Positions 1 through 46,237 of a stretch of 46,237 bases of DNA are shown here, in pieces; position 1 is the stretch's first letter; every line of letters starts with the position of its first letter. A program made the translations under genes and the position numbers. Below the pieces are notes generated by a model, which saw nothing but the letters and a program-made list of their open reading frames with translations, ran no database searches and was not told the origin of the DNA. Origin of the DNA: a virus; the IMG/VR virus record IMGVR_UViG_3300044998_001030, positions 1 through 46,237 of that record. One strand, 5' to 3'.

Positions 1-1
1 C

Positions 2-865
2 CCAAATATTATCTGGCGTTTTGCCAATAATGTTTCGGACAGAACCCGTTTAATGCTGGCTATTATCAATCATATCAAGCAGAATAAAGACGAAAAAGCA
101 GTCAAACAGGAATTGGATCAGCGTGCAATTGTTGATGTATTTTTTGATCTTTTAGATGTAATTTTGAGCAGCCGGACTTTAGCTAACATGGTAGCTCGCA
201 ATGCTGCTACAGCCGTTCTTTCTGAATCCAGTACACCAAAGAAAAAACGCCCCAAAAATCGGAAATCTGTACAGGATTCCATCACGCAGAAAATGGATAT
301 CTTATTGAAATTAGGGTTAGTTAGCAAAGACCTTTATGCTAGAACCAGAAAAGCATTAACTACATCTAAAAAGACAGCCGGATCTATTTCTATGTATCGG
401 AATTTACTTCTGGATTTGTTGGGAGATATTCTGGATTACATCAAGAGTGATACAACTATTTACAACAGAATCCGGCTGAAAGTCATGAAAGAAATGTCAT
501 TGAAAGATTATCCTACAAAGAAAATGTTGGAACAGGCATTTGAAGAGGGGTGCAAAGCAAAGCGTGCAGGAAAGAGATTCCGTATTCCTGAACAATACAA
601 AGATAATTGGGTTTTGCGAGATCAATTTGAACGAGGATACAAGAGTACTATTTTTGGTAAACCTCAAGAAGTAGAAACTGAAATTGAAGAAGATGTTTTA
701 AATGAAGTAACACCTCCCGATTTTCCTGAAGATTTGAAGAAAAAATTTCTAAAGCAATATAAAGACAGGCCACAGATGGCTTATGCCACAATGTGGATGA
801 TTCATAAACGGAAATTAGCAAAAAAGCAAAGAGAGGGACAAACCAATGAGAAGACATCTAAATGA
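2..865 (+). CDS. Hypothetical protein, 5' end outside window
   Basis: The reading frame is open to the left edge of the window (codons run in frame from base 2), so the first ATG at 53 is probably internal and the gene is 5'-truncated here. The protein is highly charged and mostly helical. A segment near residues 165-205 (EEGCKAKRAGKRF, then a Pro, then DQFERGYKS) has the spacing of the ribosome-modulation-factor-like motif, two helices ending in aromatic/Gly residues. That resemblance is weak. The C-terminus (DLKKKFLKQYKDRPQMAYA followed by a Lys-rich helix) is a type of tail seen in phage proteins of unknown role. It overlaps the next gene by 20 bases, indicating co-translation. Confidence 0.7.
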   Translation, partial: PNIIWRFANNVSDRTRLMLAIINHIKQNKDEKAVKQELDQRAIVDVFFDLLDVILSSRTLANMVARNAATAVLSESSTPKKKRPKNRKSVQDSITQKMDILLKLGLVSKDLYARTRKALTTSKKTAGSISMYRNLLLDLLGDILDYIKSDTTIYNRIRLKVMKEMSLKDYPTKKMLEQAFEEGCKAKRAGKRFRIPEQYKDNWVLRDQFERGYKSTIFGKPQEVETEIEEDVLNEVTPPDFPEDLKKKFLKQYKDRPQMAYATMWMIHKRKLAKKQREGQTNEKTSK

Positions 866-2279
866 AGAAATTCAAAAACTGACACCAGAAGAAGCTGAAA
901 GTTTGACACAAAAAACAAAGGAAGTTAGTGAAAAATTAGAAGAATTAGAACTAAAAGTTTTTGATTCTTTGGACGAAATGTTTGAAGCAGTCAATGAAAT
1001 TCTCAATGAAATGGGGTTTGCTATTGTTGTAGATGCTGCTGTTGATATTGCCAAAGATGTTTTTGAATATGCAGATGATGATGAAGTAACATTTGATATT
1101 CCAATTAAAGACGCCGAAAATCTAGAAGAAACAGTTGTACTTGAAGTACAAGAATCAGAAGATGAAGACTTCGTTGAGGGAGAACCTGTTCTTTCTTGTG
1201 AAATTGAAATGAATGATGATGGATCAGTAGCCGGAAAATTTGAGATGATTTTACTAGTATATGATACAAAAGATGATGAAGAAGTTGGAAAAGCTTTTGA
1301 TATGGATGTAGATGATTATGACGATAACGAAGAAGAATTGAAAGAGGCCTTTTTATCCGATAAATTTGATTACAAAGCATGGGGGTGGATTACACCAGAA
1401 GGAAAGTTGTTAGTTCCAACTTTGAAAGACAAACAATCTGAATCGGAAACTTATCATATTGTCTTTTTGGCTTCAAAATATCCCAAATTCAATACCGTCA
1501 AAAAGGCATTAAAAGCAGGTTTTATTCGCTGGTTCGTTGTTGGCCCGAAATTCACCAAAGAAGACAAAGATATCTTGGTATTTGAATTTGATATCAACAA
1601 AGTTGATGAAGAATTTCTTAAGAAAGGTGCTAGATTAGCTGAGAAATATCTAGAGAAATATCCAGATCCAGTTTTCCCCAGAAAGCCAATGTTTGTTTTT
1701 AAATATGCAGCAGATATTGTGAAAGGAAAAGGAAGAGGATATCAAGAAGCAGGAACTTTGAGTGCATTGCTGACTAAAGTTTTTTCCCTTAAAGAGGAAG
1801 ATGAAGTTGTTGACTCTGAAGAAGAAACATCAACACAAGATGTTGAAAAGAAAGAAGATTTGGGTAAATTATCTGTATATGATTTGATTCAAAATGCTAT
1901 TACAAACAGAATGTATGAATTAGGATTTGATATAGAGGATTTTACAAAAATTGAAGAAATTGCTAATAAACTAGTACAAGCGTTAGACAATGAACTTAAT
2001 GCAGACAGTGAAACAGACACAGAAGAAAAAGAAGAAAAAACACCGAAAGAAACTCCCAAAAATGAAGTAGAAGTATTTGAAGAAGTAGAGCCAAAATATT
2101 CTTGGGTAACTATTAGAACTAATTCAAAAACAATGACTTGCGTGGTAGATAGTGTTAATGAAAAATACATTAGAAAGACGATAAAAGAGCTATATCCAGA
2201 TGCTTCAATTCTTGAAATTTCTCCGGTTCATGTCATGTTTTTGCCAGAAATTGGCGCACAAAATACCGTTAATGACTAA
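846..2279 (+). CDS. Acidic protein with one WGW repeat domain
   Basis: This is a 477-residue protein. Residues 1-175 are strongly Asp/Glu-rich. Residues about 175-300 form one copy of a domain that recurs elsewhere in this window: KAWGWITPEGKLLVPT at 178-193, a conserved His in ETYHIVF, AGFIRW near 224-229, and a PDPVFP linker. The closest copy is repeat 7 of the 1185-residue protein at 10949-14506. A second Glu-rich linker leads to a small C-terminal domain. The start is preceded by GAGAGGG and overlaps the upstream gene. I know of no function. The same domain in a structural-cluster gene (34632-35237) suggests, but does not show, a virion or assembly role. Confidence 0.85.
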   Translation: MRRHLNEEIQKLTPEEAESLTQKTKEVSEKLEELELKVFDSLDEMFEAVNEILNEMGFAIVVDAAVDIAKDVFEYADDDEVTFDIPIKDAENLEETVVLEVQESEDEDFVEGEPVLSCEIEMNDDGSVAGKFEMILLVYDTKDDEEVGKAFDMDVDDYDDNEEELKEAFLSDKFDYKAWGWITPEGKLLVPTLKDKQSESETYHIVFLASKYPKFNTVKKALKAGFIRWFVVGPKFTKEDKDILVFEFDINKVDEEFLKKGARLAEKYLEKYPDPVFPRKPMFVFKYAADIVKGKGRGYQEAGTLSALLTKVFSLKEEDEVVDSEEETSTQDVEKKEDLGKLSVYDLIQNAITNRMYELGFDIEDFTKIEEIANKLVQALDNELNADSETDTEEKEEKTPKETPKNEVEVFEEVEPKYSWVTIRTNSKTMTCVVDSVNEKYIRKTIKELYPDASILEISPVHVMFLPEIGAQNTVND

Positions 2280-2656
2280 TGGTTGAAAAACAACAAAAAC
2301 GAAACAAAATTCAAGAATTTGCGTATATCTATTATACCCCAAAATTGAAACATAATTTTGAAGAAGATTACAAAATTATGAAGTATTTGAAGGGGTCAAT
2401 GAATAAATTCATTCGTAACAAAAAAGTGAATTTGAGGTTGATTTTGAATTATATTGTCACCTTGAGCAATCTTTTTCATCCTAAAGCATTGACGGTTATT
2501 TTATACCATGAAATACAAAAAGAATTATGGCCAATTTTGACAACATTTTTGTATTTTCTAAATATCATTGGTGAGGAAGTTAATTTGAAGTTTGTGAAAA
2601 TAAAAACAAAAAATGTGATTGATTACAATTTATTAGAAAAATTGAATCAATTGTAA
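2279..2656 (+). CDS. Hypothetical protein, 125 aa
   Basis: The ATG overlaps the stop of the preceding gene by one base (TAATG), so it is probably translated by coupling. The protein is basic at its N-terminus and otherwise hydrophobic/helical with many Leu, Ile and Phe. I recognise no family motif. It precedes the 2H phosphoesterase gene by 11 bases. Confidence 0.7.
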   Translation: MVEKQQKRNKIQEFAYIYYTPKLKHNFEEDYKIMKYLKGSMNKFIRNKKVNLRLILNYIVTLSNLFHPKALTVILYHEIQKELWPILTTFLYFLNIIGEEVNLKFVKIKTKNVIDYNLLEKLNQL

Positions 2657-2667
2657 AGAGAAAAACG

Positions 2668-3312
2668 ATGACATTACGAGAAGAATTTTTACAATTATTA
2701 TTAGAAGGATCTTTTTCAAAGTTTTCGTTGACACCAAAATCGGCTTTTCGTTTATACCGTTGGTGTTTGGAAAACGACATTGTTGATCCATTGAAACCAG
2801 ATCAACTTCATCTTTCTTTCATTTATTCATCTGAAACTGATATTTCGCCTAGTGAATACAAAGAACATAAAGAACCAATTGTTCTAGAACCTCCATTTGA
2901 AATAGATATTTTCAAAAAATTTGGTAATACAGTTTCATTGGTAATTCTCAATGACCAAAAATTACAAAAAATGATACGATCTGTAATTGACAAATACAAA
3001 ATCAAACAGAATTTTCCTAAATATAGACCTCATATTACATTAAGTTACAATGGTATAGGGAATAAACATCTTGAAGGAAAACTAGATCCACCCAATTTTC
3101 CAATTGTAGTATATAATGAAAAACTTGAACCATTTGTGACAGATGCTAGAAAAAAAATCTATAAAATGAAAGAAGATGCGGGCGGTGAAGTTAGGCCTAT
3201 TTCTACTACTACTGCCGATATTGCTGTTCCTGAATGGCCCATAGGATTTACTATGAAAAAATTAAAAAATTTTAAGGGACGGTTAAAGAGGAAACAAAAT
3301 GGAAGACTTTAA
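2668..3312 (+). CDS. 2H phosphoesterase, Acb1-like anti-CBASS candidate
   Basis: The two hallmark motifs of the 2H phosphoesterase fold are present: H48-L-S50 in DQLHLSFIYS and H122-I-T124 in PHITLSYN, about 74 residues apart. The surrounding pattern (a helix before the first motif, then DIVDPLKPDQLH; a PKYRPHITLSY block) is like Acb1, the T4 57B family that hydrolyses cyclic oligonucleotide messengers to block CBASS immunity. 2H enzymes also include RNA ligase-type and 2',5'-phosphodiesterase members, so substrate is inferred. At 214 residues it is longer than T4 57B; the last 65 residues are a basic extension. It overlaps the next gene by 14 bases. Confidence 0.75.
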   Translation: MTLREEFLQLLLEGSFSKFSLTPKSAFRLYRWCLENDIVDPLKPDQLHLSFIYSSETDISPSEYKEHKEPIVLEPPFEIDIFKKFGNTVSLVILNDQKLQKMIRSVIDKYKIKQNFPKYRPHITLSYNGIGNKHLEGKLDPPNFPIVVYNEKLEPFVTDARKKIYKMKEDAGGEVRPISTTTADIAVPEWPIGFTMKKLKNFKGRLKRKQNGRL

Positions 3313-3757
3313 ACAAAATATCTCTATCATATCTGATATTAATGAGTTAAAGCGTGATGTATCTAAAATTCAAGCTGATATGATAGAGAATAAGACAACA
3401 TTAAAAGAAATTAAGAATGAAATGAATCAGTGGTTTTCTATGTTAAAAGAGGATATTTCTGACTTGAATACTTCGGTTGCCATACACGAAGAGCGTTTCA
3501 AGTCTTTGATGAACGTACAAGGAGACGTTACAGAATTTATGGAAAGAATGAATCAAGATCAGACAGAGAAAAATAAAACATTTAAGATAGAATTGAAAGA
3601 AATTACACAAAAGAATGAATTTGACATTAATGTTTTAAAAGAAGAAGTACAACGTTTGAAAGAAAAACAAATCTGGATTATGGCCGGAGCTTCAATATTA
3701 GCATGGATTATTATGTTATTTACCAACCTAATTGATGGAAAATTATTCAACAGATGA
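3299..3757 (+). CDS. Coiled-coil membrane protein, holin-like topology
   Basis: Residues 10-122 form a long heptad-rich coiled coil. They are followed by one hydrophobic segment at about 125-144 (WIMAGASILAWIIMLF) and a short polar tail. This layout resembles XhlA-type holin/hemolysin proteins and other small phage membrane proteins with a soluble helical domain. No lysin gene lies nearby, so a lysis role is a guess. The start has GAGG 7 bases upstream and lies inside the end of the 2H gene. Confidence 0.7.
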   Translation: MEDFKQNISIISDINELKRDVSKIQADMIENKTTLKEIKNEMNQWFSMLKEDISDLNTSVAIHEERFKSLMNVQGDVTEFMERMNQDQTEKNKTFKIELKEITQKNEFDINVLKEEVQRLKEKQIWIMAGASILAWIIMLFTNLIDGKLFNR

Positions 3758-3788
3758 TAAAAATATAAAATGAATCAACTCTTTATGG

Positions 3789-3794
3789 TATAAT
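3789..3794 (+). promoter_or_regulatory. Extended -10 promoter of gp55
   Basis: TGGTATAAT is a perfect extended -10 element. No good -35 is visible (TAAAAT at the expected place). The ATG at 3802 begins 7 bases after the -10 box, so transcription should start at or next to the start codon, and there is no Shine-Dalgarno site. The gp55 message is predicted to be leaderless. Confidence 0.6.
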
Positions 3795-3801
3795 AAAATA
3801 G

Positions 3802-4350
3802 ATGCCAAAAAAACACTATATAGACAATAATACTCTGCTCAAAGATCTAATAGAATATTGTAAACAGTATCGCAAATACAAAAAATCGCCAGAAACCGAA
3901 GAAAAACCTAAAGTGCCTGAAAGTGTAGGAAAGGCTATTGTTGATATTGCACATAATCTTTCGCATATGCCAAAATTTAATGGTTACACTTTCAAAGATG
4001 AAATGATTGGAGATGCTATTATCAACTGTTTGATGTATATTGACAATTTCAATCCAAACAAATCTAAGAATCCATTTTCTTACTTTACGCAAATAATCTA
4101 TTACGCTTTTGTGCGTCGGATCAAAGCAGAAAAGAAACATTCCTATATTAAACATAAGTCGTTTGAAGATTTTTACTTGAATTCTAATTTATCTCTAGAA
4201 GACAGAAAACATATCAAAAAAACAGTAAAAATAGATCATGAAAGAGTTACGGATTTAATAGAATCTGTTGAAAAAACCTTTACAAAGAAAAAGAAAGATG
4301 ATATCCTAAAAGAGAAAGAACCAGAAGGATTAGAGAGATTTTACGAATAA
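3802..4350 (+). CDS. 55: Late transcription sigma factor gp55
   Basis: This is the T4 gp55 family, a minimal sigma factor that binds host RNA polymerase core and recognises the TATAAATA late promoter. The diagnostic stretch NPFSYFTQIIYYAFVRRIKA (about residues 92-111) corresponds to the sigma region 2 core-binding and promoter-melting helices. The length (182 aa) matches T4 gp55 (185 aa). The C-terminal GLERFYE could be the tail that contacts the sliding clamp, as in T4. The gene sits directly upstream of gp47-gp46. Its start codon lies 7 bases after a -10 box without a ribosome binding site. Matching TATAAATA sites occur upstream of many structural genes in this window. Confidence 0.93.
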   Translation: MPKKHYIDNNTLLKDLIEYCKQYRKYKKSPETEEKPKVPESVGKAIVDIAHNLSHMPKFNGYTFKDEMIGDAIINCLMYIDNFNPNKSKNPFSYFTQIIYYAFVRRIKAEKKHSYIKHKSFEDFYLNSNLSLEDRKHIKKTVKIDHERVTDLIESVEKTFTKKKKDDILKEKEPEGLERFYE

Positions 4351-4353
4351 AAT

Positions 4354-5415
4354 ATGGCAAAATTTGCACTAATTACTGATACTCATTTTGGTATAAAAAA
4401 CGATAACAGTTATTTTCATCAATATCAAGAACAATGTTTTCATGAGTATTTTTTACCAGAATTGAAAAAAAGAAATATCAAAGAAATCATTCACTGCGGT
4501 GATTTTTTTGATAGAAGAAAATCCATTAATTTCAATACTTTACAAGTAGTCAGACGGTTGCTTGAGTATCTAAATGATTACAAGATTCACATTATTCTTG
4601 GAAATCATGATGTTTACTATAAAAATACTAATCAAATCAATTCACCAAAACTGATTTTGAATCAATATGAAAACATTACCATTTACGAAAATCCTACTGA
4701 AGTTGGAAAATTTCTGTTCCTGCCTTGGATTACACAAGACAATTATGATATTTCAATGAAGGCCATACAGGAAACAGACCGTGAAATTGTCATGGGGCAC
4801 CTTGAATTGAATGGATACATTATGTTTAAGGGGGCTATCTGCGACCACGGACTTGATCCGAATATTTTCCACAAATTCAAATTAGTTCTTTCCGGCCATT
4901 TTCATTCACCGCATAAAATCAATAATGTCTGTTACTTGGGATGTCCTTGGGATTTGATTCAAACCGATAGCTCAGAGGAAAAGGGATTCTACATTTTTGA
5001 TGATGAAACTCTTGAATTGGAGTTTATCCCGATCAAGAAAAAAATCTTCAAAAAATTGATTTATGATGATTCTAAAGCTAAGAAAATAAAGGACATATTG
5101 CTTGACGAAAAAACATTTTCCGAATTGCGTGATACCTTTGTCAAGGTATACATTAAAGCCCAAAAAAAACCTATTTTTTTTGATCGGTTCACAAAACAGT
5201 TATCCGAAGCTAGTTGTGCAAACATTACATATGTAGAAGATTTTGGTGAAATTACTTTACCAAATGGAGTCATAGAGAATCTACAATCAGATTCTACTTT
5301 AGAAATTTTGAAAAAATCATTGGATGATTATTCGGCATTAATTCGTCCAGAACAAAAAGAACCCCTTGAAAAATTGATTACTACATTATTTCTTGAGGCT
5401 TCAAAAGACGCATGA
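4354..5415 (+). CDS. 47: Recombination endonuclease subunit gp47 (SbcD/Mre11-like)
   Basis: This is the nuclease subunit of the gp46/gp47 complex, which resects DNA ends for recombination-dependent replication and host DNA degradation. Metallophosphatase motifs are in order: D9-T-H11, HCGDFFD at 47-53, GNHD at 83-86, MGHLE at 147-151 and SGHFHSPH at 180-187. The length (353 aa) is close to T4 gp47 (339 aa). It begins 4 bases after gp55 and its stop overlaps the gp46 start (ATGA), so the two subunits are translationally coupled. Confidence 0.95.
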   Translation: MAKFALITDTHFGIKNDNSYFHQYQEQCFHEYFLPELKKRNIKEIIHCGDFFDRRKSINFNTLQVVRRLLEYLNDYKIHIILGNHDVYYKNTNQINSPKLILNQYENITIYENPTEVGKFLFLPWITQDNYDISMKAIQETDREIVMGHLELNGYIMFKGAICDHGLDPNIFHKFKLVLSGHFHSPHKINNVCYLGCPWDLIQTDSSEEKGFYIFDDETLELEFIPIKKKIFKKLIYDDSKAKKIKDILLDEKTFSELRDTFVKVYIKAQKKPIFFDRFTKQLSEASCANITYVEDFGEITLPNGVIENLQSDSTLEILKKSLDDYSALIRPEQKEPLEKLITTLFLEASKDA

Positions 5416-7127
5416 TTCACTTCAAAAAAATCCGTTACAAGAATTTTCTTTCTACAGGAAATCAGTGGAATGAAATTCAGTTAGATCAATATAAATCAAC
5501 ATTATTATGTGGGAAAAATGGAAGCGGGAAGAGTACAATTACTGATGCTATTTGTTTTGCTTTGTATGGCAAACCCTTTCGTAAAATTAATAAACCTCAA
5601 TTGATCAACAATATAACAAAATCTGACTTACTTGTAGAAATTGAATTTGAAACAAATTCAAAAGAATACAAAATCATTCGTGGTATGAAGCCGAATGTAT
5701 TTGAAATCTATGAAAATGGAAAACTTATCAATCAAGATGCACAAACACGCGATTATCAGGAATTTTTAATTACAAATATTTTGAAAATGTCCTATAAAAC
5801 ATTTACGCAAATTGTTATTATTGGGTCGGCTACATACTCTCCTTTCATGAAACTAAATCCAAATGACCGTCGCATTATTGTAGAAGATCTGTTGGAAATT
5901 GACATTTTCAGCAAAATGAATGTTTTGCTGAAAGACAGAATTGCTCGTGCTAATACAGAATTAGATCAGATCAATTTTAATGTATCTTTGACAGAAAAAA
6001 ATATCCAATTCCAAAAAGAATTGCTTGAGAAAAATAAACAAAACATTGAAGAACAGCTCCAAGAAAATCAACGACTTATCAAAGAAACTGAAGAAAAGAT
6101 TGAAGAGAAACAGAGCGAAATATATCATGTGCAGAAAGAACGAAAACTATTACTCAAAGAAAATACAGAACTAAATGAACTAAAAGAAAAAGCAAAAAAA
6201 ATCTTTGAGTACCAAATTTCACTAAAAAACAAAAAAACACAACTTGAAAAAGAAATCAAATATATTGAAAGTAATGATGTTTGTGTCATGTGTAATCAGG
6301 ATATTACTGAAGAATACAAAATCAATTTTTTAACAAAAAAGAGAGAAAACGAACGAAAAATTAATGAAGGACTTGATTTGTCTATTACCGCTTTGAATGA
6401 TTTGAACAAAAAAATTGCAGAAATCCAACAACAAATTGAACAAGCAAATGAGTTAGATGTATTGCAATTGAAATTGGAAAGCGAAATAGAACAGTTACAA
6501 AAATTCATTCAAAAAATTCAAAATGACACCAACCGTCTTCTTGAAGATAAATCAAACAATTTAAAGGAGTTAGAAGAACAATTTGAGCAGAGTAAAAACG
6601 AATTGTTGCAATTGACAAAGAAACGCAATCAATTACTCAACGAACAACAACTCAATGCTATCGCTTCTGTTTTGCTTAAAGATGATGGAATCAAGACAAA
6701 AATTATTCGGTATTATCTTCCTACAATCAACAAACTCATCAACAAATATCTTCAAGCAATGGACTTCTTTATCAACTTCAATTTAACCGAAAATTTTGAA
6801 GAAGAAGTTCAAAATAAAGCTGTAGAAGGTTTTTGTTATGAGTCATTTTCTGAAGGAGAAAAACTGAGAATTGATTTGGCTATTTTGTTTGCATGGCGCG
6901 AACTCAGCAAAATCAAAAACAAGAGTAACTGTAACTTATTGATTCTAGATGAGGTTTTTGATTCAAGTTTAGACACAGCCGGAGTAGATGATTTTCTCAA
7001 AATCATTCATCAAGTATCAGACCATTCCAATGTTTTTGTTATCTCACATAAAGACGAGCAAATCTTTGATCGGTTTGATAATGTACTGAAATTTGAGAAA
7101 ATCGGGGCATTTACAAAGATTAGCTAA
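5412..7127 (+). CDS. 46: Recombination ATPase subunit gp46 (SbcC/Rad50-like)
   Basis: This is the SMC-like ATPase partner of gp47. The Walker A motif GKNGSGKST is at 34-42. A long coiled coil is interrupted by the zinc hook CVMC at 291-294. The ABC signature FSEGEKLR is at 479-486, and Walker B NLLILDEVFD is at 508-517, followed by a D-loop (SSLD). The length (571 aa) matches T4 gp46 (560 aa). It overlaps gp47 by 4 bases. Confidence 0.95.
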   Translation: MIHFKKIRYKNFLSTGNQWNEIQLDQYKSTLLCGKNGSGKSTITDAICFALYGKPFRKINKPQLINNITKSDLLVEIEFETNSKEYKIIRGMKPNVFEIYENGKLINQDAQTRDYQEFLITNILKMSYKTFTQIVIIGSATYSPFMKLNPNDRRIIVEDLLEIDIFSKMNVLLKDRIARANTELDQINFNVSLTEKNIQFQKELLEKNKQNIEEQLQENQRLIKETEEKIEEKQSEIYHVQKERKLLLKENTELNELKEKAKKIFEYQISLKNKKTQLEKEIKYIESNDVCVMCNQDITEEYKINFLTKKRENERKINEGLDLSITALNDLNKKIAEIQQQIEQANELDVLQLKLESEIEQLQKFIQKIQNDTNRLLEDKSNNLKELEEQFEQSKNELLQLTKKRNQLLNEQQLNAIASVLLKDDGIKTKIIRYYLPTINKLINKYLQAMDFFINFNLTENFEEEVQNKAVEGFCYESFSEGEKLRIDLAILFAWRELSKIKNKSNCNLLILDEVFDSSLDTAGVDDFLKIIHQVSDHSNVFVISHKDEQIFDRFDNVLKFEKIGAFTKIS

Positions 7128-7139
7128 GGAGAAATTTTT

Positions 7140-7379
7140 ATGTATTTGCGAATAAAAAATAGACTTGGTGAAACAATCATTTTCATGAATCATGTTGTTA
7201 GTATTCTTTGGAAACCAACAGTAAAAACTTTGACTTTTTACTTTAATACATCTGGCCCGTTTCAATTTTTGTCTATTTTGGAAGAAGATGGAGCAGAAAA
7301 GATCTATACCATTTTATGTGAGTTTGATTTCGGGCACAAACTAAATAATGAAAAAGAGATTTTTGTTGATTGTACTTGA
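7140..7379 (+). CDS. Hypothetical protein, 79 aa
   Basis: This small protein is rich in beta-strand-type residues and has no recognisable motif. A strong ribosome binding site (AAGGAG) lies 8 bases before the ATG. It is the first of three small unknown genes following gp46 on the same strand. Confidence 0.65.
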   Translation: MYLRIKNRLGETIIFMNHVVSILWKPTVKTLTFYFNTSGPFQFLSILEEDGAEKIYTILCEFDFGHKLNNEKEIFVDCT

Positions 7380-7404
7380 AAGAAAGTAGAGGAGTTAAGT
7401 TGCT

Positions 7405-7779
7405 ATGCCTCTCATCAATTTTCAGAAAAATAGAAAAAATTTGAAAGAATCCCATGTTCGGATCATGCAAGCGTGGGAAAAAGAAGTCAAGGAACAATTT
7501 TCAGTTTTCAGTCAATATGTATTTCTTGATTCTCTGAATATTATTGCAGAACCAATTTTTGACCAGCAGAACACAACAAAAGGATTTGTTGCTAAAGAAG
7601 AGTCAACGGATAAAAACAAACATCGTCGGTATCATATTGAAATTGTTTACGATAGAATCAAAAATGAATTTTTTTTCAAAGTTGTTTGTGGTTCAGAATT
7701 TCTTGAAGCCAACCTCATGGATATAGACCGAATTGAATTTTTACTCAAGAATTACATTTTTATTTTTGAAACATTTTGA
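7405..7779 (+). CDS. Hypothetical protein, 124 aa
   Basis: GAGGAG precedes the ATG at a slightly long spacing. The N-terminal third is a basic amphipathic helix (KNRKNLKESHVRIMQAWEKE) and the remainder alternates strands with aromatic residues. I recognise no family. It is co-directional with its neighbours and probably in the gp46 operon. Confidence 0.65.
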   Translation: MPLINFQKNRKNLKESHVRIMQAWEKEVKEQFSVFSQYVFLDSLNIIAEPIFDQQNTTKGFVAKEESTDKNKHRRYHIEIVYDRIKNEFFFKVVCGSEFLEANLMDIDRIEFLLKNYIFIFETF

Positions 7780-7797
7780 AAATAAGGAAAAATTCAC

Positions 7798-8259
7798 ATG
7801 ACTTTAGATGATTATTTGTCGTTTTTGAATTCAGATTCGTTCAAAAAAGCACTTTATGATGTGCTGTCAACAACAGAAAAGATTGTATTGGTTCCAAGAA
7901 AGCCACCCACACCACCTATTTCAAATTGTACAATTACTCTAACCAAACAGCCTGTATTCAATGGAGAGTGGTTTGAAATGTATTTTGATATTTTTATTTT
8001 TGACAAAAAAATTGAAGTCTATAAAAGCAATCAAGATGATTTTGATGTTGAAAAACCAAAAATTCCGGTATTTTCTATTCCCGCAAAAGATATTGAATTA
8101 TTTGTTGAAAATCTTGACAACATTAGAGATTACGTCAAAAATGTAATTTCAGAATACAATAAAGCAATGGTAAAACGGTATGTTACATACCGTAGAAATT
8201 GTAATAAAAAAGTCAAACAGATCTTACAAATGAAAAAACAAATTTCAGAAACTGCTTAG
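7798..8259 (+). CDS. Hypothetical protein, 153 aa
   Basis: The start is preceded by AAGGAA. A Pro-rich turn (PRKPPTPPIS) precedes strand-rich sequence and a basic C-terminal helix. No motif is recognised. Its 3' end overlaps the 3' end of the convergent 662-residue gene by 47 bases, with no terminator between the converging operons. Confidence 0.6.
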   Translation: MTLDDYLSFLNSDSFKKALYDVLSTTEKIVLVPRKPPTPPISNCTITLTKQPVFNGEWFEMYFDIFIFDKKIEVYKSNQDDFDVEKPKIPVFSIPAKDIELFVENLDNIRDYVKNVISEYNKAMVKRYVTYRRNCNKKVKQILQMKKQISETA

Positions 8260-10201
8260 GATCTGTGAATCTTTTGTGAACTGTTCCTATTTCAAAACTC
8301 CATATATCTGCCGGAAATGTATTGACTAGTTCTTTTACTGATTGATATTGTTCAGGCGAAATATGTAATAATGTCCGCATGAAATTATTTGATAAAAAGA
8401 ACACAAATTCCTCTTTCATGACGTTTTCATAAAAACCAAAAGACAAGGTATTTTCATAGGAAAACTTTTCTTTTCCGTATTTTTTCATCAATTGTAAGTG
8501 CATTTTTATTCCCGGTTCAGATGAACCGTAAATGATTTTTCCGTCAAAAGTGATAATCCCCCATTCTTCATATTCATTTCTTATCTCTTCTGTAAGAAAA
8601 TAAGACAAAGGGATCACTTTATGTGGCATCATTTGGTTATAAGCTGCTGTATCTTTGTTTTTGATTGCAGCTCTGACTTCTGTACCTGAAGCTAATCTTG
8701 GTGCCCTTCTGAATGTGATATGATATGAGTTAGGATGATTCACATTATTCACAAGTTGAAGTTGTTTTTTGTATGATTCTAACCTGTCTTCACCTGCAAT
8801 AACTTCGGTGACTTCATATCCTTTTTCGCGTAAATCATGTAAAACGCCCGGCAAAAAGCCGTTGGTGTATTTTTCAATTACGATGTTTTTTCCTTCTGGG
8901 AAAATATTATTGTTGATGTATTTGTAAAGAATCTCTTTTTGTTTTGAAAACGGAAGAAAATTCTTTTTGTTTTTATCGTTTTCTGTGTTTATGACAGCTA
9001 TGATAACTGTATAATTTTCAGCTAATTCGGCCATTTTGATGTGACCAAGATGTGGAGGTTGAAACCGTCCCGGTATTAATGTGGCTTTGTGTCTAGCCGG
9101 AGGCAAAAGTTTTGCCAGAATTTCTTCTGGATTTGGGGCAGCTTCAAACAGAAAATCTCGTGAAATTTCTAGATATGTTAGAGTTTCAAGAGTATTGTTT
9201 ACGAGTGTTTTCAATTGTGGAGAAGTGCCGGGTATGGTGCGTTTCATTTCTTTTGAGAAAAGAAACACAAATATTCTGAATAAATCTTTATTTTGCCAAT
9301 GAATATCAAACATTGCTTTGATTGTTTCGGGAACAAGATCCATATCAAGATCGGCAAATTTTGTTGTCTCGCGTTCCTCTTTATATTTTTCAGTTTCGGT
9401 GTAAAACTCAGGAAACTTGATTTTAACAGCAAAGAGAAGTTTCTCAATAAATTCAAAGAAATCTTTTGGTTTTTGTGCCAGTGAATATTGAATCAACACA
9501 GACAATTTATTCGGATCATATACAAAAGATTCAAGATATTCTTGATATTCTGTCTTTTGTTTTGCTTTATTTTTGATGTATTCTGTATATTCCGGGTCAA
9601 CTATTTTCAACATAGAATTGTCATAATATACCACTGCACCCTCAAGACCATAACCTTTGTATTCTTTGGCTTTTGGAAATAGTTCAAAGAAAAATTCTTT
9701 GAATGGTTTGAAGTTTGGATTTTCTACAAATTGCCGCAATAATTCAACTTGCTTAGAATTCAATTTTCCATGAAAAATAACAGGTGGCGGGGAACAGTCT
9801 AAAATAGAAACGATTTTTTTGTTCAATTCATGAGTTGGACGGAGTATTCTTCCGTTTATAGTGGAATAAGACAAAAACAAGCCGTTTTTAGGAAGAATTT
9901 TTGGCTTCTCTTTCCCTTGTAATGTTGGTGAATACACTTCAAGGAAAACTTTGATTCCATCAGGCAATGCAGCAATTAATTCATCTTTTTTGCTTTCTAC
10001 AAGTTTGATAGCATTTTTGTAAATATCCAATGTCATTTTTTTGAGAAAATTGATTGGCTGCGAAGCTTCACGTCCGTAGAATTGGATTTTTCCATTTTTG
10101 ATTTCAAAAACAAATGCAGCTAAATCAATTTTCAAATTTACGTCAATTTGATCGTTTATGATTTTTTCCAATTCTTCTGGTTTAGAATAAAGGTGTTCCA
10201 T
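8213..10201 (-). CDS. Fusion: ligase-like nucleotidyltransferase + NMNAT-type adenylyltransferase
   Basis: This 662-residue protein has several parts. Residues 1-230 resemble the polynucleotide ligase/capping nucleotidyltransferase fold: motif I-like K24-I-D26, R44, E88 in FLEVYSP, E187-G188 in LEGAVVYY and K199 in MLKIVD. Motif I is K-I-D-L rather than K-x-D-G, so activity is uncertain. Residues 230-355 are helical. Residues 373-540 are an HxGH nucleotidyltransferase with GRFQPPHLGH at 378-387 and SGTEVR at 505-510, like NadM/NMNAT proteins that make NAD or a similar dinucleotide. Residues 545-662 begin with EEWGIITFDGKIIYG and a later His, resembling a diverged WGW repeat. It overlaps the upstream nucleotidyltransferase gene by 20 bases. 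An NAD-related or RNA-repair role is inferred. Confidence 0.8.
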   Translation of the reverse strand: MEHLYSKPEELEKIINDQIDVNLKIDLAAFVFEIKNGKIQFYGREASQPINFLKKMTLDIYKNAIKLVESKKDELIAALPDGIKVFLEVYSPTLQGKEKPKILPKNGLFLSYSTINGRILRPTHELNKKIVSILDCSPPPVIFHGKLNSKQVELLRQFVENPNFKPFKEFFFELFPKAKEYKGYGLEGAVVYYDNSMLKIVDPEYTEYIKNKAKQKTEYQEYLESFVYDPNKLSVLIQYSLAQKPKDFFEFIEKLLFAVKIKFPEFYTETEKYKEERETTKFADLDMDLVPETIKAMFDIHWQNKDLFRIFVFLFSKEMKRTIPGTSPQLKTLVNNTLETLTYLEISRDFLFEAAPNPEEILAKLLPPARHKATLIPGRFQPPHLGHIKMAELAENYTVIIAVINTENDKNKKNFLPFSKQKEILYKYINNNIFPEGKNIVIEKYTNGFLPGVLHDLREKGYEVTEVIAGEDRLESYKKQLQLVNNVNHPNSYHITFRRAPRLASGTEVRAAIKNKDTAAYNQMMPHKVIPLSYFLTEEIRNEYEEWGIITFDGKIIYGSSEPGIKMHLQLMKKYGKEKFSYENTLSFGFYENVMKEEFVFFLSNNFMRTLLHISPEQYQSVKELVNTFPADIWSFEIGTVHKRFTDPKQFLKFVFSFVRSV

Positions 10202-10940
10202 ATGGCAATTCTAATTTCTGTTTCTTTAAACTTTGTTGAAAAATTTCTAGTGTTTTTTTCCGTCTTTCTGGCGGAAACTTTTTGACAATTTCTAACAAAT
10301 CCTCAAAATTATTTAGTTGTGATTTTCGCACAGGAAACGGAAAAATCAATCTGATGATTTCGTCTGGATCTCGTGTTACATATTGTACAATTTCGCCAGC
10401 AGAATTTTTGATTGCCAAACCACGAATCAGATTGAAACTATAACGATATGTGTCATAATCATCGGGAGGATTTTGTACTGTAGCAGTATGCACAATAGCT
10501 CCAAGCAGAAGATTACGATAAACGTGCTTATATTTTCCGCGTTTATAGGCAAAAGAAAATTCGGCTAATTTTTTGTCTAAGTTGACAATAATATCTAGTT
10601 GAATGAATAGGTTATCAACTGAATATTCAACAGAAACCATACTGAACCCTTTGTTGATTTTATAAGGAATTCCAAGTTTTTTGCAACGCTCGCCTATAGC
10701 TGCCAAGGCATCATAAAGTTGTGTATCTGGTGGTAATTTATATGATTTAATAACGTCAGATATGACAACTGCTACGTCAATATCATTTGGATTTGAATCA
10801 TAAATTCCTGATCCTAAACTTCCAATAACAGTAAATTCCGGCAAACCAAGTGATTTCATGAATTTTGGCAAATTCAATACCAATTTTTCTACATCTTCAG
10901 CAGAAAGTTGTGCAGTTCTTCTAAATATATGTCCGCCCAT
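10182..10940 (-). CDS. Pol-beta-type nucleotidyltransferase
   Basis: The minimal nucleotidyltransferase motif is clear: G40-S41-L-G-S, then D53-I-D55 (NPNDIDVAVVI), with a third acidic residue D116 in IQLDIIV. The remaining 130 residues look helical, as in the C-terminal domains of such enzymes. The substrate cannot be told from sequence; RNA or protein nucleotidylation are both possible. AGGAG precedes the ATG. It lies between the WGW repeat gene and the ligase/NMNAT fusion and overlaps the latter, so the three are likely expressed together. Confidence 0.8.
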   Translation of the reverse strand: MGGHIFRRTAQLSAEDVEKLVLNLPKFMKSLGLPEFTVIGSLGSGIYDSNPNDIDVAVVISDVIKSYKLPPDTQLYDALAAIGERCKKLGIPYKINKGFSMVSVEYSVDNLFIQLDIIVNLDKKLAEFSFAYKRGKYKHVYRNLLLGAIVHTATVQNPPDDYDTYRYSFNLIRGLAIKNSAGEIVQYVTRDPDEIIRLIFPFPVRKSQLNNFEDLLEIVKKFPPERRKKTLEIFQQSLKKQKLELPYGTPLF

Positions 10941-10948
10941 AATTTCTC

Positions 10949-13900
10949 CTATTCTGAATTAGATGTTAACATTTTTCTCAAATGAGAATAGTTTTTTGCT
11001 AGAAATTCTTCTCCTTCACGAAATACAATGATATAATCTACTGTTAGTGGTTTTTCTGGAAATACTTCATCGGGTTTATCATCAAGAATCATTTTTGTAA
11101 TTTTCAATAGTTTTTGATTGTCTATTTTTTTGCTAACATCTATCAATAGTCCTATTTTTCCATCTCTATCTTTCTCAATCAACCAACGAATTCCACCATC
11201 TTCAACATATTCATCAATAGAGAAATATTTTCCTTCCGATTTTGGAATAATATCAGAATGAATGACAAAATCAGAACTATTCTTTTGTTCTAATGTTGGT
11301 TTGATCAATTTTCCTTTTTTTGTTACAATACCCCAAGCCAAATAAGTTGTGTGAAGAAATTTTTCTGATAAAGTTTTTTCGCTTTTTACTTTATTCAATA
11401 ATTGAATAACAGAATAAAACTTATAAAATTCACTATCTTTTTTTGGATAATAATAGAATGTTGTTTGTATTTTGTCAAAAAATTCTGGTTTTTTACGGAA
11501 AATTGGGTCTGGTTGTTTTTTCAAAAATGCTTGAATTTTGTCAATTCCTTTTCTGAGATTTTCTGGTTTGATTTTGTGTGGCATGAATGACAACCACAAA
11601 TCTGGAAATGTTTTGCCTCTTTCAATATGCCACCGCACAAAACCATCATCAAGCGCTTCAAGAATAGACTCATATTTTGGATAATGTTTTTGTAAGAAAA
11701 GTAAATGGACAATAGATTGTTCTGAATCTCTTTCTTCTTCTGTTGGAAGTAAAAGTCGGCCATCTGGAGTGATCCACCCCCAAGCCAAATAAAATCCATC
11801 CATTCCAAAAAATTCATTTAACTTTTCTTCATTATCTTCTTTTTCAATATAATCTTTAATTTTTCTTAGAAAATCATTTTTGTTATCGCTTCTTATTGTA
11901 GTATCAATTACATCTGCTTCATATTTGAATATTGCGGCGGGTTTATCAGGAAAAACTGGATCTGGCCGCTTTGATAAAAATTTTTCAATATTTTTGATTA
12001 TTTTGACAAGAGTATTATAATCAAAAATATCTAGACTTGGATCAAAATTCAAAACAAGTTTTGGTAAATTGCCGTAACCATATTCAATAAACCAGCGAAC
12101 AAATCCCATACCTAAAGCTTGCTTTCGTGAAATGTCCAACATATTATCATGAGTAAAATTGACATTTGGTGTTATTTTCATTACTTTTGATGGTAAAATC
12201 AATGTTCCATTAGGTCTAGCCCAACCCCAAACCAAATAATAATCTTCCATTTCAAAGTATTCATTTAGTTCAAATTTTTGTTTAAGTTTATTAATTAATT
12301 TGGTTTTGGATTTTGTAAGAGATTCTTTGATTTGAGTTTGAATCTTGGAAATCAGGTCTTCTTTTGTTTTGACTATGTATTTATCAACCCCGGCACGCAA
12401 ATTAATCTGGTATAAAGTTACCTTCAACGATTTCTTTTTCAGATAATTTTCAATGATTTGAATTTTCTCAAGAATTTCATCTTTTGTGAAAAATTCAGGC
12501 TCAAAATGCAGGTCTAGATAACTGCTGTCATAATCCCGAATCAAACTCCAAAAAATATAACCATTTTGATATGCGCCATAATAGGAATATTCAGATGGAA
12601 TAAGAATTCCATGATCTACCCTTGCCGCACCTTTGGGAGCAGGTTTGATTTTATTGTTTGGGGTCAAAACACCCCAAGCAAGAACATAACTGCTACCTGA
12701 ATAATATTCCGTAAGTGCAGCTTGAAGATTTCTCAACTTATTGAACAATTCTTGTTTTGATAAAGCGGAAATTGTTGTATTATCTGCATCACGATATTCT
12801 ATATTATAGTATCCAATAACTGGAGATTTGTAAGGAAATAATTCAACACCTTTTTCGCTTTCTAAAAATTTTTCAATCACATTAATAGCAGTCATCAACT
12901 CACGTTTTGAAACACGAGGATGAGCAGCAACGAACAACTTATTCGTCCCCATTGTTTTTTCTAGAGACCATTTGACTTTTTTGTTTCCCAATGCAGTCAT
13001 TTCATCTTCTTCTGGAACAATATCTGCATGATAAAAAATTGCATTTGATTGTTTCATTTTAAGTGTTGGTAAAATCAGTTTATAGTGATTTGGAATATCA
13101 ACCCAACCCCAAGCTAGATAGTATTTTTCCATCGGGAAATATTCTGTTATACCAACGGATTCCGACTCTTTTTTTACATTTTCTTCATATTTTCTCAATA
13201 ATTCAGATGGAGTTGAAGCCTTTATTCTATGATAAATTTGATTTTCGCTTTCATAATCCAGAAAATATTCATCAATATATGGCGGCTTTTCTGGAAAAAC
13301 TGGATCTGGTTGTTTCAAAAGATAATTTTCAATGATTTTAATTTTTTCTCTTAAATCTTCTTTTGGTAAATTTTTGTTACATTCTATAAATAACATAAAT
13401 TGGTTTTCCTTATCTTTTTCAACCTTCCAACGAATAAAACCCTGTTTCATAGACGTTTTATGTGTCAATTCTGTCGGTAATATTTCGGTATGGTTATAAT
13501 TCAATTCTGAATTTTTCATTTTCAATGTTGGAAGAATGAGTTTGTTTTTGTTGTCCACCCAACCCCAAGCCAAATAGTAATTTTCCATTTCAAAATATTC
13601 GTTTATCTGATTTAATTGTGCTTTATATTTTCTGATGAAATTAGAATCAAATGGAGCATCAATTTCGTATTTTTTTGCTTCATTTTCATTTTTCTTATCA
13701 TATCCGCTTATGTCTATTACAATTCTTTGTGGAAGGCTCAATTTTTCGTTTTTGATTATTTCAGCTTCTGTATTTTTGATAATATTTGAAACCAATTTTA
13801 ACCAGTTTTCTTTTCCTATTTCTTGAATATACTCAAACCATGCATTTAGCATTAATCTATCATCAGCCAAGACTAATCTGGTATATCCTTTTTGTCTTGC

Positions 13901-14506
13901 ATTTCCTTTATTAAGGTTACGATCTTTCAACACTGTACTTCCAAGATAATTAATCATTCCAGAATGACCTTCAAAATTGTTGTTCCAATCAAAAATCACT
14001 TGTCCTGTTTGATCTGCCCAACCAATGTAATTGAACAATTTCCATCCAGTATAATTTGATTCAGTTAATTTAATTTTTTCAGCTTCTATTTTTCGTTTCA
14101 AATCATTTGGTGTTTTTGCTGAAATTTCATGAAATTTGTTGTTTTTCTCGTATTCAAAAACATGATTTTCTGGTAAAGGAACAGGATTAGGAAATACTTT
14201 TGGGTTTACTTTATTAGTTGTAATTAAATTTTCAATTTCTTTCATACCAGAAAGAAAAGAAATAAGGTTAACCTTTTCAAGATTTTTTGTGAAATATGTA
14301 ATTTGTTTGGGATTTTTCTTTTCAATTAAAAACCGGATATATCCCTGTTTGAAAAGATCATTGATGTTTCCGTCTAAAAGATCGGCGTGTAAAATGATAT
14401 ATGATGAGTTTTTATCTTCTATTGTTGGTAAAATTAATTTACCTTTAGGATCTATCCAACCGAAAAAAAGATATGATGATAATAACTCTTCGTGTAGAAT
14501 TTTCAT
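10949..14506 (-). CDS. Eight-repeat WGW-domain protein, 1185 aa
   Basis: The protein is almost entirely made of eight copies of one domain of about 149 residues. The W/G cores lie at residues 17, 163, 314, 466, 611, 760, 909 and 1058. A typical unit runs: EYFEMEDYYLAWGW, P-x-G-K-L-I-L-P-T, a Ser about 8 residues on, a conserved His (NYNHTE, FYHADI, FTHDNM), G-F-[IV]-R-W, a strand, a helix ending IIENYL, and a linker PDPVFPEKP. Repeats 3, 4, 6 and 7 match best; 2 and 5 have drifted. There is no signal peptide, membrane segment or recognised catalytic motif. The ATG overlaps the stop of the 65-residue gene (TAATG). The function is unknown; a repeat scaffold or binding array is the simplest reading. 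Confidence 0.9.
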   Translation of the reverse strand: MKILHEELLSSYLFFGWIDPKGKLILPTIEDKNSSYIILHADLLDGNINDLFKQGYIRFLIEKKNPKQITYFTKNLEKVNLISFLSGMKEIENLITTNKVNPKVFPNPVPLPENHVFEYEKNNKFHEISAKTPNDLKRKIEAEKIKLTESNYTGWKLFNYIGWADQTGQVIFDWNNNFEGHSGMINYLGSTVLKDRNLNKGNARQKGYTRLVLADDRLMLNAWFEYIQEIGKENWLKLVSNIIKNTEAEIIKNEKLSLPQRIVIDISGYDKKNENEAKKYEIDAPFDSNFIRKYKAQLNQINEYFEMENYYLAWGWVDNKNKLILPTLKMKNSELNYNHTEILPTELTHKTSMKQGFIRWKVEKDKENQFMLFIECNKNLPKEDLREKIKIIENYLLKQPDPVFPEKPPYIDEYFLDYESENQIYHRIKASTPSELLRKYEENVKKESESVGITEYFPMEKYYLAWGWVDIPNHYKLILPTLKMKQSNAIFYHADIVPEEDEMTALGNKKVKWSLEKTMGTNKLFVAAHPRVSKRELMTAINVIEKFLESEKGVELFPYKSPVIGYYNIEYRDADNTTISALSKQELFNKLRNLQAALTEYYSGSSYVLAWGVLTPNNKIKPAPKGAARVDHGILIPSEYSYYGAYQNGYIFWSLIRDYDSSYLDLHFEPEFFTKDEILEKIQIIENYLKKKSLKVTLYQINLRAGVDKYIVKTKEDLISKIQTQIKESLTKSKTKLINKLKQKFELNEYFEMEDYYLVWGWARPNGTLILPSKVMKITPNVNFTHDNMLDISRKQALGMGFVRWFIEYGYGNLPKLVLNFDPSLDIFDYNTLVKIIKNIEKFLSKRPDPVFPDKPAAIFKYEADVIDTTIRSDNKNDFLRKIKDYIEKEDNEEKLNEFFGMDGFYLAWGWITPDGRLLLPTEEERDSEQSIVHLLFLQKHYPKYESILEALDDGFVRWHIERGKTFPDLWLSFMPHKIKPENLRKGIDKIQAFLKKQPDPIFRKKPEFFDKIQTTFYYYPKKDSEFYKFYSVIQLLNKVKSEKTLSEKFLHTTYLAWGIVTKKGKLIKPTLEQKNSSDFVIHSDIIPKSEGKYFSIDEYVEDGGIRWLIEKDRDGKIGLLIDVSKKIDNQKLLKITKMILDDKPDEVFPEKPLTVDYIIVFREGEEFLAKNYSHLRKMLTSNSE

Positions 14507-14703
14507 TACCGTCTAACCCTCTTGCGCGTTCTTTTGATATCTATAGATGCAATAACTTCAAATTCCTCAGTAACTGGGTTGATCCGATACTGAGGTTTTT
14601 TCAACAAATTTGTGATTTCTTTTTCAAGATTTTTTGGTGAAAAAAAGGAATATAATTCCTTAAGAATAGACTCTAATTCTGTAGAAGTGAATTTTTTTTC
14701 CAT
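14506..14703 (-). CDS. Hypothetical protein, 65 aa, basic tail
   Basis: This small helical protein ends in a strongly basic stretch (IDIKRTRKRVRR). It is translationally coupled to the WGW repeat protein through a one-base TAATG overlap. No Shine-Dalgarno site is visible. A near-match to the late promoter (GATAAATA, 14712-14719) ends 8 bases before the ATG. Confidence 0.65.
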   Translation of the reverse strand: MEKKFTSTELESILKELYSFFSPKNLEKEITNLLKKPQYRINPVTEEFEVIASIDIKRTRKRVRR

Positions 14704-14711
14704 GCATTATG

Positions 14712-14719
14712 TATTTATC
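14712..14719 (-). promoter_or_regulatory. Near-consensus late promoter GATAAATA
   Basis: This is one mismatch from the T4 late consensus TATAAATA, placed 8 bases upstream of the 65-residue gene that heads the WGW operon. The same variant lies upstream of the gp22 gene (24408-24415), which supports its use. Confidence 0.45.
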
Positions 14720-15467
14720 TTTTTACAGATAATACGGTTGAAGATGTCATTGAAAGAGATGGATTAAAAAGGAGGGTTAGGCCAGTAAAAGCACTATGTG
14801 ATCCAAAAATATAAATAGAACCGCTTTTTTCTCTTGATAACGGCCACCGGGAAGCTGTTTGAAATGCCGTTTGATTCTGTGCAGCTAAAGTTTCATTATA
14901 TGTTCCAATAATTGTACCTGTCTCATCTATAATCTTGATTTCTAAATTAGTTGGCATATTACCAAAATTCACTAAAGCAACTGCGGTTTCAAATCCATTT
15001 TTATTGTTAAATGGAATCAAAATTTCATGTTCATATCCAACTTCAGAAAATACAACAGCTTCAAAATCGGAGCGATTCATTGCTGGCGGAAATGTTGCAC
15101 GAAAAACCACAAAAACATCAGCTTCACCTTCTACCGAATAAAATTGTGCCCAACCTGTTTTAGTTTGTGGTGGTAAGTTAATTGTTTCCAATCTGATAGA
15201 AGCAAGTGGTGGGAGACGCACACCAAGATTATTATTGGCGATATACACATTTCCAGCATCATCACGAAATGTTAAATTCGCCATATTTCCATTTGATTCA
15301 AAAAAATCAATACTTGTTAATGATGGTTGTGTTTTTGATTTATTTGTAATAATTAATGTAGTGCGCCAGTATTCACCATAAGCTAAGTGAGAAATAATAC
15401 CATACCCATAGAAATCAGCAGAAAACAATAATTGACAAAACAGAAAAAATAAAAACAGATATTTCAT
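14715..15467 (-). CDS. Secreted protein with bacterial surface-type beta domains
   Basis: The N-terminus MKYLFLFFLFCQLLFSA is a typical signal peptide, with cleavage likely near residue 17. The mature part shows two similar beta-sandwich-like halves: WRTTLIITNKS with PPLASIRLETINLPP and GWAQFYSVEGEADVFVVF, then a second half with FETAVALVNFGNMPTNLEIK and LAAQNQTAFQT. This arrangement (fluctuating 'V-L-x-N' strands, 'P-P-x-x-x-x-R' and 'G-W-A' pattern) is one I associate with extracellular proteins of Acidobacteriota. It suggests a gene captured from a host, or a phage product displayed or released by infected cells. It is not a known T4 function. AGAGG precedes the ATG. Confidence 0.8.
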   Translation of the reverse strand: MKYLFLFFLFCQLLFSADFYGYGIISHLAYGEYWRTTLIITNKSKTQPSLTSIDFFESNGNMANLTFRDDAGNVYIANNNLGVRLPPLASIRLETINLPPQTKTGWAQFYSVEGEADVFVVFRATFPPAMNRSDFEAVVFSEVGYEHEILIPFNNKNGFETAVALVNFGNMPTNLEIKIIDETGTIIGTYNETLAAQNQTAFQTASRWPLSREKSGSIYIFGSHSAFTGLTLLFNPSLSMTSSTVLSVKR

Positions 15468-15484
15468 GGTTCAACCTCTTCTTT

Positions 15485-15558
15485 TGGTCCCGGAGTTTGG
15501 AGTTGAACCAAAACCACTGCCTTATGAGAGCAGCATCCTACCATTAGACGACTCCGGG
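15485..15558 (-). tRNA. tRNA with anticodon CAT (Met, or Ile2)
   Basis: Reading the minus strand, a perfect 7-bp acceptor stem (CCCGGAG/CTCCGGG), a D-arm (GTCTAATGGTAGGAT), an anticodon stem CTGCT/GGCAG with loop CTCATAA, a T-arm TTTGG/CCAAA with loop TTCAACT, discriminator A and an encoded CCA tail are all present. Anticodon CAT means elongator Met, or Ile if C34 is modified to lysidine. The C1-G72 pair argues against initiator tRNA, which has a C1 x A72 mismatch. It lies 17 bases upstream of the secreted protein gene and is probably co-transcribed with it. Confidence 0.93.
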
Positions 15559-15570
15559 ATAAATAACCTT

Positions 15571-15906
15571 GTGTACAAACCAGTTGAAAAACAGGTCCGA
15601 TATTACTATACATATTTTAACAAAAAACTATTTAGCGTCAAACTTCCCACATCAGATGAAATTCAGATTGAATTTTTAAAAAGTGCGGAACCAAAATTTG
15701 CTGAAGTTGAATACAAAAATCAGAAATATATACTATATATTCAACGAAAATATCAAAATTCATATTTTTTCAAATGTATTCTTCTTCATGAAATGATACA
15801 TATTTGGCAGCATCTTCGGTATGGGACAATGGATCACGGCGAAACGTTCTGGAACTGGGAACGGAAACTGCTTGATTTTGGGTTTTTCTTGAAAGATAAG
15901 TATTGA
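15571..15906 (+). CDS. SprT-like zinc metalloprotease-fold protein
   Basis: The zincin motif HEMIH (residues 73-77 from this start), followed by a third ligand His in TMDHGETFW (H89), is the SprT/Spartan-type arrangement, and YFNKKLFSVKLP is a typical SprT N-terminal strand. The frame is open back to ATG 15466, but that extension would be antisense to the tRNA and encodes nothing plausible. I therefore use GTG 15571, just after the tRNA. No ribosome binding site is visible; a GATAAATA late-promoter-like box at 15558-15565 is 5 bases upstream. The role is possibly protease of DNA-bound proteins. The start is uncertain. Confidence 0.75.
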   Translation: MYKPVEKQVRYYYTYFNKKLFSVKLPTSDEIQIEFLKSAEPKFAEVEYKNQKYILYIQRKYQNSYFFKCILLHEMIHIWQHLRYGTMDHGETFWNWERKLLDFGFFLKDKY

Positions 15907-15962
15907 TTTTTCCAAATTCAAGTACATTTTTTCTTGTATTTGGAGAAAATTGAATCATTCTG

Positions 15963-16967
15963 TTAGAAAAGATTACCTTCATTGATGTCTCCATTCAGAT
16001 TGTAAAGTAGTTCTTTGAACGACACTGTAAAAACGTCCTCAAATAGATTATACGGTACAACTTCCGTAGAGTAAAGATTTTTCAGAAATTTTATGAAATT
16101 TGGGTTTGAGAATTTTTCTCTCAAAACAGAAAGAATGATATCACAAGATTCTTGCTGTTTTTCTTCATCATACCAAATTGTCCACGGTCCATGTGCATAT
16201 TCTTGTGTAATAACAATATTAGACGACAACAAAGATACTAAATTTGTCCGGCCTAAAGATTCATAGCAATAATTCATGATGCTGTATTTTGGTGCAGAAA
16301 TATCAACAAAATGCAACGGATCGTGATTGAAAGGGGAATAGATTCCGACTAATGGGGTATGCTCTTGATCTTCAAAAATTTTGTAATATCTGAGAAAATG
16401 CATTGGTGGGTAATCTTTGTCTGCCAGCCGGGTGTAAATTGAAGAAAAAACAGATTTAAGTTCGTCCTTAGCTTTTTCTTTTGTTTTTGTTGTAATATCT
16501 GTAATAATTGAAGACCCAAAATGTGGAAATGTTGTATAAACTTTGACTGTTTGATTATCTGTTTTTCTTTCTAAACAAAAATCAATTGGCATATCAATAT
16601 CTGGAATCAATAGTGATTTTTCGGAGATAGTTGGAAGCGCTTCAAAAAAATCACCACCGACATAATAAAATGGATTGGTGAAAAGAATAGAAAGAGGAAT
16701 AAAGATTCTGATTTCATTGTCTGTTTCAAAAACACATGAATTTTTATGATAGGTTAAGTTTCGTAATGCAGTATTGATGTTATAAAAAGAAATATTGTTT
16801 TGTGTTAATTTTTGAAATTTTAGTTCTGATTGAACGTAATAAAAATACTTTTTGAAAAATTCCTCTTGTGTAATTTCTTCTATTTTCTTCTTAAATGTAT
16901 CAAAAACGAAGACTTTCTTGGTATCAAAAAAATTTTGCAACAAATTTGGTGTTTTTTGAAAATTCAT
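15963..16967 (-). CDS. Unknown protein, paralog A of tandem pair
   Basis: This 334-residue protein is similar along its whole length to the next gene upstream. Shared blocks are a helix ending in FF.K(F/Y).YY near residue 40, a central IFIPL, HFLRYYKIF/FFRFYSIF, and I.QEYAHG.W.I.(Y/H)(D/N)E, ending in (T)EV(V/I)P(Y/F)NLFED. I recognise no known family. The ATG overlaps the stop of its paralog, so they are co-translated. It converges on the SprT-like gene. Confidence 0.75.
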   Translation of the reverse strand: MNFQKTPNLLQNFFDTKKVFVFDTFKKKIEEITQEEFFKKYFYYVQSELKFQKLTQNNISFYNINTALRNLTYHKNSCVFETDNEIRIFIPLSILFTNPFYYVGGDFFEALPTISEKSLLIPDIDMPIDFCLERKTDNQTVKVYTTFPHFGSSIITDITTKTKEKAKDELKSVFSSIYTRLADKDYPPMHFLRYYKIFEDQEHTPLVGIYSPFNHDPLHFVDISAPKYSIMNYCYESLGRTNLVSLLSSNIVITQEYAHGPWTIWYDEEKQQESCDIILSVLREKFSNPNFIKFLKNLYSTEVVPYNLFEDVFTVSFKELLYNLNGDINEGNLF

Positions 16968-17953
16968 TAGATATTATCCCCTTTGCTTATTTCATTTAGG
17001 ATATCATCCATTGAAATGAGATTGATGTCTTCAAATAAATTGAATGGAATAACCTCAGTTGTTCCATAAATTTCAGTTAAAAATTTCACAAAATTTTTCC
17101 GTGAATAATAAGCACGGAGTGTTCCATAAATTTTTTCTGCTTCTTGTTTGTTGTGTTGATATTCATTATGAAAAATAAACCATTCACCGTGAGCATATTC
17201 TTGAACAATCAGAATTTTTTGTTTTACAATAGAAAACAAATTGAACGACCCATCAAAATCGGAATGATGAAATATAATATTTTCATCATTAATATTCATA
17301 AATTTTAATGGTTCGTTTCCATGTATATTATAGCTCCCAAGTAGTTTTGTTCTAATATTATTTACAAAAATTGAATAAAAACGGAAAAAATTAGAATATT
17401 TAAAATATCTTTCTTGTACTATTTCATTATTTCCGGAGATGGTCAAATCATTAATAAACATATTCAAAGATTTTTTGATGTCTTCTAAGGAAGTTACCGA
17501 CAAATCAAAAGTAGAAATTGCTCCCAATAAAGGAAGCATAAAATGAATTTTACAAGCAGTTTGTTTGTTAGTTTCAACAAGGATATGGTCAAAATGAGGA
17601 TAATCTACAGAAGAAAAGAAAGAAGAAATACTAAAAAAGTCACGATTCAAATAATTTAAAGATGATGAAAAAATTACATCTAATGGAATGAAAATATTTA
17701 ATTCATTATTACTTTTAAAAAAGCAGCCCAAGTTATCATGCGACAAATTATGCAATGCTAAATAGAAATTTTCATAATAGTTTAAAATATTTGATTTGGG
17801 TTGATGGGTGTTGACAGAAAACGAATAATAATGAAATTTATTAAAAAATTCTTGACGAGAAAATGTTTCTTCTTTTTGTGTTGATGAAAATATTGTTATT
17901 TTTTCTACGTCAATTGGTAAAACTGATAGGTTATCAGATAGCGAAAAGATCAT
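16967..17953 (-). CDS. Unknown protein, paralog B of tandem pair
   Basis: This 328-residue paralog of the following gene shares QEYAHGEWFIFHNE and TTEVIPFNLFED near the C-terminus. The conserved EYAHG block, with an invariant His and two acidic residues, is the best candidate for a functional site. AAGGAAA precedes the ATG. The pair looks like a tandem gene duplication that has diverged to moderate identity. Function unknown. Confidence 0.75.
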   Translation of the reverse strand: MIFSLSDNLSVLPIDVEKITIFSSTQKEETFSRQEFFNKFHYYSFSVNTHQPKSNILNYYENFYLALHNLSHDNLGCFFKSNNELNIFIPLDVIFSSSLNYLNRDFFSISSFFSSVDYPHFDHILVETNKQTACKIHFMLPLLGAISTFDLSVTSLEDIKKSLNMFINDLTISGNNEIVQERYFKYSNFFRFYSIFVNNIRTKLLGSYNIHGNEPLKFMNINDENIIFHHSDFDGSFNLFSIVKQKILIVQEYAHGEWFIFHNEYQHNKQEAEKIYGTLRAYYSRKNFVKFLTEIYGTTEVIPFNLFEDINLISMDDILNEISKGDNI

Positions 17954-17970
17954 TTTTATTATTTTTCCTT

Positions 17971-18414
17971 TTAATATAATGTTGCTTCATATTGTTCATT
18001 TTTAAATAGGCTTTCTGCGTGCAATTCATCTACGGTGTAGTAGACATCCTTGATTTGAAATTCAAGGATAGCCTTCATGCAGCCTTGGCACGGCTTTGCG
18101 TTCCCATAAACCCAAACGTTCGGGAAATTTGATGAAAAACTGCGAACGCGACACACATAAAGGTAGCTGCGCCGGAGAACGTCAACGGTTACTTCTCCCA
18201 GAGCGTTCTTGATAGCAGCCGTTTCTGCATGGAAAAAAATTGCTTCTGGATTTTTTGCAAATTTCAATTGAAAAGGGTTGCTCTTGTAGTGAGCAACCCC
18301 GAATGAAATGATCCGATTTTTATGAACAACGCAAGCGGCCACCTTCACGCCCGCGCAGCGGGGAGTAGCGATTGCCACTCCCCGCAAGGTCTCCATGATT
18401 CTATACTTAAACAT
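17971..18414 (-). CDS. Cytidine/dCMP deaminase-family protein
   Basis: Zinc-binding motifs of the deaminase superfamily are present: H62-A-E64 and P108-C109-x-x-C112, separated by about 45 residues. T4 dCMP deaminase (cd) feeds dUMP to thymidylate synthesis, and a comparable nucleotide-pool role is possible, but the protein is shorter (147 aa) and nucleic-acid editing cannot be excluded. GGAG lies 8 bases upstream of the ATG, which abuts the previous gene's stop. The gene is clearly GC-richer than its left neighbours. Confidence 0.8.
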   Translation of the reverse strand: MFKYRIMETLRGVAIATPRCAGVKVAACVVHKNRIISFGVAHYKSNPFQLKFAKNPEAIFFHAETAAIKNALGEVTVDVLRRSYLYVCRVRSFSSNFPNVWVYGNAKPCQGCMKAILEFQIKDVYYTVDELHAESLFKNEQYEATLY

Positions 18415-18792
18415 TTAGAATGCTCCTAGGGCTTTTGCCCAACGGCTAACACCGTGCCATTTGGACTTCGGAATGCTGTCCATGATCCGATCCACGAGCG
18501 GATCAAGAACTTCTTTGCAATACGCTCTACGCGCATCGTAAGGAAGCTGAATGTAAAGATCACACAACACTGGCATACACCAATGCTCTGCGTGCGGCGA
18601 AGCGTAGAAAGCGACATTGCGCCAAACGTAATAGGCCGCACCAATATCAGGATTGGTGCGCCACTGCCGCGACCAAGCTGCGGGCTTGGAGCGCTTCAGT
18701 TGCCCGTTTTTGTTGCAAATTAAAGACAAAATTCTTTCTTCCCAATCGTTCTGGGGATGATACTCAATCTTGGGCATTGATGTGGTCTTCAT
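18415..18792 (-). CDS. Hypothetical protein, 125 aa
   Basis: The protein has many Trp, His and Cys residues (PHAEHWCMPVLCDLY, KSKWHGVSRW) and no motif I can name. It is GC-rich like the deaminase it precedes, and the two form an operon with no gap. A consensus sigma70-type promoter lies immediately upstream, with only 6 bases between the -10 box and the ATG and no Shine-Dalgarno site, predicting a leaderless message. Confidence 0.75.
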   Translation of the reverse strand: MKTTSMPKIEYHPQNDWEERILSLICNKNGQLKRSKPAAWSRQWRTNPDIGAAYYVWRNVAFYASPHAEHWCMPVLCDLYIQLPYDARRAYCKEVLDPLVDRIMDSIPKSKWHGVSRWAKALGAF

Positions 18793-18798
18793 ATTTTT

Positions 18799-18827
18799 AT
18801 GATAACACGAACGATTCCTGTTGTCAA
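18799..18827 (-). promoter_or_regulatory. Sigma70-type promoter TTGACA-N17-TATCAT
   Basis: On the minus strand a perfect -35 (TTGACA, 18827-18822), a 17-base spacer and a -10 (TATCAT, 18804-18799) are followed after 6 bases by the ATG of the 125-residue gene. It is predicted to start transcription at the start codon and drive this gene and the deaminase. Confidence 0.85.
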
Positions 18828-18928
18828 GCCTTTTTTGAAAATTTTCAAATATTCAATCTCTATGGGGAAGTGGGGTATATTGGTAACGAAACGGAGAGCA
18901 GAGATGCAAGAAGGGTGCCCAGAACACT

Positions 18929-19036
18929 CTAGAATAGCCTATAACGAGCCGGAGAGGGGTTGGTAGGGGTCTGCCTAGGGGCGTTTTGCCGAACGCTTAT
19001 AGGCCATTCTAGCGCTTCATAAGCAGTTCTTATGAA
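18929..19036. other. Gene-free region with nested inverted repeats
   Basis: The 317-base gap between the divergently read unknown gene and the AT-hook gene contains strong inverted repeats. CTAGAATAGCCTATAA (18929-18944) pairs with TTATAGGCCATTCTAG (18997-19012), 15 of 16 positions Watson-Crick and one wobble or mismatch. GCGTT/AACGC (18981-18985/18992-18996) abuts the outer stem. TTCATAAG/CTTATGAA (19016-19023/19029-19036) has a 5-base loop. The region is GC-richer than most of the window. It could be a folded RNA or a DNA-level element. A weak plus-strand -10 (TATATT, 18876-18881) is the only promoter candidate. Confidence 0.5.
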
Positions 19037-19051
19037 AAGTTGAAATTTTAT

Positions 19052-19091
19052 AAAAATAAAAAGGGGAGGAAGGCCGAACGGCCTCCCTCCC
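19052..19091 (-). terminator. Rho-independent terminator of AT-hook gene
   Basis: On the minus strand a GC-rich hairpin (GGGAGG.AGGCC, loop GTTC, GGCCT.CCTCCC; one mismatch) is followed by a T-rich run (TTTTTATTTTT). It lies about 20 bases past the stop of the 148-residue gene. Confidence 0.85.
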
Positions 19092-19109
19092 TTCTGTAAT
19101 TGGGAGATA

Positions 19110-19556
19110 CTAGTGGTTGTAGATTTCCTTCAGCTCCTTCTGGAGCATCTGGGCATAACCTGCCCAGAGATTGCGATACTGTGCGGGGATCACATAGAGA
19201 CCACGAACCTTCGTGGCTCCAACCTTCACAAAATTCAGCACATAGCTCACTGGCAGCGTGAGCTGCATGATGTCGGAACGGGAGAAAATCGCCTGATTGG
19301 GGAACTCCTTGCGGAGTGCCTCAATCGTTTCTTTCATCATGAGGGAGCGGTCAAAGGCGGGACGACCCCGGCCCTTCTTGGGGGCGGGAGCCGGAATTTC
19401 GGCGGCGGGAATCGGAACTTCTTCCACTGCCGGAGCAGCGGCTGGCTCCGTGACAACAACAGCTTCCTCAGCCGCAACCTTCGTGCGACGACGGGGGGCC
19501 TTCTTCTCTTCTGCCACCGGAGCGGCAGTCATCATCTCGTTCATCGTGGTTTCCAT
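19110..19556 (-). CDS. Ala/Pro-rich protein with AT-hook motif
   Basis: Residues 1-60 are a disordered Ala/Pro/Glu/Lys tract (KKAPRRRTK, then repeats of AP/AE). They are followed by K61-G-R-G-R-P66, a textbook AT-hook core for minor-groove binding to AT-rich DNA. A C-terminal domain of about 75 residues (FPNQAIFSRSDIMQ, VSYVLNFVKVGATKVRG) may be a winged-helix-like fold. Its coding sequence is the most GC-rich in the window. It has its own consensus promoter, a 67-base leader with AAGGAG, and a strong terminator, so it is a well-expressed single gene. A nucleoid or transcription modulator is the best guess. Confidence 0.8.
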   Translation of the reverse strand: METTMNEMMTAAPVAEEKKAPRRRTKVAAEEAVVVTEPAAAPAVEEVPIPAAEIPAPAPKKGRGRPAFDRSLMMKETIEALRKEFPNQAIFSRSDIMQLTLPVSYVLNFVKVGATKVRGLYVIPAQYRNLWAGYAQMLQKELKEIYNH

Positions 19557-19629
19557 AATGTATTCTCCTTCTGAGATTTTTGAGGGTTTCTGGCTCTCTC
19601 TGCCGTTCGTCCTTCGTCCTTACATTTTC

Positions 19630-19658
19630 AGAATAGCAGGAATGAAATCCAAAGTCAA
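19630..19658 (-). promoter_or_regulatory. Sigma70-type promoter TTGACT-N17-TATTCT
   Basis: On the minus strand, -35 TTGACT (19658-19653) and -10 TATTCT (19635-19630) are separated by 17 bases. The start should be near 19623, giving a leader of about 67 bases before the AT-hook gene. The leader contains a repeated GGACGAA. Confidence 0.8.
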
Positions 19659-19689
19659 GAACTTTTTTTGTTAAACCTTCTTAATGTTG

Positions 19690-20133
19690 CTAACTCTTTG
19701 ATTTTGAAGAAGTTTTTCTTCTCGTCTTCTTCTCTATCATATACTCAGCTTCTGGAAACGCGGGCTGTTGGGCAAACTCACCATAGAATGATAAGTAGAA
19801 GTCTCTGTCTCTGTAATATGTGCGAGGATTTGCATATTTGAAGATTTCATGTTTTGTTGGAACGTACCACGCATCATATTCACTATGATAGTAGTCGTCT
19901 TTGTATAGAAGCAAATGTCCAAATTCATGAATTAATAGATGTATGCATCTCTCAATGAAACGTTTCTTTTTAAGTTTCGTTTTTTCTGGAAGTTCTAAAA
20001 TAATTACTCTTTCATCAAGAATGACTGTAGCATCTGGACTCCCGTCTTGGCAGAAAGAGTTTGTTTCTATTAATACATTTACATTCTTTTTCTTAAGATA
20101 TTTTATAAGTCTATGAAATTTTCGGTCTTGCAT
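19690..20133 (-). CDS. HEFGH zincin-fold protein
   Basis: The metalloprotease motif H69-E-F-G-H73 (IHLLIHEFGHLLLYKDD) is followed by an acidic SEYDAW segment that could supply the third ligand, an arrangement like ImmA/IrrE and other HExxH proteins. The C-terminus is very basic (KKTRRKTSSKSKS). The target is unknown. The gene is AT-rich, unlike the AT-hook gene it follows. A sigma70-like promoter lies so close that the leader would be about 4 bases; no ribosome binding site is seen. Confidence 0.75.
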   Translation of the reverse strand: MQDRKFHRLIKYLKKKNVNVLIETNSFCQDGSPDATVILDERVIILELPEKTKLKKKRFIERCIHLLIHEFGHLLLYKDDYYHSEYDAWYVPTKHEIFKYANPRTYYRDRDFYLSFYGEFAQQPAFPEAEYMIEKKTRRKTSSKSKS

Positions 20134-20143
20134 TGATGATTCT

Positions 20144-20173
20144 AGTATAGATGAGGCGGAGGCGCTAACTCAA
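20144..20173 (-). promoter_or_regulatory. Sigma70-type promoter TTGAGT-N18-TATACT
   Basis: On the minus strand, -35 TTGAGT (20173-20168), an 18-base spacer and -10 TATACT (20149-20144) are followed after 10 bases by the ATG of the HEFGH gene. Confidence 0.65.
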
Positions 20174-20220
20174 TAATTTTTTCAAGATTGAATCATTAAA
20201 GAACTTTAATGTCTTAGGGC

Positions 20221-20248
20221 TTGACATCTCAGCTGAACGTGCTATACT
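20221..20248 (+). promoter_or_regulatory. Strong sigma70-type promoter for structured RNA
   Basis: TTGACA (20221-20226), a 16-base spacer and TATACT (20243-20248) are on the plus strand. Transcription should begin near G20255, which is exactly the first base of a 7-bp closing helix. No reading frame follows, so the product is an RNA. Confidence 0.85.
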
Positions 20249-20254
20249 GAAAAT

Positions 20255-20475
20255 GTAAACGGTAGCGGCTAGAACAAAAAAAAAAACAAAACGGTTCTAG
20301 GCTGCTGTAGCGCAATAAAGCGCTCCCTGTTGCGCTAGCCAGAATACTAGCACACGTTCTGGCACGTTTACCAACGCCAATGGCGTTGCGGGGAGGGAGG
20401 AGAGCTAGCTCCTCCCGACCCTGAAGAAAAAACAAAAAAATAGCCCCCACTCAGAGTGGGGGCTATTGAATTTTG
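20255..20475 (+). ncRNA. Structured non-coding RNA, about 220 nt, unknown class
   Basis: Helices read directly from the sequence are listed here. P1 is GTAAACG (20255-20261) with CGTTTAC (20365-20371). P2 is 20262-20275 with 20294-20308, 14 pairs with one bulged G, closed by an A-rich 18-base loop. P3 is TAGCGCAA (20308-20315) with TTGCGCTA (20330-20337). P4 is GCCAGAA (20338-20344) with TTCTGGC (20357-20363). P5 is CAACGCC/GGCGTTG (20372-20388). P6 is GGGAGGAG/CTCCTCCC (20395-20416). The terminator hairpin follows. P1-P4 make a closed four-way junction with hardly any unpaired bases. No known RNA family is recognised. It lies upstream of tRNA-Arg. Confidence 0.82.
20439..20475 (+). terminator. 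Rho-independent terminator of the structured RNA
   Basis: AATAGCCCCCACT pairs with AGTGGGGGCTATT (13 bp; tight loop CAG), preceded by an A-run and followed by a T-containing tract (GAATTTTG). Weak read-through to the tRNA is possible. Confidence 0.85.
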
Positions 20476-20503
20476 TATAAATATTTGAATTTTGTATAAA
20501 TAT
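20466..20503 (+). repeat. 19-bp tandem repeat with two late promoters
   Basis: TTGAATTTTGTATAAATAT occurs twice head to tail (20466-20484, 20485-20503), identical. Each copy contains a perfect TATAAATA late promoter (20476-20483 and 20495-20502). The second ends 12 bases before tRNA-Arg, so the tRNA could be transcribed late by gp55-RNA polymerase independently of the RNA promoter upstream. Confidence 0.85.
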
Positions 20504-20514
20504 TATAAAAACAT

Positions 20515-20592
20515 GCTCCCGTAGCTCAATGTGGATAGAGCACCTGCCTTCTAAGCAGGTGGTTGCAGGTTCAAGTCCTGCCGGGAGTACCA
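20515..20592 (+). tRNA. tRNA-Arg(TCT)
   Basis: Acceptor GCTCCCG/CGGGAGT (G1-T72 wobble), D-arm with GCTCAATGTGGATAGAGC, anticodon stem CCTGC/GCAGG with loop CTTCTAA (anticodon TCT), T-arm GCAGG TTCAAGT CCTGC, discriminator A and an encoded CCA. It reads AGA/AGG codons, which are frequent in this AT-rich phage. Confidence 0.96.
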
Positions 20593-20621
20593 TCCATTCC
20601 CACCCCCCCACCTACCCACGG

Positions 20622-21779
20622 TCATCTTTGATTTAGACTCTCCACTTTTTTCCGAAGACGATTCAATTTCATATCGTATTTTTTCAACCAATTATCAAAT
20701 ACTCTTACAAACCAATTTTTGATTTTTGCAAAAATACCAGTATTTTCTTCGGCCTCGTTGAAAAATGGTGTGGCTTTAACGGTGGGCTCAAGTTGAGTAA
20801 TAGTAGTATATTTTTCAACAAGTTCATTATATTTTTCAACTAATTCTGGAAACATTTCAAGTAATTCATCCAATACCTGTTTATAAGCCACATTCTTTCT
20901 AGGAGCCGGATCTTTGGAAATTGTCAAAATCAAACTGAGAGTCTGAATTTTTCTGGTTTTCAGTTTATCTTCAGCTTGATCAAAAATATCCACAATTTTT
21001 TCGTTGCGGATGTTATCTTTGACTTCTTCTTTCAGTTCTTTGAGTCGGCGTTCGGCTTCTTCAATTTCCAATAATTTCTTGCCAATTTTTGTAAAAATTT
21101 CAGATTCTTTTCCTGTAACTTTGGCGATAACTTCTTTGCTCCCGCGTTCAATTTCTATGGCTTCTTTAAACATTTTGAAAGATTTTTTTTCAGTAATTTG
21201 TTTTTTCAGATTCATATATTCATTATAGAATTGTGTTCTTTTTGATTCTAATTTGTTAATAAAATCAGTGATTTTATCTTCCAATCCATCCAAAATTGGA
21301 TATAGAATATGTTTTCTATACCATTCTGGATTATATTCATCATCCCTTCTTCCTTCATCTCTTGTGTATTCAAGGTAATCAAGATAATCGTTTTTTTCTT
21401 CTCTGAGTTTGCTGTTATTGACATCAAATATAATATAGGGGCCAAAGGATTTGTAATCTTTTTCGGGATCATCGGACAATTCTTCATCCCAATCACGGGT
21501 TTGAATTTTTCCGGTTGAATAAAATTCAAATAATGGATTTGGTACTAGAAAACTGAGACTAAAGCGATCCACATATTTTCTGTGATCTGTAATTTCATTT
21601 TCAAACCACTCTTCCATAAATTTATTGATTTTTTCTATTTCAAATACTTTAGTAAAAGGAATAAATTTCAAAATTGATGCCAGATTAGTTAATGACAATT
21701 CTAGATTATAATAGTCTTTTGAAACTTCAGAAATTACAGCAAAAACAAATTTGTTGATATCGTCTTGATAATAAAACAC
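20622..21779 (-). CDS. Unknown protein downstream of major capsid gene
   Basis: This 385-residue protein has a GTG start with GGAG 8 bases upstream. The N-terminal 160 residues are mixed alpha/beta with acidic patches. Residues about 165-270 form a coiled coil, and the C-terminus is helical and basic. It occupies the place where T4 carries gp24 (the vertex protein, a gp23 paralog) but shows no resemblance to gp23. It has its own exact late promoter between the MCP terminator and its start. A virion or assembly role is likely from position only. Confidence 0.75.
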   Translation of the reverse strand: MFYYQDDINKFVFAVISEVSKDYYNLELSLTNLASILKFIPFTKVFEIEKINKFMEEWFENEITDHRKYVDRFSLSFLVPNPLFEFYSTGKIQTRDWDEELSDDPEKDYKSFGPYIIFDVNNSKLREEKNDYLDYLEYTRDEGRRDDEYNPEWYRKHILYPILDGLEDKITDFINKLESKRTQFYNEYMNLKKQITEKKSFKMFKEAIEIERGSKEVIAKVTGKESEIFTKIGKKLLEIEEAERRLKELKEEVKDNIRNEKIVDIFDQAEDKLKTRKIQTLSLILTISKDPAPRKNVAYKQVLDELLEMFPELVEKYNELVEKYTTITQLEPTVKATPFFNEAEENTGIFAKIKNWFVRVFDNWLKKYDMKLNRLRKKVESLNQR

Positions 21780-21804
21780 AGACGTTGCTCCTTTCGTACA
21801 TTAC

Positions 21805-21812
21805 TATTTATA
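21805..21812 (-). promoter_or_regulatory. Late promoter TATAAATA
   Basis: This is an exact T4 late consensus on the minus strand, 25 bases upstream of the GTG of the 385-residue gene and just past the MCP terminator. Confidence 0.75.
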
Positions 21813-21818
21813 AAACAA

Positions 21819-21845
21819 TTAGGGGAAGGCATTACCTTCCCCTAA
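21819..21845 (-). terminator. Terminator after major capsid gene
   Basis: On the minus strand, TTAGGGGAAGG pairs with CCTTCCCCTAA (11 bp, 5-base loop) and is followed by TTGTTTTAT. It lies 20 bases past the gp23 stop and immediately before the next late promoter. Confidence 0.85.
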
Positions 21846-21864
21846 GTTGTTTGTTTTCATTAAA

Positions 21865-23094
21865 TTACAGAATATTCTTAATTTTGACTAGTCTGTAATA
21901 ACGGTTAGATGCTTGTGTTAGTGCGCCGTTTGTGTTGTTAAATGGATTGCTGACGAGACCATAACGAGTCTTGAAAGCAATTTTTGGTTGGAATGTATTT
22001 GGATCTACTGTACGGTACATGGTTAGTGGTACATATGGACAGAAGAACAAGCCAGCATTGTATGGAACTGAACCCTTGAAACCAACAACCATAACGTCTT
22101 CTACCGATGGAGAATAGAAATAGGGGTCAATATAGACCTTAATTCTCTTATTCAACACGCCAGCGAAAGTGTTACCAGTGTCATCAACTTCTAGATCAGT
22201 AGACATTGCAGGTGCATAGTCCAACTGTCCGGCCATTGCCAGAGCAGAAGCAACGTCGGAAGAACAAATAATGATATTGCCCTTGCCCATACGGGTTCTC
22301 TTGGCGATTGCGTTGGCTTCACGCTCAGCCTGATAGAGAAGCCCCTTGAAACGTTCTACTGACCAGCGGCCATCAGAATCGGTATCTAGGTCAAAAACGC
22401 CAGCAGTTGTGGTACCAACTTGTGCGCCAGCTTCGGCGATGTAATAAATGGTACGGACAATTTCACGATTCTGTTCGGCAAGAATTTGCTGAGACAGAAT
22501 ATTTACTAATTCGGTTTCAGCATCAAGATTGTGAAGTGATTTCAAATCCTGAGCCATTTCTACTGAATACTCAGCACTCAAGGCTCTGGTTTTTGCTTCC
22601 ACGGTAATCTTTTCAATGGTCATGCCCATCTTATTGGGGACTACACCTTCACCAACGGCTGTAGTCATGCCAGTACCAGTACCAGCAAGAACATCAGATG
22701 GATGAACAGGTGAAGTTGCACCAGACCAAGATGTCAATGCTTCATTGAAAAGGGCTTCGGTATTATCGGACATGGAATTGTCAGTACCATAACGGGCACG
22801 GAGAGCAAAAATCAAACCGACTGGCTGATTGAGTGGTTGGAAACCGCAAACATCGTGAGCGATGTTATTGGGAGCCATACGACGAACCAGTTTAATCAAA
22901 ATTGGATCAAAACGAGCAATATCTGCTGTTACGTTAGCTGGCGCATCTTCTTTCAAGATAGCGAGCTGTTGCTGGTTATCGCGCTCCTGATTTTCCAGCA
23001 AAACTGCGGTTGCGGCTTTCTTGTAATAATCTTTAATTGGGGGAAGCCCCTCGTAATCAAGAATTTTTTGCCATTTTCTTACTAGATGATTCAT
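21865..23094 (-). CDS. 23: Major capsid protein gp23
   Basis: This is a T4 gp23-type HK97-fold capsid protein. The block TADIARFDPILIKLVRRMAP with APNNIAHDVCGFQPLNQPVG (residues about 56-93) matches the signature region of the family. At 409 residues it is shorter than T4 gp23 (521). ILKE49-D fits the gp21 protease cleavage rule ([IL]-x-E), so maturation would remove about 49 residues. AGGAG precedes the ATG; an exact late promoter lies 43 bases upstream and a terminator follows. Confidence 0.96.
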   Translation of the reverse strand: MNHLVRKWQKILDYEGLPPIKDYYKKAATAVLLENQERDNQQQLAILKEDAPANVTADIARFDPILIKLVRRMAPNNIAHDVCGFQPLNQPVGLIFALRARYGTDNSMSDNTEALFNEALTSWSGATSPVHPSDVLAGTGTGMTTAVGEGVVPNKMGMTIEKITVEAKTRALSAEYSVEMAQDLKSLHNLDAETELVNILSQQILAEQNREIVRTIYYIAEAGAQVGTTTAGVFDLDTDSDGRWSVERFKGLLYQAEREANAIAKRTRMGKGNIIICSSDVASALAMAGQLDYAPAMSTDLEVDDTGNTFAGVLNKRIKVYIDPYFYSPSVEDVMVVGFKGSVPYNAGLFFCPYVPLTMYRTVDPNTFQPKIAFKTRYGLVSNPFNNTNGALTQASNRYYRLVKIKNIL

Positions 23095-23137
23095 TGTCTT
23101 TTTTCTCCTATTTACTTTTGTAGTTTGGTTGTACCTT

Positions 23138-23145
23138 TATTTATA
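23138..23145 (-). promoter_or_regulatory. Late promoter TATAAATA of gp23
   Basis: This is an exact match on the minus strand in the gap between gp22 and gp23, 43 bases before the capsid ATG. Confidence 0.8.
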
Positions 23146-23164
23146 AAACTTAAATTTTTCAGAA

Positions 23165-24379
23165 TCAGAAATACTTAAGATATTTGTCTACTGATTCTTG
23201 TGATTTATCAATTGGATTTGTAACTGATTCATTAGACCCTAGTTCTTCTTCGGTTAGAATCATTTTTGAATCAACTGGAGTTTCGGTTACTGTTTCAATT
23301 AGGGTCTTTAGTTTAGCATTATATTCTCTCAAATTATCATAATTGATTGCCTGTTCAAGTTTGCGAAGACGTTCAACTTGAGTTAGTGGCAAATTTTTTG
23401 TCAAGCTTTCAAAAATTCTTTCTTTCTTCTGAAGTTTGACTTCCTCATTTAGCTTCTTCATTTCGTTGTATAGTTGAATGTTTTTCTCATAAAGTTCGCG
23501 AGTAGCTTCTTCTTTTTCTGCTAATTTTTCTTGAAGTTTTTTTACTAAAATTGGTTCTTCATCGGAAGAGAAATTAACATCGTGTTGTTCAATTAGTGAT
23601 TTCATATTTTTTAGGAAAGATTCGGCCAATTCTACTTTGACACCAGATTCAATAGCAATCTTATTTTCTTTCATAAACTCTTCTACGAAATAATTAATAT
23701 AACGGTCAAGTTGTTCTACAAGATTATCTTCATCAAACTCCATTTCATTTTTATCGGTTTCCATTTCAGTCATTTTCTTCAACTTTGAAACTACTTTACG
23801 ACCACGGGGTGTTGTCCAATCTTTCTCTAATTTGGCCAATAGTTTTTGGACTTCAGCTTTAACTGCTTCATCATCTAATTCTTCATCATCAATTTCTTCA
23901 TCTTCATCTTCATCTTCAGATTCATCCAAGAACAATTCATCGGCTTCAGAAACTGTCTGAAATTTTGAAATAAATCTAGAAGCAAGACCAGTGTCGCTCA
24001 TCAAATTTTTAATAACATCCATAAAAAATGCTAATAGAGGTTCAGCCAAAGCATTTCCTTGCAAATCACGAAACGCAGCAGGGAAAGAGCGGATCAATTC
24101 AGCTCTTGTAACATCAGGATTTTTGCGGTCCCAAACCATCAAAAGTCTCTTGAAAAGCTGATTGTTCATTAGCTCTTCAAAATTTTTCATCATTTCATCA
24201 AAAAGAGGACCTTTTTCTTTTGATGTTGCGCTTTCTCCTTCAGATGATTCTGGGGTTTGGGGTGCCTCGGCTACCATTTTCTTAGCGTATTCTTTGACTG
24301 ATTCATTGAAAATATCAGTCAATTCTTTCTTTACCTCTTCTGAAAGGTCTAGAGTAGATAAAACCTTTTCTAATGTCAT
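23165..24379 (-). CDS. 22: Prohead core scaffold gp22
   Basis: The position between protease and capsid genes, the high Glu/Asp/Lys content, the extended coiled coil (residues about 260-330) and the C-terminal pattern LPLTQVERLRKLEQAINYDN are those of T4 gp22, the internal scaffold degraded by gp21. At 404 residues it is longer than T4 gp22 (269), mainly through an acidic Asp/Glu tract near residues 148-175. AAGGAG precedes the ATG. Confidence 0.88.
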   Translation of the reverse strand: MTLEKVLSTLDLSEEVKKELTDIFNESVKEYAKKMVAEAPQTPESSEGESATSKEKGPLFDEMMKNFEELMNNQLFKRLLMVWDRKNPDVTRAELIRSFPAAFRDLQGNALAEPLLAFFMDVIKNLMSDTGLASRFISKFQTVSEADELFLDESEDEDEDEEIDDEELDDEAVKAEVQKLLAKLEKDWTTPRGRKVVSKLKKMTEMETDKNEMEFDEDNLVEQLDRYINYFVEEFMKENKIAIESGVKVELAESFLKNMKSLIEQHDVNFSSDEEPILVKKLQEKLAEKEEATRELYEKNIQLYNEMKKLNEEVKLQKKERIFESLTKNLPLTQVERLRKLEQAINYDNLREYNAKLKTLIETVTETPVDSKMILTEEELGSNESVTNPIDKSQESVDKYLKYF

Positions 24380-24407
24380 TTTATTCTCCTTATAAGTTTC
24401 TCTTTTG

Positions 24408-24415
24408 TATTTATC
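24408..24415 (-). promoter_or_regulatory. Near-consensus late promoter GATAAATA of gp22
   Basis: One mismatch from TATAAATA on the minus strand, 28 bases upstream of the gp22 ATG, at the very end of the gp21 gene. Confidence 0.5.
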
Positions 24416-25028
24416 TATTTCTCAATTTGTAAATGAATTCTTTGAGTTGTTTTACTCTAAATTCTTCTAAGATTTTTTCATAGTTTTTGGGTATATATTT
24501 CTTCATTTTTTCATCATATTCCCAATCTACTTCTTCCATTACGGCTTCTACGAAAGCTTCTGGGGCAGAAGGTTCAGCTACAATATCAGCAGCTGTCAAA
24601 AGCTTGAAATCATCTTGAACTACATCTACTCCGTTTTCCCTCATCAAACTTCCTAATGCACGGGATGAAACTGCTAATTTGCCACCACCATCAATAATTG
24701 CTTTGACAATTTTGCCTTTATCTGTATCAAGAATTTTGGCTTTTCCAACCCAATTTTTTCCTTTTTTTTCAAGTTCTACAATTAAATGTGAAACACGTTC
24801 AAGGTTAATTGCTGGATTATCGGTTGGGTGATTTAATTCACCATATGCGCGATTTTTTTCAACATATTCTTTGATATAACGCTCACATTCCCTATCTAGA
24901 ACGGATTCAGGATATTTCCGTCCATTTTTATTTATAATTTCAGCTTGCATGAAAACGCCAGTAATATAGTAATCTTTTCCATCTTTTCCGTATGAAACGT
25001 CTTCGTTGATTTGTCTTAGTAGTTTCAT
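24411..25028 (-). CDS. 21: Prohead maturation protease gp21
   Basis: This is a serine protease of the T4 gp21 / herpesvirus assemblin-like fold that cleaves scaffold and capsid precursors. GVFMQAEIINKNGRKYP at the N-terminus, catalytic His in GELNHP (H67) and Ser in LAVSSRALG (S121/S122) are all recognisable; EPSAPEAFVEA follows. The length (205 aa) matches T4 gp21 (212 aa). GAGG precedes the ATG. Confidence 0.95.
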   Translation of the reverse strand: MKLLRQINEDVSYGKDGKDYYITGVFMQAEIINKNGRKYPESVLDRECERYIKEYVEKNRAYGELNHPTDNPAINLERVSHLIVELEKKGKNWVGKAKILDTDKGKIVKAIIDGGGKLAVSSRALGSLMRENGVDVVQDDFKLLTAADIVAEPSAPEAFVEAVMEEVDWEYDEKMKKYIPKNYEKILEEFRVKQLKEFIYKLRNR

Positions 25029-25046
25029 TTTTTCCTCTTTTGAAAT

Positions 25047-25325
25047 CTATTTATATAGTCCGGCAGATTTTCCTTTTCTTATAGATATTTTTCGTTTTCT
25101 CAAAATTTGTGCCATTTTTCTCATTCTTTTCCGAACTGCTCTAAATCTAGAAATTCTTCGTTTTCGGATTTCACTGGTTTTCATTCTAACCAGTCGTTTT
25201 CCTCTCATTTTGTAATTTTTTCGGATTGATCGGAGTTTTCGTCTTTGAATTTTTCCTTTTCTAACTCGGTCAACCCGAACGATGAATCTACCAAGTTTTA
25301 CTCGTTTTTCTACAATAAGTTCCAT
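25047..25325 (-). CDS. Highly basic small protein, probable prohead core component
   Basis: The 92 residues are about 40 percent Arg/Lys, in helical runs such as RKRRISRFRAVRKRMRKM. It lies immediately upstream of gp21, where T4 carries the core proteins gp67 and gp68. Assignment is by position and composition, not by alignment. The late promoter for gp21 lies within its 3' end. Confidence 0.7.
   Translation of the reverse strand: MELIVEKRVKLGRFIVRVDRVRKGKIQRRKLRSIRKNYKMRGKRLVRMKTSEIRKRRISRFRAVRKRMRKMAQILRKRKISIRKGKSAGLYK
25048..25055 (-). promoter_or_regulatory. Late promoter TATAAATA of gp21
   Basis: Exact match on the minus strand, 19 bases before the gp21 ATG. Confidence 0.75.
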
Positions 25326-25326
25326 A

Positions 25327-25746
25327 TTAGTTCAATGGAGGATCGTATGAAGTTGCTCTATTAAATCCTTCCCGTGATTTTTCACAAACTAAAACAATTG
25401 AATAACGATCAGTACTTGTAGTAGTAATAAGAATATCGCCATTAGCAGAAACAGCATCATTTTCTAGTTTTGCGTTCAAATACCGATTCAATTGTAAATG
25501 GAAATTTCCGGGAGCAAGCTGTAAGAAAGTTTTTCTTGGCGAACCTTCCCAAATCAATGAAATCTGATTTGTTCCAGAAATAGACCATGCAACATCAATT
25601 ACTCGTAAATGATGAAAAGTTGTGTCTGATCTTGGATTTGAAAGAGTTGATGCATCTACAACTAATGCATTTGATTCGGTGACATTTCCCATAATGAGAA
25701 ATACCACCAAATCTTCTCTTTCTTTCAAAATTTTTGTAGTTGCCAT
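25327..25746 (-). CDS. Putative virion structural protein, 139 aa
   Basis: This is a beta-rich protein (VIDVAWSISGTNQISLIWEG, LAPGNFHLQLN, ILITTTSTDRYSIVLVCEK). The compact strand-turn pattern and its place between portal and core genes fit a small virion protein such as a decoration protein, but I cannot name a family. It abuts the basic protein gene. Confidence 0.65.
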   Translation of the reverse strand: MATTKILKEREDLVVFLIMGNVTESNALVVDASTLSNPRSDTTFHHLRVIDVAWSISGTNQISLIWEGSPRKTFLQLAPGNFHLQLNRYLNAKLENDAVSANGDILITTTSTDRYSIVLVCEKSREGFNRATSYDPPLN

Positions 25747-25776
25747 ATCTTATGCCTTTATTACTCTTTAATAATG

Positions 25777-26457
25777 TTACTCTAAATCATAATGAGGATA
25801 TTCTGGTTTTCCATAGAATTTATCTTCACCAGCATAATCCTTTAGTTCTTTTGCAATATTCAAGATTTCTGGATCAGTTTCATTATTCATAATAACCCAA
25901 ACCAAATGTCTAATTTCATCTGCAAAATCACTAGGTTTTCCTGTTACAATTGTATTATATACTGATCCGTCAAAAAACTTTTCAGCAGTAATTATTGTAT
26001 CCTTATTCAATCTATTCTTGTATTTTTCTAGACGTTTGATTGCATTTTTAAAATCATTGAAACTCTCAGTCAATGGTTTTTTGGAAAGCATTTTTTTCAA
26101 TTTGTCTTTAATTTCTTTGGCCTTTGGCCCGCGCCATGAAGAAGCATTAGAAAGGAAATATGCAATAATGGAACGTGCATCGTCATAACCAAATTTATCA
26201 TTGATTGAATTAAGTTGCTTCATTGCATCAAGATATGGACGAGCAGCATAGTTGACATTCTTCCAATCTTTTTCAATTTCATAAGCGATCTTTGATAAAG
26301 ATTCTGTCTCTTCTGTGACAATATTTTCAAAGATATTCTTCTTCATTTCCTCAATTTTTTGTGAAATTCTCTCAGAAACGATTTGTTTGAAAATACGTTC
26401 TGATTCCTGAGGATTCTTTTCTTTAATAAATTGCAACAATTCTCTGATTTCTGTCAT
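25777..26457 (-). CDS. Hypothetical head-region protein, 226 aa
   Basis: Predominantly helical and charged, with no recognised motif. It directly follows the portal gene, in the T4 gp67/gp68 interval. It has an exact late promoter 19 bases upstream and a good AGGAG site, so it is likely expressed at high level late in infection. Confidence 0.7.
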   Translation of the reverse strand: MTEIRELLQFIKEKNPQESERIFKQIVSERISQKIEEMKKNIFENIVTEETESLSKIAYEIEKDWKNVNYAARPYLDAMKQLNSINDKFGYDDARSIIAYFLSNASSWRGPKAKEIKDKLKKMLSKKPLTESFNDFKNAIKRLEKYKNRLNKDTIITAEKFFDGSVYNTIVTGKPSDFADEIRHLVWVIMNNETDPEILNIAKELKDYAGEDKFYGKPEYPHYDLE

Positions 26458-26476
26458 TTGTATTTTCTCCTGTGTT

Positions 26477-26484
26477 TATTTATA
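26477..26484 (-). promoter_or_regulatory. Late promoter TATAAATA
   Basis: Exact match on the minus strand overlapping the stop of the portal gene, upstream of the 226-residue gene. Confidence 0.75.
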
Positions 26485-28159
26485 TTTCTGGAGTTTTTTG
26501 TTCGGGTGGTGGTGTTTCTCCTGTTGTTTCAGGAGAAGGTGTTGTTGGTTCAGATTCGGGTTGTTGTTCTGGTTCTGGTTCCATATTTCTTGGTTGGAAA
26601 TTTCCTGAAATTTCCGGTTCAGGTGAACCAAATTCTCCCCCTCCAAATCCCATATCAGAAATTGGAGAGCGTGGCTCTTCTTGAGGAGGAGTTCCTCCCT
26701 TTTCTGTAATCAGATCCATCTCAATTTCTTTGATTACTTCATCTGTAAGTTTCAGGAATTTCTTCTGAATATATTTCTTTGAAAAATAGTTTTCACCAAG
26801 ATTGATTGCAGCTCCGGCTAATTCAATTCTACGAGTCATAATTTCTGCTTCATTATATTCAGAAAAATGAGAATCCATTTTGTAATTATAGAAAATATTG
26901 TTCTTTATTTCATTCCAATCTTCTTCAGTAATTACGTTTTTCAATAGTAACTGAATTCTTAGAATTTTTGTAAATAATGAAGCAAACCGATTACGAAGCC
27001 GATGGATAAATTTCATGAATTTCAATTCTTCTCGTTGAATTTCAGTTGCTCTAGTTTGAAGTACAGGAGAAGATTCTCCAGAAACAATTCGGCTTGTTGG
27101 AATATATAAAGATTTGTAAAGTTTGTTCAAAAAATACTTGACATCTTCCATTTCACCAAGGTTTTGCCCGCCGGGAAGAGTTGAGATATCAGTAGATTTT
27201 CCATCATCATACACTGGAATCCAGAAATCTTCCAACATAGAAAGAGTTCTTGTATCGTCTTTGATTTCGCCAGTTTGTGAGTCATAAACAATTTTATTTC
27301 GGAACTTGTTCATCAAATCATTCATTTCCTGATTGATTTTTGCTTTTGGCAAATTACCGAAATTGATTTTGAAAACTCTTCTTTCTGGAGCACGGGCCAC
27401 ACGATAAATAACTGTAGCGTCTTCCATTAAACGCAATTGATTGAATGGTTTGATGGCTTTATGTAAATATGAAATTGCAATGGAATTTTTGTTTTTATCT
27501 TCAATTGTCAAACCCGAAGTTACACCAACAACCATATCCGTTGAAAGTTTGATATTTCCATCAAGAATGTAGTATTCATCATATTCTGTTGCAATAGATA
27601 AAGATGAAATTTTCTTTTCTTCTTTTGGTTCACGGACTTTTTGAATTCGGCGCGGATCAATATATCGTAATTCTTTTATTCCCTCTTGCGGTTTGGTCTT
27701 GTCAATAACAACGTTAAAATATAACCGTCCGTCAATGTACCAACGACGGAATAGTTCATATGAATTTTCCGTAAAATTCAAAAGAGAAAGAATATAATCA
27801 AACTCTTTTTTGATAACTTCTTTGATTTGTTCATTATACGGTAATTTGTCCAATACAATTTCAATTGGAGAAGAATTGTCGCCGATGTAAAATACCTCAT
27901 TGACAATTTCGTCAATTGCCGATTCAATTTCACTATAAAGACTCATTTCCCGATATTTTCGGATTAAGTCTTCTTGATTGACAAACGATACATCTGTATT
28001 TAAGGCATATTGGAAAAAATTAGAATTCCGCATAATATTTGTCCCCTCATCAATATCTGAGGGGACAACTGCGGAATAATTTTTAACTTTTTCTTCTTGA
28101 TTTTTTAATTTTATTCTAAATCCAAAAAAATTGTATAGGTTCTCAAATAATGAAGCCAT
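26480..28159 (-). CDS. 20: Portal vertex protein gp20
   Basis: This is a T4 gp20-type portal, the dodecameric DNA channel at the packaging vertex. Family features include LIRKYREMSLYSEIESAIDE (residues about 63-82), ELRYIDPRRIQKVR, and the later SSPVLQTRATEIQREELKF block. The length is 559 aa (T4 524). The extra length is a Pro/Glu/Gln-rich C-terminal tail from about residue 490, which is not typical of T4 and may be flexible. It lies between tail tube and head core genes as in T4. Confidence 0.95.
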   Translation of the reverse strand: MASLFENLYNFFGFRIKLKNQEEKVKNYSAVVPSDIDEGTNIMRNSNFFQYALNTDVSFVNQEDLIRKYREMSLYSEIESAIDEIVNEVFYIGDNSSPIEIVLDKLPYNEQIKEVIKKEFDYILSLLNFTENSYELFRRWYIDGRLYFNVVIDKTKPQEGIKELRYIDPRRIQKVREPKEEKKISSLSIATEYDEYYILDGNIKLSTDMVVGVTSGLTIEDKNKNSIAISYLHKAIKPFNQLRLMEDATVIYRVARAPERRVFKINFGNLPKAKINQEMNDLMNKFRNKIVYDSQTGEIKDDTRTLSMLEDFWIPVYDDGKSTDISTLPGGQNLGEMEDVKYFLNKLYKSLYIPTSRIVSGESSPVLQTRATEIQREELKFMKFIHRLRNRFASLFTKILRIQLLLKNVITEEDWNEIKNNIFYNYKMDSHFSEYNEAEIMTRRIELAGAAINLGENYFSKKYIQKKFLKLTDEVIKEIEMDLITEKGGTPPQEEPRSPISDMGFGGGEFGSPEPEISGNFQPRNMEPEPEQQPESEPTTPSPETTGETPPPEQKTPEI

Positions 28160-28176
28160 TCGCCTTCTCCTAAAAA

Positions 28177-28707
28177 TTAGGCTCTATCAGTGGTTTCGTC
28201 TTCCCACCAGTTGTAATAGAGAGTAACTGTGAATTCTTCTAATGTATCGTTGGATTCCCAAGAAACATCAATTGGTGAAATGTCACCGGGCCACATATCT
28301 TTGAAAAAGTACACTTTAATTGGATCACCAACCTTTGAATATTGAATGATTTGAGCATCTGCATAGATATTATCACGAACTCTCAGGTTTGCTGCGTGCA
28401 TATTGATGGCATTAGACCAAGCTTGAAATGCATTTCTGACTGTAAAAGTTTCGTCATTGATGACTGTTACAGACCATTCCACGAATACTCTATCACCGGG
28501 AACTTTGATTTTTCTACCAAAATATGGAACTTCAATTACACCAATCTGTTGACCCGGTAATTGAGCGGCTTTACAAGTAAATGAAAAATCAGTAAATGCC
28601 CGGCCTGATTGAGCAGCAGCAGGAAATGTAATAAATGCATTAAATAGGGTTGGTCTTGCTCCTTCACCAACTAGATTTGCTTTGAATTGTGATAAATTAA
28701 ATGCCAT
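28177..28707 (-). CDS. 19: Tail tube protein gp19
   Basis: The T4 gp19 family is recognised from GARPTLFNAFITFP, KAAQLPGQQIGVIEVPYFGR (residues about 46-65), VFVEWSVTVINDETF and the C-terminal VTLYYNWWE. The length (176 aa) is near T4 gp19 (163 aa). It forms the inner tube through which DNA is injected. Confidence 0.96.
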   Translation of the reverse strand: MAFNLSQFKANLVGEGARPTLFNAFITFPAAAQSGRAFTDFSFTCKAAQLPGQQIGVIEVPYFGRKIKVPGDRVFVEWSVTVINDETFTVRNAFQAWSNAINMHAANLRVRDNIYADAQIIQYSKVGDPIKVYFFKDMWPGDISPIDVSWESNDTLEEFTVTLYYNWWEDETTDRA

Positions 28708-28733
28708 TTCTTTTTCCCTCTAAATTCTATTTA

Positions 28734-28756
28734 GGGGAGCAGAATAACTGCTCCCC
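28734..28756 (-). terminator. Hairpin between gp18 and gp19
   Basis: GGGGAGCAG pairs with CTGCTCCCC (9 bp, 5-base loop) just after the gp18 stop. There is no proper T-run; instead CCTAAATAG follows, which resembles a degenerate late promoter. It is either a leaky terminator or an mRNA processing/stabilising hairpin, as expected if gp19 needs more mRNA than gp18. Confidence 0.65.
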
Positions 28757-28765
28757 ACGAATTTG

Positions 28766-30661
28766 CTAAAATTTTCCTACGATTTCTTGGAATTCAACAC
28801 CAGTTCTAACTGCAACGAAATTCAACTGAATTTCACGAATAGCTCTAGATGGTTTAATGTAAATATCACCAACAAAACTATTGTTATCAATAACTTCTGG
28901 AGTGTTATTGGTTTCATCACAAACTACACGGAAGTCAAAAATTCCACGGCTACCCTTGATTTCACGAAGATATGGTTCCACCATTCCAACAAATTGAGCA
29001 CGAGTAAATTCATCATTCATTTCAAACAACATATATTGAGCAGCAGTTGCAATAGCTTTTTCAAGAATAATGAACAATCTGCGAACATTAATTGCGTCAA
29101 ATGCTGATGGTTTAGATAGTAATGTTTTGTCGCCGAAAAGAACTGTGCCAGCACCAACAGAAGAAAGAACCGGATTTACGCCATTATTGAATAACTTATC
29201 GCGGTCTGCTTTCTTCATTGGATTATAGGCCAGCTTAATAACGTTGCGAATTTGACCACGATTATAACCAGCCGGAGAAAACCAAGGTCTGGATACTGTA
29301 TCGGTATAGGCACAAACACCAGCGACATCAGCATTTAGCGGAATCCAACGAAATACGTCATTGTATTTGTCATACTGGTATTTCCAACCGCTATCTGCTA
29401 CAACGTAAGATGAAGATGGTAAAGTGTTTCTCCAAGCAACAATATCATCTGCTTCTTGTCCAACATTATCAAGAACATCGTCTAATTCAGGAGAAATGAA
29501 TAAAACGCAATCGCGTCTATATTCTGCCAAATTAGAAATTAAATCAATGATAGTTGTTTGACTTGCACCAGCAGCAAAGACCAAATTTACATCAACAGTT
29601 TCAACGTTTTTGAATAAATCATAACCACGAATTTCATCTGCTGGAGTTAGAACGTCAGCACTCACTCCACCAGTCAAAGAAACAGATTCAGGAATTGGCA
29701 AACTAGCATAGGCACCAGCCAAAGTAACAGTTTCTGTTCCCCAGTTAGTTCCGGCGGTAGGATGATCCATCCACCAGACGAATTGTGACTTATTATTAAT
29801 CACGTTTTTGTAATAAATTGAGCTGCCATCTGCGGATTTTGCGTCAACAGCTTTTGAAAGAAATGCAAATTTTTCAAGAACTTGACCGGGAATATTAGTG
29901 AAAAGTCCATCTTCGTCAACAACAATAACGTGCACTTCATCATTGCTACAAGCTTTATTTGCAGCATAAGTGCTAGTGTCTGGTTTTCCGGGAAATTGAT
30001 CTTGATATTCCCAATACCGTTTAATTGCAGCACCAGAGCTAACATTTGCAACCAATCCGCTTGCAAGGGTAATTGTAACAGTTGAAACGTTTACAACCTT
30101 GTATTTTGTTGGATCTGTTCCGAATGAAATCCAATCACCAACGGCAATTTTACCTGCAACAGAAGCACTAGCAGTTACGGAAGTTGCACCAGCGCTAGCA
30201 TTAGCTCCCACAGTTTCTGTTAGTGTTTTTTCCCAGCTATCTTTGTCGCAAATAGAAACGCGCAACGAATTACCCAAACGACTGGGATATTTTGCAGCCC
30301 AAGAACCAACGCTAGCCTGACCATCCGCGAAATTAGCTAAATAGTGATTTTCGTTTTTGATAAGAATTGCGGTTCCGCTTGCTACAGCGTTTTTGGCTGT
30401 AGAAGCGACAGAACGAACAACTTTCAAATCGCCAGAATATGATAAGAAATTTGCAGCAGAAAAGAAGGAAATGGCAGTATCGTTATTTGGTTTTCCGAAA
30501 ACTCTAACTAATTCATCTTCTGAAGCAATTGTGCGAATTTCTTCTACTGGACCCCATTGAAAAGCTCCTGCCATTGCGCCAATTGAAGTTGGCACAGCAG
30601 GAATAACAGTTGTTAGATCAACTTCTTTTACTTGAACAACTGGACTTAAGCTAAATTTCAT
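28766..30661 (-). CDS. 18: Tail sheath protein gp18
   Basis: This is a T4 gp18-type contractile sheath. The N-terminal VVQVKEVDLTTVIPAVPTSI, GAFQWGPVEEI, and the C-terminal LFEMNDEFTRAQFVGMVEPY and NFVAVRTGVEFQEIVG are characteristic. The length is 631 aa (T4 659). A near-consensus late promoter (AATAAATA) is 33 bases upstream and AGGAG precedes the ATG. Confidence 0.96.
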   Translation of the reverse strand: MKFSLSPVVQVKEVDLTTVIPAVPTSIGAMAGAFQWGPVEEIRTIASEDELVRVFGKPNNDTAISFFSAANFLSYSGDLKVVRSVASTAKNAVASGTAILIKNENHYLANFADGQASVGSWAAKYPSRLGNSLRVSICDKDSWEKTLTETVGANASAGATSVTASASVAGKIAVGDWISFGTDPTKYKVVNVSTVTITLASGLVANVSSGAAIKRYWEYQDQFPGKPDTSTYAANKACSNDEVHVIVVDEDGLFTNIPGQVLEKFAFLSKAVDAKSADGSSIYYKNVINNKSQFVWWMDHPTAGTNWGTETVTLAGAYASLPIPESVSLTGGVSADVLTPADEIRGYDLFKNVETVDVNLVFAAGASQTTIIDLISNLAEYRRDCVLFISPELDDVLDNVGQEADDIVAWRNTLPSSSYVVADSGWKYQYDKYNDVFRWIPLNADVAGVCAYTDTVSRPWFSPAGYNRGQIRNVIKLAYNPMKKADRDKLFNNGVNPVLSSVGAGTVLFGDKTLLSKPSAFDAINVRRLFIILEKAIATAAQYMLFEMNDEFTRAQFVGMVEPYLREIKGSRGIFDFRVVCDETNNTPEVIDNNSFVGDIYIKPSRAIREIQLNFVAVRTGVEFQEIVGKF

Positions 30662-30693
30662 TTTTTTGCTCCTATAACACTATATCTCTTGGT

Positions 30694-30701
30694 TATTTAT
30701 T
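30694..30701 (-). promoter_or_regulatory. Near-consensus late promoter AATAAATA of gp18
   Basis: One mismatch from TATAAATA on the minus strand between gp17 and gp18. The same variant precedes the collagen-like fibre gene (38309-38316). Confidence 0.45.
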
Positions 30702-30714
30702 TGAAATCGTTTTT

Positions 30715-32295
30715 CTAAAAATTCCATCTTTCAATGACAATTCCATCATCTTTTTCTTGTCCATTTTCAAAGAAAAACGGGATAATTGGTTCTTCTTTTT
30801 CTTTCAATAATTCTTGCCTAATATCCTTATTTATCAATTCTTTGAAATACTCTTCGTTAATGGCCCAAGACAGTAAAATCAAAGGAGTTATCAAATCATC
30901 ATGAGAATCTACATCAGCCGAAAACGAATCTCCTTTTTTGACAAAATTATACAATTCTAATAAAATGTCATCTGTCCAATTGACAATTTTTTGTTCTTCT
31001 ACTAATGTTTTGAAGAGAGAACAACCCCGGCGTTTAACTGATTTCGTCATTTCAACACCAAGATATTTGTTTTTTCCCTTTCCAAAAGTCAGAATTTGCC
31101 CCATTTTTTGTTTTGTTTTTGTTGAAAAAATTTCTTCATATTCAAGATCATTATAGAGAATTTCTGCTACATCCATACCATTTGCATTTCTTTCAATAAG
31201 AGCAAAAGCATTATTATATTTTTTACATATTCTAAAAATTTCATCTGGAAATACTAGAGGAGAAATTTTGTTACTCCGATAAGTTGCAACAATTTGTAAT
31301 GGAAATTCTGTTACATCTACTACAATAATAGTAGAATAATCACGTCCTACACCACGCGAAACGTCAATACAAGCAATGTAAAAATGATCTTTTTTTGGTT
31401 CTTCAATAATCATCAAATCTTCATTGATTTTTTCATATTTTTCCACAGAAGTCAATGATTTTAAAACACTTGGACGGATAAGAGTGTTAGATGAACCAAT
31501 AAATTCGTTACCATATTCTTGCGCAAATCCATCTTCTCCTAAAATGGAAACTTGCTGTCTTTTCCATTCCTCATCTCTGCCTTCAACTTCCCACCAATCA
31601 ACTTTGACTGGTGTGAAACCATTTTTGTTTTTGACCGCCTCATTCCACAATGAATAGAATAAATTCAAACCATTCGGCGTGCTTGAAATGATAATCTTTG
31701 AAGTTTTACCGGAAGTGATTGTAGGATAAGAAGATGTAAAAAATTCAACCGCATTTGGAACGTGAGCAAATTCGTCTAAATATAGAAAATTGATTGAGTA
31801 ACCACGAATAGATTTTGATGTTGTTGCATCAGCTACAATTCTGGAATTATTGGCAAATTCAACTGAACCACGGTTCAAAACCTTTGCACCCGGCTGCAAG
31901 AAAAATGGTAACTCCTCTAACATCAATAAGATACGGCTAAGAATTTCAATAGCAGTAGCTTTTCTGTTAGCTAAAATAGCTACAGTTTTATCTGGAGTAA
32001 AACACACATACCACAAAATGAATGCAGCGGTAGTTGTGGTTTTACCAGATTGTCTGGCAGATAGAAGAATTACTCTCAAATCATTTTTATAAGTTTCAAT
32101 CAATTTTCTTTGATAGCCGCGTAATTTGAACGGCTGTAATCCATGATCTAAAGTGTTGATTTTTACATATTTTTCAATAAAATACACCGGATCTTGCGAA
32201 CAACGAATATACTCTTCAACTTGTTCTTTAGTATACTCTTCTTTTAAATTTGCTTTTTTGATTTTTGGGTTTAAATAATAATCTTTTTCGCTCAT
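30715..32295 (-). CDS. 17: Large terminase gp17
   Basis: This is the packaging ATPase/nuclease. Walker A SARQSGKT is at 79-86, Walker B FLYLDE at 170-175, and a coupling motif at ISSTPNGLN (about 204-212). The C-terminal RNase H-like nuclease has IDVSRGVGRDYSTIIV (D311, D319) and a late acidic DSHDDLI. At 526 aa it is shorter than T4 gp17 (610), mainly at the N-terminus. Its ATG overlaps the stop of the CCA-adding enzyme gene (ATGA). Confidence 0.96.
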   Translation of the reverse strand: MSEKDYYLNPKIKKANLKEEYTKEQVEEYIRCSQDPVYFIEKYVKINTLDHGLQPFKLRGYQRKLIETYKNDLRVILLSARQSGKTTTTAAFILWYVCFTPDKTVAILANRKATAIEILSRILLMLEELPFFLQPGAKVLNRGSVEFANNSRIVADATTSKSIRGYSINFLYLDEFAHVPNAVEFFTSSYPTITSGKTSKIIISSTPNGLNLFYSLWNEAVKNKNGFTPVKVDWWEVEGRDEEWKRQQVSILGEDGFAQEYGNEFIGSSNTLIRPSVLKSLTSVEKYEKINEDLMIIEEPKKDHFYIACIDVSRGVGRDYSTIIVVDVTEFPLQIVATYRSNKISPLVFPDEIFRICKKYNNAFALIERNANGMDVAEILYNDLEYEEIFSTKTKQKMGQILTFGKGKNKYLGVEMTKSVKRRGCSLFKTLVEEQKIVNWTDDILLELYNFVKKGDSFSADVDSHDDLITPLILLSWAINEEYFKELINKDIRQELLKEKEEPIIPFFFENGQEKDDGIVIERWNF

Positions 32296-33833
32296 TTTTC
32301 TTCTTTTTTGTTATGAGTCATAATCATACTTTTTGCTAAAGCAATTGCATCTTTTTTGGTAAAATTTGGATTTTCAATGACTTTTTCAAGAATTCGGGAC
32401 TTGATTTCACCAATCAATTTTCCTTTTGCTCCCATAGCCGCAATTTCTTCACCCGTCAATAAAGATTTAGAATTTACCAAATCTTCAATGTTTATTTCTT
32501 TAATCATTTCGCGGATTTTTTCAATTTGTTTTGGCATAGATGCAGCTTCAGAATGAGAAATATTATCTGCATGAATAACATCTAAAATTGGCTCTAAAAC
32601 ATCGGCCACATGATAAACAAATTTTCGTAAAGTTTTTTCTTTCAAATTTTCAGCTTCGCTTCCAGCTTGTTTCAATTTCATATGATTCTTGACTATTTTT
32701 GTAATTTTATCAATATCAGAATTGGAATAATTTAGTCGTTTCATGATTTGCCGTGTAATTTCCGCACCAACCTCTGCATGATTAATGAACTGAATTTTTC
32801 CATCTTTTTCACTTCGTGTAGCAGCTTTTCCGATATCATGGAAAAGTGCTGCAAGCCGTCTGGTAATTTCTGGTGGAGTATTATCTAGAACATCAAGTGT
32901 ATGAGTAAAAGCATCATGTTTATGATAAGTGACGTTTTGTGTTAAACCAACCAATTCTTTCAATTCTGGTAAGATAATATCCAAAATTCCGGTTATCTTA
33001 AACAATCTAATAGCTCTGGATGGTTTTTCCAAAAGTAGAATTTTGTGTAATTCGTCTTTGATTCTTTCCGAAGAAATATTGTTCAGTTCTGAAGCATGAT
33101 TCTTGATAGAACGAATTACATCCAACGGAAGTTTGAAATTATATTTCAAAGCAAACCGGATTGCCCGTAAAATGCGGAGCGGATCTTCCTTGAAAATCCA
33201 ATCTGGATCTCCTGTTGTTCTGATAATTTTAGCTTTCAAATCTTCAATTCCCATGCCAGTTAAATCGTAGATTTCTCCGCTAGTCAAATTTTGGAATAGT
33301 GAATTGATGGTGAAATCTCTGCGAAATGCATCATCACGCAATGTTGCTGGTTCTACTTCTGGCTTTCGGCTTCCGGGAGTATATTTTTCTTTCCTAGGCG
33401 CAATAAACTCAATTTCAACCATTTCGCCTTTAATTGGAATTTTCAATTTTGCTGTACCAAATTTCTCAAATACAACTGGATTAGATCCTTCTTTGTAGAC
33501 ACCAACTTGTTGTGCAATAAACTTGGCGGCTTCAATTCCGGCATCAATACCTCCATCTACAACAATATCAACATCTTTTGGAGTTCTGCCCATAATTTTA
33601 TCACGAACGATTCCACCCGCCAGATACAATTTGTTTTCCCATTCAGTTCCAGCAATAATATTTTTGAGAAATTCAATGACAGTATCTACGTCAACTTCTT
33701 CTCTAAGATGCTTGAAATATTGAACTTGTCGTTCGCGCTTTAGAGCATCTTCTTTTTTGTCATAAGGCCCACCAAGTTTACGCCCTGTTTTTTTACTGAA
33801 AAGATAGTATTTGTTATGTATTTTTCTAATCAT
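32292..33833 (-). CDS. CCA-adding enzyme / poly(A) polymerase family with HD domain
   Basis: This is a class II tRNA nucleotidyltransferase. LAGGIVRD is at 71-78, catalytic D87-V-D89, RRDFTINSLF at 171-180, then the helical neck and body with DPLRILRAIRFA, and an HD phosphohydrolase domain with ALFHDIGKAATR (H332-D333). The first 45 residues are extra: KYYLFSKKTGRKLGGPYDKK followed by a Lys/Arg helix with RQVQYFKH, a module I know from other phage proteins but not from cellular CCA enzymes. It is inserted between gp16 and gp17 and overlaps both, so it is made with the packaging proteins. It could repair tRNA 3' ends. Confidence 0.92.
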   Translation of the reverse strand: MIRKIHNKYYLFSKKTGRKLGGPYDKKEDALKRERQVQYFKHLREEVDVDTVIEFLKNIIAGTEWENKLYLAGGIVRDKIMGRTPKDVDIVVDGGIDAGIEAAKFIAQQVGVYKEGSNPVVFEKFGTAKLKIPIKGEMVEIEFIAPRKEKYTPGSRKPEVEPATLRDDAFRRDFTINSLFQNLTSGEIYDLTGMGIEDLKAKIIRTTGDPDWIFKEDPLRILRAIRFALKYNFKLPLDVIRSIKNHASELNNISSERIKDELHKILLLEKPSRAIRLFKITGILDIILPELKELVGLTQNVTYHKHDAFTHTLDVLDNTPPEITRRLAALFHDIGKAATRSEKDGKIQFINHAEVGAEITRQIMKRLNYSNSDIDKITKIVKNHMKLKQAGSEAENLKEKTLRKFVYHVADVLEPILDVIHADNISHSEAASMPKQIEKIREMIKEINIEDLVNSKSLLTGEEIAAMGAKGKLIGEIKSRILEKVIENPNFTKKDAIALAKSMIMTHNKKEEK

Positions 33834-34323
33834 TTTTCTCTTTTTCTATTTTTTCTAATAGTCCAGAAATAATCTGTTTTTGTAACTCTGATGTACTACC
33901 AATAAAGATAGCATTGTTGTTGATAGTTTGTGCTTCTTGTTTTTTTGACTTTTCTTTCAAAGCAGTTTTTTTAAGAGAAAGTTCTTCTTTTTTGAGAGTA
34001 ATTTTAGCCAAAGCCTCTGATGCATTCGTCAAAGCTTTAATGATTTCAGCAGCCGCAGTCATGGCTCTAGGGTCTTGAGTAAGAGCCGCAACTTCAAGAG
34101 CTGTCTCCAATACAGTTTGAGTTTTTTCCAAAATTTGCTTTTGATATTCACATGATAATTCTACATTATCATCTATATTTTCTGATACAGAAATAACAGA
34201 AGGAGAAGCAACTTCTTGCTGCTCTTGAATAACAAGTTCTTTGTTTTCAATATTAAAAATTTTATCAAGGGTATTTGTTTCGTTTTTCATCAGATTAGGT
34301 GATCCATTTTTTTCGTTTTTCAT
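33826..34323 (-). CDS. 16: Small terminase gp16
   Basis: The T4 gp16-like central helical hairpin is recognisable: LETALEVAALTQDPRAMTAA, then ALTNASEALAKI followed by a Lys-rich coil. The length (165 aa) equals T4 gp16 (164 aa). The N-terminus carries a tandem 11-residue duplication (MKNEKNGSPNL then MKNETNT), so an alternative start at 34290 exists. It recognises DNA and stimulates gp17. No ribosome binding site is evident. Confidence 0.88.
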   Translation of the reverse strand: MKNEKNGSPNLMKNETNTLDKIFNIENKELVIQEQQEVASPSVISVSENIDDNVELSCEYQKQILEKTQTVLETALEVAALTQDPRAMTAAAEIIKALTNASEALAKITLKKEELSLKKTALKEKSKKQEAQTINNNAIFIGSTSELQKQIISGLLEKIEKEKND

Positions 34324-34343
34324 CAGATTAGGTTATCCATTTT
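34278..34343 (-). repeat. 33-bp tandem duplication at gp16 start
   Basis: Two adjacent 33-base units (34278-34310 and 34311-34343) differ at a single base. The unit spans the start codon and is a multiple of three, so it duplicates an in-frame start and 11 codons. Confidence 0.9.
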
Positions 34344-34383
34344 ATTAAAATTCATAAAAATCATTATAAATTTTAATAAAATG
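34338..34383. repeat. 15-bp AT-rich perfect inverted repeat upstream of gp16
   Basis: CATTTTATTAAAATT (34338-34352) is the exact reverse complement of AATTTTAATAAAATG (34369-34383), with a 16-base loop. It lies in the gap before the gp16 start. There is no T-run that would mark it as a terminator, so a protein-binding or packaging-initiation site is possible. Confidence 0.8.
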
Positions 34384-34402
34384 ATTCATCAGTCAACATA
34401 TT

Positions 34403-34615
34403 TCAAGCTATGTTTACTCTGATTGGGTGTAACCCGACACCCTCTATTCCCTCTGCAAACGCTTCAGGAAATACTTTTCTTATTATTTGATAATATGCTT
34501 CGCGTAGCCATTGTTTGCAATTTTCGTTGATAAATTCAATTGCTTTTTCAAGTTTCATTTCTACTGGTCTTTTTTTATCATTTTCAATTAGTAGAAAATT
34601 TTTAAATCTTTTCAT
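34403..34615 (-). CDS. Hypothetical protein, 70 aa
   Basis: Small helical protein beginning MKRFKNFLLIENDKK, with no recognised motif. AGGAA lies upstream of the ATG. It sits between a WGW-domain gene and gp16. Confidence 0.65.
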   Translation of the reverse strand: MKRFKNFLLIENDKKRPVEMKLEKAIEFINENCKQWLREAYYQIIRKVFPEAFAEGIEGVGLHPIRVNIA

Positions 34616-34631
34616 AATTTTCTTCCTTTTC

Positions 34632-35237
34632 TTACTGTAATTTTTTCGTTGGTGGAGCTAAATCATATTTAGTTGGAGGCCTTTCTTCTTTCACTTTTTC
34701 TACAAAATTCCATACAGCTGAAGCATTAAATGGAACTATTGTTGTGTATTCATTTGAACGATATTGAGCGCTTCTTCCGGTTCCTTGTTTATGAAAAATG
34801 ACTCCAACGGAAATATTTTTAGGAATTGGAATTCCATTTGGGAATTTTCTGCGTAATTGAGGTGTATCACTTCTTTTATATAGTTCACCAGAAAGTATTG
34901 ATTTTTCAATATTTTGCAACCCCTTTTTAATTTGGTCATATGTAACATAGTATGGAGAAAAAGTCAAATATAATGTATCTGGATCATAATATTCTGTCAT
35001 TACCCGGATATAGCCATGTTTGTAAATTTCGCCTTTCAGTGATTCTTGATCGTATTCTTTTGCTGTTCCACGCAATAACAATTCGCTGTGATTATATCCA
35101 ATATTAGGATCTTTCAATTGTTGTTCAGTTGGATAGATCCATTTTCCTTTTGGGTCTATCCAACCCATGTAAATATATTGATTGGAATATGCGATATATT
35201 CAGTTATTGTTTTAAAAAAATTCGCAAATGTTTTCAT
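34632..35237 (-). CDS. Single WGW-type domain protein in structural cluster
   Basis: The core YIYMGWIDPKGKWIYPT (residues about 21-37), the His in GYNHSELL and HGYIRVMTEYYDP match repeat 1 of the 1185-residue protein closely, then the sequence diverges into a Pro/Lys-rich tail. It is the only WGW copy in the late structural operon, between the tail-fibre-linked gene and gp16, so at least one member of the family should be made late. Confidence 0.8.
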   Translation of the reverse strand: MKTFANFFKTITEYIAYSNQYIYMGWIDPKGKWIYPTEQQLKDPNIGYNHSELLLRGTAKEYDQESLKGEIYKHGYIRVMTEYYDPDTLYLTFSPYYVTYDQIKKGLQNIEKSILSGELYKRSDTPQLRRKFPNGIPIPKNISVGVIFHKQGTGRSAQYRSNEYTTIVPFNASAVWNFVEKVKEERPPTKYDLAPPTKKLQ

Positions 35238-35243
35238 ATATAA

Positions 35244-35663
35244 TTATTTAAATTTGTCAAGAATTTCATTTTTTCTTTCTTCTGTCAGAAGACCCCATTG
35301 AACCATTAAATTTAATCCATATTGTAATAACGGATCATCCAAATCAATACTTGTTGCATCATCATATGATTTTTTTAATGTTTTAATAATAAGTAATTGT
35401 TCCTGTGTTGGATTTTGAAGAAATACTTCAGGAGAATCAAATTTGAGTAATTCTTCCATAGTAAAGCGTTTTCTAAACTGATATTTTGTCAGTTGTGTAT
35501 TTAGAGAAGGTTGAGGAGGAGGTTGAGGAGGAGCCGGATCAACAATAACTGGTAATGGCTCCTCTATAATCTCGCAATCTGGATAATTTTCCTGTGCCCA
35601 CTGTAGATCAGCTTCTATAACATTAAATACTTGATTATTTTTAAGTAATTTTAGTCTTGCCAT
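35244..35663 (-). CDS. Tail fibre-associated protein, assembly-type
   Basis: The N-terminus (a short beta motif KLLKNNQVFNVIEAD), a Pro-rich linker (DPAPPQPPPQPS) and a C-terminal helical domain starting LTKYQFRKRFTMEELLKF and ending GLLTEERKNEIL fit small proteins commonly encoded next to phage tail fibres. A chaperone or fibre-linked role is inferred. It directly follows the two Gly-rich fibre genes. Confidence 0.7.
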   Translation of the reverse strand: MARLKLLKNNQVFNVIEADLQWAQENYPDCEIIEEPLPVIVDPAPPQPPPQPSLNTQLTKYQFRKRFTMEELLKFDSPEVFLQNPTQEQLLIIKTLKKSYDDATSIDLDDPLLQYGLNLMVQWGLLTEERKNEILDKFK

Positions 35664-35671
35664 ATATCCTC

Positions 35672-36304
35672 CTATTCAAACCACTCAACAATACAAATAC
35701 CAGAAGTTCCACCACTATCTCTGGTTCCTCCTCTTCCAGTATTTGGAGGGCCAGAAAAGGTATAAAAATCATAATAACTATTATTTGATGTTCCACATCC
35801 CCCTCCACCATATCCCCATAAATTGGGGCCTCCAAGACAAATTGTACCTCCAAGCGACCATGTATAATAACCACCAACAATTAGAGGCATTGCCAAAGGC
35901 GACCCTCCGGCTCCCGCGCCGCCAGTATTTGACGAAATTAAACCATTACCACTTGCACCTCCATAACTCGCTCCTCCGGGATATCCACCTATAGCAGTAA
36001 CTAACGACCCAAAGGATGTTGTGCCTCCCTGAGTTGGATTAGATCCACCTGTCCCTCCAGCACCAATTGTAACCGTCACATTTCCAGTAACTTGAACAAT
36101 TTTTCTAACTACAGCACCCCCACCACCCCCAGACATAAATGTGCCGCTTCCCGGATAATACCCTCCACCCCCACCACCAACACAAATAACCTCTACCCAT
36201 CCACCAAGAGCCAACAATCTTGCAGATGGAGTAAATGTGCCTGAAGAAGTAAAGATTTGCTGCTTAGGAATTAAGCCAGCCATATATTGTAAGAGTGTTG
36301 ACAT
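35672..36304 (-). CDS. Glycine-rich tail fibre/adhesin-like protein, copy 2
   Basis: 210 residues. The N-terminal [20 protein letters not shown] is shared with the upstream paralog and is followed by Gly-rich loops (GGGGGG, GAGGTGG) and a conserved end [10 protein letters not shown]. Polyglycine loop architecture is typical of phage receptor-binding tips. It has extra Cys and aromatic residues compared with its paralog in the second half. Confidence 0.85.
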   Translation of the reverse strand: MSTLLQYMAGLIPKQQIFTSSGTFTPSARLLALGGWVEVICVGGGGGGYYPGSGTFMSGGGGGAVVRKIVQVTGNVTVTIGAGGTGGSNPTQGGTTSFGSLVTAIGGYPGGASYGGASGNGLISSNTGGAGAGGSPLAMPLIVGGYYTWSLGGTICLGGPNLWGYGGGGCGTSNNSYYDFYTFSGPPNTGRGGTRDSGGTSGICIVEWFE

Positions 36305-36874
36305 ATTTTACTCCCACCATTCTACTATACAAATTCCACTTCCACCATTTCCTCCATAATGACCCCCCATTCCACTATTAGCTGGAGCATTTGTAGAGTT
36401 ATAATTATAAATATCAGTATTAAGCGATCCTTGCCCACCAATACCATACGATTCAAAAGGTGGAAGTCCTCCAAATCCTACAGAAAAATATCCAGAGATC
36501 GGAAGAGGAATACTTATAGAAAGCGAATTCTGACTCATTCCACCTGCCGAAGAAGCATATGTATACCAATCATTTGCCCCACCATAATATTGATTTGCCG
36601 CTAATCCTCCAGCCGCAGTAACTAACGACCCAAAGGATGTTGTGCCTCCATGAGTTGGAGTAATTCCACCTGTCCCTCCAGCACCAATTGTAACTGTCAC
36701 ATTTCCAGTAACTTGAACAATTCTTCTTGTTACTTGTGCTCCTCCTCCACCCGTTTTAATTGTACCAGAAGCATATCCTCCACCCCCACCACCAACACAA
36801 ATAACCTCTACCCATCCACCAAGAGCCAACAATCTTGCAGATGGAGTAAATGTGCCTGAAGAAGTAAAGATTTG
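36162..36874 (-). repeat. 98-bp identical segments in the two Gly-rich genes
   Basis: Bases 36162-36259 and 36777-36874 are identical and encode the shared N-terminal region; further near-identical stretches follow (for example 36047-36110 versus 36666-36727). The interval entry covers both copies. Such identity permits recombination between the genes. Confidence 0.9.
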
Positions 36875-36934
36875 TTGTCTTTTTGATAATCCTTGAAAAA
36901 ATTGGGTGAAAATGCTCATGGTGTAATCCTCCAA
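36308..36934 (-). CDS. Glycine-rich tail fibre/adhesin-like protein, copy 1
   Basis: 208 residues, with the same start ([20 protein letters not shown]) and end ([10 protein letters not shown]) as the next gene, but a different middle (residues about 110-190). It overlaps the collagen-like fibre gene by 19 bases. The pair probably forms alternative or mixed fibre tips. Confidence 0.85.
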
Positions 36935-38298
36935 TTTGTTCCTGAACTAAAATATGTTAATTTGAGGAAAAAATTTGAAATATCAATAGTCATATTTTCA
37001 GCTAAACCCATAATATTATTTCCATTTCTATTTATTACCGTTCCTGTAATTCCTGTACCAATAATACAAATTGTATCTAAATTGCTTGGAGATGCTGGAA
37101 GAGTCAATGTCAAATTATTTGCTGTAACCAAATACGCTCTATTTGAAACTAATGTTGTATTTGAAGAAACTGTCGTATATTCATATGCAAACATCCCTTC
37201 ACGGGAAAGGATTTGGCCATTTGCTGTGATTCTTAGTTTTTCTGTTACACCTGATCCTGTATTTGTATAAAATCTTAGATCTCCGGGAGCATTTGATGTT
37301 CCATTAGTTTCAATATATGAATCAATTGCCGCAGAAGCAAAATTCGTTGATCCTGTTGTAGGCATTGCCATAAAACTAATTACTCCAACTCTTGAATTGT
37401 TTGGAGTTGAACCGCCATTTGTTCCATAATGTCTCAGTAACAATCCAGCTCTATCTGTTGTTGTTGCTGAATTTACTGTCATTGCTATACTCTGAGAAGA
37501 TGTAGATAAAACATCAAGAATATTCTGTGGAGAAGATATACCAATTCCAACTCTGTTATTTGTATAATCATAAACAAAATTAGAAGATCCTCCTAGCGAT
37601 CCATTTTGATTAAATTGAACTTGTGTATTTAATCCTCCGGGATTTGCTGTTCCGGGAGGCCCAGTTGCTCCCTGAAACCCAGTTGCCCCCTGCAAACCTG
37701 TGGCACCAGTCAATCCAGTTGCGCCTTGCGGTCCTTGCAATCCGGTTGCACCTGTTGCGCCTGAGCCTGTGGCACCAGTTAGACCAGTTGCTCCCTGCAA
37801 GCCAGTTGCGCCCTGTAGGCCTTGCAATCCAGTTGCACCTGTCAGACCCGTAGCACCTTGAAATCCTTGTACTCCAGTAGCACCAGTGGCACCAGTAAAT
37901 CCTGTGGCACCCTGAAATCCAGTTGCTCCTTGCAGTCCTGTTGCTCCTTGAAATCCGGTAGCACCTTGAAATCCTTGCGGGCCGGGTAAACCCATTTGAC
38001 CTTGAATTCCTGTTGCGCCTTGTGGTCCCGGTTCTCCAGTTGCTCCTTGAAATCCAGTTGCACCAGTAAAACCAGTTGCTCCTTGCGGGCCAGTTGCACC
38101 TGTTGCTCCCACAAATCCAGACGCACCAACTCCTCCCCCACCATAAAGATCTACATATTCTTTAGTGGCAGCGTCTCTCGGATCAATTGGATTTCGTAAG
38201 TTTTTAATAGTAAATTGGTTAGCATTAATATCTAAATTCAAATCTATTTCATTATTTTCTGGATCAACATTTGCAAAAAATTCTGGATTTGTTGGCAT
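36916..38298 (-). CDS. Collagen-like tail fibre protein
   Basis: 460 residues. Residues 1-52 include [20 protein letters not shown], a motif common in phage tail fibres. Residues about 58-217 are Gly-X-Y repeats dominated by GAT, GFQ and GLQ triplets, with one short interruption, predicting a trimeric collagen-like stem. Residues 218-460 begin [15 protein letters not shown] and contain RVGIGISSP, like other fibre heads. Many Thr residues in the Y position could carry glycans. A near-consensus late promoter lies upstream. Confidence 0.9.
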
Positions 38299-38308
38299 AA
38301 TTCTCTCT

Positions 38309-38316
38309 TATTTATT
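38309..38316 (-). promoter_or_regulatory. Near-consensus late promoter AATAAATA of fibre gene
   Basis: One mismatch from TATAAATA on the minus strand, 10 bases before the fibre ATG; it overlaps the end of the glycosyltransferase gene. Confidence 0.4.
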
Positions 38317-39202
38317 CAAGAAAGAACTTTGCCCATTTTTCAATTTTCTTTGGCCAATCAAATGAATACTTTGCAATTTCTTGATTTTCAAGACACTTCT
38401 TTTGATATATTTCAGGATTCAAATGATAGAAAAGAACCAATTCTGTTCCTTGTTTGACATATTCATTTTCATCAAATGGTAATTCAATGCCACACTTATA
38501 ATCTTGAAAATATCCAACATTTGTAGAAAAAAGCAATCTTCCTGATGCAGAAGTTTCCAAAATAGGAAGACTTGCACCTTCTTCTAATGAAGACACAAAC
38601 ACACAATCTACAGATTTATAATAAGATGGCATTCCAATCCAATGATAGAATTGATGTTCAATGAGTGGTAGTTTGGAATTTTTTGCAATTTGGCGAACAA
38701 GCCGTCCGCGCTTGATTTCTTCTCCCTTCCAATTTTTATTTTCCCAAGCTCCGCAATAACCAATTTTCTCTAATTTTTGTGGAACTGGAGCATAGAAATA
38801 GTCAAAAAACACACCTAATTCCAACACTTCAGGAATTCGTTCAATACAAAATTCTAAAGCTTTTCTTTTTAGATAGTTAGATACTACAGCAAATTTTTTT
38901 GGTTTATTGAAAATATCATATCCATTTAATGAAATTGTCCGAAGTAAATCCCATTCAGCATGTGCGAAAACATACATTTTTTCAATCGGAACTTTATACG
39001 ACGCAAGCGCTCCAATTCCATCAACATTTGTTACCCAAATATCTGTTGTTTTGTCTATCATTTGAACGTCTTCAATCCGGTAAGCCACATTCCAAGGCAA
39101 GATATTTGCAATAATTCCATAAGGATATAGTAGTTTTATCAATGAATTATGGATGTTTCCAAAAGCCCAATCATTCTGTATAAAAAATACAAGATTAGTC
39201 AT
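38312..39202 (-). CDS. Glycosyltransferase, GT4-like
   Basis: 296 residues with the C-terminal Rossmann pattern of GT-B enzymes: IGYCGAWENKNWKG (donor-domain strand and loop), DCVFVSSLEEGASLPILETS and SGRLLFSTNVGYF, corresponding to the E-x7-E region. The N-terminal acceptor domain is short. It immediately precedes the collagen-like fibre gene, so a virion or host-envelope glycan is a plausible substrate. It overlaps the upstream gene by 8 bases. Confidence 0.8.
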   Translation of the reverse strand: MTNLVFFIQNDWAFGNIHNSLIKLLYPYGIIANILPWNVAYRIEDVQMIDKTTDIWVTNVDGIGALASYKVPIEKMYVFAHAEWDLLRTISLNGYDIFNKPKKFAVVSNYLKRKALEFCIERIPEVLELGVFFDYFYAPVPQKLEKIGYCGAWENKNWKGEEIKRGRLVRQIAKNSKLPLIEHQFYHWIGMPSYYKSVDCVFVSSLEEGASLPILETSASGRLLFSTNVGYFQDYKCGIELPFDENEYVKQGTELVLFYHLNPEIYQKKCLENQEIAKYSFDWPKKIEKWAKFFLE

Positions 39203-39452
39203 TGATTTCTTTTTCCACCAATTTTGGTTCCTCTAAGATCTCTAAAACATCGCCCAAAAAATAATCTTTTGTATGTGCAAATAATACAGTCGCAACGCCT
39301 TCTTTATAATATAAATTCAAAATATTATTAGCTCTTTCTAAAGACATCCAATCTGTTTCTAACCATTTTGAAACTTCACAAAAATAATCTTCACCAAATG
39401 GTTGTGTATTTTCAACCACAAGTCCTTTATAAACAATTTTATAGTTGTTCAT
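39195..39452 (-). CDS. Hypothetical protein, 85 aa
   Basis: It begins MNNYKIVYKGLVVEN, nearly the same as the tiny upstream gene, and continues with helix (EVSKWLETDWMSLERANNIL). GGAGG precedes the ATG. No family is recognised. Confidence 0.7.
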   Translation of the reverse strand: MNNYKIVYKGLVVENTQPFGEDYFCEVSKWLETDWMSLERANNILNLYYKEGVATVLFAHTKDYFLGDVLEILEEPKLVEKEIND

Positions 39453-39562
39453 CTTTCACCTCCAATTTGTTTTAATTCCATATTCTCTCCAATATCTATC
39501 ACAAAAAAAATCAAATTGTTTTCTTGAACTAACCCTTTATATACAATTTTATATTTTTTCAT
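39449..39562 (-). CDS. Tiny gene, 37 aa, truncated copy of next gene's start
   Basis: Too short for most gene finders, but it has an ATG overlapping the FkbM stop (ATGA) and a TGA overlapping the next ATG. The product starts MKKYKIVYKGLVQENN, matching the first residues of the 85-residue protein (MNNYKIVYKGLVVEN), then differs. It is either a remnant of a tandem duplication or a translational-coupling leader; its last codons include the GGAGG site of the next gene. Confidence 0.55.
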   Translation of the reverse strand: MKKYKIVYKGLVQENNLIFFVIDIGENMELKQIGGER

Positions 39563-40149
39563 ATATTTTCTCCAAAATTTAGGATAACATTATCACCAAT
39601 TTTAAACACTTTAACATCATATTTTATTTGGTATTTTTGGATTAAATCGTCTAACTCTTCTTTTCTCCAAATATATTCAAATATAATTCTTTGAATTGGA
39701 ATACTTTGTATTTCTTGAATTTGATAAACTTCTCTCAAGATTGTGGCATCATGACCTTCTGTGTCTATTTTCAATTGACCTATTTCTGTTATCTGATATA
39801 AATTAAAAAAGTTAGATACAGAAAGAACCGGAACGTTGACGCAATCCATAACCGATTGTAAATTCAATTGATTAACCAATGTTGGGTGCATCTCGCCTAA
39901 TGAATTGCACCCGCGAACCCAAGCAGGTAAACCTAATTGCCGGATTTTTTCTTCACTGACAAAATACATCTTCAAAATCCCGTCCGTGTCTGATAATGCA
40001 AACGGGCACTTGAAAATATTTTCTTTATTTGGAAATTTGTTCAAATAATGAATCAGAGGCTCAACCAAAATAAGAGTTTCCCCCTCTTTCAGTTGTTCCA
40101 AAGAAGTTTCAAAATCTGATGTTCCTATGTCTATGTAATCGTATCTCAT
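39559..40149 (-). CDS. FkbM-family methyltransferase
   Basis: SAM-dependent methyltransferase of the FkbM type. Motif I is DIGTSDFET (residues 7-15), followed by LVEP, and QLKIDTEGHDATIL, the family's signature acidic loop. The length is about 196 aa. Such enzymes O-methylate sugars or small molecules. It lies between glycosyltransferase genes, consistent with decorating a glycan. It overlaps its neighbours on both sides by 4 bases. Confidence 0.85.
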   Translation of the reverse strand: MRYDYIDIGTSDFETSLEQLKEGETLILVEPLIHYLNKFPNKENIFKCPFALSDTDGILKMYFVSEEKIRQLGLPAWVRGCNSLGEMHPTLVNQLNLQSVMDCVNVPVLSVSNFFNLYQITEIGQLKIDTEGHDATILREVYQIQEIQSIPIQRIIFEYIWRKEELDDLIQKYQIKYDVKVFKIGDNVILNFGENI

Positions 40150-40580
40150 TTATGAATTACCGAATATTTTACCTTTTTTGGAAGAAATGGTGAAAATCCA
40201 AGATTTTGTGTCTTTTGAATATGTGGCCACATATTAGAATCAATTTCACCAAAATATCTTGTAAACTTTTTTTCTGTAGTGATGTCATGAATGCCCAGTT
40301 TGGAAACAAAACCATCTAATTCCTTATTATTTGTTTTTGAATACAATTTCAATTTTGCTAAATCATCACAATCATCTTCTAATAAATGTTGAAAAAACTT
40401 AACCTCATTTTCTGAAACTACCATTTGTTCAAACATTTTTTCTTTATAATCATTTGAAATATACCAAACAGAAAATGTTAACTCGTTTGTGAAACAAGGC
40501 AACCCCATTGCATAATACAACACCAATGGCGAGAAAAATACATTTTCTCTTTTACTTTTAGATTCAAACAAAATTGTCAT
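40146..40580 (-). CDS. Unknown protein in glycan cluster, 144 aa
   Basis: The N-terminal VFFSPLVLYYAMGL resembles [14 protein letters not shown] in the next upstream gene, so the two may be distant paralogs. No motif is recognised. It overlaps its neighbours by 4 bases on both sides (ATGA), indicating tight translational coupling with the methyltransferase. Confidence 0.7.
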   Translation of the reverse strand: MTILFESKSKRENVFFSPLVLYYAMGLPCFTNELTFSVWYISNDYKEKMFEQMVVSENEVKFFQHLLEDDCDDLAKLKLYSKTNNKELDGFVSKLGIHDITTEKKFTRYFGEIDSNMWPHIQKTQNLGFSPFLPKKVKYSVIHK

Positions 40581-41020
40581 TTTACAACCTCCAAAACTTT
40601 TTTATAGGGAATATTTCCATTGAATAATGATAAAGAGAAATGATTTAATGTATCTTCAATAATCAGAAAATCATTTTCAGTAAGATCTAATTCACATTCT
40701 TTATTTTCAGTAAGAGATATTTTACCATCCCAAACACTCAAATATTTTATCGGAATAGTATTTACAGCAATTTGAATTTTCATTTCATCATACTTTTTGT
40801 TCTTTTTTGTCTCTTTAATAAGAAATTCTTCATCTACAGTTGACCAAGTATACTCAAAAATATTACCCGGCAATACACTCAAATACAAGAAAAGAAAACT
40901 ATTTAGATCATAATGTTTTATGAAATTTTTACACTTAAACAAAACCATCAAATAAAGTGCAATAGGAGATAGAAACACACAATCCAAATTTTCTGTCGTG
41001 TTCAATTTTAATCTAACCAT
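40577..41020 (-). CDS. Unknown protein in glycan cluster, 147 aa
   Basis: Possible paralog of the following gene (shared FxSPxxLY start), otherwise unrecognised. It overlaps the glycosyltransferase stop by 8 bases and the next gene by 4. Confidence 0.7.
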
Positions 41021-42170
41021 TTGGGTATTTCCTATATAACCAATTTAGAGATTTTCGTTCTGGATGTTGTTGATACCACCCCTTTCCAGTATAAACATCC
41101 ATAACCATCTGCCAATATTCTTCATACATTTTAATAATTCGTTCGCACGAGAAATTGTCAATGGCCCACTGCCTAACTCTCTTTGGACTAATTTTGTCAA
41201 TATTTTTTGCTGCCCAAACAAAATGGTCAAATGTCCGGCAACGGAAACCCGTGATTCCATGTAAGTTATTCTCCGGCCAGACTCCCCAATCTGTGGTGAT
41301 AATTGGACATCCTGAAAACATAGCTTCTACTGCCGCTCCACCAAAGGGTTCACAATACATAGAAGGCAGGAAAAATCCTTTTGCTTTTGACATCAATTCT
41401 CGCCGCTTTTCGTAATCAGCAAAACCAATATGTTTGATTTTATCAGTTTCTTCATAACCAGATTCTTTCAAAGAACCCTGACCAGCAATAACCAATTTTT
41501 CTCCTAAAGTGTTACAAACTTGGTAAGCAATATCAATTCCTTTTCCCGGATATACTCTACCAAGAAAGAGAAAATAGTCATCTCTTTTTTCTGAAAAATC
41601 AAAATCTTCAGGTTCAAAATAATTTGGAATTACAACATGATACCAATCTTCCAGACCAGATTGCATAACAGATTGTGCTCCGTTGACAGCTGCGCGAATC
41701 GCATAAGATTCATACACCCGCCAACGTGCAAAATGACCAGAACCATATCCAATTCCGGGTTCTACAACAATCAGATCGGAATGCGCATCAGCAACAGGTT
41801 TATGTCCCCAACCCCACATACACAATAGAAAATCAAGCTTTTGTTTTCTTTTGCTTATTTCACGAATTGTGTTGTTGTAAAATGTTTGATATGCATGATC
41901 TCCCATATCAAATTTGAAGAAATTCTTCCTGACATCATAATCACCATATGCTAACTCAAAATCTCTGTCTGTAATGACTGTAATATGTTCATCACACATT
42001 GGATTAGATTTTTCATGACCATAATGGAAAACTGTATGTCCAGCCAATTTCAACATTTTACATAATTTGACAACTTTTTGTGTATAAGCACAAGCAACCC
42101 AAGGAGTTCCTTTTTTATTTGTTGTTACAGTATGTGGAAGACCAAGGACATGAAATCTGTATTTCGGCAT
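41013..42170 (-). CDS. Glycosyltransferase, GT4-like (GT-B fold)
   Basis: 385 residues. The C-terminal donor domain is clear: [57 protein letters not shown] and [12 protein letters not shown], the E-x7-E motif of family 4. The N-terminal half has LGLPHT and an acceptor-type fold. It heads the glycan operon, with an exact late promoter 50 bases upstream. Confidence 0.9.
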
Positions 42171-42173
42171 AGA

Positions 42174-42866
42174 TTATCTTTCCCTCAAATTACTGATATA
42201 ACAACCATTTGGCTTGAAATATTTATATACCGCCTTGACAAAAGACTCATCAAAAACAACCCGAATAAATTCTGTTTTTTCCTCTGGTTCATCTGCGGAT
42301 CTCAATTTGAAAACAACAAAGTTGGAATTGACAATTGCAGGATGAACTTTATTGTTATATACAAAAATTTGAGAATTGTTATCAGAAATATGACGTTGCT
42401 GAACAAACATAGTAGATGACCCTAATTCTTTTGTGTCTGGATCTTCATAATCATAGAAAATCAATGTGTGTCTTCCATCAAAAAATGTATTTAATGAATA
42501 ATCATTTGTAAATTTTTGTTCTCTTGTAGGAGCTACAAATTTCTTGGAAAATGATACAATTGCAAAGAAAACATCATCAGTGCGAATTTCAAGATCATCC
42601 TTAATGCAAATAAGACAAACTGCATATTCATTTCCTGTATTAGAGAGAACATGAGTTTTAAGCATATACTCATTGCCTGTTTGATTTTCTGTTTGTAAAA
42701 ATTCCCATTTAGTTTGTTTTTTTACTTCAATTTTTTCGTTTTCATTTGTAGATGTTTTTTGTACGGTTACATTTTCTGTAAATAACGAAAAAATAACCAT
42801 TCCAAAAAATACAACTATAAAAGCCATTCCGACAAAAAGAAACCCTTTCAAAATTTTTCTAAGCAT
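42174..42866 (-). CDS. Membrane-anchored protein of unknown function
   Basis: The start is taken as ATG 42866, which overlaps the stop of the tiny upstream gene (TGATG); a GTG lies one codon further up. Residues about 9-30 form a hydrophobic anchor (KILKGFLFVGMAFIVVFFGM) with a basic start, so the 200-residue remainder, rich in beta strands, should face the periplasm or exterior. No family is recognised. The 3' end contains the late promoter of the glycosyltransferase gene. Confidence 0.75.
   Translation of the reverse strand: MLRKILKGFLFVGMAFIVVFFGMVIFSLFTENVTVQKTSTNENEKIEVKKQTKWEFLQTENQTGNEYMLKTHVLSNTGNEYAVCLICIKDDLEIRTDDVFFAIVSFSKKFVAPTREQKFTNDYSLNTFFDGRHTLIFYDYEDPDTKELGSSTMFVQQRHISDNNSQIFVYNNKVHPAIVNSNFVVFKLRSADEPEEKTEFIRVVFDESFVKAVYKYFKPNGCYISNLRER
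42220..42227 (-). promoter_or_regulatory. Late promoter TATAAATA of glycan operon
   Basis: Exact match on the minus strand, 49 bases before the GT4 gene ATG, inside the 3' end of the membrane protein gene. Confidence 0.65.
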
Positions 42867-42952
42867 CACTTTTCTCCTTTTTCTAAAGTATGAATCAAAA
42901 ACATTACAGTGTATAATGTTATTACCACAAACAAAAACGCCTTTCGTATCAT
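42866..42952 (-). CDS. Tiny membrane protein, 28 aa
   Basis: Encodes MIRKAFLFVVITLYTVMFLI plus a short polar tail: one transmembrane helix with basic N-terminus. The stop overlaps the next ATG, and AAAGGAG for the next gene lies within it. It fits between the hydrolase stop and the membrane protein start with no spare bases, which supports it as real. Confidence 0.6.
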   Translation of the reverse strand: MIRKAFLFVVITLYTVMFLIHTLEKGEK

Positions 42953-42953
42953 T

Positions 42954-43709
42954 TTATATCTCTAAGTCATAATCACTATGACCGAAAACAAAATCAGACA
43001 TATCGTGCAATTCTAGGTTGCAAATATATTTCAATTTTTCAATATTTGGAACCAATTTAGCGTTGTAGCCGACAGCAGGATAAAACCAATTTCCCGGAAC
43101 CATTCGGAACCAATATTTCAATACCGAATCATTTTTTGAATAATAGATATTAAACTTGGTGTTAGTATTGTCGGTTATTTCGTTTCGTTTTTCAACAAAT
43201 TCTTTAATATTGATTGCTGGAGCTAGCCACTTCCAATTCGCAATATTTTTTGTTTTTGAATTGAAAACAACATCACACCCCAACGAATGGCTGGAAATAG
43301 TAATTGATCCGCATTTTCCTAATTTTTGTTGTTGTTCTAGCATCTTAATCAAATCATACAAATGCCCCGATGTTTCTGGAACCCGCTTTTTGGCTCCGAT
43401 GAAACCAATGGTAGAACTCCACGAACTGGGCCAATAGAAAAAGATGAAAGTATTATATTTTTTGCTTACACGATTCAGATTGAAAATTTTGAAATATTTG
43501 TTTTGAACGTTAGAAAAAATTCCACGATAACCATGAACCAAAACAACAACGTTTCTAAGCGAACCTTGTGTTATGCTCTTATCAAAAAAGACATCGTAAC
43601 CCGTTGAATAAAAAGAAGTTTCTTTTTCGTCTACTCTACGGTATAATAGATTGTCTGAAAATTCTACTGGATCTGTAAAATTTTTTCTGCAAGAAAATTC
43701 AAAAATCAT
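42954..43709 (-). CDS. Alpha/beta hydrolase
   Basis: Start at ATG 43709 (AAGGAG 9 bases upstream); an ATG at 43772 would extend into the Thg1-like gene and lacks a binding site. The oxyanion strand VVVLVHGYRG (54-63) and nucleophile elbow ISSHSLG with S142 match the DUF900/esterase-like branch of the fold, and FVFGHSDYD near the end offers the catalytic His. Substrate unknown; lipid or host-surface ester hydrolysis is possible. Confidence 0.8.
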   Translation of the reverse strand: MIFEFSCRKNFTDPVEFSDNLLYRRVDEKETSFYSTGYDVFFDKSITQGSLRNVVVLVHGYRGIFSNVQNKYFKIFNLNRVSKKYNTFIFFYWPSSWSSTIGFIGAKKRVPETSGHLYDLIKMLEQQQKLGKCGSITISSHSLGCDVVFNSKTKNIANWKWLAPAINIKEFVEKRNEITDNTNTKFNIYYSKNDSVLKYWFRMVPGNWFYPAVGYNAKLVPNIEKLKYICNLELHDMSDFVFGHSDYDLEI

Positions 43710-44481
43710 TAGTTTTTTCTCCTTCCAGCTTGACGATATTATATTCTTCAAATAGTGCCCGAATTTGACCAAAAACGTTTTCGGGCGGATTGACGTGTCT
43801 TTGTGTGAACCACACCCCGTCCACTTTCATTCTAAATCCCATATGATAAAATGGAAAGAAAAAACTTCCCTTTCCATAAATTTCAAGATACTTCTGAATT
43901 TCTTTCTGTTTTGTGGTAATTTTTCGGGAGCTATACAAATATGAAGGCTGATAGAAATGCACAAACCGATTCAATACGTTTCGGTATGCGTCTTTTACCC
44001 TCCACACAAAATAATTGAGTACCTCTTCTGGCTTATCATCTGGAAGACCGAAACAGCGGCAATCAAATACTGGAACATGAAGATTACTAACATCATTCAA
44101 AGATTCTGATTTTTTTGCTGTTTCTGGAAGAAATTTGTTGAAATAATATGTGAAATAAGATGCCGTAACAGAATTGATTTTATTGACTTTTCCATTAAAC
44201 CAGTGTTGTGTATTATTTTCTTTTTTTGCCTGCAAAAGAAAAGAACACTCATCGGATTGAGGATAATAAGCCACACAATTTTGTACTGAAAGCGCAGTAT
44301 AAAATGCAGCCTGATTCATCGCCGAAACAACATCTTCCGAATAAAAGTGTTGTTCGTTCAAATAGCGGAATATATGTGAAAACGCCTTTCCGTCAACCCG
44401 AACCACAATAAAGTCATTTGTAATTTTTTGAGAACATTGTTCTTCGTAAAGTTTCATTCTATTTTCTAATGTATCTCTCAT
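43699..44481 (-). CDS. Thg1-like 3'-5' nucleotidyltransferase
   Basis: tRNA-His guanylyltransferase-like protein. The metal-binding motifs are V-R-V-D30-G31-K-A-F-S-H and S76-D77-E78-C-S-F-L-L, plus VFDCRCFGLP, all diagnostic of the family. The length (260 aa) fits. Thg1-like proteins add nucleotides to 5' ends in the 3'-5' direction and repair truncated tRNAs. It has its own consensus promoter with the ATG 6 bases after the -10 box and no ribosome binding site, so the message is predicted leaderless. Confidence 0.92.
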   Translation of the reverse strand: MRDTLENRMKLYEEQCSQKITNDFIVVRVDGKAFSHIFRYLNEQHFYSEDVVSAMNQAAFYTALSVQNCVAYYPQSDECSFLLQAKKENNTQHWFNGKVNKINSVTASYFTYYFNKFLPETAKKSESLNDVSNLHVPVFDCRCFGLPDDKPEEVLNYFVWRVKDAYRNVLNRFVHFYQPSYLYSSRKITTKQKEIQKYLEIYGKGSFFFPFYHMGFRMKVDGVWFTQRHVNPPENVFGQIRALFEEYNIVKLEGEKTNDF

Positions 44482-44487
44482 GTTACT

Positions 44488-44516
44488 ATTATACCTTAAA
44501 AATAATCAACGTTCAA
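44488..44516 (-). promoter_or_regulatory. Sigma70-type promoter TTGAAC-N17-TATAAT
   Basis: On the minus strand, -35 TTGAAC (44516-44511), a 17-base spacer and a perfect -10 TATAAT (44493-44488) are followed after 6 bases by the ATG of the Thg1-like gene. Confidence 0.85.
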
Positions 44517-44528
44517 GTTTATTTTATT

Positions 44529-45920
44529 TCAAAATTTGAATTGTTTGAATGTTTTTTTCAATTCTTCAAAACTTTCTTGCTCCGCTTTTTGTTCAACTTC
44601 TTGCATTATTTCTTCCGCATCACTGGATGATGTGGCTTGTCCTGTCAAGTTATAAAGCCTTTGTTTTGAACGATCTATACCAACCAAACTGCGTTTGTTC
44701 TTGGTGACATCGGCGTACCTATTTTTTAATTGTTTTATCATAATTTGGTTAGCCTGTTCTAGTTGTTCAGTATTAATCAACGAAATGATGAAATCTGCTG
44801 TTGCGCCTGTAGCAAATGATTCAGAAATATCAGTTAATGATGTGTCTGTGGATTGATACCCCTGCCGGGTCAACTGAGTTGCTGTAAAAATAGGCACATT
44901 CATCTCCATCGCCAACCCGCGAACTTCTTCAGCGATGGCTTTCACGAGTACATAGGTGTTGCTCATTCCATTGTTTTTGATGCGGACAGAAGAACAAATA
45001 TTAAGATAATCAATCAAAATCACATCAGGCACAAAGTTCTTCTTCAGTTTCAATTCACTCAAAAGTGCACGAAAATGGTTAACTGTCCCAGTTCCAGTAG
45101 GATACTCTTTGATGATAAGTTTGCCTTGCGTAACTTTTTGTCGTACATTATGAATCAATGAATCATATTGTTTTTTCGTCAAAAACATCAAGGTATCCAA
45201 GCTAATGTCTAAAATATTTGCGTCAATGCGTTTGGCAATCTCCTCTTCTGCCATCTCACACGATATGTACAATACATTCTTATTCTTCAACAAAAATGAA
45301 GTAGCGAAGTGACACAAAGTCAATGACTTACCGACATTGATACCACCAAGGATGATGTTTAATGTTTTCTTTGGAACTCCACCGTTAGTTATTTCGTTCA
45401 GATAATCCAAATCAAACGGAAGACGTTCTTCAACTTTGTGATATTTCTCAAAACGTTCATTGAAATCTTCAAAAAAATCATGACCTACACTGGGATCAAA
45501 AGTGACTGCCAATGCTTCTTTCAGCAATTCGGGAATAACACCACGGTCTTTCTTTTTTGACTTTCCTGAAATAATATTGATACTTTCCCGAATAGCATTC
45601 TCAATGGCCGATTCTTTACAAAATCGTTCTGTTTCAGCAACAAGCCAGTCAAAATTTTGATTGGTTGGTTTTTCTTTAATTTCATCAATGATTTCAAGAG
45701 AAGATTTCAACTCATCTTCTGTCAATTTTGTTGAATTTGTCAAAGAAATAACCAAAGCATCTATAGAGGGAGTATCATTATATTCTGCAATAAATGTTTT
45801 GATATTGGTGAAAATTTTCTTGTGAATTCCGCCAAAATATTCATCCTTGAGGAAGGGAATAACCTTCCTCATGTATTTTTCATTATGGACTAAATTTTGA
45901 AGAATAATCTTCTCAATCAT
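44529..45920 (-). CDS. 41: Replicative DNA helicase gp41 (DnaB-like)
   Basis: RecA-fold hexameric helicase that unwinds ahead of the fork and loads primase. Walker A GGINVGKS is at 192-199, Walker B DVILIDYLNI follows at about 300, with a C-terminal ATQLTRQGYQ sensor segment. The length (463 aa) matches T4 gp41 (475 aa). The N-terminal helical domain is typical of the family. GAGAG precedes the ATG; it overlaps the upstream gene by 8 bases. Confidence 0.95.
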   Translation of the reverse strand: MIEKIILQNLVHNEKYMRKVIPFLKDEYFGGIHKKIFTNIKTFIAEYNDTPSIDALVISLTNSTKLTEDELKSSLEIIDEIKEKPTNQNFDWLVAETERFCKESAIENAIRESINIISGKSKKKDRGVIPELLKEALAVTFDPSVGHDFFEDFNERFEKYHKVEERLPFDLDYLNEITNGGVPKKTLNIILGGINVGKSLTLCHFATSFLLKNKNVLYISCEMAEEEIAKRIDANILDISLDTLMFLTKKQYDSLIHNVRQKVTQGKLIIKEYPTGTGTVNHFRALLSELKLKKNFVPDVILIDYLNICSSVRIKNNGMSNTYVLVKAIAEEVRGLAMEMNVPIFTATQLTRQGYQSTDTSLTDISESFATGATADFIISLINTEQLEQANQIMIKQLKNRYADVTKNKRSLVGIDRSKQRLYNLTGQATSSSDAEEIMQEVEQKAEQESFEELKKTFKQFKF

Positions 45921-46237
45921 TCGGCTTTTCTCTCTTTTCCATTTCTTCTAATTGCTTTTCAATAGATTTTGTTACAATTTCTTGCATCAAAACTCTTGCC
46001 AATGCCAAACATTTTCTAGTATCAAATGACTGACTTTTTTGTGTAATCAAAATGTTATAACGAATTTCTACATTATTTTCATCATCTTGAAGTTCATGAA
46101 CAAAAAAATCTGTTGCAAGAAATTCCATGATCCATACTTCAGTTGGCTTGTGACGGACGCGAAAGCGGATGATATTTGGTGTATTTTCATCCGCTTGTTC
46201 CATAAATACTTCACATTCTTTTGCTAACTTTTTGTAA
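45913..46237 (-). CDS. Hypothetical protein, 5' end outside window
   Basis: The frame stays open from the ATG at 46203 to the right edge (upstream codons read YKKLAKECEVF), and the ATG lacks a good ribosome binding site, so the gene probably begins outside the window. The visible part is beta-rich (IIRFRVRHKPTEVWIMEFLA) followed by a helix with a Glu/Lys-rich end. It directly precedes gp41. No family is recognised. Confidence 0.65.
   Translation of the reverse strand, partial: YKKLAKECEVFMEQADENTPNIIRFRVRHKPTEVWIMEFLATDFFVHELQDDENNVEIRYNILITQKSQSFDTRKCLALARVLMQEIVTKSIEKQLEEMEKREKPND

What the first reader, a model, noticed from the sequence alone, without database searches (positions are those of the whole stretch)
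20255..20475. Candidate new structured phage RNA with own promoter and terminator
A TTGACA/TATACT promoter places the start at the first base of a 7-bp helix that closes a four-way junction of three further helices (7 to 14 pairs), followed by two more hairpins and a strong terminator. Almost every base from 20255 to 20416 lies in a helix or its loop, apart from short linkers, and no reading frame is present. The A-rich 18-base loop of P2 is a natural protein or RNA contact site. I do not recognise a known family. Possible roles are host RNA polymerase or ribosome control, defence decoy, or packaging RNA.
Basis: partly seen in the sequence, partly recalled or inferred. Interest (0 to 1): 0.8.

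Follow-up and report, generated by a model that had tools for sequence, protein, structure and literature searches.

The report
Orphan structured RNA in T4-like phage
A T4-like virus of bacteria carries, in a gap next to a tRNA gene, what looks like a short non-coding RNA gene with its own start signal and an unusually tight fold; no relative was found in any collection searched, so it is probably a real and new RNA, but its fold is not yet confirmed by evolution and its job is unknown.

Summary
At 20255-20475 (+) a TTGACA-16-TATACT promoter with extended -10 (the only such match in the window) sits 7 nt before a helix that closes a compact four-way junction (P1-P4), followed without linkers by two hairpins (P5, P6). 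The fold is far beyond chance: z -7.5 for P1-P6 and -5.0 for P1-P4 (0 of 4000 shuffles each), and clearly better on the + strand. Per base it is the most stable intergenic stretch among 171 records (1.7 Mb), mostly relatives. There is no + strand reading frame.

Corrections: the terminator's good U tract is on the opposite strand, where it ends the late head operon; the neighbouring tRNA-Arg has its own T4-type late promoters; four-way topology alone is not unusual.

No Rfam family, no similar sequence in phages, plasmids, viral or genome contigs, and no convincing covariance-model hit in 100 records, so covariation could not be tested. Nearest analogues are T4 rnaC/rnaD (beside a tRNA-Arg, function unknown) and, loosely, GOLLD/ROOL; it is a member of neither by the tests run.

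Best reading: an early, autonomous, orphan structured phage RNA, most likely a stable protein-binding (decoy or scaffold) RNA. The mechanism is inferred, not shown.

The parts
20221..20248 (+). Promoter: TTGACA, 16 nt, TATACT, extended -10 (TGC)
   Evidence: bases 20240-20258 recur 18 of 19 in the promoter-like site of gene 19110-19556
20255..20371 (+). Four-way junction domain: P1 closing P2, P3, P4; predicted +1 at G20255
   Evidence: z -5.0, 0 of 4000 shuffles
20276..20293 (+). A-rich 18-nt loop of P2, candidate protein contact (inferred)
   Evidence: Sequence
20372..20423 (+). Hairpins P5 and P6, abutting P1 and each other
   Evidence: z -5.8, 0 of 4000 shuffles
20439..20467 (.). Bidirectional terminator hairpin; good U tract on the - strand (end of late head operon), weaker on the + strand
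20466..20503 (+). Two tandem 19-bp repeats, each with TATAAATA (T4-type late promoter motif), upstream of the tRNA; neighbour, not part of the RNA
20515..20592 (+). tRNA-Arg (anticodon TCT) with encoded CCA; neighbour, probably a separate late unit
   Evidence: and sequence

Best explanation
The element is a stand-alone non-coding RNA gene of a T4-like myovirus. Supported by the sequence: a near-consensus host-type promoter places G20255, the first base of helix P1, at about +1, and the transcript folds as a compact four-way junction plus two abutting hairpins, followed by a bidirectional terminator ending near 20475. Inferred: it is made early by host RNA polymerase; it is long-lived because its 5' end and nearly all bases lie in helices; and it acts in trans as a protein-binding RNA, offering the A-rich 18-nt loop of P2 and the P3/P4 loops to a host or phage protein as decoy or scaffold. 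It is probably not a leader of the tRNA, which has its own late-type promoters. My estimate is about 0.8 for 'a real structured ncRNA' alone and about 0.45 for the whole statement with the protein-binding mechanism.
For: Best promoter of the window ends 7 nt before P1. Fold z -7.5 for P1-P6 and -5.0 for P1-P4, 0 of 4000 shuffles, complement strand -4.5 and -2.4. First of 557 intergenic windows. No + strand ORF of 20 aa or more. P1-P6 lies beyond the end of the converging late transcript, so it is not part of that terminator. Single copy. Loops do not pair with phage translation starts better than shuffled loops, which argues against a base-pairing regulator of these genes.
Against: One sequence only; no relative and so no covariation. 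No expression data. The + strand U tract is weak, so the 3' end is uncertain. No protein partner is known; protein binding is inferred from anatomy only.
Confidence: 0.45

Rival explanations
1. A self-assembling RNA: kissing loops make it a dimer or higher oligomer, a small analogue of what GOLLD and ROOL do. P3 carries a 6-nt palindrome (AGCGCU) in its loop, and the P4 and P6 loops are complementary (CUAGC/GCUAG), which could also be an intramolecular tertiary contact.
For: Loop matches; two such matches together in 0.24% of shuffled loop sets. GOLLD, ROOL and OLE form RNA-only oligomers with kissing loops, and GOLLD/ROOL lie near phage tRNA islands (PMC12286853).
Against: Noticed after looking at the loops; the best single match is not unusual (8.6% of shuffles). 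The RNA is far smaller than those classes and matches none of them.
Confidence: 0.15
2. A trans-acting base-pairing small RNA or a cis antisense RNA: its 3' part overlaps the 3' end of the converging late head operon, and the A-rich loop and linker could pair with U-rich tails.
For: Convergent arrangement with a shared terminator; the A-rich piece of the P2 loop is repeated in the linker (family D3).
Against: No loop pairs with any of the phage's translation starts better than shuffled loops. The overlap with the late transcript is only the terminator and A-rich linker, while P1-P6 lies outside it. Host targets could not be tested because the host is unknown.
Confidence: 0.15
3. Not a functional RNA: a cluster of inverted repeats in a variable intergenic region that happens to fold well and lies behind a promoter of little consequence.
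For: One sequence only, no conservation shown. Four-way loops occur elsewhere in MFE folds of the window. CTAG occurs five times in the element.
Against: z -7.5, 0 of 4000 shuffles, and a strand asymmetry that DNA palindromes alone would not give; the best promoter of the window ends at P1; phage intergenic space is scarce.
Confidence: 0.15
4. A long 5' leader of tRNA-Arg: promoter 20221 reads through the weak + strand terminator and the structured part helps processing of the tRNA.
For: Same strand, tRNA 40 nt past the hairpin; weak + strand U tract.
Against: Two TATAAATA late promoters lie directly before the tRNA, so it does not need the upstream promoter.
Confidence: 0.08

Closest known systems
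Phage T4 rnaC and rnaD (species 1 and 2 stable RNAs)
   Same: Small stable non-coding RNAs of a T4-type phage lying beside a tRNA-Arg gene; function unknown (PMC3014915, PMC12685909).
   Different: T4 order is tRNA-Arg, rnaD, rnaC packed within a few bases; here the RNA is upstream and the tRNA has its own late-type promoters. T4 rnaC/rnaD were classed late (PMC9697503), this one has a host-type early-looking promoter. Folds differ and model R1 does not match T4.
GOLLD and ROOL RNAs
   Same: Ornate phage RNAs of unknown function often near tRNA genes, with loop-loop contacts (PMC12286853).
   Different: They are several times longer; no Rfam match here; oligomerisation of this RNA is untested.
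phi29-type packaging RNA (pRNA)
   Same: Short phage RNA of similar length with a helix junction and loop-loop complementarity (pRNA features from general knowledge).
   Different: No Rfam match; this phage is a T4-like myovirus with a recognised terminase large subunit; four-way rather than three-way junction.

Membership tests
Any curated RNA family (Rfam 15) | Score at or above the family's gathering threshold | tested here: not met
   Only tRNAs reach threshold in the window; at E up to 10 no family reaches its gathering score at 20255-20475
T4 rnaC/rnaD | Sequence or structure similarity to T4 rnaC/rnaD | tested here: not met
   Model R1 finds nothing in the T4 genome; predicted folds differ; distant blastn of 20249-20475 gives no T4-type match
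T4 rnaC/rnaD | Stable RNA encoded next to phage tRNA-Arg | tested here: met
   tRNA-Arg(TCT) at 20515-20592; T4 layout. Position only; stability is not tested
GOLLD / ROOL | Match to the Rfam models | tested here: not met
GOLLD / ROOL | Homo-oligomer through kissing loops | not testable with these tools
   Only loop complementarity seen
phi29-type packaging RNA | Match to the Rfam pRNA family | tested here: not met
Autonomous structured phage ncRNA (general kind) | Own promoter, significant fold, no reading frame | tested here: met
Autonomous structured phage ncRNA (general kind) | Covariation across relatives | tested here: inconclusive
   No relative found, so no alignment to test
Autonomous structured phage ncRNA (general kind) | A detected transcript | not testable with these tools
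   No expression data held

The most novel reading that the evidence does not exclude
A new class of small ornate phage RNA, made early by host polymerase, that assembles through loop-loop contacts and captures a host factor or defence component through its A-rich loop.
Probability: 0.12. Interest if true: 0.85.

Novelty: new variant of a known kind. Interest (0 to 1): 0.5.

Why it matters
T4-type phages are long known to make small structured RNAs (rnaC, rnaD) whose function is still unknown, and family libraries miss them: Rfam does not recognise rnaC or rnaD either. A compact, single-copy example with a clean host-type promoter, lying outside the tRNA transcript, is a convenient model because it can be expressed by itself and used to fish for its partner. 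If it binds a host factor it would add to the short list of phage RNAs that act in trans.

Tried and rejected
Distant blastn in phages and plasmids: only tRNA or terminator matches or chance pieces. Pattern for the P1 pair with the -10 box in viral contigs: 5 hits, none resembling the element when read and folded (three are the same stretch in three contigs), rejected as chance. Patterns for the 5' end and for the P3 hairpin: no hits. Covariance model R1 (built from the one sequence, so insensitive to distant relatives): the full-length match of 11.3 bits in L016/L169 lies inside a 582-aa ORF and breaks many pairs, chance; a match of the same score in another contig (L182) and an A-rich hairpin piece in HTVC008M were not followed up. 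Neighbour genes 20622-21779 and 19690-20133 have no relatives in viral contigs and gene 16967-17953 none either, so synteny could not supply homologs. Structure scan of relatives: the only stretch more extreme by stability corrected for composition is a long inverted repeat in L075. CsrA-sponge reading: GGA triplets lie in stems, not loops (by eye). Loop-to-translation-start pairing: none above chance.

Full report
What was checked. The window is a virus record of 46,237 bases from a T4-like myovirus: portal, scaffold and major head protein, tail sheath, terminase large subunit and the SbcC/SbcD-like (gp46/gp47-type) nuclease subunits are all recognised. The closest capsid proteins found are about 60% identical, so this phage has no near relative in the collections used; near-identical records may have been left out by the tools.

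The element. Reading 20221-20475 on the + strand gives TTGACA, 16 nt, TATACT with TG before the -10. It is the only match of this quality in the window. The bases from the -10 to about +4 (TGCTATACTGAAAATGTAA) recur, 18 of 19, in the promoter-like site of the neighbouring gene 19110-19556, so the two may belong to one early class; that is inference. G20255, 7 nt after the -10, is the first base of P1. P1 closes P2, P3 and P4 with only two unpaired bases in the junction, and P5 and P6 follow with no linker at all.

Is the fold more than chance? Yes. MFE is -103.5 kcal/mol for 20255-20475, z -9.1. The terminator inflates this, so the parts were tested alone with 4000 dinucleotide shuffles: P1-P4 z -5.0, P1-P6 z -7.5, P5-P6 z -5.8, none of 4000 as stable. 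The complement strand is clearly worse (P1-P4 z -2.4, P1-P6 z -4.5), as expected if the G-U pairs of P2, P3, P4 and P6 matter, which points to the + strand as the RNA. Across the window the most stable 165-nt stretches given their G+C content are here, and among 557 intergenic windows of 171 records this ranks first by MFE per base. A caution: compact four-way loops also occur in MFE folds elsewhere in this window, so the topology carries no weight; helix length and perfection do.

What surrounds it. The terminator hairpin 20439-20467 has its good U tract on the - strand and is best read as the end of the head-gene operon that converges from 21779; on the + strand it may or may not stop the polymerase. 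P1-P6 lies beyond the end of that transcript. After the terminator come two tandem 19-bp repeats, each with TATAAATA, the T4 late promoter motif, then tRNA-Arg(TCT) with encoded CCA. TATAAATA is over-represented (11 against 4.1 expected, 1 of 100 shuffles) and four of the sites sit 20-44 nt upstream of head-region genes, so the tRNA is probably a late unit separate from the RNA. In three annotated relatives (HTVC008M, Mosig, Melnitz-3) the capsid gene is followed by other genes, with no tRNA or RNA annotated there, and no tRNA was found in 19 of 20 related loci scanned.

Relatives. Rfam: none. Phage and plasmid collections: none. Pattern scans: chance or nothing. A single-sequence covariance model over 100 records including T4, HTVC008M, Mosig and Melnitz-3: best E 0.047; the hit examined closely lies in a coding frame. 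Covariation therefore could not be tested. This is the main weakness.

Function. Loops do not pair with phage translation starts better than shuffled loops. P3 has a 6-nt palindromic loop and the P4/P6 loops are complementary over 5 nt; the pair of matches is unusual (0.24% of shuffles) but was noticed after the fact, and the best single match is not unusual (8.6%). The A-rich P2 loop is an obvious protein site, untested. I judge an early, stable, protein-binding RNA most likely: 0.45 for the full statement, about 0.8 for 'a real structured ncRNA' alone.

Comparison. T4 rnaC/rnaD adjoin tRNA-Arg and have unknown roles (PMC3014915, PMC12685909), but fold differently, are not matched by the model and were classed late (PMC9697503). 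GOLLD and ROOL are phage RNAs near tRNA islands that form cages with kissing loops (PMC12286853), far larger and not matched. The element resembles these in setting and is a member of none by the tests run.

Noticed in passing
18860-19063, - strand: A second long non-coding gap with a long hairpin (CUAGAAUGGCCUAUAA / UUAUAGGCUAUUCUAG), z -3.8 on the - strand, -1.0 on the + strand; no match in phages; no clear promoter seen.
   Followed up: partly
43699-44481 and 32292-33833, - strand: A Thg1-type tRNA-His guanylyltransferase and a CCA-adding/poly(A)-polymerase-type tRNA nucleotidyltransferase, the latter beside the terminase gene: an unusual set of tRNA end-maturing or repair enzymes for a phage with few tRNAs in this fragment.
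   Followed up: no
2668-3312, + strand: Match to the anti-CBASS protein Acb1 family (Pfam, E 1.7e-12).
   Followed up: no
20466-20503, + strand: Two perfect tandem 19-bp repeats, each carrying a TATAAATA late-promoter motif, directly upstream of tRNA-Arg.
   Followed up: partly
L075:14850-14985: A related viral contig has an intergenic inverted repeat with very long arms (MFE -80.6 per 160 nt), possibly a mobile or termination element.
   Followed up: no
10949-14506 (-) and 846-2279 (+): A 1185-aa protein built of repeats of a 'YYLAWGW...LILPT' stretch, which also appears once in the 477-aa protein at 846-2279; the 1185-aa protein has no Pfam match, the other was not scanned.
   Followed up: no
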